64,000 nucleotides of DNA, taken from the NCBI GenBank assembly GCA_903859705.1, contig CAIONQ010000017.1, positions 62,001-126,000 on the forward strand, read 5' to 3'. The stretch comes from an uncultured Chthonomonas sp. (GTDB lineage Bacteria > Armatimonadota > Chthonomonadetes > Chthonomonadales > Chthonomonadaceae). Shown one piece after another: positions 1-64,000 of the stretch (position 1 is the stretch's first letter; every line of letters starts with the position of its first letter). The notes below the pieces were generated by a model that saw only the letters and a list, made by a program, of their open reading frames with translations, searched no databases and was not told the origin of the DNA. The translations under genes and the position numbers were made by a program.

Positions 1-1
1 A

Positions 2-427
2 ATTGAAACGATCAATGGGCTGCGTGCCGGAACCATTGAACGTAAGCCACAGAACTCGGATGCGGCAACCTACGCCGCTATGATAAAACCCGAAGACTGC
101 TTGCTATCCTGGAGTATGCCCGCCGCACAAATCAGGAGCAGAATTCAGGGATTGCTGCCAAAGCCGGGCGCATTTACAGTTTTCCAGGGCAAAAGGCTTA
201 AGCTCCACAGTACAGCAGTAAGCGAGGTGCAAACCGATGCGGCACCGGGTACCGTTGTTACTGTGAGCCGAAACCTGGCGGGCCTGGTGGTTGCAGCCGG
301 ACAAGGTACAAGCCTTCTTCTGCTTCAGGTACAACCAGATAACGGGAAACGCATGAGCGCAGACGCCTGGGCCAATGGTTTGAGAGTTAAGCCCGGAGAT
401 AAATTCGACGCGGATGCGCAGATCTAA
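2..427 (+). CDS. fmt: Methionyl-tRNA formyltransferase, C-terminal part (5' end outside the window)
   Basis: The reading frame is open from base 2, and 141 codons are visible before TAA at 425-427. The visible protein begins in the last strand of the catalytic domain: a TYAAMIKPED stretch matches the family's TYA-x-K-I-x-x-E-D junction. It then has the C-terminal OB-like domain with an IRSRIQGLLPKPGAFT segment. In the family this enzyme transfers a formyl group from 10-formyl-tetrahydrofolate to initiator Met-tRNA in the cytoplasm. The catalytic formyltransferase domain lies upstream of the window. A strong bidirectional terminator follows directly, facing the convergent DUF1501 gene. Nothing in the visible part is truncated or unusual. 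Confidence 0.9.
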   Translation: METINGLRAGTIERKPQNSDAATYAAMIKPEDCLLSWSMPAAQIRSRIQGLLPKPGAFTVFQGKRLKLHSTAVSEVQTDAAPGTVVTVSRNLAGLVVAAGQGTSLLLLQVQPDNGKRMSADAWANGLRVKPGDKFDADAQI

Positions 428-453
428 TCTGGATCACAAAACACAACAACAAT

Positions 454-494
454 AATGGGCCGCGAACAGATTAGCTCTGATATCGCGGCCCATT
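454..494. terminator. Bidirectional intrinsic terminator between fmt and the DUF1501 gene
   Basis: A perfect 12-bp stem pairs 454-465 (AATGGGCCGCGA) with 483-494, with a 17-nt loop. U-rich sequence follows on both strands (GGTTATTATATT on plus, ATTGTTGTTGTGTTTT on minus). It sits between two convergent genes and can end both transcripts. Confidence 0.85.
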
Positions 495-507
495 GGTTAT
501 TATATTG

Positions 508-1854
508 TCACCCAATCAACTGCGCTATGGGCGTGCCCTTTTCAGTAATGCTAACAGGGCGACCTATGGGAGTATTGAACGTTTTGGCGTTGTCCATCCC
601 AAGCAGCGCGGCATACGTCGCAAACAGATCGCACACCGGCGTGGGTTTGTCTGCAGGCTTTGTGCCGTCTTCGTTCGTGCTGCCATAAATGGTTCCGCCC
701 CTAACGCCTGCACCTGCCATAACTGCCGACCATGCACCCGGGTAGTGATCTCGCCCTTCGTTTCCATTGATCTTAGGTGTTCGGCCGAATTCACCCATCC
801 AGATGATCAAGGTATCATCCAGAAGCTTCCTATCCGTTAGATCCTTGATAAGGCTAGCCATGGCAGGATCAAAGGTGTTCATCTGCTTTTGAACGCGATT
901 GAAGTTGTCCTGATGCGTATCCCAGCCATCCAGCACAACTTCCACAAACCGCACACCGGCCTCAACCAGTCTGCGAGCCATAAGGCAGCCCCGCCCGAAG
1001 TTTGTATCGCCATATGCCGTTTTTACGCTCTCAGGCTCCTCAGAGATATCAAATGCCTTGAGGCGTGGCGAACGCATCATCTTTACGGCTTTGCCGTACA
1101 CTGAAACGCGCCCACTTACCTTTGGATCTCCTGTTTGCTTCGCAAAGTTGCCTTCCAACATAGCCAGAGCCTGCTGCCTGCGATCAAACCTGCCAGCATC
1201 CACATCCGCTGCATATGCCACGTTCTGCGGCATTTGCCCGGGAGTTTGTACTACCAGTGGGCCGTACTGCACTCCAAGAAACCCGGCACCGTAACTTGGG
1301 CCGCTAATGCTGACGAATCCCGGGAGATCAAAGTGTGGGTCGGCAAGCTCTTCTGTAACCCATGATCCCAGTGATGGGTGGACTACGGTGGGGTTGGGAG
1401 TGTATCCCGTGTGCATCAGATACTGAGCACGCTGATGGTTACCTTCCTTGCTTGTCATACTTCTAACAATAGCGATCTTATCGGCAACATCTGCTACTTG
1501 CGGAAGATGCTCACATATCTGAATATCCGCCGCGCGCGTTTTTATCGCTTTAAACGGTCCGCCAGTTACTGCACCCGGTTTTGGGTCCCAGGTATCAAGA
1601 TGGCTGGGCCCGCCGTTCATCCACAGCACAATGCAGGATTTTGGTTTTGCCTTCTTTGCCGTATATGCGGCTCTTGCCATTTCTGGCGCTGAGAGTTCAG
1701 CAAGCATGGCGCCCAACAGCATACCCATGCCCGATTTGATTACAGATCGGCGCCCGGGCATAACAATGCTTGAACCAGGGGTTGGGCCAGCACAGGTTGT
1801 GTTATCTGGGTGTAATTTCGTATTCAGGTTGTTGTACATATGTGAAGCGTCCAT
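508..1854 (-). CDS. DUF1501 family secreted protein
   Basis: The 448-residue protein belongs to the DUF1501 family (PF07394), an alkaline-phosphatase/sulfatase-like fold common in Planctomycetota and related bacteria, with no settled activity. A leader with GRRSVIK followed by a hydrophobic stretch resembles a twin-arginine signal. Family landmarks are WMNGGPSHLDTWDPKPG near the N-terminus and EFGRTPK followed by GRDHYPGAWS near the C-terminus. The ATG at 1854 is chosen because GGAGG lies 8 nt upstream; an in-frame ATG 18 bases further up has no comparable site. It lies 38 bp downstream of a DUF1549/DUF1553 gene on the same strand, the usual partner, so the two are probably co-transcribed and exported together. 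The substrate is unknown. Confidence 0.85.
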   Translation of the reverse strand: MDASHMYNNLNTKLHPDNTTCAGPTPGSSIVMPGRRSVIKSGMGMLLGAMLAELSAPEMARAAYTAKKAKPKSCIVLWMNGGPSHLDTWDPKPGAVTGGPFKAIKTRAADIQICEHLPQVADVADKIAIVRSMTSKEGNHQRAQYLMHTGYTPNPTVVHPSLGSWVTEELADPHFDLPGFVSISGPSYGAGFLGVQYGPLVVQTPGQMPQNVAYAADVDAGRFDRRQQALAMLEGNFAKQTGDPKVSGRVSVYGKAVKMMRSPRLKAFDISEEPESVKTAYGDTNFGRGCLMARRLVEAGVRFVEVVLDGWDTHQDNFNRVQKQMNTFDPAMASLIKDLTDRKLLDDTLIIWMGEFGRTPKINGNEGRDHYPGAWSAVMAGAGVRGGTIYGSTNEDGTKPADKPTPVCDLFATYAALLGMDNAKTFNTPIGRPVSITEKGTPIAQLIG

Positions 1855-1892
1855 AGAAACTGCCTCCAACATTACCGCGGTATCGTTCTATT

Positions 1893-3710
1893 TCAGTGAT
1901 TGAACATGAACTCACTAGAGTTCAATAAAGCCCACATCATGTCTTCATAGGCTTGCTGCCTTGGCGTTGCAGCCACGCTACGCAACTTGCCTGCCGCTTT
2001 TGCCAGAGGATTGTAACCGGAGTTAGGCGCTCCCTTTTTCCCGTTCTTCTTCGCTCGGGTGATCTCTTGAGGTACCTGTGCCAAGGGTGCAGTGGCAGCT
2101 ACTGGGCGTGCTTCGTTTACGTAGTGTTTCCACATGGCAGCTTCTGCCATTGTGGGTTTGCGAGATAGCGTTCTCAGATAAAGTGCCTCAACGCAGGCAT
2201 CATCTCCGCCAGCAATGCTCTCCAGTTCAGAGAGAGCTGTACCTGGGATAGGGCGAACAGAAGTGTTCACCAATCCACCGTTCAGCATCATCAGTGCCTG
2301 TGGAATCGTGCCTTCAAAGTCCTTTTGTTCAAACTCTTCATCCACATCAAACAAGAATTGGAACTGCCGCTGAAGCTGATACCGGATTTGATCGAGATTG
2401 CTGCCAACGTTCTGCTCCAGAGCGGGTTTGATGCCGGTTGCCTGAACCAGAGAATCGAGCATCTGATCTGGAGAGAGCGGTTTTAGCCGATATTTTGCCC
2501 AATAGATGTTCCCGACGCCCGGTTTTGCCTGCGCCGAAGCTGAAAGCTGATACACCTGTGTTGAAGTGATAAGCGCAATGAGATGCTTGATGTTAAAGCC
2601 CGAAGCCCTGAAATCATCGGCGAGTGAATGCAGAAGTTCTGGCATGTTTGCCGGGTTAGATGGCCTGAAGTCATCGATTGGCTCAACAAACCCCCTGCCT
2701 AAAAAGTGCGCCCAAATTCTGTTGACTATCGCCTCTGCGAACCATGGATTTTCTGGCGCCGTCATCCATGCGGCGAGGGAGCGTCTTCTGTTGCCAGCAT
2801 CACTGAATGATGTTCCATCCAGAGCACAGGGCTCGGCGGAAGCGTAATCTGCTATGGAGCCTGCTTTTTTACCTCTGGGCTGAAAAGGTCGTGCTACATC
2901 CTCAATATCCAGAACCCGAACCATTCCTTTTGTGTTGGCCTTTGCATCAACCGGCTTTGCACGGGTGTTTATAAAGTTTGCGGTAAAGCTGCGGAAATCT
3001 GCCTGTTTCCACTTCTCCGTTTTGTGATCATGACATTGAGCACACTGGATTTGCACACCAAGGAAGATGCGTGATGCATTGCCAGAGAGGTCTTCTGGCT
3101 TCCCCTGGTACTTCAGCAACCAGTTGGTAGCGCCGTTTATCTCTGGTTGCCCACCCTGTGCTGCAGCAGCGGACGGAGAAGGTGCGGCCCCCATCGCCAT
3201 CGCAAGCGTGCCTCCAGCACTGTTAACTCCGGATGCTGAGATGAGGTTGTAAACTACCTTGTCCCACGGAATATTGTGGTCAAACTGGGAATGTAGCCAG
3301 GAGCGAAATGCAGATCGGTCAACGGTTTGCGCTCGAACACTGCCACCCATCAGTACATGGTCCCAGTAATTAGTCCATGAGTCCGCATATGTAGGGCTAT
3401 CAAGGAGTGCTGCAACGGCCTGTGCGCGCTTATCTCGAGAATGATCCGAGATAAAGTCTGAAACGGCTGCTGCGGGAGGAATAACACCAGCGATATCAAG
3501 ATACACCCGGCGCAAATAGGCAGCATCGTCATCTGCCGGGGCAGGCACAATCCCCTTCTTTTGCCATTCCAGCCTTACCATGTGGTCTATGGCCGCTGGG
3601 GAGAGCGGTGTGCCGCCTGTGTCGCTTCGGGCCGGCACAGGAAAACAGGTAGCCGTACAAGATATGGCTGCAGAAACTATGAGCAAACAGGATAAAGCAG
3701 CTCGTTTCAT
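1893..3710 (-). CDS. DUF1549/DUF1553 secreted protein, short form
   Basis: This 605-residue protein starts with a hydrophobic signal peptide (cleavage near residue 25-30). It carries the DUF1549 domain (about residues 40-270) and the DUF1553 domain (about 310-600). The DUF1549 part contains the family's CAQCHDHKTEKW heme-c-like CxxCH motif, so covalent heme attachment is possible. Unlike the 1008-residue relative at 13908-16934, it lacks the N-terminal PSCyt1 CxxCH segment and the LamG-like insert. GGAG lies 7 nt before the ATG. It is the upstream member of a two-gene unit with the DUF1501 gene. These paired families are recurrent in Planctomycetes and allies, and their biochemical role is not established. 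Family assignment is firm; function is open. Confidence 0.85.
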   Translation of the reverse strand: MKRAALSCLLIVSAAISCTATCFPVPARSDTGGTPLSPAAIDHMVRLEWQKKGIVPAPADDDAAYLRRVYLDIAGVIPPAAAVSDFISDHSRDKRAQAVAALLDSPTYADSWTNYWDHVLMGGSVRAQTVDRSAFRSWLHSQFDHNIPWDKVVYNLISASGVNSAGGTLAMAMGAAPSPSAAAAQGGQPEINGATNWLLKYQGKPEDLSGNASRIFLGVQIQCAQCHDHKTEKWKQADFRSFTANFINTRAKPVDAKANTKGMVRVLDIEDVARPFQPRGKKAGSIADYASAEPCALDGTSFSDAGNRRRSLAAWMTAPENPWFAEAIVNRIWAHFLGRGFVEPIDDFRPSNPANMPELLHSLADDFRASGFNIKHLIALITSTQVYQLSASAQAKPGVGNIYWAKYRLKPLSPDQMLDSLVQATGIKPALEQNVGSNLDQIRYQLQRQFQFLFDVDEEFEQKDFEGTIPQALMMLNGGLVNTSVRPIPGTALSELESIAGGDDACVEALYLRTLSRKPTMAEAAMWKHYVNEARPVAATAPLAQVPQEITRAKKNGKKGAPNSGYNPLAKAAGKLRSVAATPRQQAYEDMMWALLNSSEFMFNH

Positions 3711-3849
3711 GGGCGCACTCCACTGTGTAATTCCAGAATTGATAACAGAACCGGATTGCTATTGGCAGAGTAATCTGCGTAAGTTGGCAGACGGACTAAC
3801 CAGCGATATGTTCACCGCCGCCAGCAAATTCATAGTGCGGCAGGCATAA

Positions 3850-5970
3850 TCAGCTCAGTTCCATCTCCGTCTGTGTGTCTGGATCTGGTACAACATCCGT
3901 TTGTTCTGGCAAAGTGGTCGCCACCAACTCTTCTTCAACTTCAGCCTGAGCTACCGATTTAGCGCAGGGTAATTCCGCATAAAGCTTCTCAAGTCTGTTC
4001 CACTTACTGGCTCTCGATGCAGCCGGCAAATACTTAACAAACTCTGCACCATAAGAGCGCGTTAGCATTCTGGAATCCATAATGGCCACAATTCCAGAGT
4101 CTCGCTTGGTGCGAATTAGCCTACCGAAACCCTGTTTAAGTTTGATTTGTGCCTGAGGAACTGAGAATTCATAAAACCAGTCGCCACCATGCTCTTGAAT
4201 GGCTTTTGTTCTGGCTTTTGTGATAGGCGAATCCGGCACGGCAAAAGGCAGCCTATCAATAACAACACAACTCAAGGCATCTCCCTGCACATCAATGCCT
4301 TCCCAAAAGGTCTGCAGCCCAAAAAGGCAGCCGTTTCCACTCTCCTTAAATTCGCGTATTAACGCTCCTGGTGGCATCTCACCTTGCTTAAAGAGCGGAA
4401 GGTCAACACGTTCTGAAAGTAGATCATAAACAGAGTTCATCATCGCCCGTGAAGTAAACAACAGAAATGAGCGGCCATTCGTGAGGGTTACCAGCTTCTC
4501 TATTTCATCTGCCATCTTTCGCGCATACTCGGCGCCAGGAGTTGGCTCTGGCATATGGGCGGGCACATATAGCACCGCATTCGCTTTATAATCGAAGGGG
4601 CTGCCTACTAGCTTTTCGATTGTGTTCTCTGGCAAGCCAAGCCGGGATTTTAGGTATGAAAACCCACCGGAATTTGCAAGTGTAGCCGAGATCAGAACGG
4701 CCGCGCCTTTCGCCTCAATGATTGGCAGCCAGAGTGCCTCACCAAGAATGGCTGAAATATCTACGGGCGTTATTCTGAGGGATACACGTTGTTCTGATGG
4801 GCGTGAGCCAGGGCGTGTTGGGGCCATTTCTCCCCAACGTATACTGTTAGGATCTTTCGAGTAGAACAACTGTTCCAGTTCTGTTCGGGCGGTGGAACAC
4901 ATGCGTGCAAGCCCTTCCAGGCGTTCTTTAAGCTCTTCGCGTTCCTTGGCCTGATCCAACAGTTCCTTTTGCAACTCTATCAGGCTATTGATGGCCTGGC
5001 CGGACTGTTTTTCAGTTTCCGGTCTTTGACCCGCTGTAAGGGCTTCCTCGAAAGTAAACTCCATCTTCCCTGTTTGTAGGAAAGGCCCGAAGAGCCTGGT
5101 ATTCAGATCCTCAATGGCATCGAGACGTTCTTTCGCAATATCCGCATCTTTAACCCGTTTAATTCGCTCCACGAGATGCGTTAGCTTTCGCGAGGAGAAC
5201 TCAACACCAAAAGCACCGGTCGCTACATCTTCCAGGTGATGCGCTTCGTCAAATACAACACAATCGTAATGCGGTAAGAAGCCTGCATCCGGGTTCTCTC
5301 GTTTTATGCAGAGATCTGCCAGAAAAAGCGCGTGGTTTACCACAAGTATGTCAGCATTTTGGGCCGTGCTTCGCATAGCATAATAGTGGCAACTACCGTA
5401 GTCTTTGCACTCAGTGCCAGGACACATCTCTGTGGTAGAGGTAACTTCACCCCAATTTGGGTAATTGAATGAGAGATCAGCAATATCTCCGCTGCAGGAA
5501 CCCGTGTTAGCCCATTTCATAAGGCGTTGGAATAGCGGATCTTGCTGAAGAAAAATATCGGTTCTTGCAAAATCAAGTGCAGAGCGGCAGAGATAGTTAC
5601 TTCTGCCCTTCATAAGCTCGAATGTAACGTTATCTTCTGCACCAGGAACGAGCGTAATCGCAAGCGGCAGATCTTTGTTAACTAGCTGGTTTTGCAGACT
5701 AATTGTGTGCGTGCTGATGATTGTGCGGCGTTCGTGAAGCAATGCGCCCTGAATAGCTGGCACTAGATATGCCATGGTTTTACCAACGCCGGTGCCAGCC
5801 TCAGCAACGCATAGCTTTCCAGATGACATCGCCTGTTCGATGGCCTGCGACACTTCTATCTGCTCAGGACGAGATTCGTAGCCGGGTAGAACATCGGCAA
5901 GCGGACCTCTGGGACCAAAAAATGCAGCAATGGATAGGTTAGCTGAGCGTTTTGTAGCTTTACGGCTCAC
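3850..5970 (-). CDS. dinG: DinG/XPD-type ATP-dependent DNA helicase with Fe-S cluster
   Basis: This superfamily 2, 5'-3' DNA helicase (706 residues) matches the DinG branch. In order it has Walker A GTGVGKT (about residues 59-65), four candidate cluster cysteines C128, C183, C188 and C194, a DEAH box (about 241-244), and the late motifs WEGIDV and QGFGRLIRT. The cysteine spacing C-x4-C-x5-C in the second half matches the E. coli DinG cluster. The GTG at 5970 is preferred because AGAGGA lies 6-7 nt upstream. The in-frame ATG at 6021 falls in the loop of the nuoI terminator hairpin and is probably not used. Such helicases act on DNA repair intermediates and R-loops. The acidic, low-complexity C-terminal tail (about 30 residues) is a small oddity. 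It appears to be transcribed alone. Confidence 0.88.
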   Translation of the reverse strand: MSRKATKRSANLSIAAFFGPRGPLADVLPGYESRPEQIEVSQAIEQAMSSGKLCVAEAGTGVGKTMAYLVPAIQGALLHERRTIISTHTISLQNQLVNKDLPLAITLVPGAEDNVTFELMKGRSNYLCRSALDFARTDIFLQQDPLFQRLMKWANTGSCSGDIADLSFNYPNWGEVTSTTEMCPGTECKDYGSCHYYAMRSTAQNADILVVNHALFLADLCIKRENPDAGFLPHYDCVVFDEAHHLEDVATGAFGVEFSSRKLTHLVERIKRVKDADIAKERLDAIEDLNTRLFGPFLQTGKMEFTFEEALTAGQRPETEKQSGQAINSLIELQKELLDQAKEREELKERLEGLARMCSTARTELEQLFYSKDPNSIRWGEMAPTRPGSRPSEQRVSLRITPVDISAILGEALWLPIIEAKGAAVLISATLANSGGFSYLKSRLGLPENTIEKLVGSPFDYKANAVLYVPAHMPEPTPGAEYARKMADEIEKLVTLTNGRSFLLFTSRAMMNSVYDLLSERVDLPLFKQGEMPPGALIREFKESGNGCLFGLQTFWEGIDVQGDALSCVVIDRLPFAVPDSPITKARTKAIQEHGGDWFYEFSVPQAQIKLKQGFGRLIRTKRDSGIVAIMDSRMLTRSYGAEFVKYLPAASRASKWNRLEKLYAELPCAKSVAQAEVEEELVATTLPEQTDVVPDPDTQTEMELS

Positions 5971-6000
5971 GAAGATTCCTCTAGATATCAACAGATAAAA

Positions 6001-6038
6001 GTTAAAGCTGGCACAGCGCATGCTTTGCCAGCTTTAAC
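6001..6038 (-). terminator. Intrinsic terminator downstream of nuoB-nuoI
   Basis: A perfect 13-bp stem pairs 6001-6013 with 6026-6038 around a 12-nt loop. Read leftward it is followed by TTTTATCT. It separates nuoI from the helicase gene on the same strand. Confidence 0.85.
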
Positions 6039-6070
6039 AGAGATTTACAACACGGCTATCTTACCGCTAA

Positions 6071-6640
6071 TTAATGTGACGACGCTGCGGGTTCTACAAC
6101 CGTTATTGCCGTTAACGGAATAAGGCCGGTGATAGGTGCGGGTTCCAACAGCATCTCTTTGGTGTACAGAAAATCATCGCGATGATAATCTGCAAGTTCA
6201 AAGTCTTTGCGAAGCACGATGGCACCCGTTGGGCATGCATCCTGACAAAAGCCGCAAAAAATACAACGGATCATATTGATCTCGTATTTAACTGCATAGC
6301 GTTCGCCGGGAGAGTAGCGATTATCGTCTGAGTTTTCAGAAGCCTGCACATAGATGCAGCGCGCCGGGCATGCACCCGCACAAAGGCTGCAGCCAATGCA
6401 CTTTTCAAGCCCATTCTCATACCGCGTGAGTACATGGCGCCATCGGGTGCGGGGGAACTGCTCTCGCCGTTCTTCCGGATACTGAATGGTTTCTGTAGGC
6501 CGCAGTTTGATCTGCTGCTGAAGATAGTGCTTAAACGTGATGCCAAAACCAGTGGCAAGAGCCTTTGTACCCAGGGCTGGCTCGGCAAGAGCCTGCTGGG
6601 TTTCTTTTACTCGTCGGGTCAGATCAGTAAGAAATCCCAT
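6071..6640 (-). CDS. nuoI: NADH-quinone oxidoreductase subunit I
   Basis: The 189-residue protein carries two complete 4Fe-4S ferredoxin motifs, CIGCSLCAGACP and CIFCGFCQDACP. In complex I these hold clusters N6a and N6b, which pass electrons toward NuoB. The amphipathic N-terminal region and the length are normal for NuoI. The start lies 7 nt after the nuoB stop codon, so the two are co-transcribed and probably translationally coupled. A strong terminator follows. Other complex I genes (nuoA, C, D, H, J-N) are absent from the window, so the subunit must join products encoded elsewhere, or serve another membrane hydrogenase or quinone reductase. NuoI of complex I is the best call. Confidence 0.92.
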   Translation of the reverse strand: MGFLTDLTRRVKETQQALAEPALGTKALATGFGITFKHYLQQQIKLRPTETIQYPEERREQFPRTRWRHVLTRYENGLEKCIGCSLCAGACPARCIYVQASENSDDNRYSPGERYAVKYEINMIRCIFCGFCQDACPTGAIVLRKDFELADYHRDDFLYTKEMLLEPAPITGLIPLTAITVVEPAASSH

Positions 6641-6647
6641 GGAAGGA

Positions 6648-7223
6648 TCAGGCCCTTTCTATATCTGCGCCGGTTTGAATGATACGCGGTTTTAGTTCAA
6701 GAAGCTTACCAGAGCCCTGTGCCTTGATCTTTTCCTGGAGCTTGATAACACCATAGATCAATGCGTCTGGACTTGGCGGGCATCCGGGAACGTACACATC
6801 TACCGGGATTATCTGATCGACACCCTGGATAACCGCGTAATTGTTGTACACGCCGCCAGAGGACGCACAGGCACCCATCGAGATAACCCATTTTGGGTTA
6901 GGCATCTGATCATAGATCTGGCGCAGTACCGGGCCCATTTTAGTGGAAACTCGGCCAGCAACAATCATGACATCTGCCTGACGAGGCGTGGCGCGGAAAA
7001 CTTCGGCACCAAATCGGCTGAGGTCAAACCGCGAGGAAACCGAGGCCATCATTTCGATTGCACAGCATGCCAGACCAAATGTAAGCGGCCAGAGGCTGTT
7101 TCGGCGAGCCCAACCGACAAGGTCATCCAATCGTGCGAGGACGAACGGAGATCCGCCAGGACCAAAGTTGGGTGTCGGCGTTGCGGAGTCGTGAACCGAA
7201 ATCTCCATAACAGATCGTGACAC
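6648..7223 (-). CDS. nuoB: NADH-quinone oxidoreductase subunit B
   Basis: The 191-residue protein is the peripheral-arm subunit that holds the terminal 4Fe-4S cluster N2 and reduces quinone. All four ligand positions are visible: the tandem cysteines in LACCAIEM, the cysteine in MGACASSGG, and the one in VPGCPPSPD. The GTG at 7223 is selected because AAGGAG lies exactly 7 nt upstream. An ATG at 7208 would also give a plausible but shorter protein. It is followed after 7 nt by nuoI. Having B directly beside I is unusual, because the standard order is A-B-C-D-E-F-G-H-I. Upstream lies the convergence-free 129-bp gap to aroC. Confidence 0.93.
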
Positions 7224-7352
7224 GTGCAAACTCCTTCAGGAAAAGCTTGACGACGAGTTCGCGCAATTGTGCACAAACACCTCGAAACGCTAATATTGTA
7301 CCGCAATAGAGCGCGGATTTGAGTCGGGAAGTTGAGCCGGTTCGAGCCTATC

Positions 7353-8435
7353 TCAGCCCCGGAGTGCCTGCTGACGCAGGTAGTGGTCTGCTAGCGTGAG
7401 TGCAGCCATTGCCTCGACTGCGGCAATGGCTCTCGGTAGCACACAGGGATCATGCCGGCCCTTTGCTTTAAAGGAAGCCGCTTCCCCATCTACTGTTACG
7501 GTATTTTGCTCTCGCATGATTGTGGCAGTTGGTTTAAAAGCCACCCGGAGAACAATGTTTTCACCGTTGGATATTCCACCTTGAATACCACCGGAACGAT
7601 TGGTAACGGTCCTTACGCTGCCGTCACGCATTTCAAACGCGTCATTGTGCTGCGAACCGCGCATCTGCGTGCTGGCAAAGCCTTCTCCAATTTCAAAGCC
7701 GCGAGTTGCAGGAATGGACATCATTGCCTTTGCCAGATCTGCCGTTAGCTTATCAAACACAGGTTCCCCCAGCCCAACTGGCACATTAGAGGCAACCAGT
7801 TCAACCACGCCACCAAGTGAGTCACCATCCCGGCGTGCGTCTTCAATCAGCGCAATCATCCGCTCAGCTGCATCAGGATCCGGGCAGCGGACAATGTTGG
7901 CCTCAACATGCTGCCTTGTTACAGATTGAGGATCCAAATGAGCTTGTATATCCGCGATGCTTTTAACATACGCCGTAATTGTGGTTCCGCACCGTTGACT
8001 AAGCAGCGAGCGAGCAATAGCGCCGCCAGCAACTCTGCCAGCGGCCTCACGGTAAGACGACCTGCCTCCACCGCGGTAATCTCGCATTCCAAATTTGGCC
8101 TGGTACGTGTAATCGGCATGAGATGGCCGAAACAGATCGCGCATTTCGCTGTAATCTTTCGATCGTTGATCTGCATTGCGAACCATCATAGCAATGGGGG
8201 TGCCCATTGCCACACCATCCACCACGCCTGAAAGTATTTCGACGGCATCATCTTCGCGGCGTTGCGTTGTAATGCGGCTCTGTCCCGGGCGGCGGCGGTC
8301 CATATCTTCCTGAATTTCGTCAAGAGATATCACGATACCGGGCAGGCAGCCATCCACCACGCAACCCACCGAGGCACCGTGGGATTCGCCCCAGGTTGTT
8401 ATTCTAAACAGATTTCCAAAAGTGCTACCAGACAT
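7353..8435 (-). CDS. aroC: Chorismate synthase
   Basis: The enzyme converts 5-enolpyruvylshikimate-3-phosphate to chorismate, the last common step of aromatic amino acid synthesis, using reduced FMN in the cytoplasm. The 360-residue protein has the full family length and all signatures: [10 protein letters not shown] at the N-terminus, [37 protein letters not shown], and [13 protein letters not shown] with FKPTATI near the C-terminus. The ATG at 8435 begins 4 nt after the stop codon of an acetyltransferase gene, so the two form an operon. There are no breaks or missing residues. Confidence 0.97.
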
Positions 8436-8439
8436 GTGC

Positions 8440-8901
8440 TTAAGATACCATATTGCCGGAATCTAGGGTTAGTTTCCGATCCATATCGAGGTGTGGAATT
8501 CCCACTTCCTCAAACTCATCACCATGGGTGGCATATCCTAACCGCTCATAAAACCCAACAGCCGATTTCCGGGCATGCAGTACCATTCGTCTATAACCCA
8601 GCGTTATCGCCTTTTCTTCTGAGGCATTTACCAGCGCTCTGCCGAGCCCGGTGCCCTGTAGTTCTGGGGCAACGGCCACCTGCCGCATCTGGATATCACC
8701 ACCATTTCGCGGGGTAAGCAGCAATACGGCACACATCTTGCCGCCGATTAATATTGCAAGATGTGTGTCGGCAACTTCTGAAGCAAGTTGCTCGGAGGTA
8801 AATGTTAAACCAAGGGGCTCTCTTAGCACGCGGTACCGTAGAGCAACCTCTTCCTGATACCTATCGGAACCATGTTCAACTTCGATGATCTGAAAATCCA
8901 A
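8440..8901 (-). CDS. GNAT family N-acetyltransferase
   Basis: This 153-residue single-domain GNAT acetyltransferase should use acetyl-CoA in the cytoplasm; the acceptor is unknown. The acetyl-CoA loop is clear in motif A ([16 protein letters not shown]-x-x-G-x-G/A type), and the C-terminal [10 protein letters not shown] motif is typical. The overall layout resembles the ElaA/YjcF-like group of small GNATs. The start is TTG at 8901, with GAGG 9 nt upstream. It lies upstream of aroC with a 4-nt gap, so it is probably the first gene of that transcript. Nothing in the sequence links its substrate to the shikimate pathway. Confidence 0.82.
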
Positions 8902-9035
8902 CTCTGTTTACCTCTAATATTTAGTTGGCTACTTGATACCCTATATGCTTTTGAATTGGACATCAGAGCATGTACTGCGTTTCCCCCCACCCGCAGGAAA
9001 TGCAGATGTAACGGTATAACAGGAGGAATACATCG

Positions 9036-9065
9036 TTGCCCCCTGGGCTGCGTAAGGGCCAATAA
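9036..9065 (+). other. Possible nine-codon leader ORF before the 9125 lipoprotein gene
   Basis: AGGAGG at 9021-9026 is followed after 9 nt by a TTG-initiated ORF of nine codons. It ends in TAATG, overlapping the in-frame ATG at 9065 of the downstream gene. A second AACAGGAGG lies at 9109-9117, again before a TTG. This may be a leader peptide or merely a decoy site. There is no coding evidence beyond the ribosome binding site. Confidence 0.25.
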
Positions 9066-9124
9066 TGAGGTATTTCCGCCTTGATCGGGTTGAACTTTAC
9101 AAAGGTTCAACAGGAGGGCTTCAA

Positions 9125-10132
9125 TTGCGAATTAGTAATTATCAAAAAAGCGTACTTTTTGCCATAACTGCAGTTTCTGCATTTAGTGCAGGCTGTGCGC
9201 GTGCGGTAATTGGCAGCGACATTAAAGCAGATGGAACCTGGACCAGAACCGTAGAATTTCACGCTCCTGGTGGGGATGGCGCGGCCAACCCTGCTGCTGG
9301 CATGCTTAAGTCGGCAAAAATGGAAGACAGTTTTGTTGTACCGAAAGCACCATATATAATTACTCGCTACAAAGAAGGCGAGGAGAACATAATTAAGGCA
9401 ACACGTAAAGTTGCACTTAACGAAGTGATCACACATGACATAACGGTGCTGAGTAAAGATGACAAGAAAGGTACCACAACCCCTGTTCTGGTAAATGAAA
9501 CATCGGTAAAAGAGACTGCTCCCGGTGTGTTTACCTATACCGAGCGTTTGCACTGGGTTGGCCCAATGCCAAAAAATCTGCTGGATGTTGATTCGAAAAA
9601 GATGCTGCTGAAATTTCTTCCGGCAGACCTTGCTACAGAAGAAAATGCAAAACGCTGCTCCGTTGCACTGGAAAAAGAGCTCCTAATGGTGTTCATGGGC
9701 CCGCCCGATCCGCTATTTGGCCAACTCATGTCGATCATAGCAAATCCGGATCTTGCCAAATTTAAACTCAGTGCCAGGTTACGGGCACCCATCGAAAAAG
9801 TGCTGGCAGACCAGTTCGGTCAGAAGCTCTCGGCGCCTGATCGAAACAAGATCACAACAAGAATTGTGAACGAAACCTTCGACAGCTCACAGGCCAAGTA
9901 TAATCCTGCCGGCGATCCTACCGCCCTTGGAAACAAGAGCGATACCACTGGATCTGGAACAGCACTAACGTTCTCGATCAACTACCCGGGGAAGCTCGTT
10001 TCGAGCAATGGAGACACGGACCCGGGGGCACACAGGGTGTTCTGGGGAATGTACCCCGAAGCTGCCGTTCTGGGAGATATAACCCTTACTGCAGTAGTGA
10101 CAGCAAACGATCAACAAACCGCAAAGCGGTAA
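9125..10132 (+). CDS. Putative lipoprotein of unknown function
   Basis: The protein has about 335 residues. The TTG at 9125 is favoured because AGGAGG at 9112-9117 is 7 nt away. An upstream in-frame ATG at 9065 would add 20 residues. The first 20-odd residues form a hydrophobic segment ending in SAGC, a plausible lipobox, so the protein is probably anchored in a membrane and exposed outside the cytoplasm. The body is a soluble beta-rich sequence with alternating polar and hydrophobic residues. I recognise no domain. A clear intrinsic terminator follows, so this is a single-gene unit divergent from the acetyltransferase-aroC operon. Function unknown. Confidence 0.75.
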   Translation: MRISNYQKSVLFAITAVSAFSAGCARAVIGSDIKADGTWTRTVEFHAPGGDGAANPAAGMLKSAKMEDSFVVPKAPYIITRYKEGEENIIKATRKVALNEVITHDITVLSKDDKKGTTTPVLVNETSVKETAPGVFTYTERLHWVGPMPKNLLDVDSKKMLLKFLPADLATEENAKRCSVALEKELLMVFMGPPDPLFGQLMSIIANPDLAKFKLSARLRAPIEKVLADQFGQKLSAPDRNKITTRIVNETFDSSQAKYNPAGDPTALGNKSDTTGSGTALTFSINYPGKLVSSNGDTDPGAHRVFWGMYPEAAVLGDITLTAVVTANDQQTAKR

Positions 10133-10154
10133 GAGCTTTGCGCTGATTGATCCG

Positions 10155-10202
10155 GGGTGCGGCTTTGTGGCTTATAGCCGAACTGCTGCACCCTTTTCTT
10201 TT
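10155..10202 (+). terminator. Intrinsic terminator after the 9125 lipoprotein gene
   Basis: The stem GGGTGC at 10155-10160 pairs with GCACCC at 10188-10193, with an inner GGC/GCC pairing. TTTTCTTTT follows at 10194-10202. Confidence 0.75.
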
Positions 10203-10223
10203 ATTCGATCTCAAACCACAAAC

Positions 10224-12425
10224 ATGAAGCCACTATCTGTACTCATGCTAGCTATAAGCGCACTCAGCTCCTTAGCGTGCCACTCTCAGCAGGCACCTGA
10301 ATACTTTGGTGCCTACAGCATCGTTCCTGTAAGCGCTCCAGGAATGTGCCTTCAGCCAGAAGGTGGCAATGTGCGTGCCGGAAGCATTGTTACCATTGGC
10401 AAACCTGTAAGTGCGCTCTATCAGCGTTGGAAGATTGTAAACGAGACAGATGGCAAATATGTAACATTGCGCCCGGCCGGCTCAGCTGATCTGGTACTTA
10501 CAGCCCTTAATGGAGGTGCCGGAAATGGAACACCGGTGGTGCTACAGCCCTACTCAGGAAAGTCGTATCAGCGTTGGAAAGCTGTAAAACTCGAAGATGG
10601 TAGCTATAACCTCGTTCCTGAACATGCACCAGAGAAGGGCCTCGACGACTTTGGAGGCAAGCAGGAACCTGGGTCCAGGCAAGACCTCTGGCAGAACAGC
10701 GCGGGAGATGTGCATTTACAGTGGATGCTTAAACCGCTTGGGGGCAGCCTGTTGCCTGCTGCTGGTGCAGCAGATTCCACTACCCAGTATGCGGCTCCTG
10801 AGATTTCTCCAGAAAAGATACTTCGTGGCACCATTCAGAAATTCACCTTTAGTAGTTCCAAGATTTTCCCTGGTACAGTAAGGGATGTGGTTGTATTTGT
10901 GCCTGCCCAGTACACAAGCCACCGGCCGGCGTGCGTTTATGTTAAGACGGACGGCTACGGAGATATTGAAAAAGAGCTGTTGGAAACCATGATTGCCACC
11001 CATGAAATTCCGGTAATGGTAGGTATTTTTGTACGGCCAGGCGATACCCCTGCACCCACAGAAGGATTGATGGGAAGGCGTAATCGCTGCCTTGAATACG
11101 ATGGCATTACCGATGACAACGTTCGTTTCCTAAATGAGGAGTTGATTCCTGAAGTTGCGAAACGATACGGACTTAACTTGTCTGCATCAGGAAACGATCG
11201 GTGCATTGCCGGCGGAAGCAGCGGAGCCATCGCCGCATTTACCGCTGCCTGGCATCGTCCGGATCTGTTTAGCCGCGCCTATGTCAACTCTGGGAGCTTT
11301 GTAGCATTTCGGTCTGGCCATGAATATCCCACCCTGGTTCGCAAAACCGAGCCAAAACCGATCAGAGCATTCCTGACCACCGGCACACGCGATATGGAAA
11401 ATGCCGCTGGAGACTGGTTCTTGCTTGACCAGGAGATGGATAAAGCGCTTAAGTTCTCTGGCTACGACTATCGATTTCGCATCGTCAATGGCGGACACGT
11501 TGCAGGTTACTACGACTACTATCGGGAGGCTATGAGCTATCTGTGGAAGGGCTGGCCAACAGCAATTAAACCAGGAGCAGGGGCACCGCGTTTTAGAGAC
11601 TTTGCCGATACTACATTGCCATTTTCCCTGGCAACTACATTGCCAGGTGAGGCGGTGAGTGCGGCATCGGCACCGGATGGCTCGGTCGTGCTTGCGCTGA
11701 AAGGCAGATCAGCTGTACTTGTGATGGACACAAGTGGAGCCTACAAGACGTTACCTGTAATCAAAACTGGATCAATAACGGCCGTTGCGTTTGGTCCGGA
11801 GAATCAGATCCTCTGTGGTGCTTCCGACGGATCTATCTATTCTCGCTCGGCATCCGGAGTAATTAAAGTTCTGGCAAAAGGTATCCATGCTTCGCACCTG
11901 CTGGCCCGCTCGGATGGAACCGTTTATGCTCAATCATCACCAGATGGAGCAGTTTGGGCCCTAAACGCAAGCGGTAAGCGAAGGGTACTGAACACCGTGA
12001 AAGCGCCGGGAGGGCTTGCCATCCGGCCAGATGGGTGGCTGCTTGCCACTGCAGACGGCGCCTCACACTGGATTACAAGTGCCGAGACAAAAAAGAATGG
12101 GCAGTTGATAAACGCAGAACGGTTCTTTACTCTGCATGTTCCGGATTGGAAAGACAGTGCGGAGACATCTGGATTGTGTTATTCCAGAGAAGGGCAACTA
12201 TTTTGTGCTACCAATGCTGGTATACAGGTTTGTGCAGACGACGGCCCAACTCAGGTGATTATGTCTCTGCCTGATGGCAGCGGAGCTAAGGCCTTGTGCA
12301 TAGGTGGAATCGAACAAACCACGCTCTTTGCATTCAGCGGCCGCAATGTATGGAAGCGGCAGCTAAAAGTGCACTACTGGTCGCCATTACTGCCACCTGT
12401 AAAGGTAAATGGCACACCTTTGTAA
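10224..12425 (+). CDS. Lipoprotein with ricin-type lectin, esterase and beta-propeller domains
   Basis: This is a three-part exported protein of about 733 residues. A lipoprotein signal ends in SLAC. Residues about 25-170 form a ricin-type beta-trefoil with three Q-x-W motifs (YQRWKIV, YQRWKAV, HLQWML), a carbohydrate-binding fold. Residues about 200-455 match the enterochelin-esterase/putative esterase alpha/beta-hydrolase family, with nucleophile Ser in GGSSG near residue 331 and a His in NGGHVAG near 424. The last 250 residues have repeated G-P/D-x-x-x-I-L-x-A-x-x-D-G blades, like an SMP-30/gluconolactonase propeller. The ATG at 10224 is chosen because it begins directly with the signal. 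The upstream GTG at 10167 lies inside the preceding terminator. It is likely a surface enzyme removing ester groups from polysaccharide. Confidence 0.8.
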   Translation: MKPLSVLMLAISALSSLACHSQQAPEYFGAYSIVPVSAPGMCLQPEGGNVRAGSIVTIGKPVSALYQRWKIVNETDGKYVTLRPAGSADLVLTALNGGAGNGTPVVLQPYSGKSYQRWKAVKLEDGSYNLVPEHAPEKGLDDFGGKQEPGSRQDLWQNSAGDVHLQWMLKPLGGSLLPAAGAADSTTQYAAPEISPEKILRGTIQKFTFSSSKIFPGTVRDVVVFVPAQYTSHRPACVYVKTDGYGDIEKELLETMIATHEIPVMVGIFVRPGDTPAPTEGLMGRRNRCLEYDGITDDNVRFLNEELIPEVAKRYGLNLSASGNDRCIAGGSSGAIAAFTAAWHRPDLFSRAYVNSGSFVAFRSGHEYPTLVRKTEPKPIRAFLTTGTRDMENAAGDWFLLDQEMDKALKFSGYDYRFRIVNGGHVAGYYDYYREAMSYLWKGWPTAIKPGAGAPRFRDFADTTLPFSLATTLPGEAVSAASAPDGSVVLALKGRSAVLVMDTSGAYKTLPVIKTGSITAVAFGPENQILCGASDGSIYSRSASGVIKVLAKGIHASHLLARSDGTVYAQSSPDGAVWALNASGKRRVLNTVKAPGGLAIRPDGWLLATADGASHWITSAETKKNGQLINAERFFTLHVPDWKDSAETSGLCYSREGQLFCATNAGIQVCADDGPTQVIMSLPDGSGAKALCIGGIEQTTLFAFSGRNVWKRQLKVHYWSPLLPPVKVNGTPL

Positions 12426-12434
12426 TACGGGCAA

Positions 12435-13862
12435 TTATGCCAGTATCGGCTTGATTACATCTCCGTGCACATCTGTGAGACGCCGGCGAATTCCGTTATG
12501 GTAATAGGTTAGGCGCTTGTGATCCAGGCCGAGCAAGTGGAGCACGGTGGCGTGAAAATCGTACACAAACAGTGGGTTTTCCGCCACGTCGTATCCAATT
12601 TCATCCGTTGCGCCAAATCCTATCCCGGGCTTCAGCCCTGCCCCGGCCATCCAGCATGTGTAGGCAAGCGGATGGTGATCGCGCCCGGGCTGCCCCACGC
12701 CCTGGGTAATTGGGGTGCGCCCGAACTCGGTGGTCCAAAGAACCAGCGTATCTCTAAATAGCCCGCGCTGCTTCAGATCCGCGATGAGAGCCGCCACGGG
12801 CTGATCCATGATGCGGGCGTTCTTAGAGTGGTTTTCGACGATATCCTCATGCGCATCCCAATTGATACGTGGCGAACCAAAGGCTCCTCCATGATATATC
12901 TGCACGAACCGAACGCCTTTTTCCGTTAGTCTTCTCGCCAGTAAGCAGTTTCGAGCAAACGCTCCGGAAACCGGGTCATCTAAACCATACAGTTTTTTCA
13001 CGCTATCCGGCTCGTTGTCAAAGTTTACGGACTCCGGAATGCTCGTTTGCATTCTGGCTGCAAGCTCATACGCCCGAATGCGCGCCTGAAGGGCTGTATC
13101 ACCCGCATTTTGGTTCGCGAAATTGTGATTGAACTTCGAAGCAAGCTCCATTGCTGCCGACCGTTCAGACTTACTTACAGATGATGGTGGAAATAGATTA
13201 TCTACAGGAGCCCCTTTTGCATTGAATGCAGTGCCCTGATGCGTGGCAGGCAAGAACCCGGATGTCCAGTTTATGGCCCCTCCTGCTGGCAGGCCGCGTG
13301 AATCGGGCAGTACAACGAAGTCTGGCAGATCCCGGTTCTCAGAACCCAGACCGTAAGATAGCCAGGCTCCCAGCGATGGGAAACCGTTGATGGTAAACCC
13401 TGAATTCATCTGGAATGTGGCAGGAGTATGGTTCGCCGACTTAGCCTTCATAGAGTATAGAAAGGTTAAATCATCTGCAACACCGGCCAGATGCGGGAAA
13501 AGGCTGCTGAACCACCTTCCGCTTGCTCCATGCTGTTGGAACTCAAAAGGGCTCTTCATTAAGGTGCCGGGCTGTGCAAAGAAGGTATCGAAAGGTCGTT
13601 TGCACTCCTTACCGTGCATCTTTACCAGCTCTGGTTTATAGTCAAAGGTATCGATGTGGCTAACACCGCCGCAGCAAAAGATCTGGATTACACGCTTGGC
13701 TTTTGGCGGAAAGTGCGGGTTGTGAAGCACATCGGCTCCTCCATTCTGCTCGGCAAGCATGGATGCAAGCGCAATGGCACCAAGCCCCCCCGCACTTTCA
13801 AATAAGAAATGCCTGCGGGATAGGCCAGCCGTTTCATCCGATGGATTTGTATTGACGCCCAT
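12435..13862 (-). CDS. DUF1501 family secreted protein, Tat-type leader
   Basis: The 475-residue protein is a second DUF1501 member (PF07394). Its leader contains LSRRHFLFES, a good twin-arginine motif, followed by a hydrophobic stretch, so export in folded form is likely. The family landmarks FCCGGVSHIDTFDYKP, TTEFGRTP and GRDHHPLAYTCWMAGAG are present. AAGGAA lies 6 nt before the ATG. It is downstream of the large DUF1553 gene (46-bp gap), completing the second such pair in the window, and ends 9 bp from the convergent esterase gene. In the family these proteins are alkaline-phosphatase-fold exoproteins of unknown activity. Confidence 0.87.
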   Translation of the reverse strand: MGVNTNPSDETAGLSRRHFLFESAGGLGAIALASMLAEQNGGADVLHNPHFPPKAKRVIQIFCCGGVSHIDTFDYKPELVKMHGKECKRPFDTFFAQPGTLMKSPFEFQQHGASGRWFSSLFPHLAGVADDLTFLYSMKAKSANHTPATFQMNSGFTINGFPSLGAWLSYGLGSENRDLPDFVVLPDSRGLPAGGAINWTSGFLPATHQGTAFNAKGAPVDNLFPPSSVSKSERSAAMELASKFNHNFANQNAGDTALQARIRAYELAARMQTSIPESVNFDNEPDSVKKLYGLDDPVSGAFARNCLLARRLTEKGVRFVQIYHGGAFGSPRINWDAHEDIVENHSKNARIMDQPVAALIADLKQRGLFRDTLVLWTTEFGRTPITQGVGQPGRDHHPLAYTCWMAGAGLKPGIGFGATDEIGYDVAENPLFVYDFHATVLHLLGLDHKRLTYYHNGIRRRLTDVHGDVIKPILA

Positions 13863-13907
13863 AGGGAGTTCCTTACCGGGACATGGCCCGAGAAACGCAA
13901 AGCGTGA

Positions 13908-16900
13908 TTATTTGATGTACAGGAACTCGCTGGAGTTTAGTAGCGACCAGCAGAATGAAGCCAGCGTATGTTTACTGAGGAACTGTTTGCAGGTTTGAAG
14001 TTCAGACTCCTCTGGTTGGCGGCCAAAAGCCAGGCAGAATGCAGCCTGGATCTGCTGAACTGCATGCGGATATTGTGCCTTTAGCCTATCCCCAAGCTTT
14101 TCCGCCTGCCGCAGAACAAAGGGTTCATTCATCAGCTCCAGCGCCTGAATGGGCGTGGTTGTTGAAGTTCTTCGGGGTGTTTTGGTTGAGGGGTCCGGGC
14201 AATCCAGCGCTTCGAGCATGGCATTTCGGGCCGATTGTACGGACATTCGGTAGATGCTTCTGCGGTTAAACTCTGGCGAGGCATCATCAAACTGCCGATA
14301 GAAGTTTGAGCCATACGTTTCAACTTTGAAAGGCCGAAAACTCGGTCCGCCCATCTTCATATTGATCTGGCCGCTTATAGCCAGCATCGAGTCTCGAACT
14401 TCTTCGGCCTCAAGCCGGCGTGGAGTAAACCTCCAGAGTAAACGTCCATCGGCATCTACCTTCGATGCGTTCGCGTTTGGTTTGGAGCCCTGACGATATG
14501 CCCCACAGAGCATAATGAGGCGATGCAACTTCTTGACGCTGCCACCACATGCGTACTTTCCTGATGTTGCCTGGAACTGGCATGCCAGCCAATCCAACAG
14601 GGCTGGATTGCTGGGCTTTTCGCCATTGTATCCAAAGTCGTTTGGCGTGCCTACGAGTGCCAGTCCAAAATGGTGCTGCCAAACACGGTTAACAAAAACG
14701 CGTGCCGTAAGAGGGTTATCTGGCCTGACAATCCAATCTGCGAGGCGTAAGCGCCGTTCTGCATCAGTAGACGCATCTGCAAGCTGAAAGTCTGCGGCGG
14801 CAGTGCATACCGCAGCAATCCCTCCGGGAGTTACAGGATCGCGTTTGTTTGCAACATCACCTCGCGCCAGTACAAACGTTGGCTCAGGAGTGCCAGAAAT
14901 GACGCCGTATGTGCTCTGGTCCAGTCCAAGCGCTTGCTCCTTCTGATCAATCTCGGCAATCTGTTTCAGCAGCACACTACGCCTTTCCCGCTCCAGGGGT
15001 AGCAGGGCCGCTGCGATAGCATCTGAAGAAACCGAAAAAGCTGCACCGGTGTAAAGGGCTTTGACTTCTTGAGGAGACAGGGCCCGGCCATATAACGCAG
15101 CCAGCCGTACGGTGCCTTCCAGAAACTGCCCTGCGCCGGTGTGGCGTTGACCAATGATGACGTGTGACCGTGACCCCGCGTAAATGGCGGGTTGAGACTG
15201 AGGAGCGTATGCCTCCGCATACTGAGCCCCATTTCGGAAGAGAGTAATGGAACCATCGTTACCATACACAATTACCATGTGCACTGGCTTATCTGGCGAT
15301 GAATCCTCCTGTTCGGCAATCAGATCACGTGTCCGAGTAAAGCTGTTAGATCCCGATATCCACTTTGCGTGCTGGCGTTCACCAAATACGATTGCATCAA
15401 ATTGTGTGCCGGTGTCCGCTTCAAGCGTTAGGGCACTTCCTCCGTGCTGATCCAGATTGTCCAGATAAACCCATGCTTCCAGTGTTTTGGCTGCAAAATT
15501 TACAGGCAAAGCAGAACTGCTGAATAACGCACCCTGCCCGGATAGCTTCAAACCACGTTCGGTACGCCTTGCATTGCCAGAAAGTGTGCCAGGTACCTGA
15601 TGAATGGTGTCAGCAAGGCTGGCTGCAAAGTCCCATTTCAATTCGGGTAATGGACCAGGCGGAGGTACTGTCTGTTTCCGAGAGGCGAAAATGCGTGTTG
15701 TAACTACGCCTTCCAGTGTTGCCAACTGAGTGCGCAGGCCGGCTGCGGCAACCGAGAGTTTACGGTGATTGGCTTCGGCGCTACGGCGGGCCTCCAAAGT
15801 TAGAAGTGGCCTGTCACCTGGATTTACGCCGATGAGCGCTGCCTTTAAGCTATAGTAGTCGTGCTGAGATATCGGATCAAACTTATGATCGTGGCAGCGT
15901 GCACAGTTCACTGTTAAGCCAAGGCATGTTTGGCCAACCAGGCCAATGATATCTTCCATCTCCTCTTCACGAGCACGCTGGCGCACGAGAATTCCTGCAG
16001 AGGCCTTGCCGGCCTCATCCATAGGTCCACCAACAAGAAAACCTGTTGCGGCCACACTGGATGGAGTTGCATTGGGAAGCACATCGCCTGCAATCTGCTC
16101 TTTCAGAAACCTGTCGTATGGCATATCGCTATTGATTGCCTGTACAACCCAATCACGGTACCGCCAGGCATTATCTCGCAGGTGATCATACTCATATCCC
16201 ATGCTTTCGCCAAATCTGGCGACATCTAACCAGTGCCTTGCCCACCGCTCTCCATAATGTGGCGATGCAAGTAGGTGATCTACTAGCTTTTCATATGCGT
16301 GTGGATCTCTGTCTGCACAAAACGTACGGATTTCCGTGGGAGTTGGGGGCAACCCGGTTAAATCATATGTCGCCCGGCGAATAAGCACTTCACGGCTGGC
16401 AGGCTGGGATGTTGTTAGTCCCTTTGCTGCAAGTGCGGAGAGTATAAAGGCATCGATGGGGTTCTTTAAGGTATGAGAGAGACTGGCCGACACCAGCGGA
16501 ACACTCGGCAGATGTGGCGGGATGAGCGACCACCAGTTGCGGCCTGCTTTCTTCGAAGAACCATGTGCAGCCTCGTTAATTGGCCACACGGCACCTTTTA
16601 CCAGCCAATCATGCAAATTGGCTTTGTCGTCAGGAGAAAGTGGCCCGCCGGGTGGCATCTTTCCAGAGGTGACGGCTGTATATATCCTACTTTGTAGCGG
16701 TTGCTTAAGATCCAGAGCCGCGCCAGAGCCACCGCCTTTTATAGCAGTTTCCCGCGTGGTGAGATCGAGCCCGCCTGCCGGTGTCGCCCCACCATGGCAG
16801 GATCGGCACTGTGCAATGATCTCAGCGGGTTTCTTGCCTGTTTGAGCTGCGAAGGCCTCTGGTGGTGAACTCGCTATAAAAGCAATCATCACAGCAAGCA

Positions 16901-16934
16901 AAGACGCGCCAGATTTTGGGAAGATTTTCGGCAT
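13908..16934 (-). CDS. PSCyt1/DUF1549/DUF1553 protein with LamG-like insert
   Basis: This large exported protein has about 1008 residues. After the signal peptide it has a PSCyt1 c-type cytochrome segment with CRSCHG. Next come the DUF1549 domain with CARCHDHKFDP and a Concanavalin/LamG-like domain in the middle (about residues 430-640, with LEAWVYLDNLD and TGAGQFLEGTVRLAALYGRAL). DUF1553 closes the protein (from about 690, with ARVFVNRVWQHHFG and LNSSEFLYIK). Two CxxCH motifs suggest heme c attachment. The ATG at 16934 removes the overlap that the longer in-frame start at 17057 would have with the upstream gene. It lies between a GH127 gene and a DUF1501 gene, all leftward, suggesting an exported polysaccharide-processing unit. 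Biochemical role not established. Confidence 0.87.
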   Translation of the reverse strand: MPKIFPKSGASLLAVMIAFIASSPPEAFAAQTGKKPAEIIAQCRSCHGGATPAGGLDLTTRETAIKGGGSGAALDLKQPLQSRIYTAVTSGKMPPGGPLSPDDKANLHDWLVKGAVWPINEAAHGSSKKAGRNWWSLIPPHLPSVPLVSASLSHTLKNPIDAFILSALAAKGLTTSQPASREVLIRRATYDLTGLPPTPTEIRTFCADRDPHAYEKLVDHLLASPHYGERWARHWLDVARFGESMGYEYDHLRDNAWRYRDWVVQAINSDMPYDRFLKEQIAGDVLPNATPSSVAATGFLVGGPMDEAGKASAGILVRQRAREEEMEDIIGLVGQTCLGLTVNCARCHDHKFDPISQHDYYSLKAALIGVNPGDRPLLTLEARRSAEANHRKLSVAAAGLRTQLATLEGVVTTRIFASRKQTVPPPGPLPELKWDFAASLADTIHQVPGTLSGNARRTERGLKLSGQGALFSSSALPVNFAAKTLEAWVYLDNLDQHGGSALTLEADTGTQFDAIVFGERQHAKWISGSNSFTRTRDLIAEQEDSSPDKPVHMVIVYGNDGSITLFRNGAQYAEAYAPQSQPAIYAGSRSHVIIGQRHTGAGQFLEGTVRLAALYGRALSPQEVKALYTGAAFSVSSDAIAAALLPLERERRSVLLKQIAEIDQKEQALGLDQSTYGVISGTPEPTFVLARGDVANKRDPVTPGGIAAVCTAAADFQLADASTDAERRLRLADWIVRPDNPLTARVFVNRVWQHHFGLALVGTPNDFGYNGEKPSNPALLDWLACQFQATSGKYACGGSVKKLHRLIMLCGAYRQGSKPNANASKVDADGRLLWRFTPRRLEAEEVRDSMLAISGQINMKMGGPSFRPFKVETYGSNFYRQFDDASPEFNRRSIYRMSVQSARNAMLEALDCPDPSTKTPRRTSTTTPIQALELMNEPFVLRQAEKLGDRLKAQYPHAVQQIQAAFCLAFGRQPEESELQTCKQFLSKHTLASFCWSLLNSSEFLYIK

Positions 16935-17026
16935 TGGTGATCCCTGCAAAACACATCTGGATCTCAGTTTGACTGGGTTCGCCGTTGCAAACCGCCATTC
17001 CTGTTTGTTTGAGTGAGAAGAGTTCT

Positions 17027-19702
17027 CTATTTGGCCACTGATCCTTCTTTCAACCATACCACGGATCTGCCCCCTCGATTGAGACGGGCATAGTTCGGTA
17101 TTCCAAGCAGGATGGACCCATTGGCCGCCTTTAGCTGGAGGGCCATTATGCCACCGAGCAGATCAGGTCGCCAGACTTCATTCATCGGTGCGCTAGGATC
17201 GATCAACTGGTTTAACGGTTGATCTACGGATTCGAAGTTATATATAATTGGTCCGTACTTGAACGCCACGCTCCCTTTAGTTGCAGCAATTTGTGGCGCC
17301 GAGTGTATGCGCTGCGGTGCAAGTGGAAGATTTAATGCCACGGTATCGCCCTTTTTCCATGTTCGATCAATCACCACATAACCGTCCTTAATAACCGGAG
17401 TAATTGGTTTACCGTTAATTGTGATTTTCTGTAATCCAGATATGGACGGATTTGTTTTATAAAGGTCACTTGTTTGTCGATCCGGAATTCGGAGTCGCAG
17501 AGTGAACTTAGCTGGAGCACCAGGCAATAGCTGAAGATTAATGCTTCCATCCCAGGGATAGTTGGTTTGCTGGCGAACTTGTAGTTCGGAGCCAGCTACT
17601 TTACCGAGATTTACCAAACTACCGGCATACAAGTTTGCAGTAACAGTGCTATTGTCGAGAGAATAAAGCCACATAGGCAGCCGAAGAAGCGTGCGGGCAA
17701 AGTTGCCAACACAACACGGGCATACATGCCACAGGTAGCGTTTACCGGTTGAATCCAGCGAGTTGGTGTAGGTAAAAGTATCACCATCCAGCGACATTCC
17801 ACCAAGCACTGCATTGAAGAGAGTTTCTTCCATCAAGTCAGCATATTTTGCCTGCGCGTAGTTCAACTCCATCCAATGCTGAAAGAAGAGCTCACCACAG
17901 CCTGCGCATGTTTCGCAATAGGCGTTTACTGGCAGCGAGTAGTCTTTACCGAAGCCCTCGGATGTTTCTCCGCTACCCACCCCACCCGTTATGTAGTATT
18001 TGCGATTAACAATGCTATCCCAGAGGGATTGGACGGCACTGTGATAGTCTTTGTCGCCCGTTTTGGCCGCCACGCCAGCCATTCCTGTGTAGGAGTACAC
18101 GGCACGAACAGCATGGCCAACTGCTTCGTACTGTCGGGTTACCGGCAGGTGGCTCTGATCATATTCATCTCCACCTTTTCTGGAATCTAGCAAAAAACGT
18201 GCCAACTGAACATACGGTTGCCCCTTGCCAGCACCGTCCAGCTTATCCACAAGCTCTGAGAATCGAACAAGAGCCAGTTCCAATTCCTGGTGTCCATCGT
18301 ACCAGGCGCGCTTGGGTGCGGGGCCGATGTTTCTCACCCAGCAATCTGCCAGGCGGCGAGCCGCATCGTACATTCGCCGATCTTTTCCGCCGGTAAGTTG
18401 AAAGTGTGCGATTGCAGCTTCAATAAAGTAACCGGCCTGATATCCTTCGTGGTCGTACTTATTAGTCCATCGCTGACGGTTTTCAATTGTAGTTGCCGTA
18501 TGCAGGTAACCATCTGGCTCCTGCGCACCAAGAATAACCTTTATCCATTTGTCTACGGTTGTGTGGAGTGCCCGCTGGCTGGTAACGATCTCAGGATCCC
18601 CCTGTGGATCCACCATCAGTGCAAGGCACATAGATTCAAGGGTGTTGTACACCCATGCATTGGCAAATGGCGCACCTGTCTGGTGCTGGCCTGGTTCTCC
18701 CATTCGCTTCTTATACGCCGCCTCAAAGTTATCGAGGCCGCCTTCTGGCGTGGACGGATCCTCAATCATCCTCACACAGTGAGGTATCCAGGCTGTTATT
18801 ACTGGCTTAAGTCGAGCCTTCCAGAATGGAGACGATACGCTGTAGGGCATCATGGATATTTCAGACAACGGATGTGCTGGAGGCACCGGCAGAGCTTTAA
18901 CAGTTAGCCGGCCAACAGACTTTATGGCACCGTCATCCGCAACGAGTTCAAGCGAATAAGTACCGGCTTGTGCAAATGAAGCCCAGGTGGAAGTGCTTAG
19001 CTTATCTCCAAACTTAACCTCGCCAGGGCCAGCAACTTTGTGCCATGTCGCTCTAACTCTGCCGAATGGCTTGCCGTCATCGGTAACCTTGGCATCTAAC
19101 CAGGTCTTTGCTCCAACCACTACAGATCTGGGTACCCCGGCATCTGCTGTTGGTGGAAAGTTAGGAGATGAACCAGAATCGTAAACTCGCCATTCAAGCA
19201 CGCCAGTAGAGAAGCTTGCATTGCCTTCAAACTCCAGCCTTATGCGCCGGGTGTTAATGGCAGGGAAGCGCGATGCATTAAACCTATCTTTATCTAGCCC
19301 CACAATAGTAGCGTCTGGAATTGGTAGAAATGTGCTTCCATCCCAGTACAGTAAGCGCGCTGATTTCGGCAGGCGCACTCCATTGGCATCATCGAACCAG
19401 TAAATTGCGGTTGAACTTAACGAGACTGTTTTATCCCAGGCATATTCAACCCACTGCAAACCTGTGCGAGGCCAATTTCCATATGCACCGTGAGATTTAT
19501 CGTTGGAATTGGCAGGCGTAAAGCCATCATTTAGTGCGGAAATCGTCTCGTGTCCGGAAACATAAGAGGTGGCCGATTTTGCCGCAACCGCAAGATTAGC
19601 ACCGCGTGGTAGTTCCTGCGACCTAACAGCACTTGATAGCAATGTAGAGAACAGTGCAACCAGAACGATGGTAAAATGGCCGATTTTGTGTGGGATTATC
19701 AT
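17027..19702 (-). CDS. GH127-family beta-L-arabinofuranosidase-like protein, secreted, multidomain
   Basis: This exported glycoside hydrolase has about 891 residues. After the signal peptide, residues about 35-180 look like a discoidin-type carbohydrate-binding beta-sandwich (NDGFTPANSNDKSHGAYG, LQWVEYAWDK). An Ig/PKD-like segment follows, then a (alpha/alpha)-barrel DUF1680/GH127 catalytic domain. The GH127 zinc-thiolate site is recognisable: Glu and Cys in ETC near residue 600 and the tandem cysteines in CPCCVGN near residue 663, one of which is the nucleophile in characterised members. The expected reaction is release of beta-linked L-arabinofuranose from plant glycans. Start at ATG 19702; a GTG 24 bases upstream is the alternative. 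It is the likely first gene of the operon with the DUF1553 and DUF1501 genes. Exact substrate is inferred only from the family. Confidence 0.82.
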   Translation of the reverse strand: MIIPHKIGHFTIVLVALFSTLLSSAVRSQELPRGANLAVAAKSATSYVSGHETISALNDGFTPANSNDKSHGAYGNWPRTGLQWVEYAWDKTVSLSSTAIYWFDDANGVRLPKSARLLYWDGSTFLPIPDATIVGLDKDRFNASRFPAINTRRIRLEFEGNASFSTGVLEWRVYDSGSSPNFPPTADAGVPRSVVVGAKTWLDAKVTDDGKPFGRVRATWHKVAGPGEVKFGDKLSTSTWASFAQAGTYSLELVADDGAIKSVGRLTVKALPVPPAHPLSEISMMPYSVSSPFWKARLKPVITAWIPHCVRMIEDPSTPEGGLDNFEAAYKKRMGEPGQHQTGAPFANAWVYNTLESMCLALMVDPQGDPEIVTSQRALHTTVDKWIKVILGAQEPDGYLHTATTIENRQRWTNKYDHEGYQAGYFIEAAIAHFQLTGGKDRRMYDAARRLADCWVRNIGPAPKRAWYDGHQELELALVRFSELVDKLDGAGKGQPYVQLARFLLDSRKGGDEYDQSHLPVTRQYEAVGHAVRAVYSYTGMAGVAAKTGDKDYHSAVQSLWDSIVNRKYYITGGVGSGETSEGFGKDYSLPVNAYCETCAGCGELFFQHWMELNYAQAKYADLMEETLFNAVLGGMSLDGDTFTYTNSLDSTGKRYLWHVCPCCVGNFARTLLRLPMWLYSLDNSTVTANLYAGSLVNLGKVAGSELQVRQQTNYPWDGSINLQLLPGAPAKFTLRLRIPDRQTSDLYKTNPSISGLQKITINGKPITPVIKDGYVVIDRTWKKGDTVALNLPLAPQRIHSAPQIAATKGSVAFKYGPIIYNFESVDQPLNQLIDPSAPMNEVWRPDLLGGIMALQLKAANGSILLGIPNYARLNRGGRSVVWLKEGSVAK

Positions 19703-19822
19703 GCGGGTAATTCCATTGCCATACACTGCGAATCCTCTAATACCGTGGATGGCAGCTGAACATTATGTGTCCCGATGCGTCTGGTAATTCAGTAAGCTGC
19801 GTGTTTCCCTGGAGGTTACGCA

Positions 19823-20668
19823 ATGGTGCGAAGAATCGTGCGCATAGCTCTAATATCGCTTATGGCAGTCCTGTTTACTGGCATCCGAGGGATGTCTCAG
19901 GAGGTAAGGATCTGGAAGCTAAATGGGGTGGACAGGCAGGCATTGATTTTCAAACCAGCCGGTAGTTCATTTTCAAACGGTGCTTTGCCCCCCGTTGTAT
20001 TTGCATTTCATGGGCACGGTGGCAACATGCGGCAGGCATCTCGCAGCTTTGCTTATCAGGATGAATGGCCGCAGGCTGTGGTTGTGTATATGCAAGGGTT
20101 GCCTACACCTGGTGCTTTAACCGACCCCGCCGGCTTGAAGAACGGATGGCAGGCCAGAAAGGGCGACGAACTAGATAGAGATCTCAAATTCTTTGATACT
20201 GTTCTCAATAGCCTGACGGTTGAGAAATCAATTGACCCTGCCCGTGTATTTGTTACGGGGCATTCAAATGGCGGAGGATTTACGTACCTGTTGTGGGCTA
20301 ACCGGGCTCCTAAAATACGAGCATTCGCACCTGTCTCTGCAATCGGCAATAAAGAGTTTGCAGCCGCATCTTCTGTGCCGAAACCGGTTATTCATATAAT
20401 GGGCTATGCAGATCCCCTTGTTCGGCCACGCTGGCAAGAGATTACCATTGGTGTAGATGTACAAATCAACGGTGTTGCGAAATCCGGCTGCAGTTGGGAG
20501 AACGCGGGAGATATAAAGACAACGCTCTACCGATCTGATAAGAGCACACCCGTAGTAGTGGGCGTTCACCCAGGCGGGCATGTGTTTCCGCGTGGTGCAT
20601 CAACTTTGATCGTTAAGTTTTTTCAGATGGTTGACATGAAAACAGGGCAAATCAGCGGATCACTTTGA
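19823..20668 (+). CDS. Secreted LpqC/PHB-depolymerase-type esterase
   Basis: This is a 281-residue alpha/beta hydrolase of the LpqC/poly(3-hydroxybutyrate) depolymerase and feruloyl-esterase group (CE1-like). A signal peptide of about 25 residues precedes the domain. The oxyanion region is FAFHGHGGN, the nucleophile is Ser in GHSNGG near residue 148, and the C-terminal VHPGGHVFPRG supplies the catalytic His. GGAGG lies 7 nt upstream of the ATG. The gene diverges from the GH127 gene across 120 bp, and its last 9 bases overlap the stop region of a convergent TPR gene. It plausibly removes phenolic or acyl esters from plant polysaccharide. Depolymerase activity on PHB is also possible. Confidence 0.8.
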   Translation: MVRRIVRIALISLMAVLFTGIRGMSQEVRIWKLNGVDRQALIFKPAGSSFSNGALPPVVFAFHGHGGNMRQASRSFAYQDEWPQAVVVYMQGLPTPGALTDPAGLKNGWQARKGDELDRDLKFFDTVLNSLTVEKSIDPARVFVTGHSNGGGFTYLLWANRAPKIRAFAPVSAIGNKEFAAASSVPKPVIHIMGYADPLVRPRWQEITIGVDVQINGVAKSGCSWENAGDIKTTLYRSDKSTPVVVGVHPGGHVFPRGASTLIVKFFQMVDMKTGQISGSL

Positions 20669-22273
20669 TGACAGCCCTGCTGCTTCCAGGATAGCCTGAT
20701 AACTAAAACGAGCATCCTGATTGTCTGGATCATACTCCAGCACGTGCCCAAGTGCAGTAAGCGCCACGTCTGGCTTGCCTATCAGTGCCAGGTAGATACC
20801 GCGCGCTATTTCAAAATTTGCTTTGTTTTCGTTTCGCTCAGATTCTGGAAGTTTATAGAACAAAGACTGACACTTCGCTATCACATCGCCGGCCTGTTTC
20901 AGGCTGGCAGTGTCCCCTTTACGCATCAATTCATCACACACAGCAATTTGCAGAAGCAGGTCTTCTGAGAACTTATCGGCAGCGCCTTTGAGTTCTAAGA
21001 GCTCGCCAGCAGTATCTCCTGATACTTGAAGCGATTTTATGAGGAATAACCGACGAAATGGCGTATCTTCAGCCGCTATCTCCTCCCTAAGTGCCTTTAT
21101 AAGTTCTGGGAATTTACCCGTTGAAAGGTATGCGGCATTTAATGCCTGTGCGGCAGCTTTGTTGTTAGGATCAATGTGGAAGGCCTCTGAAGCAGCCTGG
21201 GCAGCGCCCGTGTAATCCGTAAGTAAAATACAGGCATTCGCCAATTCCGTGAGTGCTTTTCCTGCGGTGCGTTTGTCTGAACTGCTGCCAATTTCTTTCA
21301 AGCGTGCAAATGCCGCCTTAACCCGTGGTTGTGAAGTTTCGGGAAGCCTTGAAATTGCTGCGCTAAGATCCAAAAACTTCTCACCTGCAAAGGATGGAAG
21401 GCGCACCATCAGCTCATAAACCAGCGCACTTCCAGTAAATACAGGGTTAGTCGGGTCAAGTTCAGCACACTTCCACTTATCGTCCAGAGCCGGTTGATTG
21501 AGCACCGTTGCATAATCCTGTGACTGGCCAGCGGCAGCCCTCAGAATATTCTCTGTACACACATGGGAAATAAGGCGAAAACCGAAGCGGCGGGCATACA
21601 CAGATGGGTTGGTGGGCGAAAGCGCCACCGCTTTATCCATTAGTGCGTCCGCCTCCATGCTCTTTGCTTTCAGCGTTTCAACCGTTTGGGCTAACTTCGG
21701 CGATCCCAGCAATGCCTTTATGCGCTTTTCGGTGCCAATAGGGTCTTCAAACCGAATGACGCCATGCATTTCGGTATCCAATGCCGTGTACAACGAAGCA
21801 CTCTGGATATACTCTGCAAGGTTTGCAACGCAGCGCCAATCCATTTGGCCCTGGTCAACTGCCTGTTTAAGTGGTTTATCCGCTTCAGGGCTATGTTCGC
21901 CGTACCACAGGGCAATGCCATACCGCGAGAGAGCCCACGCATCTTTTGGATTTGATGCCAGTAGCGCCTTCAACAAATCCGCGGCTTTCCGGTAAGCTGA
22001 CTTTCCCGCTTCCGATCTGGCAGGATCACCGGTGATAGCATCGAAGGCTCTGCCTACAGAAAGGTACACATCAATATCATCATTGGTGCCGTTGAGACGT
22101 TTTAGAAGTGTCTCTGGCGGTACATCCATCGCATCGGTTTGAATTTGAAACTGAACTTTTGCGGATACACGCGGAAGGCTGATAGTTGCTCGAATTTTAG
22201 TGTCGTCTGCAAATGCATGGGCAGAGATTAACACCAGTACTGCGATTATAGAATTGACTGCTCGTCCAGACAA
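20660..22273 (-). CDS. Secreted tetratricopeptide-repeat protein
   Basis: This 537-residue protein has a cleavable signal peptide (MSGRAVNSI... to AFA). Most of the rest is helical, with TPR-type periodicity: AWALSRYGIALWYGE, AAQAASEAFHIDPNNKAAAQALNAAYLSTG and ALTALGHVLEYDPDNQDARF are recognisable repeats. TPR proteins act as scaffolds for protein-protein contact. A periplasmic or outer-surface location is inferred from the signal. It overlaps the 3' end of the convergent LpqC-type esterase gene by 9 bp. A stem-loop lies 24 bp upstream of its start. Specific role unknown. Confidence 0.8.
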   Translation of the reverse strand: MSGRAVNSIIAVLVLISAHAFADDTKIRATISLPRVSAKVQFQIQTDAMDVPPETLLKRLNGTNDDIDVYLSVGRAFDAITGDPARSEAGKSAYRKAADLLKALLASNPKDAWALSRYGIALWYGEHSPEADKPLKQAVDQGQMDWRCVANLAEYIQSASLYTALDTEMHGVIRFEDPIGTEKRIKALLGSPKLAQTVETLKAKSMEADALMDKAVALSPTNPSVYARRFGFRLISHVCTENILRAAAGQSQDYATVLNQPALDDKWKCAELDPTNPVFTGSALVYELMVRLPSFAGEKFLDLSAAISRLPETSQPRVKAAFARLKEIGSSSDKRTAGKALTELANACILLTDYTGAAQAASEAFHIDPNNKAAAQALNAAYLSTGKFPELIKALREEIAAEDTPFRRLFLIKSLQVSGDTAGELLELKGAADKFSEDLLLQIAVCDELMRKGDTASLKQAGDVIAKCQSLFYKLPESERNENKANFEIARGIYLALIGKPDVALTALGHVLEYDPDNQDARFSYQAILEAAGLSSK

Positions 22274-22296
22274 TTGGATACCTCACACGGCCGACA

Positions 22297-22321
22297 GGGG
22301 CATCCGGAAACCGGATACCCC
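22297..22321 (-). terminator. Stem-loop between clostripain-like and TPR genes
   Basis: The hairpin GGGG-x-ATCCGG / CCGGAT-x-CCCC has a 3-nt loop and one mismatch. No U-run follows on either strand, so it may be a weak terminator for the upstream peptidase gene or a structured leader of the TPR gene. Confidence 0.35.
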
Positions 22322-22354
22322 TGAGGCGATTTTAGTGCACATTGTTTCAGGCGA

Positions 22355-23914
22355 CTATTGTTGTTGCCCCTGAAGATAGATTGCCCAACTGGGTGCCGCC
22401 GCGCTGAGAGCCAGTGTAGACCAGGCAGGATCAAACCCCGTTGTGTTGTCTACACTACTCTGTTCCAGAGGGCCTGGCAAGAATATGCTGAGGCCACATG
22501 CGTATTGCTCGCTGAACCCGGTACCATCGGCAAGAGTACTGTGAGCAGACATCAAGATTGCACCATTTGTGCCAATCAGCGCGTTCTCTACATTGCCAGC
22601 TGCCGTTTGCAGGGCTGCAGGGGCGATGGAGTTTCTTCGCACGATGTCAGCAAAGTGGTACAGGTCCTTGTACTCCGGGAAGTCAAAGTACTGAGCAGCC
22701 TGGCGGTCCGTCTTAAGCAGCGCCGAAATTCCCATCTCGTTGTTCGCCAACTGCACACCAAATGCATTTAGCGCCGTGCCTACAGTAGACATCTTGCTGA
22801 GGTCCGTCATGGACTGCGTAATGTTCGTTGAGCTTGGATAGGTTGCCATGGTTGCCGAAATCAGGTTTGCCCCAAGATCACATGGGCCGGCAACGTTGTT
22901 CTGAAGATAGTTCAGCCACGTATCGTATGGGTAACCCAGTCCGGGCGGGCTCTCCTCAGAGGCCACATAAACGCGAGCAGAATTACGAAGTTCGTATGCC
23001 ATCTCAGTCGTGCCCTGAAGCGAGCAATCTACCACTACTGCATCTATTGGCTGCGCGGCACCTACAAACGCCAGCGGAACCTGCGGTGTGGAAATCTGGT
23101 TGCCTGTGGCGCAATCCTGAGAAAGTCCGCGCGTGGTAGATTTTGCGCTTGATCTTGTTGTTACAGTGCCAACCGGCTTTTTAGAATCGTGCAGGGCGGA
23201 GCGGTTAATAACATTAAGAGCGCCGCTGCCATGATCCCATAGGACTACCGCGATATGATCAGCAGGATAGTTTGTTGTGCCCCAGGTTACAAAATCCTTT
23301 AGAGCACGATAATCGCCCATATCAGAAGTCATCACACCGTTATCATTGATGGTGTTTGTTGGCGGATCTGCCAGCCGATCAGGATCCAGGCTCGTGGTAT
23401 TGCCTTGCAGCGCAGGATTAGTTGTAATATTGGGCGGTGCAATGGCGTTGATTTCAGCCGGTGTATGCTTCTTTAAAAGGTAGCGACGTGTGCCGACAAA
23501 AGATGGTGTGGTTTGAATGGGAACAGAGTTGAAGTACAGGCTCTGCGAAGGCGTTGTCTGTTTCCATTGCAGAACAATATTGAGGTCCGCGTTGGAGCCA
23601 ACGGAGGCCATCTGGGCCACGTTAACCAGGCTATATGGCTGGAGGTTGTTCGCAGCATTGATGTACACAAGCACCGTCCAGCGCGCACGGCCATTCTGAT
23701 GTGCGTTAACAGTACACGCGGAGCGTGATGACATGTTTGCCAGCGTATAGGGCGTGGTGCCGGGCGCTACAAAGCTGCCAAGCGGCAGTTGGTAGTTGCC
23801 TGTGTTGTTTCCATTGCTGCTGCCGCCACCGCAACCTGCGGCAAATGAAGCGGCAACTCCAACCGCGCCCGTAAGCGCGGCCAGGTTCTTAATAGCTGTT
23901 TTCAGTCTCAACAT
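22355..23914 (-). CDS. Clostripain-related cysteine peptidase (C11), lipoprotein
   Basis: This is an exported peptidase of about 519 residues. The leader ends in FAAGC, a lipobox, and is followed by a Gly/Ser/Asn linker, the usual tether of a surface lipoprotein. The C11 catalytic pair is visible: His in LWDHGSG near residue 225 and Cys in VVVDCSLQGTTEMAYEL near residue 295. Clostripain-type enzymes cleave after basic residues. The ATG at 23914 leads straight into the signal; two further in-frame starts upstream (23947, 23977) would precede it with a charged segment. It is divergent from the CE7 esterase gene across 395 bp. Substrate preference here is unproven. Confidence 0.82.
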   Translation of the reverse strand: MLRLKTAIKNLAALTGAVGVAASFAAGCGGGSSNGNNTGNYQLPLGSFVAPGTTPYTLANMSSRSACTVNAHQNGRARWTVLVYINAANNLQPYSLVNVAQMASVGSNADLNIVLQWKQTTPSQSLYFNSVPIQTTPSFVGTRRYLLKKHTPAEINAIAPPNITTNPALQGNTTSLDPDRLADPPTNTINDNGVMTSDMGDYRALKDFVTWGTTNYPADHIAVVLWDHGSGALNVINRSALHDSKKPVGTVTTRSSAKSTTRGLSQDCATGNQISTPQVPLAFVGAAQPIDAVVVDCSLQGTTEMAYELRNSARVYVASEESPPGLGYPYDTWLNYLQNNVAGPCDLGANLISATMATYPSSTNITQSMTDLSKMSTVGTALNAFGVQLANNEMGISALLKTDRQAAQYFDFPEYKDLYHFADIVRRNSIAPAALQTAAGNVENALIGTNGAILMSAHSTLADGTGFSEQYACGLSIFLPGPLEQSSVDNTTGFDPAWSTLALSAAAPSWAIYLQGQQQ

Positions 23915-24309
23915 CGGCTGCTGTATTCCCCTGTAGATTTTTAGCATTGGTTCTGGAAGAACTTCTAATCCATCCAAACCATCTGAACATTTTGGGCCTT
24001 GTGCGGGATGCCGGGAGGGGGACGCATCCGAAAACCGCTATCTGATCAAGAACGATGCCCAGTAAGGCTTCCTGTTGAGCTCCAGTGGCGCCCAATCACC
24101 TGATCCGACTGTTTTAACACACGAAGCATTGTCTGCGTTGTGACACAGGTAATACCGATTATACGTCATATTTCTGTTTCGATGCGCGTGCTACGCGGAA
24201 TGGATACGTAAAGCGGATGTTGAACTTTCCACACAGCAAACAGACACTGTAAGCGGCGCTGCGGACAAATGTATCTGTATGCATTCACACTTGTAATCAG
24301 GAGACTCCA
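23915..24309. other. Divergent intergenic region, 395 bases
   Basis: No coding sequence is convincing here. A weak plus-strand candidate promoter is TTGTGA at 24138 with TATACG at 24160 (16-nt spacer), four of six matches in each box. No clear promoter was found for the leftward peptidase gene. The right end carries AGGAGA directly before the esterase start. Confidence 0.5.
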
Positions 24310-25269
24310 ATGCCTTTGATCGACATGCCCCTGGAGAAGCTTTACAATTACCACGGACGTAACCCGCGTCCGGGTGATTTTGATGCCTATTGGGAAAGAG
24401 CACTCGCAGAGATGCGCGCAATTGATCCGGCAGTTGAGCTGAAGCCGTACCCGCTGAAGAGTGCGATCGCCGACTGTTTCGACTTGTATTTTACAGGTGT
24501 AGATGGTGCACGCATCCATGCAAAATACCTCAGGCCAAAGCATGTAGCTGCCCCCCACCCTGCTGTTCTTATGTTCCACGGTTACTCAGGCAGCAGCGGT
24601 GACTGGCAGGACAAACTGAGTTATGTATCACAGGGATTTGCTGTGGCCGCATTGGATTGCCGCGGGCAGGCTGGCCAGAGTGAAGATCGGGGATCTGTGC
24701 ACGGCAACACTCTGCGCGGGCATATAATCAGAGGCCTTGAAGACGGACCCGATAAGCTGTTGTTCCGCTCGATTTTTCTGGATACAGCGCAACTGGCGAG
24801 CATTGTAATGGGCTTTGATGAAGTGGATGCAACGCGCGTTGGCGCAACGGGTGGATCGCAGGGCGGAGCACTTACGCTTGCATGTGCTGCGCTTGTTCCA
24901 GAGCTGAAGAAGGCAGCCCCTATCTTCCCATTCTTATGTGATTATCAGCGCGTATGGGAAATGGATCTGGCAAAGGATGCCTATGAGGAGCTTCGCACCT
25001 ATTTCCGAAACTTCGATCCGAGGCATGCAAACGAAACAGAAATATTCACGCGCCTGGGTTACATCGACAATCAGCACCTTGCAAACCGGATACGTGCAGA
25101 AGTTCTGATGCCAGTTGGGCTTATGGATACAATCTGCCCGCCATCAACGCAGTTCGCTGCCTACAATAAAATTACGGCACCCAAACGCCTGTTAATCTAT
25201 CCAGATTTTGGCCATGAGAATCTGCCAGGCGCCCAGGACGAGATTTTCAATTTTATGTCCGACCTGTAG
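24310..25269 (+). CDS. Acetyl xylan esterase / cephalosporin-C deacetylase family (CE7)
   Basis: This 319-residue cytoplasmic-type alpha/beta hydrolase matches the CE7 (AXE1) family throughout. The family opening YHGRNPRPGDFDAYW is present, as are the RGQAGQSED segment, nucleophile Ser in GGSQGG near residue 181, Asp in LMDTICPPST near 273, and His in FGHENLPG near 302. Such enzymes remove acetyl groups from short xylo-oligosaccharides and other small esters. No signal peptide is present, so it likely acts on imported oligosaccharides. AGGAGA lies 5 nt before the ATG. It ends 8 bp from the convergent NHL gene. Confidence 0.9.
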   Translation: MPLIDMPLEKLYNYHGRNPRPGDFDAYWERALAEMRAIDPAVELKPYPLKSAIADCFDLYFTGVDGARIHAKYLRPKHVAAPHPAVLMFHGYSGSSGDWQDKLSYVSQGFAVAALDCRGQAGQSEDRGSVHGNTLRGHIIRGLEDGPDKLLFRSIFLDTAQLASIVMGFDEVDATRVGATGGSQGGALTLACAALVPELKKAAPIFPFLCDYQRVWEMDLAKDAYEELRTYFRNFDPRHANETEIFTRLGYIDNQHLANRIRAEVLMPVGLMDTICPPSTQFAAYNKITAPKRLLIYPDFGHENLPGAQDEIFNFMSDL

Positions 25270-25277
25270 GCGAGACA

Positions 25278-26399
25278 CTACTTAAGCTTAACCGCCCGCA
25301 CACGATGGTTTTCACTGTCTGCGATGTACAACCATCCATTGTGAAAACAGCAGCCGTGCGGGCGGTTTAAGCGGGCCAACGTTGCTTTGCCGCCATCTCC
25401 TGAACTGCCTGCCTTACCACAACCCGCTACTGTTGTAACAACCCCAGTGTCGTCCGCAATGCGCCTCACCACGTGGTTCTCGGTATCAACCACATACAAT
25501 ACGCCATTGGTATCAACATCCACCCACTTTGGGCCATTAAACCTGGCAAGAATGCCAGATCTGCCATCTCCCGAATAGCCCGCCGCGCCTGTGCCCGCAA
25601 TGGTACGGATGATGCCTATTTTGTGTTCAATCTCTCGAATTCTATTGCCGCTGCGCTCGCATATGTAAATGTTGCCCTGCTGGCTAACAGCTACCGCTCG
25701 TGCGCCATTCAATGCTGCACGGTTGCTTACATCGCCATCGCCATCATCACTTTGGGAGCCATTCCCTGTTACAGTTGTTATTTGTCCGGAATTCAGGTTA
25801 ACGCTGCGAATTCGGTTATCCGCAACATCGGCAATAAGCAGGTGCCCTTTGCCGTCTAGAGCCAATCCGTTGGGCTCTTTTAGCCGTGCACGCGTTGCAA
25901 TACCGCCATCTCCCGAATAACCTTGTTCGCCGTTTCCTGCAAGGGTAAAGATGTTTCCAGTTCGCGCTTGAACAAAGCGAACACAGGCATTTAGCCTGTC
26001 GGCAATAAACAGATTCCCAGATTTATCACATACAACTGCGTAGGGCTCAGACAAACAGGCTTTTGCTGCCTGGCCGGAATCTCCCGAGTATCCGGCCGTG
26101 CCGTTTCCCGCATAGGCATGGATCTTGCCATCAGGGGTAACCATTCGCACAGAGTGTGCAGATGCATCTGCAATGTACATCTCATCGTGGGGCCCAAAAC
26201 AGACGCTAAACGGCTGGTTAAGCTTTGCCTGCCTGGCATCAGCTTCATTACCATCTGTGGCATCCTGGCCCATTTCGCCAGTGCCTGCAACGGTTTTTAT
26301 ATTCCCTACCACGCCTTCAGATGCGCAAAGTGGCAGGCAAGATAGCAAGCTTACAGCAAATACAACGTATGCTGCTGCTGGCGGCGTGCTTCTTATCAT
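25278..26399 (-). CDS. Secreted NHL-repeat beta-propeller protein
   Basis: The 373-residue protein has a signal peptide (about 27 residues) followed by six NHL repeats. Each has the pattern A-G-x-G-x-x-G-Y-S-G-D-G-G, then P-x-x-V-x-x-D-x-x-G-x-L-Y-I-A-D and N-x-x-V-R, so a six-bladed propeller fills the whole protein. NHL propellers bind ligands or proteins, and some act as lyases or lactonases; no catalytic residue can be singled out. Its ATG overlaps the stop of the upstream MFS gene in an ATGA arrangement, so translation is coupled. A role in handling the transported sugar or sugar acid outside the membrane is an inference from this coupling. Confidence 0.85.
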   Translation of the reverse strand: MIRSTPPAAAYVVFAVSLLSCLPLCASEGVVGNIKTVAGTGEMGQDATDGNEADARQAKLNQPFSVCFGPHDEMYIADASAHSVRMVTPDGKIHAYAGNGTAGYSGDSGQAAKACLSEPYAVVCDKSGNLFIADRLNACVRFVQARTGNIFTLAGNGEQGYSGDGGIATRARLKEPNGLALDGKGHLLIADVADNRIRSVNLNSGQITTVTGNGSQSDDGDGDVSNRAALNGARAVAVSQQGNIYICERSGNRIREIEHKIGIIRTIAGTGAAGYSGDGRSGILARFNGPKWVDVDTNGVLYVVDTENHVVRRIADDTGVVTTVAGCGKAGSSGDGGKATLARLNRPHGCCFHNGWLYIADSENHRVRAVKLK

Positions 26400-27742
26400 G
26401 CGGATACGGGCTCCTTAGCCATTTCCTCCGCTTCATGGGTATGGTGGTTGGAAACCATGAGGCCCAAAATGCCAGTGACAAGGATTGCTGTGGCAAGTAC
26501 TACGATACCGGGCACATTAGACTTGGTTTTATCTGCCAACACTCCCAGCGCCTGGGGCCCAAGATAACCACCCAGATTGCCCACAGAGTTAATAAATGCA
26601 ATAGATGCCGCCAGGCCGGATCCGCCTAGAAACACAGGAGGCAGTGTCCAGAAAGGCCCCAGAATGGCTCGAGGTCCTACAGCGGCCAGCGTAATGCAGA
26701 ACAATGCTCCGTAGGGACTTTTACCCTGAAAATATGCAAAGCCAAGCATAAATGCTGCGCTAATAGCGCATGGAATGAAGATGTGGTAGCGAACCTCACG
26801 CGTTTTGTCTGCGTGGTTGCCAACCCATACCATGCCAATTGCAGCAGCTATGTAGGGCAGCATGTTGTAGATATTGGGTTTTGACGTGTCTATCCCGTGG
26901 AAACTCTTCAGGATCTTAGGTAGCCAGAAATCGAGACCATAGTTGCCGATATTCATGCTCATGTATATAGATGTGAGCAGCCACACTCTTGGGTCCTTAA
27001 ATGCAACCCAGATGTTGTGAATATGTCTATCGCCGGCCTTGCGTTTTTCCTCAGCAAGTTGGAATGAGAGTGCCTCTTTTTCAGGGCCAGTAAGCCAGTG
27101 CGCCTGGTCAATTCGGTCTGTAAGATACACCAGCACCACAAATGCAAAAATAAAACTTGGCATCGCCTCAATCATGAACAGCCACTGCCAGCCCTTTAAG
27201 TTCCTCAACCAGGGCGATTGCATTGCAGATGCTAGCTTCGGCACATACTTCATAATCGCGAGTGATATTGGAGACCCAACCACCGTGGCAAGGGGAGAAG
27301 CAAGCATGAACTTGCTGATAGCCCGGGCTCGATGCTCGGCAGGGAACCAATTAGTCAGGTAAAAGATCATTCCCGGGAAAAAGCCCGCCTCGGCAACCCC
27401 AAGCATAAACCTGCATGCAAAGAACTGCACAGGAGTTTTAACAAACATCATGGCGGCCGAAACAATAGCCCAGGTAAACATGATGCGCGCAATCCACTTG
27501 CGAGCCCCGGTACGCTCCAATATCAGGTTAGATGGAATCTCAAACAGAAAATAACCCAGGAAGAAGATACCGGCTCCGGCTCCATAAGCTGTGTTCGATA
27601 AGCTAAGGTCCTTTTGAAAGCTCGCAGCCGCAAAGCTGAGGTTAACACGATCGATGAAGGCGCTCAAATACAGAATAAACAGAAACGGAATAATTCGCGT
27701 TTTGACTTTTTGTATGGCGATCTGGAGCGAAACGGAATCCAT
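26396..27742 (-). CDS. MFS transporter, anion:cation symporter (ACS) type
   Basis: The 448-residue membrane protein has about twelve hydrophobic segments. The ACS-family opening is IIPFLFILYLSAFIDRVNLSFAA, followed by FFLGYFLFEIPSNLILERTGARKWIAR. ACS members carry hexuronates, glucarate and related organic anions by proton symport. The real substrate is unknown, but sugar acids fit the neighbourhood. GGAGG lies 5 nt before the ATG. A near-consensus promoter at 27780-27808 drives it, and the downstream NHL gene overlaps by 4 bp. The His-rich C-terminal tail (SNHHTHEAEEMAKE) is not usual for the family. Confidence 0.88.
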   Translation of the reverse strand: MDSVSLQIAIQKVKTRIIPFLFILYLSAFIDRVNLSFAAASFQKDLSLSNTAYGAGAGIFFLGYFLFEIPSNLILERTGARKWIARIMFTWAIVSAAMMFVKTPVQFFACRFMLGVAEAGFFPGMIFYLTNWFPAEHRARAISKFMLASPLATVVGSPISLAIMKYVPKLASAMQSPWLRNLKGWQWLFMIEAMPSFIFAFVVLVYLTDRIDQAHWLTGPEKEALSFQLAEEKRKAGDRHIHNIWVAFKDPRVWLLTSIYMSMNIGNYGLDFWLPKILKSFHGIDTSKPNIYNMLPYIAAAIGMVWVGNHADKTREVRYHIFIPCAISAAFMLGFAYFQGKSPYGALFCITLAAVGPRAILGPFWTLPPVFLGGSGLAASIAFINSVGNLGGYLGPQALGVLADKTKSNVPGIVVLATAILVTGILGLMVSNHHTHEAEEMAKEPVSA

Positions 27743-27779
27743 CGGACCTCCCTGGCAGACGGCATGCAGTGTGGGTTAG

Positions 27780-27808
27780 ATTATAGGCGACGGTACTGTT
27801 ATCGTCAA
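27780..27808 (-). promoter_or_regulatory. Sigma70-type promoter of the MFS-NHL operon
   Basis: Read leftward, the -35 box is TTGACG (27808-27803), the spacer is 17 nt, and the -10 box is a perfect TATAAT (27785-27780). A start site near 27772 would leave a 30-nt leader before the ATG at 27742. Confidence 0.75.
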
Positions 27809-27979
27809 GCCAGCAATTAGTGTAAGTCATCAATAAAAACTGCAGCATAAAATGCGCCGCAGGATATTTATAACAATTGATAGAAATCCGCTCCTACATT
27901 CCGGTGCAAGCAACAGATACGCACCAACCAGTCGGTACAGACCAACGTGCTGCCCGACCGTAATCGAAGGAGATGCGCT

Positions 27980-29068
27980 ATGGTTCGTTTCAGGAAACTA
28001 ATTTCCACTGCTGTCTTGTCCACTGTTCTGGCTGCTCCCATTTGCGCCAGCGCACAAAAGCAGGCCGCAACAGATGTCTATTTTATCGATACCGAGGGCG
28101 GTGCAGCCACCCTGATCGTTTCACCCGGGAAAGAATCCGTACTCATAGATTGCGGAAGTGAAGGCGAAAGAGATGCTTCTCGCATTTACCACGTGGCAAA
28201 AGATGTAGCGCATCTAAAACAGATTGATGCCCTTGTAGTTACCCACTGGCATCTCGATCACTATGGCGGCACCGGGCCCTTGAGCAAGCTCATACCCATT
28301 AAGAAATTTTACAACAAAGGTATTCCCGAAAAAACGATAGACGACCCGGAGCACTTTCCGGCATTGATTGCCGCATACCGAAAAGCAACAGTCGGTGCAG
28401 GTATCTATGAAGTAAAGGCAGGCGAAAGCATCCCTCTGGCGGGCACCGGCAACTCGGCTCCGGTTAGCCTGTTTTGTGTGATTGGCAACAAGCAGACGTT
28501 GCCAGATGACGCCAGCCCCGCCGCGCGCAATGGGTACGCAAAATTGCACAAGCCCGCGCCAGTTGACCCAAGCGATAATGCCAATAGCCTTGGGTTTGTA
28601 CTCAAGGTTGGTAACTTCCGAATGCTGGATCTGGGAGATCTCACCTGGAATCTTGAATACACCCTGATTAATCCCAATAACAAAATTGGATTAATTGACG
28701 TATACCAAACCACACACCATGGGATCGATCAGAGCAACAACCCTGCCCTTATAAAAACAATCCGGCCAGTGGTGGCAGTTGTGAATAACGGTCCACACAA
28801 GGGCGGAACAACCCAACTGTTTCACAACCTTCTGGATGCAGGCTCAATGACCGCGATATTTGAGCAGCATCGGTACCTGGATGCACCGGCACCAACTGCT
28901 GGAGACCTACAGGACCGAAAGCTCTTTGTTGCCAACCAGGATGAGAAGTGCAAGGGCGAGTTCATTCACCTTCAAATTGATGAGAAGGGCGATAACTATC
29001 AACTTCAGATCGGCGAACATGGCCGATATGAAAAGTTCCAGAGCCGCCTTGCTGCAGGCGGCAAATAG
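27980..29068 (+). CDS. Secreted metallo-beta-lactamase-fold hydrolase, ComEC-like
   Basis: This 362-residue exported protein is chosen from ATG 27980, where GAAGGAG stands 7 nt upstream. After the signal peptide comes the MBL fold with the metal motif VVTHWHLDHYGG (H-x-H-x-D-H) and a later DVYQTTHHGIDQSNNP that fits the third histidine region. The layout resembles the extracellular hydrolase domain of ComEC/Rec2, as a free-standing enzyme. Such proteins can be nucleases, phosphodiesterases or lactonases; the substrate here cannot be told. It is divergent from the MFS-NHL operon and is followed 71 bp later by another secreted hydrolase on the same strand. Confidence 0.82.
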   Translation: MVRFRKLISTAVLSTVLAAPICASAQKQAATDVYFIDTEGGAATLIVSPGKESVLIDCGSEGERDASRIYHVAKDVAHLKQIDALVVTHWHLDHYGGTGPLSKLIPIKKFYNKGIPEKTIDDPEHFPALIAAYRKATVGAGIYEVKAGESIPLAGTGNSAPVSLFCVIGNKQTLPDDASPAARNGYAKLHKPAPVDPSDNANSLGFVLKVGNFRMLDLGDLTWNLEYTLINPNNKIGLIDVYQTTHHGIDQSNNPALIKTIRPVVAVVNNGPHKGGTTQLFHNLLDAGSMTAIFEQHRYLDAPAPTAGDLQDRKLFVANQDEKCKGEFIHLQIDEKGDNYQLQIGEHGRYEKFQSRLAAGGK

Positions 29069-29139
29069 ATAATCGGGGAATCCGGGAACTTTGCCCCCTT
29101 CGCTGCCATCGATATATATTCAGGAGAACCTTTCCAATT

Positions 29140-31188
29140 ATGTTTAAGCGCTGCCTTCCGTTGCTTCTAGCCACCGCCCCTATCGGATGCCTGGGAATAG
29201 CCCATGCCGATGGGGTTGGAGACAACAGTATCGAGAATGTACGGCACATTCCTCCTATTGGAGTAACCGTAACCGATTCGGACAGATCGGAACTGCAGGC
29301 CGGTCTAGCTTCGCTCAATGCTGTAATCGCCACCCTTAAGGCTACAAGTGCAGGCATAGTGCCCGGCCAGCCCGATCTTGTTCCAGATGTTGAAATCTAT
29401 GCCCGAGCGGTTAACTATGCACTTAATTTCAACGAGTTCTTCAACCCGGGCGAAATCCGTACTGCGAAGGCTCTTCTCAAACAGGGTACTGAGCGCGCCG
29501 AGCAACTTAAGGTAGGAAAGCCGACGTGGATACGTCAAACGGGTCCTATTGTTCGGGGCTATCGATCAAGAATTGACGGAACCGCTCAGCCATATGCCTT
29601 GATCGTTCCCACTGATTATGATTTCGACAAACGTTCTCCTCACCGAATCGATATCTGGTTTCATGGCAGAGGCGAAACGCTAAGCGAGGTCAACTTCATT
29701 AACGATGGCCAGCATTCCATGGGCGAGTTTGCTCCTGCCGGTGCATTTGTGCTTCGTCCCTATGGCCGCTACTGTAACCCCAGCCGCTTTGCTGGCGAAA
29801 CAGATACCTACGAAGCAATGGATGCCATTCGAAAAGCCTATGGCATAGATGATCACCGCGTAGCTGTAAGAGGTTTTTCTCTTGGCGGCGCAGCGTGTTG
29901 GGATTTTGCAACTCACTTTGCCGGCGATTGGGCCGCAACAAATCCGGGTGCAGGTTTTTCCGAAACGGCCGACTTCCTCAAAGTATTTCAGAACGAGAGC
30001 CTCCATCCATACTGGTTCGAGCAGAAGTTGTGGCACCTTTACGATGCCACTGATTACGCAATAAACCTTTTTAACGTGCCAACTGTGGCATACAGCGGCG
30101 AGCTCGATAGCCAGCGTCAGGCAGCCGAGATGATGGTTAAGGCTGCTACTGCCGAGGGGATAAGCTTTACACATATCATTGGCCCTGGAGCTCACCACTT
30201 CTATGAAAAGAATGCCAAGGCAGAAGTTGCTAAGCAGGTAGATTCCGCCGTTGCTGCGGGCCGGAATGATGCACCCAACGAAGTGCGGTTTACAACATGG
30301 ACTTTAAAGTACAACCGCATGAAGTGGGTAACCCTGGATGCTATGACCCACCATTGGTCTCGGGCGCGCATTAATGCCCAGGTTACCAATGCTGGGGCCA
30401 TTGCCGTTAAAACTGAAAATGCCGAGCAGTTTACGCTTAACCTGCCTGCATCACTTGCCGGCACGCGCGCTGGCGCGCCCTCATCCATATCGGTAGATGG
30501 GCAGTCAGTTAAGCTGGCTGCTGGAAAGAGCCAAAACGGTACCTGGACCATTCATATCCGGAAAGCTGGGCTTAACTGGATATCCTACCCCGGTGGCGCA
30601 CTCACCAGATTGGCGAAACTACACAATCACCAGGGGCCGATCGATGATGCATTTATGGATAGCTTCATCATGGTGGAGCCCACCGGTGTGCCACTTAACG
30701 AAACAACTGGTAAGTTTGCACAGCGCGAAATGAAGCATGCAATTGAACAATGGCGCCAGCAGTTCCGTGGCGATGCCATTGTCAAGAAGGACACAGAGAT
30801 TACCCCTGCAGATATCGCCAACAGCAACCTGATACTCTGGGGAGACCCAAAGTCCAACAAGGTGATTGCAAAACTGCTCTCGAGGCTACCACTCACCTGG
30901 AACAAGAGTACTGTTGCAATCGGGCAACATGCGCACTCTGCCGACTCCAACGTTCCGGTAATGATCTATCCAAACCCGTTAAACTATCGTAAATACATCG
31001 TGATTAACAGTGGATTTACGTACCGCGAGTACGATTACCTTAACAACGCACGCCAAACACCAAAGCTTCCAGACTGGGCCATTATAGATGCCTCTACTCC
31101 AGCAACATCTCGGTATCCAGGAAAGATCGTAGATGCAGACTTCTTTGGCGAACAGTGGGAAGTTACCGCCGGAACTAGTCACGACTAA
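29140..31188 (+). CDS. Secreted alpha/beta hydrolase with C-terminal domain of unknown function
   Basis: The 682-residue protein has a signal peptide of about 24 residues. A prolyl-oligopeptidase-like alpha/beta hydrolase domain (about residues 140-380) follows, with nucleophile Ser in RGFSLGGAAC, Asp in YSGELDSQ and His in GPGAHHFYEK. The rest (about 385-682) is a second region containing EITPADIANSNLILWGDP and RYPGKIVDADFFGEQWEV, found in a family of large exported hydrolases of environmental bacteria. The substrate is unknown, and ester or peptide hydrolysis are both possible. AGGAGA stands 12 nt from the ATG, somewhat far. It follows the MBL gene by 71 bp with no terminator visible, so co-transcription is plausible. 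Confidence 0.75.
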   Translation: MFKRCLPLLLATAPIGCLGIAHADGVGDNSIENVRHIPPIGVTVTDSDRSELQAGLASLNAVIATLKATSAGIVPGQPDLVPDVEIYARAVNYALNFNEFFNPGEIRTAKALLKQGTERAEQLKVGKPTWIRQTGPIVRGYRSRIDGTAQPYALIVPTDYDFDKRSPHRIDIWFHGRGETLSEVNFINDGQHSMGEFAPAGAFVLRPYGRYCNPSRFAGETDTYEAMDAIRKAYGIDDHRVAVRGFSLGGAACWDFATHFAGDWAATNPGAGFSETADFLKVFQNESLHPYWFEQKLWHLYDATDYAINLFNVPTVAYSGELDSQRQAAEMMVKAATAEGISFTHIIGPGAHHFYEKNAKAEVAKQVDSAVAAGRNDAPNEVRFTTWTLKYNRMKWVTLDAMTHHWSRARINAQVTNAGAIAVKTENAEQFTLNLPASLAGTRAGAPSSISVDGQSVKLAAGKSQNGTWTIHIRKAGLNWISYPGGALTRLAKLHNHQGPIDDAFMDSFIMVEPTGVPLNETTGKFAQREMKHAIEQWRQQFRGDAIVKKDTEITPADIANSNLILWGDPKSNKVIAKLLSRLPLTWNKSTVAIGQHAHSADSNVPVMIYPNPLNYRKYIVINSGFTYREYDYLNNARQTPKLPDWAIIDASTPATSRYPGKIVDADFFGEQWEVTAGTSHD

Positions 31189-31232
31189 CCTATTGTCCCG
31201 GTACATATAGCAGTGGCTTAAACTACCAGGCT

Positions 31233-31320
31233 AACTTAAGTTGATATGTGCACAGATTGCATTGAATTGACACCAATTTCAATGCAGGGCATAATGTGCA
31301 CATATCTCTGGAGTTAAGTT
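31233..31320. promoter_or_regulatory. Nested inverted-repeat operator region of the CDF exporter gene
   Basis: Three nested inverted repeats lie upstream of the CDF gene. The outer arms are AACTTAA 31233-31239 / TTAAGTT 31314-31320. The middle arms are a perfect 12 bp, GATATGTGCACA 31243-31254 / 31295-31306. The inner arms are TGCATTGAA 31258-31266 / TTCAATGCA 31278-31286. Each middle arm contains the palindrome TGTGCACA, 48 bp apart. The promoter boxes lie inside. A metal-responsive repressor or activator site is inferred. Confidence 0.7.
31267..31295 (+). promoter_or_regulatory. Sigma70-type promoter of the CDF exporter gene
   Basis: A perfect TTGACA at 31267-31272, a 17-nt spacer and CATAAT at 31290-31295. 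The -35 box sits in the loop between the inner arms, and the -10 box abuts the downstream TGTGCACA. The expected start site near 31302 leaves a leader of about 26 nt. Confidence 0.75.
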
Positions 31321-31328
31321 CGAACTAA

Positions 31329-32312
31329 ATGGCTTCACACGCATCCTGTAACCATGAGCACCACAGCGCTGCTGGCATGACCGAACGGCGGGTAATGCTC
31401 TCGCTATGCCTCACCTTTACCTTTGTGGTGGTTGAGTTCATAAGTGGATTGCGTTCCAACAGCCTTGCTTTGCTTTCCGACTCTGGTCACAATTTTTCAG
31501 ATGGCCTGGCACTACTCTTGTCGTGGTATGCATTAAGAGTAGCCCGCAAACCCGCCACTCCAAAGCGTACATATGGGTTCCATCGGGTAGGAATTCTGAC
31601 TGCATTGTTCAACGCACTGACCTTGCTGTTGATCGCGTTGTTTATATTCGTAGAGGCCTACCATCTCTTCCTCAACCCAACACCTGTTTCCAGTTCTCTG
31701 ATGATGGGTGTTGCAGCCGTTGCGTTTGTATTAAACACAGGCATCGCCGTGGGACTACATGGCGAGGCACTCCACGATGTGAATGTACGTTCTGCCTACG
31801 TTCACATGATGGGTGATGCGATTTCATCTATTGGAGTTATTATTGCGGGAGCAGTTATCCATTTCACCAACTGGCGATATGCCGATCCACTGGTTTCCGT
31901 GCTGATCGGGCTCTTCATCGTTTACTCTTCTGTGGGAATTGTTCGAGAAACCATTACAGTTCTGCTTGAAGGTGCACCAAGCGGTCTCGATGTTGAAGAT
32001 CTAGTAGCTCAAATGCGTTCTGTAAATGGAGTATCTGATGTTCACGATTTACATGTTTGGACAATTGCGAACGAAATGAATGCTCTTTCGTGCCATTTAA
32101 CTCTTGGGGAAGAAACGAACGTTAATGCATCCGTCGTCGTCGCTGAAGTAAAAGCCTTGCTCCGCGCAAACAACATTCCGCATTCAACTATTGAAACCGA
32201 ATGCGGCGGCTGTGAAAATGCAGAGCTATATTGCCAGCTAGACGATGGCCGATCCACCAACGATCATCATCACCATCATCACTCACATGGTGAAACCTGC
32301 ACACACCAATAA
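31329..32312 (+). CDS. czcD: Cation diffusion facilitator metal exporter (CzcD/ZitB type)
   Basis: This 327-residue inner-membrane cation diffusion facilitator exports Zn2+ or a similar divalent metal in exchange for protons. It has six hydrophobic segments. The transport-site pairs are H-x-x-x-D in LLSDSGHNFSDGLALL and in HMMGDAISSIGVII, and the C-terminal cytoplasmic domain follows (about residues 210-305). Both ends are metal-rich: CNHEHH near the start and DHHHHHHSHGETCTH at the end. The gene stands alone, ends 21 bp from a convergent gene, and is preceded by a promoter embedded in a complex set of inverted repeats. Metal specificity (Zn, Co, Cd) cannot be read from the sequence. Confidence 0.93.
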   Translation: MASHASCNHEHHSAAGMTERRVMLSLCLTFTFVVVEFISGLRSNSLALLSDSGHNFSDGLALLLSWYALRVARKPATPKRTYGFHRVGILTALFNALTLLLIALFIFVEAYHLFLNPTPVSSSLMMGVAAVAFVLNTGIAVGLHGEALHDVNVRSAYVHMMGDAISSIGVIIAGAVIHFTNWRYADPLVSVLIGLFIVYSSVGIVRETITVLLEGAPSGLDVEDLVAQMRSVNGVSDVHDLHVWTIANEMNALSCHLTLGEETNVNASVVVAEVKALLRANNIPHSTIETECGGCENAELYCQLDDGRSTNDHHHHHHSHGETCTHQ

Positions 32313-32333
32313 ACTACTTGTGGTAACTTCAAC

Positions 32334-33110
32334 TCATACCCTACCCTGATTTTCATCCCATTCCCGCTGATAAACTACTCCACTCGCAATATGTGCCCAG
32401 GAGGAGTAGCTTGAGGAACTCGAAGGATCTCCAGGTAATATGTCAATCATTCCTACAATTTCAAATTTTGACCTTCCAGCACCAAAGCCAGTGCTTCCAT
32501 ACCAGTGTGCATCCAATTGATTGTTATAGTTGTGGTGATTTAAGATAAGCCAGTTGCGTCTGATACATACACCTGTATCAGGTTTCTCGGGAGACATGTA
32601 GTCCAGAGTAACTATCAAGTTATAGCCGTATTCAGGGCGTGTATGGTCTGCAGCAGTTACAAGAGCTGCGCCATACTGCCCATTTTGCAATTTCACTGCG
32701 AGGCATGTCCCTGCCTTCAACTTTGGTGGGCGGACAATGAGTTTAGGAAATTTTGCTGGCTTAGGATTTCGCATCGAAATTTTATCGATGAACGCCAGGA
32801 TAGCGGTTCTGCGCCTCGCAAGCAGGGGCGGATCGTCGCTGAAGGCTGCCACACTTGCACCACAAGTATAGTCTCTGAACACATTAGCAAGTGCCTCTGG
32901 GTCAGATATTCCATAAGTCCACTCAATTTCTGCCAGGCCGATCCAGAACGATGGTCCGTCATCTGTATCCGCAATTTGGTCCTGGAACTTCTGGATCACT
33001 TGTTTTCGAGCGTTATCAACGGTAAGGCCATCTTTAAGCGCCTCACGAAACGTGTCCAATACGTCCAACACTGTGTCGTCAGAGCGAATGCCGGCTCCCC
33101 AGGCTCCCAT
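32334..33110 (-). CDS. Hypothetical protein with DUF4259-like opening
   Basis: The protein has 258 residues from ATG 33110, with GGAGG 4-5 nt upstream. A longer start at 33161 lies inside a terminator hairpin and is rejected. It opens MGAWGAGIRSDDTVLDVLDTF, the conserved start of DUF4259-type proteins. The middle part (GTCLAVKLQNGQYGAALV) recalls the Imm26-like immunity-protein fold, which is only a similarity of pattern. No signal peptide is present, so it should be cytoplasmic. A terminator separates it from the upstream isomerase gene, so it has its own promoter. The function is unknown; no toxin gene is adjacent. Confidence 0.7.
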   Translation of the reverse strand: MGAWGAGIRSDDTVLDVLDTFREALKDGLTVDNARKQVIQKFQDQIADTDDGPSFWIGLAEIEWTYGISDPEALANVFRDYTCGASVAAFSDDPPLLARRRTAILAFIDKISMRNPKPAKFPKLIVRPPKLKAGTCLAVKLQNGQYGAALVTAADHTRPEYGYNLIVTLDYMSPEKPDTGVCIRRNWLILNHHNYNNQLDAHWYGSTGFGAGRSKFEIVGMIDILPGDPSSSSSYSSWAHIASGVVYQREWDENQGRV

Positions 33111-33127
33111 ATACCCTCCAGAAACTA

Positions 33128-33164
33128 AAAATGGTTCGTGCGCCACTGGCACACGAACCATTTT
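33128..33164 (-). terminator. Intrinsic terminator downstream of the TIM-barrel isomerase gene
   Basis: A perfect 13-bp stem pairs 33128-33140 with 33152-33164 around an 11-nt loop. Read leftward it ends in ATTTTTAG. It separates the isomerase gene from the DUF4259-like gene. Confidence 0.85.
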
Positions 33165-33185
33165 GTCGGGTTAGCGATCTACGGC

Positions 33186-34064
33186 TCAGGCCAGATCAAT
33201 TCCCATCTTGCCGCAAAGGAAGCGGGCAGAGCGCTGTAGCTCCTCAATACCGTTAACGCCATCTTCGATGGAGACCCATCCATCAAAGCCGGCAGCAGTT
33301 AGTACAGACAAGATTGTATCGTAATCGATGACGCCCGTGCCAACTTCACCATGGATCAGTTGGGTGTAGTCTGTGATACCCTCTGGGCCGATGGCAACTC
33401 CCGGCTTTGGCCTTCGATCGGAAGCATGAATGGTTACAACGCGATGCGCAACTTTACGCAGAAGCTCATAGGGATCTTCATTAGCCAGCAGAGTATTGCT
33501 GGGATCGTAGTTTACACCGAACCATGGGGATTCTATTTTCCCAACGATCTCACAGTAGATATCCATCTTCTGTGCGAACTCGGGATAGCTCCAGTAGTTA
33601 TCCTTAAAATGGTTCTCCATGATCATCACAACGCCATGATCCGCAGCGTATGGAAGCAGAGAATTAATGGATTCAACCACCCACTCTACTCCCTGTTCAC
33701 GGCTGACCTCTGGGCGGCGTTGCCCTGAGAGTACACGGCAGAAACCGGAGCCGAGGGCTGCAGAGGTAGCGATCATCGTTTTCTGCTTCTCGATTTCCGC
33801 AGCACGATGTGCCGGGTCCGGAGACGTGAAGTCTGGAGAAGCGCAGAACATGGGGCAAAGTAGTCCGGCTTCCTCATGAGCGGCTCTAACTTCTGCGAGG
33901 TAAGACGGCTCGAAGCTTGCAAGAGCTCCGAAGTACATTTCAAGGCCTGTGACGCCAACCTGTTTCAGGTTGGTTTTGCTAATTTCGATCCAATCAAAGA
34001 TCGTCATTGTCTTATGAACGCACAGGTCGTCCATATAACACTTGGGAAACGCTGCGAGCTTCAA
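33186..34064 (-). CDS. Sugar phosphate isomerase/epimerase-like TIM barrel
   Basis: This 292-residue member of the xylose-isomerase-like TIM-barrel family (AP_endonuc_2) starts at TTG 34064, with GAGGAG 9 nt upstream. A longer start at 34220 would run into the upstream kinase gene. Family metal-site features are MIMENHF, GVNYDPSNTL, VVTIHASDR and the closing VSIEDG. Such proteins isomerise or epimerise sugars and cyclitols, or act as inosose dehydratases, in the cytoplasm. It lies 115 bp downstream of a BadF-type sugar kinase gene on the same strand and ends at a strong terminator. The pairing suggests one catabolic transcript; the substrate is unknown. Confidence 0.85.
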   Translation of the reverse strand: MKLAAFPKCYMDDLCVHKTMTIFDWIEISKTNLKQVGVTGLEMYFGALASFEPSYLAEVRAAHEEAGLLCPMFCASPDFTSPDPAHRAAEIEKQKTMIATSAALGSGFCRVLSGQRRPEVSREQGVEWVVESINSLLPYAADHGVVMIMENHFKDNYWSYPEFAQKMDIYCEIVGKIESPWFGVNYDPSNTLLANEDPYELLRKVAHRVVTIHASDRRPKPGVAIGPEGITDYTQLIHGEVGTGVIDYDTILSVLTAAGFDGWVSIEDGVNGIEELQRSARFLCGKMGIDLA

Positions 34065-34179
34065 AACGAAATTCTCCTCAAACGAAATACCCGGCTTGTG
34101 ACGGGCGCTGACTCGTGCGCACTTTTGCCAGTAAGGCATACGTGCATACATGCAGTTCTGTGGTGTCTGCGCGGGAAGG

Positions 34180-35160
34180 CTATGGCACCCGCACAGCGGA
34201 TAAGCGAGGAAGCGATGCACGCATGGTGTTCACCATGGTCTCCTGCATTTCAACACCTATCTCTTCTAATGCCGATATGGCTGCTCCAACACATACAGGA
34301 GCCTGTTGGCCAACAATCTTGCAGTGTGGTGCGGCCTTGTGAACGGTTTCTCGGAAAGACTTTAACACAAGCCTTCCAGACCGAAAAACACTCCCTACTG
34401 TTCCAACTGCGGGCATAGTGCCCTGCATTTGAAGCCTGTTAAGCAGAGATGCCGCCAGGGAGCCGAGATCTTTACCCGCATCGCGAAGTAGCGTGCGTGC
34501 AGCAGCATCGCCCTGAGCGGCCGCAGAATTCACAATCTCGTTCACAGCCGCAACGTCTGAAGCAGTGAGCCTGCCGTCAGTACATCTATCAAGAAAGTGC
34601 CGCAAATCCAGTACTTCCATATGCCTCAAGAGCATAGGCAGTATCAAGGTGGGTGCCCCTACCCCATCAATTTCTCGGCTACATGCGCTTATGGCGCGAT
34701 GCGCAATAGCAATCGAGCTACCGTCATCGCCACCGGGCCGCTTCCAACCCCCAACTGTTATTGATTCGTGAAAACAGTTAACACCATAGGCTTCCACGGT
34801 GTCATCTGCCATCACCACCACACCAGGAGAGCCAAGCGAAATGGTGTTTAGCTGAACCTGCGCATAGATACCTACACTGATTAGATCTGCAGGAATGCAG
34901 GGGGCGAGCAGAAGCGCCATCTCGTCTGCAATTCCGGGCATGCTTACGCAAGCAGCAGCAATTCGCGCGTTCTCGAGATCTGCCATATTAATGGCAGCAC
35001 CAATAGCGTCCGACAGGCTGCGCCGAAATCGTTCGGAATCCCCTAATTCACGCTCGACAGAAGCGCCAGACACCCCCGCACCAAGCAGGTTACCTGTAGA
35101 ATCCACAAGCACAGCGGTTGTGCCGTTTGAGCTGCCGTCAACCCCGATTACATAGCGCAT
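34180..35160 (-). CDS. BadF/BadG-type ATPase, probable N-acetylglucosamine kinase
   Basis: This 326-residue ASKHA-fold kinase of the BadF/BadG/BcrA/BcrD ATPase family contains the GlcNAc-kinase-like proteins. The phosphate loop is YVIGVDGSSNGTTAVLVD at the N-terminus. The second phosphate motif VVVMADDTVEAYG and the GGWKRPGGDDGSSIAI region (family G-W-G-x-x-x-G-D-E-G-S) are recognisable, and an ATP-site GTVGSVFRSG lies near the C-terminus. The ATG at 35160 is used, with GGAG 9 nt upstream. It is the first gene of a leftward unit with the TIM-barrel isomerase and diverges from a GT4 gene. Phosphorylation of an amino sugar is likely but not proven. Confidence 0.8.
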   Translation of the reverse strand: MRYVIGVDGSSNGTTAVLVDSTGNLLGAGVSGASVERELGDSERFRRSLSDAIGAAINMADLENARIAAACVSMPGIADEMALLLAPCIPADLISVGIYAQVQLNTISLGSPGVVVMADDTVEAYGVNCFHESITVGGWKRPGGDDGSSIAIAHRAISACSREIDGVGAPTLILPMLLRHMEVLDLRHFLDRCTDGRLTASDVAAVNEIVNSAAAQGDAAARTLLRDAGKDLGSLAASLLNRLQMQGTMPAVGTVGSVFRSGRLVLKSFRETVHKAAPHCKIVGQQAPVCVGAAISALEEIGVEMQETMVNTMRASLPRLSAVRVP

Positions 35161-35292
35161 TGCGGGACACTCCACAGACGCGATTACTTGCCCCACCGTT
35201 CCACATCGGGCCTCTGTATTCCTTCTGTTGCACCACTTCGTGCCCTATACGATGTACACTTGATGAGAATTGAAACGCAACAAATATCCTAC

Positions 35293-35301
35293 TGGTATAC
35301 T
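35293..35301 (+). promoter_or_regulatory. Candidate extended -10 promoter of the GT4 gene
   Basis: TGGTATACT at 35293-35301 is an extended -10 element. The nearest -35-like TTGAAA (35270-35275) is 20 nt away, too far for a normal spacer, but extended -10 promoters tolerate a weak -35. The leader would be about 95 nt. Confidence 0.35.
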
Positions 35302-35402
35302 CTTGATAGAAGAGACCGAATCTTCAGGGCTTTCGCTTTAAATCGTCATCAGCTACTGAATTAAGCTGTTGGGCCGCAAATTATGATGGGAGTACCAATT
35401 CC

Positions 35403-36653
35403 ATGCGAGTCTTGATGTTATCGTGGGAATATCCGCCCCGGATCGTAGGTGGCATAGCGCGCCATGTTGAGGAGCTGTCGTGGTCGCTGGCAGGCATACC
35501 GGGCGTAGAAGTACATGTCGTAACATGCGAGTTTCATGGAGCTCCAGAATACGAAGAGTTCAACGGCGTACATATATACCGTGTCAAAGCATATGGTGAG
35601 AACCATGCCGACTTTTTTCACTGGATACATGAACTTAACAACGCCATGCGAGATCGTGCCGCAGCTCTTATCGATCAGTGGCTAAAGCCCAAAACCAGCA
35701 GATCTAAGCCCACAGATCCCAAAAAACTTGGTTGGGACAATGGAATCATCCTGCATCCTCACGATTGGCTGTCTCACTTTGCCGCGGTAGAGCTGAAATA
35801 CAAATACAAATTACCAGTGGTTGCCACAGTACATGCCACCGAATACGGCCGAAACAGTGGCATCCACAGTGAAACAAACCGTTACATAAACAGTATTGAA
35901 CAGCAGTTAAGCCATGAGGCGTGGCGTGTTATTGTTTGTTCTGAGTTTATGAAGAAAGAAGTGAATACCGCTCTCTACACCCCTGAGGATAAAGTTGATA
36001 TCATCTTCAACGGGGTGGTTAAGCGCAAATTCAACTTCGAGTTTTCCGGCGAAGAAGCTGCAGTATTCCGGGCCAGGTTTGCCCTGCCAGATGAAAAGAT
36101 CGTGTTATTTGTAGGGAGAGGCGTTAGAGAAAAAGGTTGCCAGGTACTGATAGATGCGCTGCCCCACCTGCGTCATCGTTATTTCGCGTCCAAGCTGGTA
36201 ATAGCCGGCGGCGGAGATCGACGCCACCTAATTGAACAGGCCGTAAAACTTGGTGTTTCCGACCAGTGCCTATTCACCGGGTTTATACCAGATGACGATT
36301 TGTTACGCCTATACAAAGTGGCGGATGCCGCATGCTTCCCATCACTTTACGAGCCATTTGGCATTGTTGCTCTGGAGGCTATGGCGGCGGCAGTACCCGT
36401 GGTGGTGTCAGATGCAGGAGGTCTGCCCGAGGTCGTTGAAGCTGGAGTTACCGGCACGGTTACTCGGGCAGATGATCCTATAAATCTGGCAGATGGAATT
36501 GCCGCTATTTTCAGAGATCCTGAAACAGCAGCAGCAATGGCAGCTGAGGCGTTGAACCGCGTAGACACCATATTCAATTGGGACAATCTGGCTGAACAGA
36601 CTGTCGCCGTGTACAATAGAGTATGGGATGAATACCAGGCAAGCAACTGGTGA
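35403..36653 (+). CDS. Family 4 glycosyltransferase (glycogen-synthase-like)
   Basis: This 416-residue cytoplasmic GT-B enzyme of family GT4 opens with LSWEYPPRIVGGIARHVEEL, the GT4/GT5 glycine loop that binds the nucleotide sugar. It has VLFVGRGVREKGCQVLIDA at the start of the C-terminal domain and the E-x7-E donor motif in EPFGIVALEAM, followed by VVVSDAGGLPEVV. The length is normal. Related enzymes build glycogen, maltooligosaccharide phosphates or surface glycans. No companion gene decides which. GGAG lies about 10 nt before the ATG. A secreted protein and a GH27 gene follow on the same strand. Confidence 0.85.
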   Translation: MRVLMLSWEYPPRIVGGIARHVEELSWSLAGIPGVEVHVVTCEFHGAPEYEEFNGVHIYRVKAYGENHADFFHWIHELNNAMRDRAAALIDQWLKPKTSRSKPTDPKKLGWDNGIILHPHDWLSHFAAVELKYKYKLPVVATVHATEYGRNSGIHSETNRYINSIEQQLSHEAWRVIVCSEFMKKEVNTALYTPEDKVDIIFNGVVKRKFNFEFSGEEAAVFRARFALPDEKIVLFVGRGVREKGCQVLIDALPHLRHRYFASKLVIAGGGDRRHLIEQAVKLGVSDQCLFTGFIPDDDLLRLYKVADAACFPSLYEPFGIVALEAMAAAVPVVVSDAGGLPEVVEAGVTGTVTRADDPINLADGIAAIFRDPETAAAMAAEALNRVDTIFNWDNLAEQTVAVYNRVWDEYQASNW

Positions 36654-36753
36654 TACCAGCTTTAGCTCCGGTAAACCAGTAACTCTGTTGCAAGACTAGC
36701 TGAGAATTGACTGTGTACCGATACAATGAGAACAATCCAGGAGAATTGCTAAG

Positions 36754-37530
36754 ATGAACTTTCGTGCTTCCAGGCCGCTGATTGCGGCCGTAGTTGGTAT
36801 CATTGCCCTTGCACCGGCCGGCGCCCGCGCGGACGATGCAGTTACCCTGAAGTACACCGACAAAGTTGGTGACAAACTTCGACAGCAGATCGTCATTAAG
36901 GCCTCTGTACAGGGCATTGATGCTATCATGACCAACATCCAGCAGTCATTGATCAAAGAGATCAAAGATACTGGCGATGTTACACTTTTAGTTACCGATG
37001 AGGGCGGCACGCTTACACTCATGGGCAACGATCAGAAGCAGGAACCCAGCCCAGACGTAACCATCAAACGCGACAAAACCGGTAAGATCTCATCCTGGAA
37101 GCCAGCCACAGACATTACCGGGGCACTTCCGCCGGAGTTCCTTCAGACATCTGCCCAGTTTAACACTGTGATCCTGCCTACCACGCCTGTTAAAGAAAAA
37201 GACACGTGGAAGCTTGAGCTGGACAATCCAATGTTCAAGGCCAAGAAGATCAAGATTGAGAACACCTATGTTGGCATCGAAAAGGTCGATGGCGTCGATC
37301 TCTGGAAGATTAAGCAGACCGCCAATGTACCAACCGATGGCGAGGGCGGCGTAGCTGTTTTCGAAGGCACTTTCTGGCTCAACCCTGCAACAGGTCGGCC
37401 CGCAAAAGTTGAGGGTAAGGCTAAGGATGTTCCGTCTCAGTTCGGCAAACTTTCCTTTACCATAACAATTACGCCCGCTAAGGCTGCCACTGCCGCCACT
37501 GCGCCAGATAAGGCTGCCGCGCCGAAGTAA
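36754..37530 (+). CDS. Secreted protein of unknown function
   Basis: The 258-residue protein has a good signal peptide (cleavage after ARA near residue 26). The mature body is made of repeated short beta-strand segments: VTLKYTDKVGDKLRQQIV, GDVTLLVTDEGGTLTLMG and WKIKQTANVPTDGEGGVAVFEG. It resembles the small family of exported beta-rich proteins annotated DUF6263 or hypothetical. The last 20 residues are an Ala/Lys/Thr/Pro-rich tail. AGGAGA lies upstream of the ATG, and the gene precedes the GH27 alpha-galactosidase by 31 bp, so the two are probably co-transcribed. No catalytic motif was seen. Confidence 0.75.
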   Translation: MNFRASRPLIAAVVGIIALAPAGARADDAVTLKYTDKVGDKLRQQIVIKASVQGIDAIMTNIQQSLIKEIKDTGDVTLLVTDEGGTLTLMGNDQKQEPSPDVTIKRDKTGKISSWKPATDITGALPPEFLQTSAQFNTVILPTTPVKEKDTWKLELDNPMFKAKKIKIENTYVGIEKVDGVDLWKIKQTANVPTDGEGGVAVFEGTFWLNPATGRPAKVEGKAKDVPSQFGKLSFTITITPAKAATAATAPDKAAAPK

Positions 37531-37561
37531 GCGGTGCAATCCGAGTATAGAAGGCGACTAA

Positions 37562-39544
37562 ATGAATTTTAAGAGGACTTTCAACCTCGTCGCGATGTCG
37601 GGAGCATTTTTGCTCCCGACATTTTGCGCCATGGGTCAGCAGGATGCTGATGTAGTGCGCGCTGAAATGGCGCCTAAGAACGCCATTTTTCTGGAGACAC
37701 TTAACCTCAGCAATGTAATTCAGGACTGGGGCACTCCGGGCGTTGGCAAATCTGTTGATGGCAACCCAATAACACTTGGTGGCCAGGTATTTCGCCATGG
37801 TATTGGCACTCATGCTAAGAGCGAACTGGCACTCGATCTCAAAGGTGGCGCCAGGCGGTTCGTAGCGATGGTTGGCCTGGATGACGAACGCAAGGTTAGT
37901 AGCGGCACCGTAACCTTTCAGGTATTTGTTGATGGCAAGAAGGTAGCCGAATCCGGTGTAATGAAAGCTGGCCAGGCACCAAAACTTCTGTCTGTTGACC
38001 TTACTGGCGCTAAGCGCCTGCTGCTTGTTGTAGGTGATGCAGACGATGGCATCACAAACGATCATGCAGACTGGGCTGGCGCTGCCATTCTACTGAATGA
38101 TAATGCCCAGAAGCCAGTGACTGTTGGAGTTCCTGTTGAGCCAGCGCGTATCGCTCTGGTGGCATCTTCCCCAGTACCAGCAATTCATGGGCCACGCATT
38201 GTGGGCGGCACACCTGGCAAACCTTTTCTGTTCTTGATCCCGGCCACTGGTAAAGGGCCACTTAGCTTTTCTGCAAAGGGCTTGCCCGCCGGCTTATCGC
38301 TTAACCCTGGTACAGGAGTGATTGCAGGCACGGTAAAGGTGGCTGGCACTTACACAGTTCAGATTTCTGTAAAGGGTTCTGCGGGCGCAACTTCCCGTAA
38401 AATTACCATCGTTGGCGGAGAGCACAAGCTTGCGCTTACACCCCCTATGGGTTGGAACTCTTGGAACGTGTGGGCAGGTGAAGTTGATGATGCCAAGGTA
38501 CGTGCAGCGGCCGATGCAATGATTTCTAGCGGCCTCGCAGCACACGGCTTCCAGTACGTAAATATCGACGATACCTGGGAAGGCAACCGGGATGCCAGCG
38601 GCGAGATCCTGACTAACAACAAGTTCCCCGATATGAGGGCCACTTCAGACTATGTTCATAGCAAAGGGCTGAAGATTGGCATCTATTCCTCACCGGGGCC
38701 AAAAACCTGTGCTGGATTTGAAGCAAGCTACCAGCATGAGGTACAAGATGCTAACACGTACGCAAAGTGGGGAATCGATTACCTTAAACACGACTGGTGT
38801 TCTTATGGCGGCATTGCCAAAAACAATAGCCTGGAAGAGCTGAAGAAACCTTACGTTATCATGCGTGATGCGCTGTACAACTCTGGCCGCGACATCCTGT
38901 ATAGCCTTTGCCAGTACGGCATGGGAGACGTATGGACCTGGGGCACCGAGGTTGGCGGCAACTGTTGGCGCACAACCGGTGACATTAACGATAGCTGGGG
39001 AAGCCTTCGTGGCATTTACAGCAGCCAGGTTGGCCATGAGAAGTATGCAGGGCCAGGCCACTGGAATGATCCTGATATGCTGGTTGTTGGGGCAGTTGGC
39101 TGGGGCAATCCTCATCCGAGCCACCTTACGCCAAACGAACAGGTACTTCACATATCCATGTGGTGCTTGCTTTCGTCGCCGCTGCTAATCGGCTGCGATA
39201 TGGCCAAGATGGATCAGTTTACCGTTGCTTTGCTCTCTAACGATGAAGCACTGGATATCAACCAGGATCCACTGGGCAAGCCAGCCGGCAGAACATGGGA
39301 GAAGGAGGGACTGGAAGTATGGTCTCGAAAGCTCTTCGATGGTACTACCGCAGTCGGCCTTGTAAACAGCACCGTACAGGCTGCTAAAATCAACGCAGAC
39401 TGGAGCCTCCTTGGAGTTAAAGGGAGCCAACCAGTGCGTGATCTGTGGTTGCACAAGAACGTTGGCAGCTTCAGCGGCAGCTACTCTGTTGAAGTGCCGG
39501 CACATGGTTGTGTGCTATTGAAAATCGGTAAATCGAAAGAGTAG
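37562..39544 (+). CDS. Secreted GH27 alpha-galactosidase with NPCBM and Ig-like domains
   Basis: This 660-residue exported glycosidase has a signal peptide (about 25 residues) and an NPCBM domain (about 40-165, with GQVFRHGIGTHAKSE and LVVGDADDGITNDHADW). A putative Ig domain follows (about 195-285, with KGLPAGLSLNPGTGVIAGT), then the GH27 barrel (from about 290). The barrel has PPMGWNSWN, the nucleophile Asp in LKHDWCSYG near residue 409, and the acid/base Asp in TTGDINDSWG near 475. It releases terminal alpha-galactose from galactomannan, raffinose-type or pectic side chains. Some GH27 members act on beta-L-arabinopyranose, so specificity is not certain. It ends at a strong hairpin shared with the convergent SDR gene. 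Confidence 0.92.
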   Translation: MNFKRTFNLVAMSGAFLLPTFCAMGQQDADVVRAEMAPKNAIFLETLNLSNVIQDWGTPGVGKSVDGNPITLGGQVFRHGIGTHAKSELALDLKGGARRFVAMVGLDDERKVSSGTVTFQVFVDGKKVAESGVMKAGQAPKLLSVDLTGAKRLLLVVGDADDGITNDHADWAGAAILLNDNAQKPVTVGVPVEPARIALVASSPVPAIHGPRIVGGTPGKPFLFLIPATGKGPLSFSAKGLPAGLSLNPGTGVIAGTVKVAGTYTVQISVKGSAGATSRKITIVGGEHKLALTPPMGWNSWNVWAGEVDDAKVRAAADAMISSGLAAHGFQYVNIDDTWEGNRDASGEILTNNKFPDMRATSDYVHSKGLKIGIYSSPGPKTCAGFEASYQHEVQDANTYAKWGIDYLKHDWCSYGGIAKNNSLEELKKPYVIMRDALYNSGRDILYSLCQYGMGDVWTWGTEVGGNCWRTTGDINDSWGSLRGIYSSQVGHEKYAGPGHWNDPDMLVVGAVGWGNPHPSHLTPNEQVLHISMWCLLSSPLLIGCDMAKMDQFTVALLSNDEALDINQDPLGKPAGRTWEKEGLEVWSRKLFDGTTAVGLVNSTVQAAKINADWSLLGVKGSQPVRDLWLHKNVGSFSGSYSVEVPAHGCVLLKIGKSKE

Positions 39545-39572
39545 TACTGAATAGCTTCTTCAAGCAAGAAAA

Positions 39573-39601
39573 GGGCTCCCAGGCTAATCGCCTGGGAGCC
39601 C
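39573..39601. terminator. Bidirectional intrinsic terminator between GH27 and SDR genes
   Basis: A 12-bp perfect stem, GGGCTCCCAGGC 39573-39584 paired with 39590-39601, has a 5-nt loop. On minus it is followed by TTTTCTTG and on plus by TATTTCATT. It terminates both convergent genes. Confidence 0.9.
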
Positions 39602-39631
39602 TATTTCATTCTACACACTCGGCAATCGCCG

Positions 39632-40390
39632 TTACATCGACATTCCGCCGTCAACCGTCAGGCTACAGCCCGTGAGGAAGGATCCCTCGGCAGATGCGGC
39701 AAACAGCGCTGCGTAGGCAACATCATCCGGCGTACCAAGCCTGCCAATTGGCTGTCTGGCTTCAAAGGCCTTGCGTGCCTCAACGGGATCTGGCGAGGAA
39801 TTGATCCGCTCGGTAAGTGAGGGCGTCTCAATGGTTGCCGGGCAAATGTACACCGCCCGTATCTTCTCAGGAGCGTAATCCATTGCTACAGCACGGGTTA
39901 ACCCTACTACCCCACCCTTTGCTGCAGAGTAGATTGCGCGGTTAACAATACCCATGGTGCCAGCTACGCTTGCCATATTGAGAATGACGCCGCCGCCCTG
40001 AGCGCGCAGAAGCGGCACACCATATTTGCAACCCAGAAACACAGATGTTAGGGTTGTGCCGATTTGCTGATTCCAATCCTCAACTGATGACTGTTCAACA
40101 GTGCCCTGTTTAACAATGCCGGCATTGTTAAACACTATATCAAGTTTGCCAAAAGCCGCAATCGCCGCATCAAACATGGCTGCAACCTGAGCTTCGTTAG
40201 AAACGTCAGCTTTAACAAAGGCTGCCTTGCCTCCAGCATCAACAATTATCTGAACTGTCTCTGCCCCGGTAGTCTCGTTCAGGTCCACAACAACAATGTC
40301 GGCACCTTCTTTAGCAAACAGAACAGCCGTTGCACGCCCAATCCCTACACCTGCGCCAGTGATGAGCGCTGTTTTCCCAGCCAATCGCAC
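39632..40390 (-). CDS. Short-chain dehydrogenase/reductase (SDR)
   Basis: This 252-residue NAD(P)-dependent oxidoreductase has the classical SDR length. It has the cofactor motif TGAGVGIGRA, NNAG near residue 90, catalytic Ser in MASVAG and the Y-x-x-x-K pair in YSAAKGG. The C-terminal FLTGCSLTVDGGMS closes the fold. An Asp at the end of beta-2 (VVVDLN) suggests NAD preference. The GTG at 40390 is chosen because AGGAGG lies 8 nt upstream; longer in-frame starts at 40417 and 40453 lack such a site. It diverges from the HPPD operon. A perfect TATAAT lies at 40453-40458. The substrate, perhaps a sugar or polyol, is unknown. Confidence 0.9.
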   Translation of the reverse strand: MRLAGKTALITGAGVGIGRATAVLFAKEGADIVVVDLNETTGAETVQIIVDAGGKAAFVKADVSNEAQVAAMFDAAIAAFGKLDIVFNNAGIVKQGTVEQSSVEDWNQQIGTTLTSVFLGCKYGVPLLRAQGGGVILNMASVAGTMGIVNRAIYSAAKGGVVGLTRAVAMDYAPEKIRAVYICPATIETPSLTERINSSPDPVEARKAFEARQPIGRLGTPDDVAYAALFAASAEGSFLTGCSLTVDGGMSM

Positions 40391-40452
40391 GGTCGGTTCC
40401 TCCTGAGTGCCCCGCATAATAGCCAGGCCATCTCCACAGAATTCGTGCTCCA

Positions 40453-40481
40453 ATTATACCGGCTAAGCCCTGATCTGGAAT
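40453..40481 (-). promoter_or_regulatory. Candidate promoter of the SDR gene
   Basis: Read leftward, TATAAT occupies 40458-40453, with a weak -35 (ATTCCA at 40481-40476, 17-nt spacer). A start near 40446 gives a leader of about 56 nt to the GTG at 40390. Confidence 0.45.
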
Positions 40482-40548
40482 GAACCTGGAGGTTGAATCG
40501 AGAATATATAGGGTGTAAGCGTAATGCATTGGATTGAGGGAGAGTAAC

Positions 40549-41649
40549 ATGACTGGTATGCCCGTTAACGGTATTGATCACATTAGATTTGTGGTTGGAA
40601 ATGCAAGGCAGTCTGCATATTTCTATAGAAATGCATTTGGCTTCGATGTAATTGGGTACGCTGGGCTCGAAACAGGAATGCGGCAGGAGTCTGGCTACGT
40701 TTTGCGGCAAGGGAACATCATTCTGGTGTTGACCTCGCCACTCCGTCCTACTCACCAGTTTAACAGCCGACTTACGATGCATGGTGATGGCGTTGCAGAT
40801 GTTGCATTCTCAGTTTCCGATGTGGAAGAGGCCTACCGAATTGCTCTGCGTGCCGGTGCAGAGGGTGTGCGAGCACCGGAAACTATCAAAGATGCCCATG
40901 GCAGTGTAGATATGGCCGTCGTAAAGACTTATGGAGATACAACTCACACCCTCATAAATCGGAGCCATTATACTGGGCTGTTTATGCCGGGTTATCAGCC
41001 AATTGAGCCAGAGCGCTACTCTGCGCGCCGCTCACGAGAAACCGGATTAAGGGATATTGATCACATTGTGGGGAACGTTGAAGCCGGACAGATGAACTCC
41101 TGGATATCCTACTACGAAAACGTAATGGGTTTCGAATCCATCCTTGCATTCGACAAACGTGAGATACATACCAGCACAACTGCCCTGCACTCACGTGTTG
41201 TGCGCGGCGCAAATGGTAGTGTTACTCTGCCCATTAATGAACCTGCATCGGGCAATCGGCGCTCTCAGGTTGATGAGTTTCTATATTTCTATAGCGGCCC
41301 TGGTGTTCAACATATTGCGCTTACAACCGATAATATCGTAGATACGGTTGAAGTGCTGCGAGAAAATGATGTGTCGTTTCTACCAGTACCAGATAAGTAC
41401 TACGAAAACCTTGAAAAGCGCGTAGGAGCCCTGAGTGTAGAAATATCCGATCTAAAGCGCCTCGGAATTGTTGCAGATAGAGACTCTAACGGATGCCTGT
41501 TGCAAACATTTACGAAGCCAGTCTCGGATAGACCAACCGTGTTCTTTGAGATCATCCAACGGCACGGAGCAACCACCTTCGGACAACAAAACTTTACGGC
41601 CCTGTTTGAAGCAATAGAAAAGGAACAGGCCGCACGCGGCACACTTTGA
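40549..41649 (+). CDS. hppD: 4-hydroxyphenylpyruvate dioxygenase
   Basis: This 366-residue two-domain vicinal-oxygen-chelate enzyme converts 4-hydroxyphenylpyruvate to homogentisate in tyrosine catabolism, using non-heme Fe(II). The three metal ligands fit: His in DIDHIVGN near residue 170, His in GVQHIALTT near 254, and Glu in VFFEIIQR near 333. The length and the C-terminal QRHGATTFGQQNF are typical. Start ATG 40549, with AGGGAG 6 nt upstream. It heads an apparent operon: a tandem pair of ATPase genes begins 17 bp after its stop, then a flavin reductase. No homogentisate dioxygenase or fumarylacetoacetase is in the window. Confidence 0.93.
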   Translation: MTGMPVNGIDHIRFVVGNARQSAYFYRNAFGFDVIGYAGLETGMRQESGYVLRQGNIILVLTSPLRPTHQFNSRLTMHGDGVADVAFSVSDVEEAYRIALRAGAEGVRAPETIKDAHGSVDMAVVKTYGDTTHTLINRSHYTGLFMPGYQPIEPERYSARRSRETGLRDIDHIVGNVEAGQMNSWISYYENVMGFESILAFDKREIHTSTTALHSRVVRGANGSVTLPINEPASGNRRSQVDEFLYFYSGPGVQHIALTTDNIVDTVEVLRENDVSFLPVPDKYYENLEKRVGALSVEISDLKRLGIVADRDSNGCLLQTFTKPVSDRPTVFFEIIQRHGATTFGQQNFTALFEAIEKEQAARGTL

Positions 41650-41666
41650 GTTAGGGTGGGCAAACA

Positions 41667-42542
41667 TTGGTTAAACCGAGAAAGAGCACCGCAATTGGCC
41701 TGAATGCTACTCCCGGCTACTATAGACGCGTTCAAGTGGAGTTAGCAGGTTCGGTTGAAGAAGACGATCCGGACCACACCCAGTACCCCTTCTGCCTACC
41801 GGTGGTTCAATCCATGTTGCGCCAGTATCCGGATGGATTGCCGCTGCACCCACATATAACCATTTTCTGTGGCGAAAATGGCAGTGGCAAATCCACCCTG
41901 TTGGAAGCAATCGCTGGCGCGGCCGGGATCAATCCTGAGGGCGGCAGCAAGAACCTGATGTACCCTACCAGGGTAACTTCCTCCACACTAAATAGTTACT
42001 TGAAACTCCACCGTGGCGCGCGTAAAGAGCGAGATGGGTACTTTCTTCGAGCTGAGTGTATGTACAACGTCGCCACCGCACTCGAAATTCTGGATAAAGA
42101 AGGTGCAGGCGAACGGCTACTGGATGGATATGGCGGTGAGAGCCTGCACGACCAATCCCATGGGGAATCGTTCTTTGCTCTGCTTCAGAACCGCCTGTAC
42201 GGCGATGGATTTTATCTTTTCGATGAGCCAGAGGCCGCCCTGTCGCCCTCAAGACAATTCTACTTATTGCGGCAGATGCACCTGCTGGCTTATACAAAGA
42301 ACTGCCAGATAATTATAGCAACACACAGCCCAATTCTGATGGCAAGCCCGGGAGCTCAGCTCTATCAGATAAATCGCGATTCAATCCTGCCGTGTAAATA
42401 CACAGAAACAGATGCCTTCCGGGTGATGCGAGCGTATCTCGCTGATCCAGCAACTGCCGTCAGCCGTGCCATGCATGACGCAGAGGCGGAATTACAACCG
42501 CGGCGCACTCGCAAATCGAGACCCACAAAGGAGCCCTCCTGA
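41667..42542 (+). CDS. AAA/ABC-type ATPase, first of a tandem paralogous pair
   Basis: This 291-residue stand-alone SMC/ABC-like ATPase resembles the predicted ATPases of COG3910. It has Walker A GENGSGKSTLLEAI, a signature-like QSHGESFFALLQNR, Walker B with catalytic Glu in YLFDEPEAALSP, and the switch His in ATHSPILMASP. There is no long coiled coil, so it is not a true SMC protein. It starts at TTG 41667, with AGGGTGGG 8 nt upstream. Its stop overlaps the ATG of the next gene in TGATG. The neighbour is a clear paralogue, and the Arg-rich C-terminal tail (PRRTRKSRPTKEP) is absent there. The role is unknown; no nuclease partner is adjacent. Confidence 0.85.
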   Translation: MVKPRKSTAIGLNATPGYYRRVQVELAGSVEEDDPDHTQYPFCLPVVQSMLRQYPDGLPLHPHITIFCGENGSGKSTLLEAIAGAAGINPEGGSKNLMYPTRVTSSTLNSYLKLHRGARKERDGYFLRAECMYNVATALEILDKEGAGERLLDGYGGESLHDQSHGESFFALLQNRLYGDGFYLFDEPEAALSPSRQFYLLRQMHLLAYTKNCQIIIATHSPILMASPGAQLYQINRDSILPCKYTETDAFRVMRAYLADPATAVSRAMHDAEAELQPRRTRKSRPTKEPS

Positions 42543-43309
42543 TGGGCCAATTATTTGTTGAGCCAGATATGTACGGCAGCCGCTACATAAGATCTGTTGA
42601 GTTACCAGCAGAGCAAATACCGGATCGCAGATACCCATTCAATATCCCGGCTATCAGGCACCTGGGTAGGCTACCGCTTCACCCTCGTGCAACATTTTTC
42701 GTCGGCGAAAATGGAACTGGCAAGTCCACGCTTACCGAAGCCATAGCGGCCCTCGTTGATCTGAATCCTGAGGGTGGAAGCAAGCATCATCGCTTTGAAA
42801 CGAGAGCCTCTGAGTCACGATTGAAGGACTATCTGCGGATTCAGCGCGGCATCATGCGGGAAACAGACGGTTTCTTTCTTCGTGCTGAGGGAATGTACAA
42901 CGTTGCAACCAGCCTGGAAGAGCTGGGAATTTCACCTTCAAGTTATGGCGGAGTACCTCTACATTCCAGATCTCATGGCGAAGCATTTTTGGCCGTTGCC
43001 ATTCACAGGTTCCGTGGCAATGGCCTATATGTAATGGATGAACCCGAATCGGCACTTTCACCACGCCGACAAATCGAAATGGTAAAGCGCATCCATTTGC
43101 TGGCAGAAACAAAGAACTCTCAGTTCATAATCGCAACCCACTCACCCATATTGTTGAGTTATCCGCAAAGTGTAATCTATCAGTTTGATAACGATGGCAT
43201 ATCCGAGGTTGAGTATGATGAAACTGAAATCTTCAGAACCATGCGTGATTTCACTTCCAGCGCAGATATCTTCCTGCATCATTTACTTGGTGACCTCAGC
43301 TTTGATTGA
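42542..43309 (+). CDS. AAA/ABC-type ATPase, second of a tandem paralogous pair
   Basis: This 255-residue paralogue of the preceding protein shares the same order of motifs: GENGTGKSTLTEAI (Walker A), RSHGEAFLAVAIHR, YVMDEPESALSP (Walker B) and ATHSPILLSYP. Long identical stretches such as LNPEGGSK and MYNVAT indicate an origin by tandem duplication. Its ATG overlaps the upstream stop by one base (TGATG), so translation is coupled and the two products could form a heterodimeric ATPase. No signal peptide or membrane segment is present. The flavin reductase gene follows after 56 bp. The function is not known. Confidence 0.85.
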   Translation: MGQLFVEPDMYGSRYIRSVELPAEQIPDRRYPFNIPAIRHLGRLPLHPRATFFVGENGTGKSTLTEAIAALVDLNPEGGSKHHRFETRASESRLKDYLRIQRGIMRETDGFFLRAEGMYNVATSLEELGISPSSYGGVPLHSRSHGEAFLAVAIHRFRGNGLYVMDEPESALSPRRQIEMVKRIHLLAETKNSQFIIATHSPILLSYPQSVIYQFDNDGISEVEYDETEIFRTMRDFTSSADIFLHHLLGDLSFD

Positions 43310-43365
43310 TCCTGCCGTATCGGCAGACGGTCTGTTCGTAATGATGCACAAAGGAGTAAGAATTG

Positions 43366-44016
43366 ATGTCCGACGTTACACCAGAGTTTCTTTCGATCGA
43401 TCCTGCGGATCTCCCGGCATCTGATGCATATGCCATTATGCTGCATTGTGTGGCACCTCGCCCTATCGCATTTGTATCCACGCTTTCAGCCGATGGCATT
43501 CCCAATCTGGCGCCGTTCTCCTACTTCATGGCTGGCGGAGCAAATCCGCCATCCGTAGTGATAAGTCCCACTACCCGCCCTGATGGCAGCAAGAAACACA
43601 CCCAGACAAACATTGAGGCCACAGGTGAGTATGTAATCAACGTAGTAACAGCCGCAATTGCCGAGCAGATGAACCAGACCAGCGCAGACTATCCCGAAGG
43701 GTATAGCGAGTGGGAACCATCTGGCCTGCACCCACTAGCAGCCGTAAAAGTTAAACCCGCCCGTGTTGCAGAAAGCCCTCTCGCCATTGAGTGCCGGCTA
43801 CACACGGTTGTAGGGCATGGCACTGGCCCCCTGTCTGCCAACTATATAATTGGCGAAATAGTTCAGTTCCATGTACGCAAAGACCTGTTGCGTGAAGATG
43901 GGCGAATTGATGCAAGGCGGGTTGGATATGTTGCCCGCATGGGCGGTAGCTGGTATGCACATGCAGAGCCAGAGAATATGTTTGAACTGGCACGCCCCGC
44001 AGCACCCAACCTCTAA
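43366..44016 (+). CDS. Flavin reductase-like FMN-binding protein
   Basis: This 216-residue split-barrel flavoprotein belongs to the flavin reductase-like family (PF01613). Characteristic segments are PRPIAFVSTLSADGIPNLAPFSYF, PPSVVISPTTRPDGSKKHT and TGEYVINVV. Such proteins bind FMN and serve as flavin reductases or flavoredoxins that feed a partner oxygenase. The ATG at 43366 is used, with AAGGAG 9 nt upstream; a TTG one codon earlier is an alternative. It is the last gene of the HPPD-ATPase-ATPase unit. A flavin supply to the aromatic degradation step is conceivable, but HPPD itself needs no flavin. Confidence 0.87.
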   Translation: MSDVTPEFLSIDPADLPASDAYAIMLHCVAPRPIAFVSTLSADGIPNLAPFSYFMAGGANPPSVVISPTTRPDGSKKHTQTNIEATGEYVINVVTAAIAEQMNQTSADYPEGYSEWEPSGLHPLAAVKVKPARVAESPLAIECRLHTVVGHGTGPLSANYIIGEIVQFHVRKDLLREDGRIDARRVGYVARMGGSWYAHAEPENMFELARPAAPNL

Positions 44017-44251
44017 GGGCCCTTTTGTGTAATTAGGGCAGCCTGCTTCAGAAGAGTGTCCCGCAACCACGTGAGCCCTTCACCACACAGGGCTCAGTGG
44101 CCGTGCGATCATGGCCACCAAAGGTATCGAATTTGCCTTCGTCCCAGGGGAAAACCACTTTGCAAATGTTCAAGGCATGAAAAGGTAGCGCATACTCACT
44201 GCAGTTTTACTGCCGATTTGAATATCTTATCGCACAATGCAGCATCGCCCG

Positions 44252-45418
44252 TTAAGTAGGCGGAGATATTTTTGAAGGATGAATTCTAATAAAATGGTCC
44301 GGCACACTTGATTTTGCCGATGTGCCTGGCAACACTTCAGTGTGCGGCATATGGCATGGAATGCAACCCTTATTAGGGTTTACGCGGCATGTCCTGGCAC
44401 TTGCTCCGGTGCCGTGGCAATTCAAGCATGCTTTTTCATACACACGTGGGTCCGTGGCTGCATTAGTATGTGGGTCATGACATTTTGTGCAATCCAGTGA
44501 GTTTGCGCTCTCTTTGAAGCACCTACTGCGCTCTATATCACCTGGCGCAAACCGTGCAGTCATTGTAAGGCTACTATCAAACGGGTTTGATACCATAGTT
44601 GTTTGATGGCAGCGGATACACATACCATCCAATGCGGTTGCACCACCAGATCTTAACCGAGCTATGCCTATTTCAGCCTGTTGATCCTTTGCATGCTGCA
44701 TCAACTTTACGTGTTCGCCGCCACCGCCGTGGCAACTCTCGCACCCTACCCCAATGGCATTACTAAGGGGGCGGGACGTGTTGGAAGGCAGGTTTGTGGT
44801 GTGGCAACTGAAACACGCTCTACTGGCCTTGTCGCTAAAAGTAAGTCCTGAGTTTGCAGGCGGCATTCCCTCTAACCCGGGGGTCGATCCCCATCTCTTT
44901 TCCTTTGGGAAGTAGGAACTGCGCATCTCAAAAAGTTTCTCATCCTGCCCCAGCGATACAAAGGTTATGCCGTGCTTACCGGAGCCAAACGAGTACTCCA
45001 ATTTGCGTGAACTATCGGTTCCGGCCGCTTCCTGAATGTAGAATCCATCTGGTTTTGAGGCAAAAACAAAGAAAGTATCTGGCAAATCGGAGGTGCCAGG
45101 AGCTACTTTTGCCATCGCCTCATGGCTCATTGGGCGAAGGGTGCTAGCGTGGTTGCTGGCTGCATGTACTCTGGAAATGTCTCGATGGCACGGCACACAT
45201 GCCGCATTTCCAACATACTCTCCACGTGAAACAGGCCCAACATTTATAGCCTGACCGCTTTCGGCTGATAGCGGTGGCACAGGAATAGGCAGGGCGCGCA
45301 CAGGCGCATTGTGATGCACGCAACCAGCCGCTGCCAACAACACAAGTGTGCCTATTGCAGCAAGTACAAAACCACATCTTGTAAGCGCTGCTGTTTGCCT
45401 CGAATTCAGAGTGCTCAC
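44252..45418 (-). CDS. Seven-heme c-type cytochrome lipoprotein
   Basis: The 388-residue protein has a lipoprotein signal (lipobox LAAAGC near residue 32) and seven CxxCH heme-binding motifs: CVPCH, CFSCH, CESCH, CIRCH, CTKCH, CLNCH and CIPCH. It is an electron carrier outside the cytoplasmic membrane, of the cytochrome c554/NrfB-like class. The DHFIRIHP close to the C-terminus is a recurrent ending in such multiheme proteins. The start is GTG, overlapping the previous stop in GTGA. It is the last gene of a four-gene leftward set with an AraD1/GguC-like protein, a DPP4-type peptidase and an unknown secreted protein. The electron donor and acceptor are unknown. Confidence 0.9.
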   Translation of the reverse strand: MSTLNSRQTAALTRCGFVLAAIGTLVLLAAAGCVHHNAPVRALPIPVPPLSAESGQAINVGPVSRGEYVGNAACVPCHRDISRVHAASNHASTLRPMSHEAMAKVAPGTSDLPDTFFVFASKPDGFYIQEAAGTDSSRKLEYSFGSGKHGITFVSLGQDEKLFEMRSSYFPKEKRWGSTPGLEGMPPANSGLTFSDKASRACFSCHTTNLPSNTSRPLSNAIGVGCESCHGGGGEHVKLMQHAKDQQAEIGIARLRSGGATALDGMCIRCHQTTMVSNPFDSSLTMTARFAPGDIERSRCFKESANSLDCTKCHDPHTNAATDPRVYEKACLNCHGTGASARTCRVNPNKGCIPCHMPHTEVLPGTSAKSSVPDHFIRIHPSKISPPT

Positions 45419-46761
45419 TTAAACCCTATACTCCTGAACCTGGCGAATGCGCCGGGAAGGCCGCTGGTTTCCGGATCCAGCCGGATGCCCGTAATACTCC
45501 CATCGTACTCCGAGGAGTCTGCCAAACGAAACGTGTACTCGCGGTATTTGCCATCGCCCACCACATCGAAGTTTCGAACACAAGTTTCGTTAAATCCGGG
45601 TGTATCAGATCGGGTCCAGAAAACCCGGATACGTTTAACTTCCGGCGGTAACGCTGCATGAACATGCAGTACAGGGGCATCTGCTGCCAGCCAGAAAGAA
45701 GATGGTCCAACCAGTTGCGGATTTGCCTTTTCCAGCGACACCGAGAGCTCTGAATTCTGGAGGGGCCAGCCTTTATCCACAGCATTCGTGTAGTGCCAGT
45801 GCTGGCGATCCGTTGCAAAGGTGTACTCTGGCGGGCTGAGATGTGATGCATGTTTGTATACATAGTCTCGGATCTCTTTCAGGTCTCCAACTATGAGATC
45901 GTACCGGAAACTGTACTTAATATTGTAATCCAGTATTTCAATCTGTAATGGTGCAATATAACCGGTTGGTGGATCCTTCTCACCCCCGGCTCCTGGCTTG
46001 CCCGCAAATCCGCCAATAAAGTGGTAAGATTGCGGCTCGAAAATACCGATCCCCTGATCTTTTTCGTTTACGAGTGCTGCCCAGTTCTCAGTGGCCTGCC
46101 AGCCATTCCATGGGAATACCGCCGGAATTTGGGTAAGCGCCCCACCAGAGAACGGTTTGTCTCCACTGTATGTCATGAGGCGGTACCATGGACCATTGGT
46201 GTAGATTGCAGGTAATTCCTGATCTCTGGCCTGCCACTGCGTGTGGTCAATCCTGTGGTTTTGCATGGAGCTTACTACATGAACTACACTTCCGTCCAAT
46301 GTTAACCTGCATTCAAATTCACACTCACCAGGCTCATTATTAAGCGGCCATTGCATCGGAATACATCTAACAACGATCTCTCTGCCTGAAGAATGGAAGT
46401 ACGTAACTTTGGACCTGTTTCCGTAACAATCTCCAGACTGAATGGGGTTCCACCCTAATCCTGCCCAATCTGGCCGGGGTGCCTTGCCATTGGGAGCAAA
46501 CGGCACAGGCCCAGAATAGTGGGACATCTGGATTTGACGTCCCCAATCGTTGCTATTGATGATATTCTGTGCATTCCTGGATTTTGCAACATAGGTAATT
46601 GCACCTCCAAGGTCCAGGTTGATACCTACTTTAATTGTTCCGTTATCGATGTACTTTATCGCAGATGGATTTGTTTGATACTTATTCTCAGTTTGAGCTA
46701 TTGCTACACCGCCAATGGCCAGCAACATAGCGGAGATAATTCCTACCACAAACGACTTCAT
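45415..46761 (-). CDS. Secreted protein of unknown function, beta-rich
   Basis: This 448-residue exported protein has a signal peptide of about 22 residues. The body is rich in aromatic and glycine residues, with beta-strand patterning. Segments such as AITYVAKSRNAQNII, WYRLMTYSGDKPFSGG and IYTNGPWYRL resemble carbohydrate-active beta-sandwich or mutarotase-like proteins, but I could not assign a family. Its ATG overlaps the stop of the DPP4-type gene by one base (TAATG), and its own stop overlaps the start of the cytochrome gene by four bases (GTGA). It must therefore be translated together with both. Partnership with an extracellular peptidase and an electron carrier is unusual for such a protein. 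Confidence 0.75.
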   Translation of the reverse strand: MKSFVVGIISAMLLAIGGVAIAQTENKYQTNPSAIKYIDNGTIKVGINLDLGGAITYVAKSRNAQNIINSNDWGRQIQMSHYSGPVPFAPNGKAPRPDWAGLGWNPIQSGDCYGNRSKVTYFHSSGREIVVRCIPMQWPLNNEPGECEFECRLTLDGSVVHVVSSMQNHRIDHTQWQARDQELPAIYTNGPWYRLMTYSGDKPFSGGALTQIPAVFPWNGWQATENWAALVNEKDQGIGIFEPQSYHFIGGFAGKPGAGGEKDPPTGYIAPLQIEILDYNIKYSFRYDLIVGDLKEIRDYVYKHASHLSPPEYTFATDRQHWHYTNAVDKGWPLQNSELSVSLEKANPQLVGPSSFWLAADAPVLHVHAALPPEVKRIRVFWTRSDTPGFNETCVRNFDVVGDGKYREYTFRLADSSEYDGSITGIRLDPETSGLPGAFARFRSIGFK

Positions 46762-49301
46762 TACCGGCGTCCTTCTGAGCGGGGATCTGCCCCTAGCAGG
46801 CTCTTTACGAAGAAATCCTGCAACCTTCTATGTCCGTATGCCGTGCCTGCCACTCCATGCCCCGCACCTGGCATCACCAGCAGGTCAAAATCCTTGTTAG
46901 CTCTGATGAGAGCATTAACAACTTGCATTGTGGAGGCGGGATCAACGTTTGTATCCATCTCCCCAACCATTAACAAGAGTTTTCCTGAGAGTTTTGCTGC
47001 GTGTGTAACATTCGAGCTGGCGGCATACTCCGGGCCAACAGGCCACCCCATCCACTGCTCGTTCCACCAGATCTTATCCATGCGGTTATCCTGGCAGCCG
47101 CAATCAGCCACTCCCGCTTTGTAAAAGTCACCATGCAGCAATAGCCCGCCAAGAGCATTCTGCCCACCTGCAGAAGTTCCGTAGATACCAACCCGGTTAA
47201 GATCCATATACGGATACTTTGCAGCAGCAGCCTTTATCCAGGCAATGCGATCCTCAAACCCGGCATCTGCCAGGTTCTTAAAGCACACATCATGGAAGGC
47301 GCGCGATCGGAAATTGGTACCCATGCCATCCATCTGAACCACTATGAAACCCAGTTCTGCTATTGCCTGTAGCCCGCCTGCCCTGGAGAATGCCTTGGGC
47401 ACAAAGGCTCCCTGTGGTCCTGCATATATGTTCTCTATAACCGGATACTTACGATCTGCCACATAGTTTGAGGGCCTGCAAATAACTCCATAAATAGGAG
47501 TTTTGCCATCACGCCCGGGGGCCACAAATCGCTCTGGCAGCGGCAGGTGAACTGCCTTTAGCTCACTCGCATCGCCTGCCTCAATATCGAGTACCTTCTT
47601 GCCGGTCTCTGCATTACGAAGTGCGCACACAGGTGCGAGATCTACTCGAGACCACGTATCGATCAAAAATTTCTTGTTAGGTGAGTAATCTACGTTATGG
47701 GTACCATCACCTTCGGTGAGCAACGTTAGTCCAGAGCCATCAAAGTTTATGCGCGCATACTGAATGTAGTACGGATCCTGCCCGGGCACTATGCCTCCCA
47801 CATGAAAAGTAATCTGCCGCTTTACTTCGTCTACTGCATCAACACCACGAACCACCCATTCTCCGCGTGTTATCTGGTTTTTCAATTTGCCCAGGCGTGT
47901 GTCGAATAGATATAGATGCGTCCAACCGTCTCGCTCGCTCATCCAGATGGCTTCTGCGGTTCGCGGCATTCGGTGGAAGTATACTTTATTCGTCCAATCG
48001 ATAAATGTGTTCGTCTTCTCTTCAATAACAGTAGTAACATTGCCAGATTCTGCACTGATACCAAGAACACGCATTATCTGATGGCCACGCTGGTTGTAAA
48101 GCAATGTCACACGAGACGAATCGGCATCCCAAAACACATTATCAATTGACCACGGTTCCGACATTAACGCGTCGGATACCGGAATTTCTGATCCTTTTGC
48201 CGCATCAAAGAGGTGCGGACGCGGATGAGCAATCCGGTCTCCAGGTTTAAGGTACTGATTTGTATGCACCTTCGGCTGAACCTGATCGGATGGTGAGGAT
48301 TCGACGAGTACTACTGGATGTTGTTGCTCCGGCACCGTGCGAAAAGCTAAAAGATGGGTTCCATCTGGAGACCAGTAGAGTTCGTTCTCATACCTGTCCT
48401 GCTCTACCCCATCCTTGGTAAGTTGTGTCTCTTTACCGCTCGGATCACGAAGCCAGATGTTAAACTCGCGGATAAAAGCATTGTACCTGGGGGCCGCGGC
48501 TGGCTCAGGTCGGGGCCGCAGCCTCGGTCCCCGCCCTGCGGTTCTAATGGCATCTTCGGATACAACAGCAAGATCTGCCGTTTCAGAGGCTCTGAAAAGT
48601 ACCAGTGCTGTACCCTGATCATCCGTAACCAGCCATAGATGGCCGGCATAGGTATGCATATCTCTCCGCTGGTTGGCTGTGAGGCGGCCATATTCCCGGC
48701 GCATCCCCGAGGAATCAACCCAGAACAATCGTATTGGCCGACCAAGATCGTTTATGAACGTTATGTTGGCCTCTGCACTGCCATCCCGCGAAACCTGATT
48801 AGGACGATTCGCAGCGATTGCCTGAAGTTTGCCCAGATCAGATTTCACAGGCGTGAGCAGATAATCTGCAGAGAGAGCAAATACAGCAGAGCCAGATTGA
48901 ATGATAATTCCGCCCTGATCATCTTTTTTTATATTATCTACAGGAAGATGATCGGCTGATATAGCGCGATTCAGCGCTTTGCTAAGCGCACCTGCCAATC
49001 GAATATGATCGAATGCAGGTTTACGCCCGGGATTCGGCGCTGCCTCCACCATGATGTATTCACGAACACCTGCTTTGCCATCGTTGCGATACCAAAAATG
49101 CGTATCATCGAGCCAGTGTGGTTTCAGGTTTGCCCGGTATACATGTGCGGCAATCTGTGAACCTATACTGGCGCTCCGTGCATAGTCTTCTATCGTACCC
49201 TGACAGTGCCCACCGACTGTGGCAACACCAAATACGACAGCGGCCGAAGCCGCTGTCGTAAAATTGCCAATAACCCTACGCAATAACGAATTACTTGCCA
49301 T
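46761..49301 (-). CDS. Secreted dipeptidyl-peptidase IV-like S9 peptidase
   Basis: The 846-residue exported serine peptidase combines an N-terminal eight-bladed propeller of DPP4 type (about residues 100-560) with an alpha/beta-hydrolase domain. The triad is visible: nucleophile Ser in GIYGTSAGGQNA near residue 707, Asp in EMDTNVDPAST near 780 and His in GAGHGVAG near 813. Such enzymes remove X-Pro or X-Ala dipeptides from peptide N-termini. A signal peptide precedes the mature protein. It starts 32 bp after the AraD1-like gene, and its stop codon overlaps the next start in TAATG, so it belongs to a tightly packed operon. Confidence 0.88.
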   Translation of the reverse strand: MASNSLLRRVIGNFTTAASAAVVFGVATVGGHCQGTIEDYARSASIGSQIAAHVYRANLKPHWLDDTHFWYRNDGKAGVREYIMVEAAPNPGRKPAFDHIRLAGALSKALNRAISADHLPVDNIKKDDQGGIIIQSGSAVFALSADYLLTPVKSDLGKLQAIAANRPNQVSRDGSAEANITFINDLGRPIRLFWVDSSGMRREYGRLTANQRRDMHTYAGHLWLVTDDQGTALVLFRASETADLAVVSEDAIRTAGRGPRLRPRPEPAAAPRYNAFIREFNIWLRDPSGKETQLTKDGVEQDRYENELYWSPDGTHLLAFRTVPEQQHPVVLVESSPSDQVQPKVHTNQYLKPGDRIAHPRPHLFDAAKGSEIPVSDALMSEPWSIDNVFWDADSSRVTLLYNQRGHQIMRVLGISAESGNVTTVIEEKTNTFIDWTNKVYFHRMPRTAEAIWMSERDGWTHLYLFDTRLGKLKNQITRGEWVVRGVDAVDEVKRQITFHVGGIVPGQDPYYIQYARINFDGSGLTLLTEGDGTHNVDYSPNKKFLIDTWSRVDLAPVCALRNAETGKKVLDIEAGDASELKAVHLPLPERFVAPGRDGKTPIYGVICRPSNYVADRKYPVIENIYAGPQGAFVPKAFSRAGGLQAIAELGFIVVQMDGMGTNFRSRAFHDVCFKNLADAGFEDRIAWIKAAAAKYPYMDLNRVGIYGTSAGGQNALGGLLLHGDFYKAGVADCGCQDNRMDKIWWNEQWMGWPVGPEYAASSNVTHAAKLSGKLLLMVGEMDTNVDPASTMQVVNALIRANKDFDLLVMPGAGHGVAGTAYGHRRLQDFFVKSLLGADPRSEGRR

Positions 49302-49333
49302 ATGGTGTGCTCTTCTCCAGAATCTTCTAACAA

Positions 49334-50350
49334 TTAAAGTGGCTTAACCGCAACCAGCGTCTCCGGGCCAGGCTCAATCTTAATCGGATTGATGAGCGGG
49401 CGGCCATATCCTTCGAACTGAACATGCATTTCGTCGCCGTCTTGCATCTGGATACCGGTTCCAAAGCTAAAGCCTGGGGTACCAAAAAAATAGATATGCG
49501 CATCGCCCGGCCTGCGGTGTGCCAGGTACTTAAAGTGGTGATGCTCCATATTAGCAAGCGTATGCGTCATCGCATCGCCACCTGAAGAGATCTCCAGCGA
49601 CCAAATGGTTTCGCCATCCCGCACTATGCTAGCCGTGCCATTTACCACAGAAAAATCTCCTGCTATAACAGCCTCAGGGCCAATAGAGCACTCACGGAGT
49701 TTTGAGGGGGCCAGATAAAGGTAGTTGTGACTTTCTTTTACATGATCAGAGAATTCGTTGCTGGCGGCAAACCCGATTCGGTAAACAGTACCGTTGGGGC
49801 CTACAATATACAGACCTGCGAGCTCTGCCTCTTCTCCACCATCTTCGGCATAATCTGGAACTGTAAGCGGCTCGCCATGTGCCCTTAGAATTCCGGCGTC
49901 CCCCTTGAAAAACCATTCAGGTGCAACGCCAATGGTTCCAGGTTCCGGCCGCCCACCCTCTTCACCCCATATATACATCTGCATGCTGTCGGTAAGATGG
50001 CCATCTGCAGCTCCAGAATGCATGGAATTGCGGTTATCAGCACTCTTGCGGTGAGTTAGGCCGGTGCCAGTAACCAGGCAGTGCGCAGGGTCCTGAGGGT
50101 GATCAAAAGCGGGCAGCAACTTCCAGGGCGATGCCCCATTGTATACTTCGTCGTAGCTTATCTTGTTGAACCCGATTGCTGCACCACGCAGCGTTTCCTC
50201 AAGTCGCTCTGGTACTGAGATAGCATGCATCGCTGCATCATATATCGATCGGTAATCACCCGCAAACACGAGCCACTTGCCGCAGGCGCTAACTATCGCC
50301 ACGCGTCTACCCAATTCAGGATGCACAATCTGCACTGCACGCACACTCAT
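49334..50350 (-). CDS. FAH-superfamily protein, AraD1/GguC type
   Basis: This is a cytoplasmic protein of about 338 residues. The ATG at 50350 has AGGAAG close upstream; a longer in-frame ATG at 50383 is less well placed. Its opening VQIVHPELGRRVAIV and the core LLPAFDHPQDPAHCLVTGTGLTHRKSADNRNSMH fit the GguC/AraD1 group of fumarylacetoacetate-hydrolase-fold proteins. These are found next to sugar-transport and L-arabinose-type sugar acid catabolism genes, where they act on 2-keto-3-deoxy sugar acids. The late GDEMHVQFEGYGRPLINPI fits the FAH core. It is the first gene of the leftward set ending in the cytochrome. Reaction inferred by family. Confidence 0.8.
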   Translation of the reverse strand: MSVRAVQIVHPELGRRVAIVSACGKWLVFAGDYRSIYDAAMHAISVPERLEETLRGAAIGFNKISYDEVYNGASPWKLLPAFDHPQDPAHCLVTGTGLTHRKSADNRNSMHSGAADGHLTDSMQMYIWGEEGGRPEPGTIGVAPEWFFKGDAGILRAHGEPLTVPDYAEDGGEEAELAGLYIVGPNGTVYRIGFAASNEFSDHVKESHNYLYLAPSKLRECSIGPEAVIAGDFSVVNGTASIVRDGETIWSLEISSGGDAMTHTLANMEHHHFKYLAHRRPGDAHIYFFGTPGFSFGTGIQMQDGDEMHVQFEGYGRPLINPIKIEPGPETLVAVKPL

Positions 50351-50412
50351 CGGATCTTCCTGTTCTACCAGGCGCACTAACATACACCTGCTATCGTTTG
50401 CTGCGCACTAAA

Positions 50413-50435
50413 GACACGTGTCCGGAAAGTGGACA
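50413..50435. promoter_or_regulatory. Overlapping palindromes upstream of the AraD1-like operon
   Basis: The perfect 10-bp palindrome GACACGTGTC at 50413-50422 overlaps the inverted repeat TGTCC (50419-50423) / GGACA (50431-50435). They lie about 65-85 bp before the start of the AraD1-like gene. A regulator site is possible; no -10/-35 pair was certain beside it. Confidence 0.3.
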
Positions 50436-50564
50436 TCTAAATCTTGTATTCTGCCTAAAGCCGCACAAAATCCTGCCCTGTATCACCGCATCCACCGCGG
50501 TATCTTGGCTAAAAACGGTGGTAGATCCGCTCTGAGTTGCCGCGAATGGCTTCCAAATAGCAAA

Positions 50565-50600
50565 GGAGCCTGCCCCAGAATTACCCGGGATGCAGGCTCC
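50565..50600 (-). terminator. Intrinsic terminator after the TlpA-like gene
   Basis: A 9-bp perfect stem, GGAGCCTGC 50565-50573 paired with 50592-50600, has an 18-nt loop. Read leftward it is followed by TTTGCTATTT, moderately U-rich. Confidence 0.6.
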
Positions 50601-50634
50601 GATGTATCTGAACAACTCAGAAGTACCTTTTAGA

Positions 50635-51990
50635 TTACTTGTTGGCAGCTGCCTCAACGGGAACATCCACGCCTAGCTTCTTCAGTGCAAGCTCAACACG
50701 GTTATCACCATCCTGGTAACCTACGATAGATTCTGCAACTTTGCCATCCGGGCCGATAATGTAGGTGGTAGGAATACCGCTTACATTAAACTGCTTGCCA
50801 GCAATGCTATCCGCAGAGGACTTACCTGCCGGGTCGAAGGCCAGTGGGAAGCTATACTTGCTCTGATTTGCCGGAACCCACTTGGTATAAGCGTCTTTGT
50901 CGTCCCAAACGCAAACGGCGAGCACATCTACATTCTTATCTTTTACAGCCTTATAGACCTTCTCAAGATGCGGCATCGAGCGCTGGCACGGACCGCACCA
51001 GGTAGCCCAGAAATCCAGGATTAGGATTTTGCCTTTGTAGTCAGCCGGTGTTACCGTGCCGCCTCCCCATTTTTCAGCCAGAAACGCAGGAACTGCGGTG
51101 CCAGCCGCAAGCAGTGGTTTGCGAACAGGAGGAGGAGGAGTGAGTTCTGCCGCTACTTTTGTGGTGGGAGTTACAACTACGGACGCGCCATCGTTAGATA
51201 TACGTGCCTCGTAAACTTTTTCACCAATCTTAAATGCAGCGCGCGGATCTACAGTAGTAGCAAATTTGCCATCGTCCGCTGTATCAATGCGCAGCCAAAC
51301 CGGGCGGCCCGTTACCTTGCCAACTGGCTTGCCCTTGTCATCTACCTGAACAGTCTTATTATAGAGACCATCGGTATCATTCTCTATCAGCAACGTCTTG
51401 TGCGGCTTACCATCAAAAGTTAACTCGCCAACACGTGCCGCCTCGCGAAACATGAATGTGTTTGCTTTACCGCCGGAAGAAATGGTGTAGATACCAATGC
51501 CGTAATCCGCAAAGCTGGTTTCCTTGGTGGCAGAACCCCAGGATGCACGAAGAGTTACGCTGTTTACACCGTAAACAACGCGGCCCTGCTGCTCATTCTT
51601 CTTGTCCCATGCACCATCACCATCATCGGTGAGATCACCATTCTGGTTCTTATCGATGTATATCTTCCAGTCGCCTTCTGCCGGTTCATCAAGAGCCACC
51701 AGAAAGGTAGACTTGGGGCCATTGCCAAGGTGAATGGTTCCGTAAATTGGTGTGCCTTTGTAAACAGGCTCCTTTACAATTCCAGCTGGCTTTGTAGCAG
51801 ATGAAACCAGCATCTGTGGCATGTAACCAACGCGGTACTTTGCGCCTGCGCCAATGGATAGAGCCGTTGGCTCAACGGTAAACTTCGCACTTTGAGCGCC
51901 TGTTTGCCGGGCGCTGGTAACCTGGGATGGTGCAATGGCAAGCACTGCTGCAGCGCCAAGGCCGGCTGCTTTCAGGGGGTTCCAGTTCAT
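50635..51990 (-). CDS. Secreted TlpA-like thioredoxin-domain protein with calcium-loop-like insert
   Basis: The 451-residue exported protein begins at ATG 51990, with AGGAG 7 nt upstream. It has a signal peptide and an N-terminal region of about 280 residues that I do not recognise, with short Asp/Gly-rich loops such as DKNQNGDLTDDGDG near residue 113, which resemble calcium-binding EF-hand or dockerin loops. The C-terminal 150 residues are a TlpA/ResA-type thioredoxin domain with the active-site pair in WCGPCQ (Cys332 and Cys335). Such proteins reduce disulfides outside the cytoplasm, for example for cytochrome c maturation. That would fit the multiheme cytochrome gene further downstream. 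Confidence 0.85.
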   Translation of the reverse strand: MNWNPLKAAGLGAAAVLAIAPSQVTSARQTGAQSAKFTVEPTALSIGAGAKYRVGYMPQMLVSSATKPAGIVKEPVYKGTPIYGTIHLGNGPKSTFLVALDEPAEGDWKIYIDKNQNGDLTDDGDGAWDKKNEQQGRVVYGVNSVTLRASWGSATKETSFADYGIGIYTISSGGKANTFMFREAARVGELTFDGKPHKTLLIENDTDGLYNKTVQVDDKGKPVGKVTGRPVWLRIDTADDGKFATTVDPRAAFKIGEKVYEARISNDGASVVVTPTTKVAAELTPPPPVRKPLLAAGTAVPAFLAEKWGGGTVTPADYKGKILILDFWATWCGPCQRSMPHLEKVYKAVKDKNVDVLAVCVWDDKDAYTKWVPANQSKYSFPLAFDPAGKSSADSIAGKQFNVSGIPTTYIIGPDGKVAESIVGYQDGDNRVELALKKLGVDVPVEAAANK

Positions 51991-52344
51991 AGGGTGCTCC
52001 TGGGATCTAAATGATGATACGATCCCGAAACGACTGCGGCGAACGATCATGGATCGGTTAAGAGATAGCCCCCATGTGCTGCGGCGGCATGGTGAGGCAA
52101 TAACATACAGATGACGCAAATTATACCTTCTTCAAGCCAAATGTAATTTCATGCTTACCGAATGGATATCACCACATTAACATGCAATCGGCAGGTTTTT
52201 TGCATCAAAAAACAGAAACACCAGCCGGAATTGCTGCGCATTGCCGGGGCACCTGCCGGGCAACTTTGCGCGCAAGCACCTTAAACCGGGCCAGACAGAC
52301 ACAGTTCGAATGCACGATCAACAGAGAGGCTGATAGGCAAATCT
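51991..52344. other. Divergent intergenic region, 354 bases
   Basis: There is no gene here. A minus-strand promoter candidate (52120-52147) serves the TlpA-like gene. A small AT-rich perfect hairpin, GTTTTTTG 52195-52202 paired with 52206-52213 around a CAT loop, lies mid-region. No clear promoter was found for the rightward lactonase gene. Confidence 0.5.
52120..52147 (-). promoter_or_regulatory. Candidate promoter of the TlpA-like gene
   Basis: Read leftward, a perfect TATAAT (52125-52120) is preceded at 16 nt by ATTACA (52147-52142), which has 4 of 6 matches to the -35 consensus. The leader would be about 120 nt. Confidence 0.45.
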
Positions 52345-53529
52345 ATGAGTTTTACGAACGGCACCATGCTTACCCTGACGACAGCTGCGCTTGCGCTGAC
52401 CTCTATGACGCTAACCGCAGAAGCCGCTAAGCCGGCACCTAAGGCCCCATCCGGAAAGCTCCTGGTTTATTTCAGCTCATATACCACAGGCAAAACAAAG
52501 GGCATTTACGTTTACAGCATGAACCCGAAAACCGGGCACCTCACGGCGGAGTCTGTTGGACCAGATGTAGAAAACCCATCTTTTGTAACCATCGATCCCA
52601 GCCACAAGTACCTGTATGCTGTTAACGAAGTGGGTAACTTCGAGGGCAAAGTTTCGGGCGCGGTAAGCGCCTATAAAATTGATCAGAAGACCGGCGCACT
52701 CAAATTCATTAATCAGAAGCCATCTTTCGGTGCTGACCCCTGCCACCTGACAATGGATCCTACCGGCAAGTGCGTAATTGCCGCCAACTACACCAGTGGA
52801 AGCACCGTAGTGTTGCCGGTGAATGCAGATGGCAGCCTGGGTGACCCGGGATGTGTGGTACAGCACACAGGAGAAAGCGTAGATAAAGCACGCCAGGAAG
52901 GCCCGCACGCGCATTGTGCAGTGATCGACCCCTCTGGGAAGTTTGTATTTGTATGTGACCTGGGTGCCGACAAAATCATTCCATACCGGATAACGGCAGA
53001 TTCCGCGAACGTAGATGATGCTGGGCTTGCACCAACTACTGCCGTACCCGGAAGCGGACCCAGGCACATCGCGTTCCATCCCGGTGGCAAGATTGCGTAT
53101 GTGATCAACGAAATGAAATCCACGGTTACCGCGTTTCATTACGATGCCTCGACAGCGGCACTCAAGGCTTTCCAGACGATCTCCACTTTGCCCGCAGACT
53201 TTAAGGGGTCCAATACAACCGCTGAAGTTCGGGTATCGCCGGATGCAAAGTTTGTGTACGGCTCTAATCGTGGGCATGACAGCCTCGCAATCTTCGCCGT
53301 TTCTCCCGTAAATGGAACACTCAAACTTGTTGGTCACCAGTCCACCGGTGGTAAGGTTCCACGGTGCTTTGCACTGGATCCGAGCGGAACTTTTGTGATT
53401 GCTGCCAATCAAGGTTCTGATAACGTAGTGGTATTTAAGAGAAACAAGAAAACAGGCGCACTCAAGGCAACGGGGCAGGTACTGAACATATCCAAGCCAG
53501 TGTGCGTGGAGTTCTTGCAGCTTAAGTAG
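52345..53529 (+). CDS. Secreted lactonase family beta-propeller (6-phosphogluconolactonase-like)
   Basis: The 394-residue protein has a signal peptide (about 27 residues, ending TAEA) followed by the seven-bladed lactonase family propeller (PF10282). Recognisable blades are LLVYFSSYTTGKTKGIYVYSM, GADPCHLTMDPTGKCVIAANYTSGS, QEGPHAHCAVIDPSGKFVFVCDLG and GSGPRHIAFHPGGKIAYVINEM. The family includes bacterial 6-phosphogluconolactonase, but the exported members act on unknown substrates. A phosphorylated sugar would not normally be found outside. It is followed by a strong terminator and then by a prolyl oligopeptidase gene on the same strand. Confidence 0.87.
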   Translation: MSFTNGTMLTLTTAALALTSMTLTAEAAKPAPKAPSGKLLVYFSSYTTGKTKGIYVYSMNPKTGHLTAESVGPDVENPSFVTIDPSHKYLYAVNEVGNFEGKVSGAVSAYKIDQKTGALKFINQKPSFGADPCHLTMDPTGKCVIAANYTSGSTVVLPVNADGSLGDPGCVVQHTGESVDKARQEGPHAHCAVIDPSGKFVFVCDLGADKIIPYRITADSANVDDAGLAPTTAVPGSGPRHIAFHPGGKIAYVINEMKSTVTAFHYDASTAALKAFQTISTLPADFKGSNTTAEVRVSPDAKFVYGSNRGHDSLAIFAVSPVNGTLKLVGHQSTGGKVPRCFALDPSGTFVIAANQGSDNVVVFKRNKKTGALKATGQVLNISKPVCVEFLQLK

Positions 53530-53556
53530 TTACCAGCCTTGCGCTGTATTCTAAAC

Positions 53557-53620
53557 TGCCAGCGGATGGGAAGCGTAAACCGGATTGGCCCGGTTGAGCT
53601 GCGTCCGCTGGCATCATTTT
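53557..53620 (+). terminator. Intrinsic terminator after the lactonase gene
   Basis: The stem TGCCAGCGGA 53557-53566 pairs with TCCGCTGGCA 53604-53613, with an inner AACCGG/CCGGTT hairpin. TCATTTTTG follows. Confidence 0.75.
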
Positions 53621-53636
53621 TGTGAGAGAGAGACAC

Positions 53637-55697
53637 ATGCAAACCGATAATCTTCCCCTTCCCCCAGCAGCTACCAGAATTCCACACCCCGTTACAATCC
53701 ACGGTGAAACTCTTGAAGATGACTACTTCTGGCTGAGAGACAAGCCCAATCCGGCGGTTGCTGAGTATCTAAATCTGGAGAACAGCTACACCGATGCAGT
53801 AATGGCAGACACCACAGATCTTCAGGAGAAGCTATACAAGGAAATCCTTGGCAGAATCAATGAAACGGATCAGGAACCGCCCTATCGCATTGGTAACTAC
53901 TGGTATTCAATGCGAACCGAGGCTGGCAAACAGTACCCGATTATCTGCAGACGAAGTGGCTCTGTAGGCGCCGAAGAAACCGTAATCTTTGATCTCAATA
54001 TAATGGCAGAGGGACATGGTTTCTTTTCAATTGGTGCCCTCGAGATTTCTGACTGTGGCAGTTTTGCTGCGTTTTCTACCGATACTACCGGATTTCGACA
54101 GTACACCTTACAAATAAAGAACCTCACAACCGGAGAAGTACTGCCAGATAGAATTGAGAAAACCGGTAGCATTGCCTGGGCTGCCGATGGCAAAACCCTG
54201 TTTTACACGGTTGAAGACTCAGCCAAGCGCCACTACCGAGTGTACCGGCATGTTGCGGGCACCGATCTTGCCGATGATGTACTTGTTTTCGAAGAGACAG
54301 ACGAAATGTTCCGCACTGGCATTTCGCGCTCACGAAGCGGAGATTGGCTGCTTTTACAGGTTGAGAGCCATACAACTTCCGAAACCTATGTGCTTTCCGC
54401 TAGTGATCCCACCGGCCAGTTCACCCTTATTCTGGGCAGGCAGCCTGAGAAAATCTACCAGGTAGACCACCATACTGGCCAAAATAGGTTCTATATCAGA
54501 ACCAACGACACCGGCATCAACTATCGACTTGTGTGGGCACCAACATCAGCGCCTGGCCCCGAAAACTGGACCGAAGTAATTGCCTGCGATCCAGCCATCA
54601 TGCGTGAAGAGCTGTATTGTTTTGAGAAGTATCTGGTTCTGTTTGAGCGTGAAGACGGGCTACCCCATCTTCGGATTGTGCCGATCAATGGCAGTGAGGC
54701 GTACAGGGCAACATTCCCAGAACCTACTTACACCGTATACCCCGTGCACAACCATGTGTATGACACAGATACGTTGCGCTACAGTTATCAATCGATGGTA
54801 ACGCCCTCTTCCACCTTCGATCTCGACATGGAAAGTGGCATCGCAACACTGGTAAAACAAACCGAAGTTCCTGGCGGATTTAATCGGGAAGATTTCGTAT
54901 CTGAGCGTCTGTTTGCCATTGCTGATGACGGAACTCGTATACCACTTTCCATCGTGCGGCGCAGAGACACCGAACTTAACAGCAGTGCACCGTTGTTTCT
55001 GTATGGGTATGGGTCATATGGAATTTCGATGCCAGCCCACTTTAGCGTCAGTGTATTTTCGCTGCTAAACCGCGGTTTTGTGTTTGCTATTGGCCATATC
55101 CGAGGCGGAGGGGAACTCGGCAAAGCCTGGCACGATAGCGCGAAGATGCAAAACAAGATGAACACCTTTACGGACTTTATTAAGTGTGCAGAAACGCTGA
55201 TAAACGATGGCTATGCCGACCCACAGCGCATAGTAATTGAAGGTGGAAGTGCCGGGGGGCTATTGATGGGGGCAGTTGTTAATTTACGACCGGATCTGTT
55301 CAGTGCCGTGATCAGCAAAGTTCCATTTGTAGATGTTATCAACACCATGCTGGATAAAACACTTCCGCTGACAATAGGAGAGTTTGAAGAGTGGGGTAAC
55401 CCGAAGATTGCCGAGCAGTACGCCTGGATCCGTGCGTATTGCCCATACACAAACCTTAAAGCAGCTGCCTACCCACCAATGCTGGTAAAAACCTCATTCA
55501 ACGATAGCCAGGTAATGTACTGGGAGCCTGCCAAGTATATTGCCAGGCTCAGGACCCTGAAGAGTAACTCTGCCCCACTACTGCTTAAAACGAACATGGA
55601 TGGCGGGCATGGCGGATCTTCTGGAAGATACAGCCGAATTAAGGATACTGCGTTTGACTACGCATTTATTCTTAAACAAACTGGCATTACCGAATAA
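53637..55697 (+). CDS. Prolyl oligopeptidase, S9A family
   Basis: The 686-residue cytoplasmic-type serine peptidase cleaves short peptides after proline. The N-terminal opening has the family motif GETLEDDYFWLRDK, a propeller spans about residues 75-410, and the hydrolase domain carries nucleophile Ser in EGGSAGG near residue 537, Asp in SFNDSQVMYWE near 621 and His in DGGHGG near 655. The ATG at 53637 follows a GAGAGAGA purine run. No signal peptide is visible, unlike the other peptidases in the window. It ends at a hairpin facing the convergent msrA gene. Confidence 0.93.
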   Translation: MQTDNLPLPPAATRIPHPVTIHGETLEDDYFWLRDKPNPAVAEYLNLENSYTDAVMADTTDLQEKLYKEILGRINETDQEPPYRIGNYWYSMRTEAGKQYPIICRRSGSVGAEETVIFDLNIMAEGHGFFSIGALEISDCGSFAAFSTDTTGFRQYTLQIKNLTTGEVLPDRIEKTGSIAWAADGKTLFYTVEDSAKRHYRVYRHVAGTDLADDVLVFEETDEMFRTGISRSRSGDWLLLQVESHTTSETYVLSASDPTGQFTLILGRQPEKIYQVDHHTGQNRFYIRTNDTGINYRLVWAPTSAPGPENWTEVIACDPAIMREELYCFEKYLVLFEREDGLPHLRIVPINGSEAYRATFPEPTYTVYPVHNHVYDTDTLRYSYQSMVTPSSTFDLDMESGIATLVKQTEVPGGFNREDFVSERLFAIADDGTRIPLSIVRRRDTELNSSAPLFLYGYGSYGISMPAHFSVSVFSLLNRGFVFAIGHIRGGGELGKAWHDSAKMQNKMNTFTDFIKCAETLINDGYADPQRIVIEGGSAGGLLMGAVVNLRPDLFSAVISKVPFVDVINTMLDKTLPLTIGEFEEWGNPKIAEQYAWIRAYCPYTNLKAAAYPPMLVKTSFNDSQVMYWEPAKYIARLRTLKSNSAPLLLKTNMDGGHGGSSGRYSRIKDTAFDYAFILKQTGITE

Positions 55698-55702
55698 ATA
55701 AC

Positions 55703-55739
55703 AAGGCGAGGGAGAGCATCCAATGCTCGCCCTCGCCTT
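55703..55739. terminator. Bidirectional intrinsic terminator between POP and msrA
   Basis: The stem AAGGCGAGG/CCTCGCCTT spans 55703-55739 with an inner AGCAT/ATGCT pairing. On minus it is followed by GTTATTTATT, ending msrA; on plus TTACTTC follows. Confidence 0.8.
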
Positions 55740-55760
55740 ACTTCACTAACACTGTTTGCT

Positions 55761-56231
55761 TTACAGATGGCACGATCGCAAACCACGCTTTTCCAGATAT
55801 TGCTGATGGTACTCTTCTGCCCGATAGAACACCCGGGCAGGCACAACCTGCGTAACAATTGGCCTCGGAAACCGATTGGCTAAGGTAAGCGCCGCAATCG
55901 ACTGCTTTGCAGCTGTCTCCTGTTCTGCCGAGTGATAGAAGATTACGGATCGGTACTGCGAACCAACGTCCGGACCCTGGCGGTTGAGAGTTGTGGGATT
56001 GTGGTTGGACCAGAATACTTCCAACAGTTTCTCAAACGTAGTAAGTGCCGGATCGTAGTCTACTTCCACTACCTCGGCGTGCCCTGTGGAATCCGTACAC
56101 ACGTCCCTATAAGTAGGGTTGTCCAGATCGCCACCTTCGTACCCTACTGCAGTGGCAAGTACACCCGGTGTTTCGCGGAAAGCAGCTTCCACACCCCAGA
56201 AGCATCCAGCCCCAAATGTTGCCTTTGGCAT
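55761..56231 (-). CDS. msrA: Peptide methionine (S)-S-oxide reductase
   Basis: The 156-residue cytoplasmic repair enzyme reduces methionine-S-sulfoxide in proteins. The catalytic GCFWGVEAAF, with the nucleophilic Cys, is at residues 8-17, and the YRSVIFYHSAEQ and EYHQQYLEK motifs are present. The length is at the short end for MsrA. GAGGTG lies 4-5 nt before the ATG. It is downstream of an ABC-F gene on the same strand with a 66-bp gap. No MsrB gene is nearby, and the visible C-terminal end (RGLRSCHL) carries one possible resolving Cys. Confidence 0.95.
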   Translation of the reverse strand: MPKATFGAGCFWGVEAAFRETPGVLATAVGYEGGDLDNPTYRDVCTDSTGHAEVVEVDYDPALTTFEKLLEVFWSNHNPTTLNRQGPDVGSQYRSVIFYHSAEQETAAKQSIAALTLANRFPRPIVTQVVPARVFYRAEEYHQQYLEKRGLRSCHL

Positions 56232-56297
56232 ATTTCACCTCTTAAGCGTAAGCATATTCACTATTACTAACGCCGCAGAAACACCAGAGTTCCCCAA

Positions 56298-57905
56298 TTA
56301 CCAGCGCTGCGTGCGTTGCACTTCCGGCAGTGGGTGGTTTGTAAGGTAGTCTTCGTAGGTGCCCAGGAAGTCTATAAGCCCTTCTGGCGTAAATGAGAGT
56401 ACTCGTGTTGCCATTAGCGAGATAAGATCGCGATCATGGGTTACCACGAAGACTGTTCCGGCGAACTGGCTGATGCCCTCGCCAAGAGCGGATACGGACT
56501 CCAGATCGAGGTGGTTGGTTGGCTCATCAAATATGAGCACCGAATGCTTTTCTAGCATCAGGCGGGCCATAAGCAGGCGGCTCTGTTCCCCACCGGAGAG
56601 CGCCTTCGTTGGTTTCACGCCGTCTTCGCCACCGAACAGCATGCGGCCCATGAGGCCGCGAACAACCTGGTGGTCTCCCTTTGGTTCAAAGCGCATCAGA
56701 TACTCAACAGAGGTTGTGTCCTTTGGAATCTGATCTCCAAAGTCCTGAGAGTAATAGCCCCAAGTTGCCCCTGTTCCCCATCGAACGGTACCGGCGTCTG
56801 GCTCTAATTCCCCAATCAAGCATCTAAGTAGGGTAGTTTTACCTACGCCATTTCCGCCAATGATCGCAATTTTGTCACCACGCATAATTTCGAGATCGAG
56901 GTTTTCAAAGAGCGGCTTTTCGCCAAAAGACTTTGTTAACCCCTTAACGATGCACACTTCACGTCCTGAAGCACGCTCTTGATCAAAGCGAATGTAAGGG
57001 CGTTGAATATTGGATTTCTTAAGATCGGTAGGGGTTAGTCTCTCAATTTCTTTGCGCCGAGACTGCACCTGGCTGGATCGCTGGCCAGCGGCGAATCGTG
57101 ATACAAATTCTTGCAACTGCGCAATCTTCTTCGCTTTATCCCGATTCTCTGCCTCAACCGAGGTACGCGCCTGCATTTTGTGCTCAACCATATCATCGTA
57201 ATTACCGGGGTAAGTTATGATTGTGTCGTAATCAATATCCGCGATGTGCGTGCAGACTGCATTCAGGAAGTGGCGGTCGTGCGAAATAACTATCAAAGTA
57301 CCTTCATACGAAATCAAGTACTCTTCCAACCAGTGGATAGATTCCAGGTCCATATGGTTGGTAGGTTCATCCAACAACAGGGCTTCTGGGCCACCAAAAA
57401 CGGCCTGTGCAAGTAGCACTCTAAATTTATGATCGGTTGGCAATGAGGCCATTAAATCAGTGTGGCGCGCATCTTCAATGCCGATGCCCCGCAAAATCTC
57501 TGCGGCCTCAATTTCGGCCATATATCCGTTTTCGTCCGCAACTGTAGATTCTAACTCACCAAGCCTGTGCATCATTTCGTCGGTGAATTCAGTTCCATTG
57601 CAGATTTCATTACGCTCTTTTAGTGCCTGCCATAGTGTGTCATTGCCCATAAGTACAGTATCAATAATCCGCTCTGCATCAAAAGCGAACTGATCCTGGC
57701 TCAGAACACCGGTTTTCCTGGGCCGTGATACGGTGCCGCGGTTCGTTGGCTCAATCTCTCCAGTCAGTATCTTCATAAAGGTACTCTTGCCTGCGCCATT
57801 GGGGCCTGTAAGGCCATAGCGGTTGCCAGGAGTGAACTTTACCGATACTTTATCAAACAGAGTGCGAGAACCGTAAGACTTCGTAACTTCATTAACCGTT
57901 ATCAT
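56298..57905 (-). CDS. ybiT: ABC-F ribosome-associated ATPase, YbiT-like
   Basis: The 535-residue soluble tandem ABC protein belongs to the ABC-F family, which binds ribosomes in the E-site region and modulates translation. The length and first-domain signature resemble YbiT more than EttA or Uup. Walker A motifs are GPNGAGKST and GGNGVGKTT, Walker B motifs LLLDEPTNHMDL and LIFDEPTNHLDL, and the interdomain linker is rich in Lys, Gln and Arg. The second domain has a standard LSGGEQSR loop, but the first reads LPTDHKFRVLL, a degenerate C-loop similar to that of YbiT. No membrane segment is present. A resistance role is not indicated. Confidence 0.9.
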   Translation of the reverse strand: MITVNEVTKSYGSRTLFDKVSVKFTPGNRYGLTGPNGAGKSTFMKILTGEIEPTNRGTVSRPRKTGVLSQDQFAFDAERIIDTVLMGNDTLWQALKERNEICNGTEFTDEMMHRLGELESTVADENGYMAEIEAAEILRGIGIEDARHTDLMASLPTDHKFRVLLAQAVFGGPEALLLDEPTNHMDLESIHWLEEYLISYEGTLIVISHDRHFLNAVCTHIADIDYDTIITYPGNYDDMVEHKMQARTSVEAENRDKAKKIAQLQEFVSRFAAGQRSSQVQSRRKEIERLTPTDLKKSNIQRPYIRFDQERASGREVCIVKGLTKSFGEKPLFENLDLEIMRGDKIAIIGGNGVGKTTLLRCLIGELEPDAGTVRWGTGATWGYYSQDFGDQIPKDTTSVEYLMRFEPKGDHQVVRGLMGRMLFGGEDGVKPTKALSGGEQSRLLMARLMLEKHSVLIFDEPTNHLDLESVSALGEGISQFAGTVFVVTHDRDLISLMATRVLSFTPEGLIDFLGTYEDYLTNHPLPEVQRTQRW

Positions 57906-58007
57906 GCGTGATACTATCCCTGGGAACTGGTGAGGCGCTGTGGCGCAAAAATAGACATGTTAGTATACCCTCCGCGCCTTATTACGATTCCGGGTAAACA
58001 AACGATT

Positions 58008-58033
58008 GGGGCGTGGCCAGCCGGCCACGCCCC
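58008..58033 (-). terminator. Intrinsic terminator downstream of the sulfatase-isomerase unit
   Basis: An 11-bp perfect stem, GGGGCGTGGCC 58008-58018 paired with 58023-58033, has a 4-nt loop. Read leftward it is followed by AATCGTTTGTTT. Confidence 0.7.
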
Positions 58034-58066
58034 AAATCTTGTACCTACACCAGGTTTAGCCGTTAC

Positions 58067-58864
58067 TTATCGGCTGCCACATGCCTGCAGGCACGCCTGC
58101 ATATGTCCGCGAGATTCCGCAGCAATGATGCAGCAGCGCTCTACGCTGTACTCTTTTGCCCCGATAATTTCGAGATCAACCGGCCCAGTGTAACCGCCTG
58201 CATGCAATGCACCTATATAGCCAAGCAGGTTAATATCTCCCCTGCCATTAGCCTGGAACTCTGGCTTGCCAGGGTTTTGCTGCCTTCCCTTACAATCTCG
58301 AATGTGCACATGTTTCACACGAGATATTACAGCAGTAATCGCTTCCACCGGGTCTTCATTAGCTCTCCAGATATGGGATGGATCCATATCTATACCAAAT
58401 GCAGGAGAGCTAATCTCTGCCATGGCACGAAGCGTGGTGGGTGTGTTGTAAATAGCCGCACCAACATGTGCTTTCACACACAGGGTTACTCCATAATGCG
58501 CGGCGCGATCTGCAAGTTTCCCAAGAGAATCTATCGATGCCTTCAGGCTGTCTTCGTCGTCCGACTTTCCACCCGGTCCACAGTTAACTATCGGGATCCC
58601 GATCTCAACGGCAGACTGAAAGGCCTTCTCCATCTTTTCTGGATCTTGAGAAGGCTGCTCCATAGCCAGGAGTTTTAGCCCATATTCCTGCGAAAGGCGC
58701 TTAATTTCATCGGCAACTTCCTGCCACCTGTCCAGCACAAGGTGCTCACTCATACCATCAATTGCCGAAAGCTCTACACCATCGTATCCCGCATAGGCCA
58801 AACTTCGAAATGCGGTTTCCATATCGTATCCGCCAAACAGGACGGAATTGGCACCCAGTATCAT
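58067..58864 (-). CDS. Sugar phosphate isomerase/epimerase-like TIM barrel
   Basis: The 265-residue protein belongs to the xylose-isomerase-like TIM-barrel family. Opening MILGANSVLFGGYDMETAF is followed by GYDGVELSAIDG (first metal-site Glu), FGIDMDPSHIWRANEDP and VKHVHIRDCKG. It closes with GPVDLEIIGAKEYS. It may act as an isomerase, epimerase or dehydratase on a sugar or cyclitol. It lies 23 bp downstream of the sulfatase-like gene on the same strand and is followed by a terminator, so the two form an operon. It is distinct from the isomerase-like gene at 33186. The substrate is unknown. Confidence 0.85.
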   Translation of the reverse strand: MILGANSVLFGGYDMETAFRSLAYAGYDGVELSAIDGMSEHLVLDRWQEVADEIKRLSQEYGLKLLAMEQPSQDPEKMEKAFQSAVEIGIPIVNCGPGGKSDDEDSLKASIDSLGKLADRAAHYGVTLCVKAHVGAAIYNTPTTLRAMAEISSPAFGIDMDPSHIWRANEDPVEAITAVISRVKHVHIRDCKGRQQNPGKPEFQANGRGDINLLGYIGALHAGGYTGPVDLEIIGAKEYSVERCCIIAAESRGHMQACLQACGSR

Positions 58865-58887
58865 CTCTAAACTCTTTCTATGTCCTG

Positions 58888-60288
58888 TTACTTACGGCTT
58901 TCAGCCTGAAGCTTCGCGGCCTGATTGGGATCCCCAATGTGCATGGTTTCGTACGCTTGTTCAGAGGTTTTGAAGGGACCAGTTCCCTTAAATCCATGCC
59001 AATCACCCTGATTGTGGATCGGGTTTGGCAATTTGGATTGTTTCTCACGCTTCTTAATGTAGGCTTCCATGCGAGTGGTTAACATTGCAACCACTTCCGG
59101 GTTTGCATCCGCTACGTTATCGTTCTCCTCTGGGTCCAGAACTAGATTGTAGAGCTCAACGGGTGGTTTGAAGTGGAAGTCCGGCTCAAGTGCCAGAATG
59201 AGTTTCCATTCCGGTGTGCGCCAGCCATGCTTGCGCATCCATGTACATTCGGTAATGTAGATTTCACTCTCATGGGAAGCCTCTTCGCCCCACACAAGCG
59301 GCAATAGGCTATTGCCGTCAAACTTGACACCCTTCGGCTTAATGCCAGCCAGTTCCAGGAGCGTGGGTACAAGGTCCTTATGCTGCGTAAAGCCAGGCAC
59401 CGAAACTCCGCCAGGAACGCGGCCAGGATAGCGAATGATCAGCGGCACATGCAGGGTTGGCTCGTAAAGACCGTGGTGATCAAAGTAGCAATCATGATCA
59501 TAAAGCGTCTCGCCGTGATCGCCATTAATAACCACAATGGTCTCATCCAGAATTCCGTGCGCTTCAAGGGCAGAGAAGATGGTTTGGATACAGGCGTCCA
59601 TGTATGCAACAGCGCCGTCGTACTGCGCAATAACGTAGTCTTTATCAGAGATTCCGGGAGGCATCCAACTTGCAAAGAAGTCTCGGAACGGCTTAAATTC
59701 CATAACCGGATCCATGCTATGATTTGCGGGGTCCGATTCGTTGCCGTGGTAAAACATGCGCTCATAGGGTGCCGGCGGCAGGTAAGGCGCATGAGGATCC
59801 ATGTGGCGCAGGAACAAGAAGAACGGCTGATTATCGGCCGCTAGCCTATCCAATTCTGGCAGGGCTACATCGTTCAAGTTTTGCGCCTTGGGGCTCCGGC
59901 CTTCGTTCCAGTTGCCCCATCCAGCATAATCCAGGTACTTATCAAAACCTCTGGAGGCAGGATTACCTGTAAAGCCAACGCAGGTTGTCTGGTATCCTTC
60001 TGCTTTCAACAACTCAGCCAGAGTTGGTACTTCCGCGCGCAGAGGGCCCTGGTGGCGCAGGGCAACAACCTGGGTGCCGAACACGTCGCGGCCAGTAAGC
60101 ATGGAGGAATAGGCACTCGTTGTTGGTATATGAGCACTGATGTTGTGCTCGAAAAGAGTGCCCTCTTCTGCAAACTTATCGATGTGCGGCGTTGTCTGCC
60201 GGTAGTATCCGTAGCAGCTCATGTGATCTGCACGGAGTGAATCGATACCGAACAGCACAATGTTCGGCCGGGTAGATTTGGATGCCAT
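58888..60288 (-). CDS. Sulfatase-superfamily protein with divergent catalytic motif
   Basis: This sulfatase-fold protein has about 466 residues; the start at ATG 60288 has AGGAGA 10 nt upstream. The metal-binding parts are intact: NIVLFGIDSLRADHMS near the N-terminus, HMDPHAPYLPP in the middle and INGDHGETLYDHD near residue 285. The formylglycine motif C/S-x-P-x-R, expected before the LTGR at 64-67, instead reads T56-x-S58-x-Y60. Cys/Ser is replaced by Thr, Pro by Ser and Arg by Tyr. It may therefore be a phosphodiesterase, phosphoethanolamine-transferase-like or lyase-type member rather than a formylglycine sulfatase. No signal peptide is apparent. It leads a two-gene unit with a TIM-barrel isomerase. 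Confidence 0.82.
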   Translation of the reverse strand: MASKSTRPNIVLFGIDSLRADHMSCYGYYRQTTPHIDKFAEEGTLFEHNISAHIPTTSAYSSMLTGRDVFGTQVVALRHQGPLRAEVPTLAELLKAEGYQTTCVGFTGNPASRGFDKYLDYAGWGNWNEGRSPKAQNLNDVALPELDRLAADNQPFFLFLRHMDPHAPYLPPAPYERMFYHGNESDPANHSMDPVMEFKPFRDFFASWMPPGISDKDYVIAQYDGAVAYMDACIQTIFSALEAHGILDETIVVINGDHGETLYDHDCYFDHHGLYEPTLHVPLIIRYPGRVPGGVSVPGFTQHKDLVPTLLELAGIKPKGVKFDGNSLLPLVWGEEASHESEIYITECTWMRKHGWRTPEWKLILALEPDFHFKPPVELYNLVLDPEENDNVADANPEVVAMLTTRMEAYIKKREKQSKLPNPIHNQGDWHGFKGTGPFKTSEQAYETMHIGDPNQAAKLQAESRK

Positions 60289-60490
60289 GGATCGATATTC
60301 TCCTGAGAATATAGGGAGTAGGCTGGGCAACCAGTAGCGGCAAGGCTCCAGACCTGATCCTGCAGAAATCTGAAGGCACAGATCGCAAGCTGCCTGCGCT
60401 GGCCGCCCGTTGTCTGAGGGCTATTTCCTCTGGAAGCGGCAACATTCCTCTTAACATAATAACTTAGCTGAAAGGAAACACACCAAAGGA

Positions 60491-61045
60491 ATGAGCAACA
60501 CTTTCGACGCTGAGATCAGGCCAGCACTATTACCTGTTGAGTGTGGCGAGATACTTGCAGTAAGCCGGCATTGTGTATCGAATGAACTCCTGGATGTTTC
60601 GCCAACAGTTAACGGATTTGTACTTTCTCGCAAGTGCCATACGAAAACTTTGTCCTGGGAATACCCATTAACGGCTGCCGATATTCAACACTGCAGCACG
60701 GTGTTTGTTGCCGTGGCGATGGGAGAAGTTATTGGGTGGTGCGGTTGCGTTAACCATCAATGGAATAGAACGATGGAGTTGCAGCACCTTTACGTTGATA
60801 TCGATTATCGAAACTGTGGAATTGGCAGCAGATTACTTACCTCGGCAATCAACCACGCAGCAAAACTTCTGTACCGAAATTTGTGGGTGGAAACACAAAA
60901 TACAAATGTTAAAGCCTATGATTTCTATATCGCTAAGGGATTTGAACTTCGAGGATTGAACCTCGATCTTTACGATCCACATCAGCTCGCTTTTCCACAG
61001 TGCGCGCTTTACATGGTAATGAACATCGAACAACCGCCTGCCTGA
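60491..61045 (+). CDS. GNAT family N-acetyltransferase
   Basis: The 184-residue protein has an N-terminal extension of about 60 residues before the GNAT fold. The acetyl-CoA loop is in LYVDIDYRNCGIGSRLLT (R/Q-x-x-G-x-G), and the C-terminal motif is NVKAYDFYIAKGFELRG. The start is set at ATG 60491; a purine stretch (AAAGGA) overlaps rather than precedes it by the usual distance, so an alternative start within the first 40 residues is possible. It is divergent from the sulfatase unit and lies 102 bp upstream of the CocE-type gene. The acceptor is unknown. Confidence 0.75.
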   Translation: MSNTFDAEIRPALLPVECGEILAVSRHCVSNELLDVSPTVNGFVLSRKCHTKTLSWEYPLTAADIQHCSTVFVAVAMGEVIGWCGCVNHQWNRTMELQHLYVDIDYRNCGIGSRLLTSAINHAAKLLYRNLWVETQNTNVKAYDFYIAKGFELRGLNLDLYDPHQLAFPQCALYMVMNIEQPPA

Positions 61046-61147
61046 TTGCAGGTTATTGATGCCGAACGGCAGAACATAGGGCATGCGAAGTAGGGCGCAA
61101 TTGTGAGATTAAGCCCAATGCGCACCACGCATCTGGAGATTTGTTGA

Positions 61148-63295
61148 ATGCCGCTGGCACTCGCTCAAGCAGATATATTTACGTTTGTGGCCCTCCTGCT
61201 TACCTGGATTGGCGGATGCAATTTATTGCTTGCTCTGTTTCCTAGGGGCGCAGGTGGGGCCTCTCATTCGGCATTGCCGAAGCACAAATCACTACTGCTG
61301 GCGTTACCGGTGCTTTCCCTGGGTATTGCCGTTGCATTCAAGTTTGGTGGTCATCTGGTTAAGCTGGCAACAGGTGGCATAGCGCTCATTATTGGCATAA
61401 CCTGCTGTTTTGGGCTCTGGATACTGTTTGCAGATATCATCGCTCGTACTGCGGTTGCTCGCAAAGTCCGCAGGCGCAGGCTGTTTGAGTTTCTGGCCGC
61501 TTTGGCACTATCGCTCTTCTTATTCTTGGTATGCTTGGTTCCGATTATTGGCCGCTCTGTGTTTGTGCCGCTACTGATGGTTATTGCCTTCTCCCGATCC
61601 CTGGATGCAGCAATATCCAGGATTACCCGATCAGCTGAAACAGAACCCACTAAACCACGCAAGAGCTCTGGAATGGCATACAGACTGATACAAGGAGCGA
61701 TAAGCATTGTGATGCTTGCGTTCTTTCTACCAGCATACCAGGCACTGAGCATTGTGCAAATCGATAGTTTGATCGAAACAAATGACGGAGCGCACCTCGG
61801 GATTACGGTGTATTTGCCCAGATCTACTGGGCCATTCCCAGTTTTATATATTCGCACGCCCTACAACCGCAAAACCGTTCGGGCTGTAGAATTTGTTAAC
61901 GCCGGATACGCTGTTGTGGTTCAGGATGCACGTGGGCGCTTCGGCAGTGAAGGTTCCAACCTGCCGTTTATAGGTGATCCATTCGAGCGCCCCAATGATA
62001 GCTGGGAAACCATTGAGTGGCTGGCTAAACAATCGTGGTGCAATGGCAAAATAGCAACGCTCGGCGGCAGTGCCTCCGGTATTTCGCAGCTCTCTCTGGC
62101 CGCTTCTGGCAGCGATGGACTTAAAGCACAGGATATCGAGGCTGCTACACCATCGTTGTACACGTACGGCATCTATCCGGGTGGCGTCTTTCGCAAGAAC
62201 CTGGCTGAAGAGTGGCTGAAGGCGAATAGCTTCGATAAGATCGCGCTTGCGGAGTGGCGTGCGCATCCAGATTTTGATGACTATTGGTATCGGTTTGACC
62301 TCACCGATAAGTGGGGAGCCATGCATTGGCCCGCGTTGCATGTAGGCGGTTGGTACGACATATTTAGTCAGGGAACGCTAGACGCATTCCAGCAACTAAA
62401 CCTGCGTGGGGGAACAGGCGCACTGGGCGCGCAAAAGCTGGTTATGGGGCCGTGGAGCCACGCATCGTTCCGCTCCGGGCATACCGGAGATATCTCGTTT
62501 TCACAGGGATCCACCCCGCCAGATGCAATGCTATCCGGAACCGCTTTTCTGGAGACAGCACTTAATCATCCCGATAAATTGGCATCTGTTCCAGCGGTAA
62601 CGTATTACACAATGGGGCCAGATGAGCGTGGAGCCCCGGGAAACGCCTGGCATACCGCAGATGAATGGCCACCGCGTGATAGCTTTGACACACCGTACTA
62701 TCTTCACAATACAGGTGCACTTAACCGAACAAGGCCTGGAGTTGAACCCTCTTTGGCGTATGTGTTCGACCCACACAACCCGGCGCCCACCGTAGGTGGC
62801 GCGAACCTGATGCTTCCATCAGGGCCGATGGATCAACGTAAACTGGAAGCCAGGCAAGATGTGCTTAAATTTACATCCGATCCACTCTCAGAGATGCTGG
62901 AGGTAACGGGCCGTGTTTCAGCCCTGTTATGGATATCCAGCGATGCCCCAGATACAGATATTTTTGTGAAGCTTTGCGATGTTTACCCGGATGGCCGAAG
63001 CATCAATATCTGCGAAGGACAGCTGCGCACAAAGTTTCGGTATGGCTTTTTGTCAGAAGAGATGATGGCGCAGGGCCAGGTGTATCCAATTAGCGTTGAT
63101 CTCTGGTCAACCAGTATGGTTTTTAACAAAGGTCACCGTTTGCGTGTGCTCATAACATCCAGCAACTCACCAGCATTTGATATAAACACAAATTCGGGCG
63201 GACCGGAGATCAGATCCGCCCGAAATACACTCCACTTTAATCCGGATCACCCATCGCAAATCGTGCTTCCCGTAAAGCCTGCTGCTGCTCATTAA
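61148..63295 (+). CDS. CocE/NonD family hydrolase with N-terminal membrane domain
   Basis: The 715-residue protein has about six hydrophobic segments in residues 1-200, including one at residues 115-150, so it is anchored in the cytoplasmic membrane. The hydrolase part (about 205-715) is a CocE/X-Pro dipeptidyl-peptidase S15-type alpha/beta hydrolase, with nucleophile Ser308 in GGSASG, Asp in GGWYDIFSQG and His in MGPWSHASFRSG, and the S15 C-terminal jelly-roll (from about 575). GGAG lies 9 nt before the ATG. CocE relatives hydrolyse esters and acyl-peptides; the substrate here is unknown. The last 35 codons overlap a terminator for the opposite strand. Confidence 0.85.
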   Translation: MPLALAQADIFTFVALLLTWIGGCNLLLALFPRGAGGASHSALPKHKSLLLALPVLSLGIAVAFKFGGHLVKLATGGIALIIGITCCFGLWILFADIIARTAVARKVRRRRLFEFLAALALSLFLFLVCLVPIIGRSVFVPLLMVIAFSRSLDAAISRITRSAETEPTKPRKSSGMAYRLIQGAISIVMLAFFLPAYQALSIVQIDSLIETNDGAHLGITVYLPRSTGPFPVLYIRTPYNRKTVRAVEFVNAGYAVVVQDARGRFGSEGSNLPFIGDPFERPNDSWETIEWLAKQSWCNGKIATLGGSASGISQLSLAASGSDGLKAQDIEAATPSLYTYGIYPGGVFRKNLAEEWLKANSFDKIALAEWRAHPDFDDYWYRFDLTDKWGAMHWPALHVGGWYDIFSQGTLDAFQQLNLRGGTGALGAQKLVMGPWSHASFRSGHTGDISFSQGSTPPDAMLSGTAFLETALNHPDKLASVPAVTYYTMGPDERGAPGNAWHTADEWPPRDSFDTPYYLHNTGALNRTRPGVEPSLAYVFDPHNPAPTVGGANLMLPSGPMDQRKLEARQDVLKFTSDPLSEMLEVTGRVSALLWISSDAPDTDIFVKLCDVYPDGRSINICEGQLRTKFRYGFLSEEMMAQGQVYPISVDLWSTSMVFNKGHRLRVLITSSNSPAFDINTNSGGPEIRSARNTLHFNPDHPSQIVLPVKPAAAH
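63193..63224 (-). terminator. Intrinsic terminator of the enolase-superfamily gene, inside CocE coding sequence
   Basis: A perfect 10-bp stem, TTCGGGCGGA 63193-63202 paired with 63215-63224, has a 12-nt loop. Read leftward it is followed by TTTGTGTTTATA. It lies 80 nt past the enolase-superfamily stop and within the last 35 codons of the convergent CocE-type gene. Confidence 0.7.
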
Positions 63296-63303
63296 CTGGC
63301 TAC

Positions 63304-64000
63304 TTAAGTGCGGTTTACCAAACCGCTGTAGTGCACAGACGTTTCAAACATGCCCCCACCCGTTTCAAAGAAGCCATTGTCTACAATGAATTCCCCATTG
63401 TGAGATCTTGTCCAGGAAGCACCACAACACGGGTGATACTCCTGTAATTGGGTCCAGTTCTTGTAGTTCTGCGCACCATTTGTTTCCAGTGCACCTCCGG
63501 CAAGGCCTGGCACTGGCAGCAGCCGTGCAGCAACCGATTTATTCCAGTCCACCAATACCGGGTTTACAGTAAGGTCGGCACAAAAGCACGCCACATTGCG
63601 GTCAATCGCTGCCTGAGCGATCTTCAATGTCATGCTCAGGGTTTTTGCTACCGGCTTCAACGCAATGGCTTTGTACCCCAGTTCCATGCGATGTATCGCA
63701 TCCTCGTCGGTATGGGCGCTCTCATCGGCAACAACCGCAATCGGAATATGGCTCACATCTGCGTGGTTCTCTTCAGCAAACGGTTCCTCCAGCAAAACGG
63801 TTCGATCAAGCAGATTACTCTTTTCGAGATAATCTACCAGTCTCATCAACCTATCCATGGAATCGTAACGCTGATTTGCATCCAGGTAGTACAGCACCCG
63901 CCTGTTCTCACCCGGCCCGGCATACCTGTGGCCAACTCCGCGATGAATCTCCCCTATGCGATAGGTATCCCAGGCAAGCATCTTTTCAGGATCGCCATCT
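63304..64000 (-). CDS. Mandelate racemase/muconate lactonizing enzyme-like (enolase superfamily), C-terminal part
   Basis: Truncated by the right edge of the window: 232 residues are visible and the frame stays open to 64000. The barrel features of the enolase superfamily are present: YYLDANQRYD (first metal Asp), LLEEPF (second, Glu), VADES (third, Asp) and KAIALKP with a Lys at the fifth strand. These bind Mg2+ and stabilise an enolate in dehydratases and racemases of sugar acids or amino acid derivatives. The N-terminal capping domain lies outside. The subfamily cannot be set. Its terminator is embedded in the neighbouring convergent gene. Confidence 0.85.
   Translation of the reverse strand, partial: DGDPEKMLAWDTYRIGEIHRGVGHRYAGPGENRRVLYYLDANQRYDSMDRLMRLVDYLEKSNLLDRTVLLEEPFAEENHADVSHIPIAVVADESAHTDEDAIHRMELGYKAIALKPVAKTLSMTLKIAQAAIDRNVACFCADLTVNPVLVDWNKSVAARLLPVPGLAGGALETNGAQNYKNWTQLQEYHPCCGASWTRSHNGEFIVDNGFFETGGGMFETSVHYSGLVNRT

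Follow-up and report, generated by a model that had tools for sequence, protein, structure and literature searches.

The promoter of a CDF family metal exporter gene in an uncultured Chthonomonas sp. lies inside an inverted repeat that encloses a second one, and the best explanation for them is a compound repressor operator specific to this genome, a reading to which we assign a probability of about 0.5. The gene is located in the window (the whole analysed stretch of 64,000 nucleotides), on contig C17 of a 6.24-Mb genome. The candidate operator is a plausible new sequence of a known kind, which could be assigned to no named operator family. Metal sensing in Armatimonadota is little known, and the frequent scattering of related genes in this phylum means that neighbourhood does not lead to the regulators. 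A defined operator is a bait with which its regulator can be fished out.

The exporter belongs to the CDF family: its product matches Pfam Cation_efflux (1.2e-41) and ZT_dimer, both over cut-off. TIGR01297 is matched at 2.2e-79 and the ZitB model comes next at 2.7e-61, which is below its equivalog cut-off; judged by these scores, the protein appears closest to ZitB among named models. The HxxxD motif is present twice (HNFSD and HMMGD), in two membrane segments, and the termini are His-rich. From established knowledge of CDF motifs we take these features to point to zinc, and the gene is probably a zinc-export gene. Its start codon is identical in the orthologue from G001, the single same-genus genome compared. 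The co-directional S9-peptidase-like gene ends upstream of it, leaving 140 bp of intergenic sequence. The GGAG before the CDF gene is possibly its ribosome-binding site, though a poor one, 15 nt away.

The promoter, already recognised in the sequence-only reading, matches the sigma-70 consensus at 11 of 12 positions and has an optimal 17-bp spacer; such a promoter would be on absent a repressor. The two arms of a perfect 12-bp inverted repeat, GATATGTGCACA and TGTGCACATATC, enclose it and stand 40 bp apart. Both arms contain TGTGCACA, so the pair doubles as a direct repeat of one palindrome, and the cores are 48 bp from centre to centre, or about 4.6 helical turns. The earlier description of this pair as a perfect 12-bp repeat with a palindrome in each arm is accurate, and its "48 bp apart" is right for the cores and wrong as a gap. 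The downstream arm overlaps the -10 end and the predicted start site, again as first described. The 12-bp repeat encloses a perfect 9-bp repeat, TGCATTGAA/TTCAATGCA, which brackets the -35 box as had been claimed. Of the three nested repeats originally proposed, these two remain. The outer pair (AACTTAA at 31233-31239 and TTAAGTT at 31314-31320) has arms of 7 bp separated by 74 bp. It is weak and at chance level alone, and its bases make more sense as members of two self-contained flanking palindromes of 10 bp each, AACTTAAGTT and AGTTCGAACT. The repeats are only approximately concentric.

Table 1. Features of the exporter gene and its upstream region (positions in the window; a dot marks features without strand).
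Feature	Position	Strand	Basis or remark
S9-peptidase-like gene, upstream neighbour of the CDF gene	29140..31188	+	Co-directional; Pfam-based
10-bp palindrome AACTTAAGTT	31233..31242	.	Holds the left arm of the outer pair; significance doubtful
Upstream operator candidate GATATGTGCACA	31243..31254	.	Core palindrome TGTGCACA, 31247-31254
Inner dyad TGCATTGAA-N11-TTCAATGCA	31258..31286	.	Arms 31258-31266 and 31278-31286; covers the -35 box and most of the spacer
Sigma-70-type promoter TTGACA-17-CATAAT	31267..31295	+	-35 TTGACA 31267-31272; -10 CATAAT 31290-31295
Downstream operator candidate TGTGCACATATC	31295..31306	.	Core palindrome ATGTGCACAT, 31294-31303
GGAG, possible ribosome-binding site of the CDF gene	31310..31313	+	Sequence; some of its bases pair in the long fold
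10-bp palindrome AGTTCGAACT	31317..31326	.	Just before the CDF start codon; significance doubtful
ZitB-like CDF metal exporter of 327 aa	31329..32312	+	Pfam and TIGR01297 matches

In the proposed mechanism, a compound operator would control the strong sigma-70 promoter of a zinc-type CDF exporter. A dimeric repressor would recognise one palindrome, about ATATGTGCACATAT, in two copies, one on either side of the promoter, and by occupying the downstream copy, over the -10 end and the likely start site, it would keep RNA polymerase out. This regulator or a different one would find a second site in the 9-bp dyad over the -35 box. When metal is in excess, the repressor would be freed and the exporter made. 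A palindrome of its own in each 12-bp arm would be expected of two dimer sites and needless for an RNA stem, and the arms are placed where a repressor would interfere with polymerase. The 48-bp spacing puts the two sites on opposite helix faces, and a short loop joining them is thereby not favoured. Repressors of the ArsR/SmtB type are known to bind repeats over the -35 box, the -10 box or the start of metal-resistance genes (PMC8790569, PMC5658604), and the metal regulator AzuR is encoded far from its target (PMC8790569). In C. calidirosea, a member of the same family, genes usually grouped in operons are scattered (PMC4959169). The regulator here is probably encoded elsewhere in the genome.

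Comparison with known metal-regulator operators agrees with the initial statement that the site fits no ArsR/SmtB, Zur or MerR consensus, as the layout, box and spacer tests all failed. Like the operators of SmtB, ZiaR and AztR/AzuR at metal-exporter and metallothionein genes, which consist of one or two inverted repeats overlapping the promoter or start and whose repressor may be encoded elsewhere, the repeats overlap the -35 box, the -10 box and the start (promoter and start being predicted). Unlike ArsR/SmtB sites, which are imperfect 12-2-12 repeats with TGAA/TTCA-type halves, they are built from TGTGCACA palindromes that have no spacer, together with one 9-11-9 dyad. Around the two cores 8 of 13 and 6 of 13 pairs are formed, with a spacer of zero in place of the 12-2-12 layout; a consensus repeat of 6-2-6 layout would also have counted, and no TGAA..TTCA halves in an ArsR/SmtB layout occur in the sequence. 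A dyad at a metal-export promoter is also shared with MerR-family operators (ZntR, CueR). In MerR promoters, however, the -35 and -10 boxes stand 19-20 bp apart and the dyad lies between them; the present spacer measures 17 bp, and the inner dyad has its centre on the -35 box. No Zur box (7-1-7 palindrome or related) was seen on reading against the published consensus, which is actinobacterial. In Streptomyces coelicolor the promoter of zitB, encoding a ZitB-like exporter, is likewise under a metal regulator, Zur, with extended binding, but there a tGaNNatSatNNtCa box upstream of a weak promoter activates, while here the promoter is near consensus and no such box was seen (PMC5472717). Of five papers retrieved for TGTGCACA operators, none has a title or abstract that deals with a metal exporter.

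The sequence-only reading had made its case depend on conservation of the repeats upstream of orthologous CDF genes, and no such conservation emerged: the repeats recur neither in the one congener, nor elsewhere in the host genome, nor in any of 290 further genomes from the phylum. The orthologue in G001 is 70% identical and has another upstream neighbour. Its upstream region aligns with the present one no better than shuffles do and contains no comparable repeats; a TTGACG-17-CATAAT promoter can be read there. In the host genome no second site stands clearly above background (18 forward matches against 11 in the control), and none of the inspected matches is at a metal gene. The pattern TGTGCACA-N35-45-TGTGCACA is found in the host genome only and is absent from 290 other Armatimonadota genomes. 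DNA similarity searches with the repeat region returned nothing in 40 relatives, plasmids or phages, and an Rfam search gave no match. The lack of conservation speaks against an operator, and by its own terms against the original proposal, as far as one close relative decides, with a caveat that a single congener was compared and that operators diverge fast.

The same absence of conservation (G001, 40 relatives, 290 phylum genomes) favours the view that the palindromes arose neutrally or by chance in an AT-rich intergenic region and have no function. The finding was chosen by eye out of 64 kb, and the outer pair is at chance level. Four palindromes of at least 8 bp within 140 bp arose in 87 of 20,000 shuffles, and 463 kb of the 6.24-Mb host genome (the portion on which all background statistics were computed) contain 8 clusters with four such palindromes in 86 bp, so that palindrome density by itself is unremarkable. 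The nested repeats tell against this view. In 20,000 dinucleotide shuffles, the intergenic region yielded a repeat of at least 12 bp of any kind 15 times and one with a nested repeat of at least 9 bp never. Across the 463 kb only this site and one uninterrupted terminator-type hairpin at a gene end satisfy the nested definition, while five shuffles of the same sequence gave a mean of 1.6 long repeats and zero nested ones. The 12+9 nesting exceeds chance and is real, and a near-consensus promoter lies at the same place. A chance origin without function is somewhat unlikely; if it were true, it would be a reminder that single-genome repeat patterns need comparative support.

The repeats could also act in RNA, as an insulator against read-through. 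Transcripts from the upstream gene would form a long hairpin and hide part of the GGAG, and those from the internal promoter, without the left arm, would be translated. Some transposase genes are shielded in this way by hairpins against transcription that enters from outside. The peptidase-like gene points in the right direction, and any RNA reading through from it would contain the repeats. The repeat stretch folds strongly (-36.2 kcal/mol, z = -5.61, matched by no shuffle) with the GGAG partly paired, and the leader from the internal promoter by itself folds weakly (z = -0.56). However, after composition correction the fold ranks only about tenth in the 463 kb; about ten stretches fold as well or better, many of them hairpins at gene ends, where most of the better ones lie. 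The palindromes within the arms are not required by an RNA stem, no homologous sequence offers compensatory changes in its support, the read-through is putative, and the GGAG is poor and distant. Searches for a transposon-type read-through hairpin gave no usable match. The insulator is unlikely, and the first judgement, a DNA operator rather than a leader RNA, is kept as the best reading, though a fold at z = -5.6 allows a role in RNA. A remnant of a MITE-like palindromic mobile element that brought or trapped the promoter is very improbable: the long imperfect palindrome and the different neighbour of the G001 gene would suit it, but the sequence is single-copy in the host genome and absent from 40 relatives, with no plasmid or phage matches and no target duplication seen.

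In many other members of the family the gene before CDF encodes a membrane protein, and the two apparently form an operon. In three genomes of the sister genus g2 (L075, L076, L077) an invariant 20-nt sequence, CATGGTATATAATGTACCAA, lies a short way before the gene for a membrane protein of 242-245 aa, which in turn precedes CDF. It is a quasi-palindrome with TATAAT and the dyad TGGTA-N7-TACCA, and the surrounding bases differ, which makes it a candidate phylogenetic footprint of an operator in g2. Different from the present repeats in sequence and comparable to them in position, it mildly supports operators that change between genera at the exporter promoter. The broader proposal of an Armatimonadota metalloregulator of unrecognised specificity, bound to paired TGTGCACA and the -35 dyad, whose operators at this gene would be exchanged between genera, is doubtful.

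No regulator gene is adjacent to the exporter, a point from the initial description that holds for the ORFs surrounding the CDF gene. Beside the G001 exporter a divergent gene encodes a 157-aa protein that is helix-turn-helix-like by eye and has no Pfam match; it was rejected as the regulator because the host genome holds no homologue of it. The host genome contains 12 HTH_5 (ArsR-type) matches, none adjacent to CDF or linked to the site, and no matching site lies upstream of the ArsR genes inspected. One Fur-family gene was found (L121, contig C163 near 208797), followed by a 741-aa ORF that is probably katG, which makes a PerR/FurA type more likely than Zur. Upstream of this single fur gene, GCATTGGAATGCAGG resembles half of the inner dyad; the link was rejected, as the element is absent upstream of the G001 fur gene.

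Two further observations concern other loci. At L137 (C144:30000-36000) a 315-aa ArsR-type protein, possibly with a methyltransferase-like C-terminal part, is encoded divergently from a 475-aa gene resembling adenosylhomocysteinase, an arrangement similar to that known for SahR. Very stable hairpins are located around gene starts at 37572-37711 of the window and at L109:14952-15091, and may be leader or attenuator structures.
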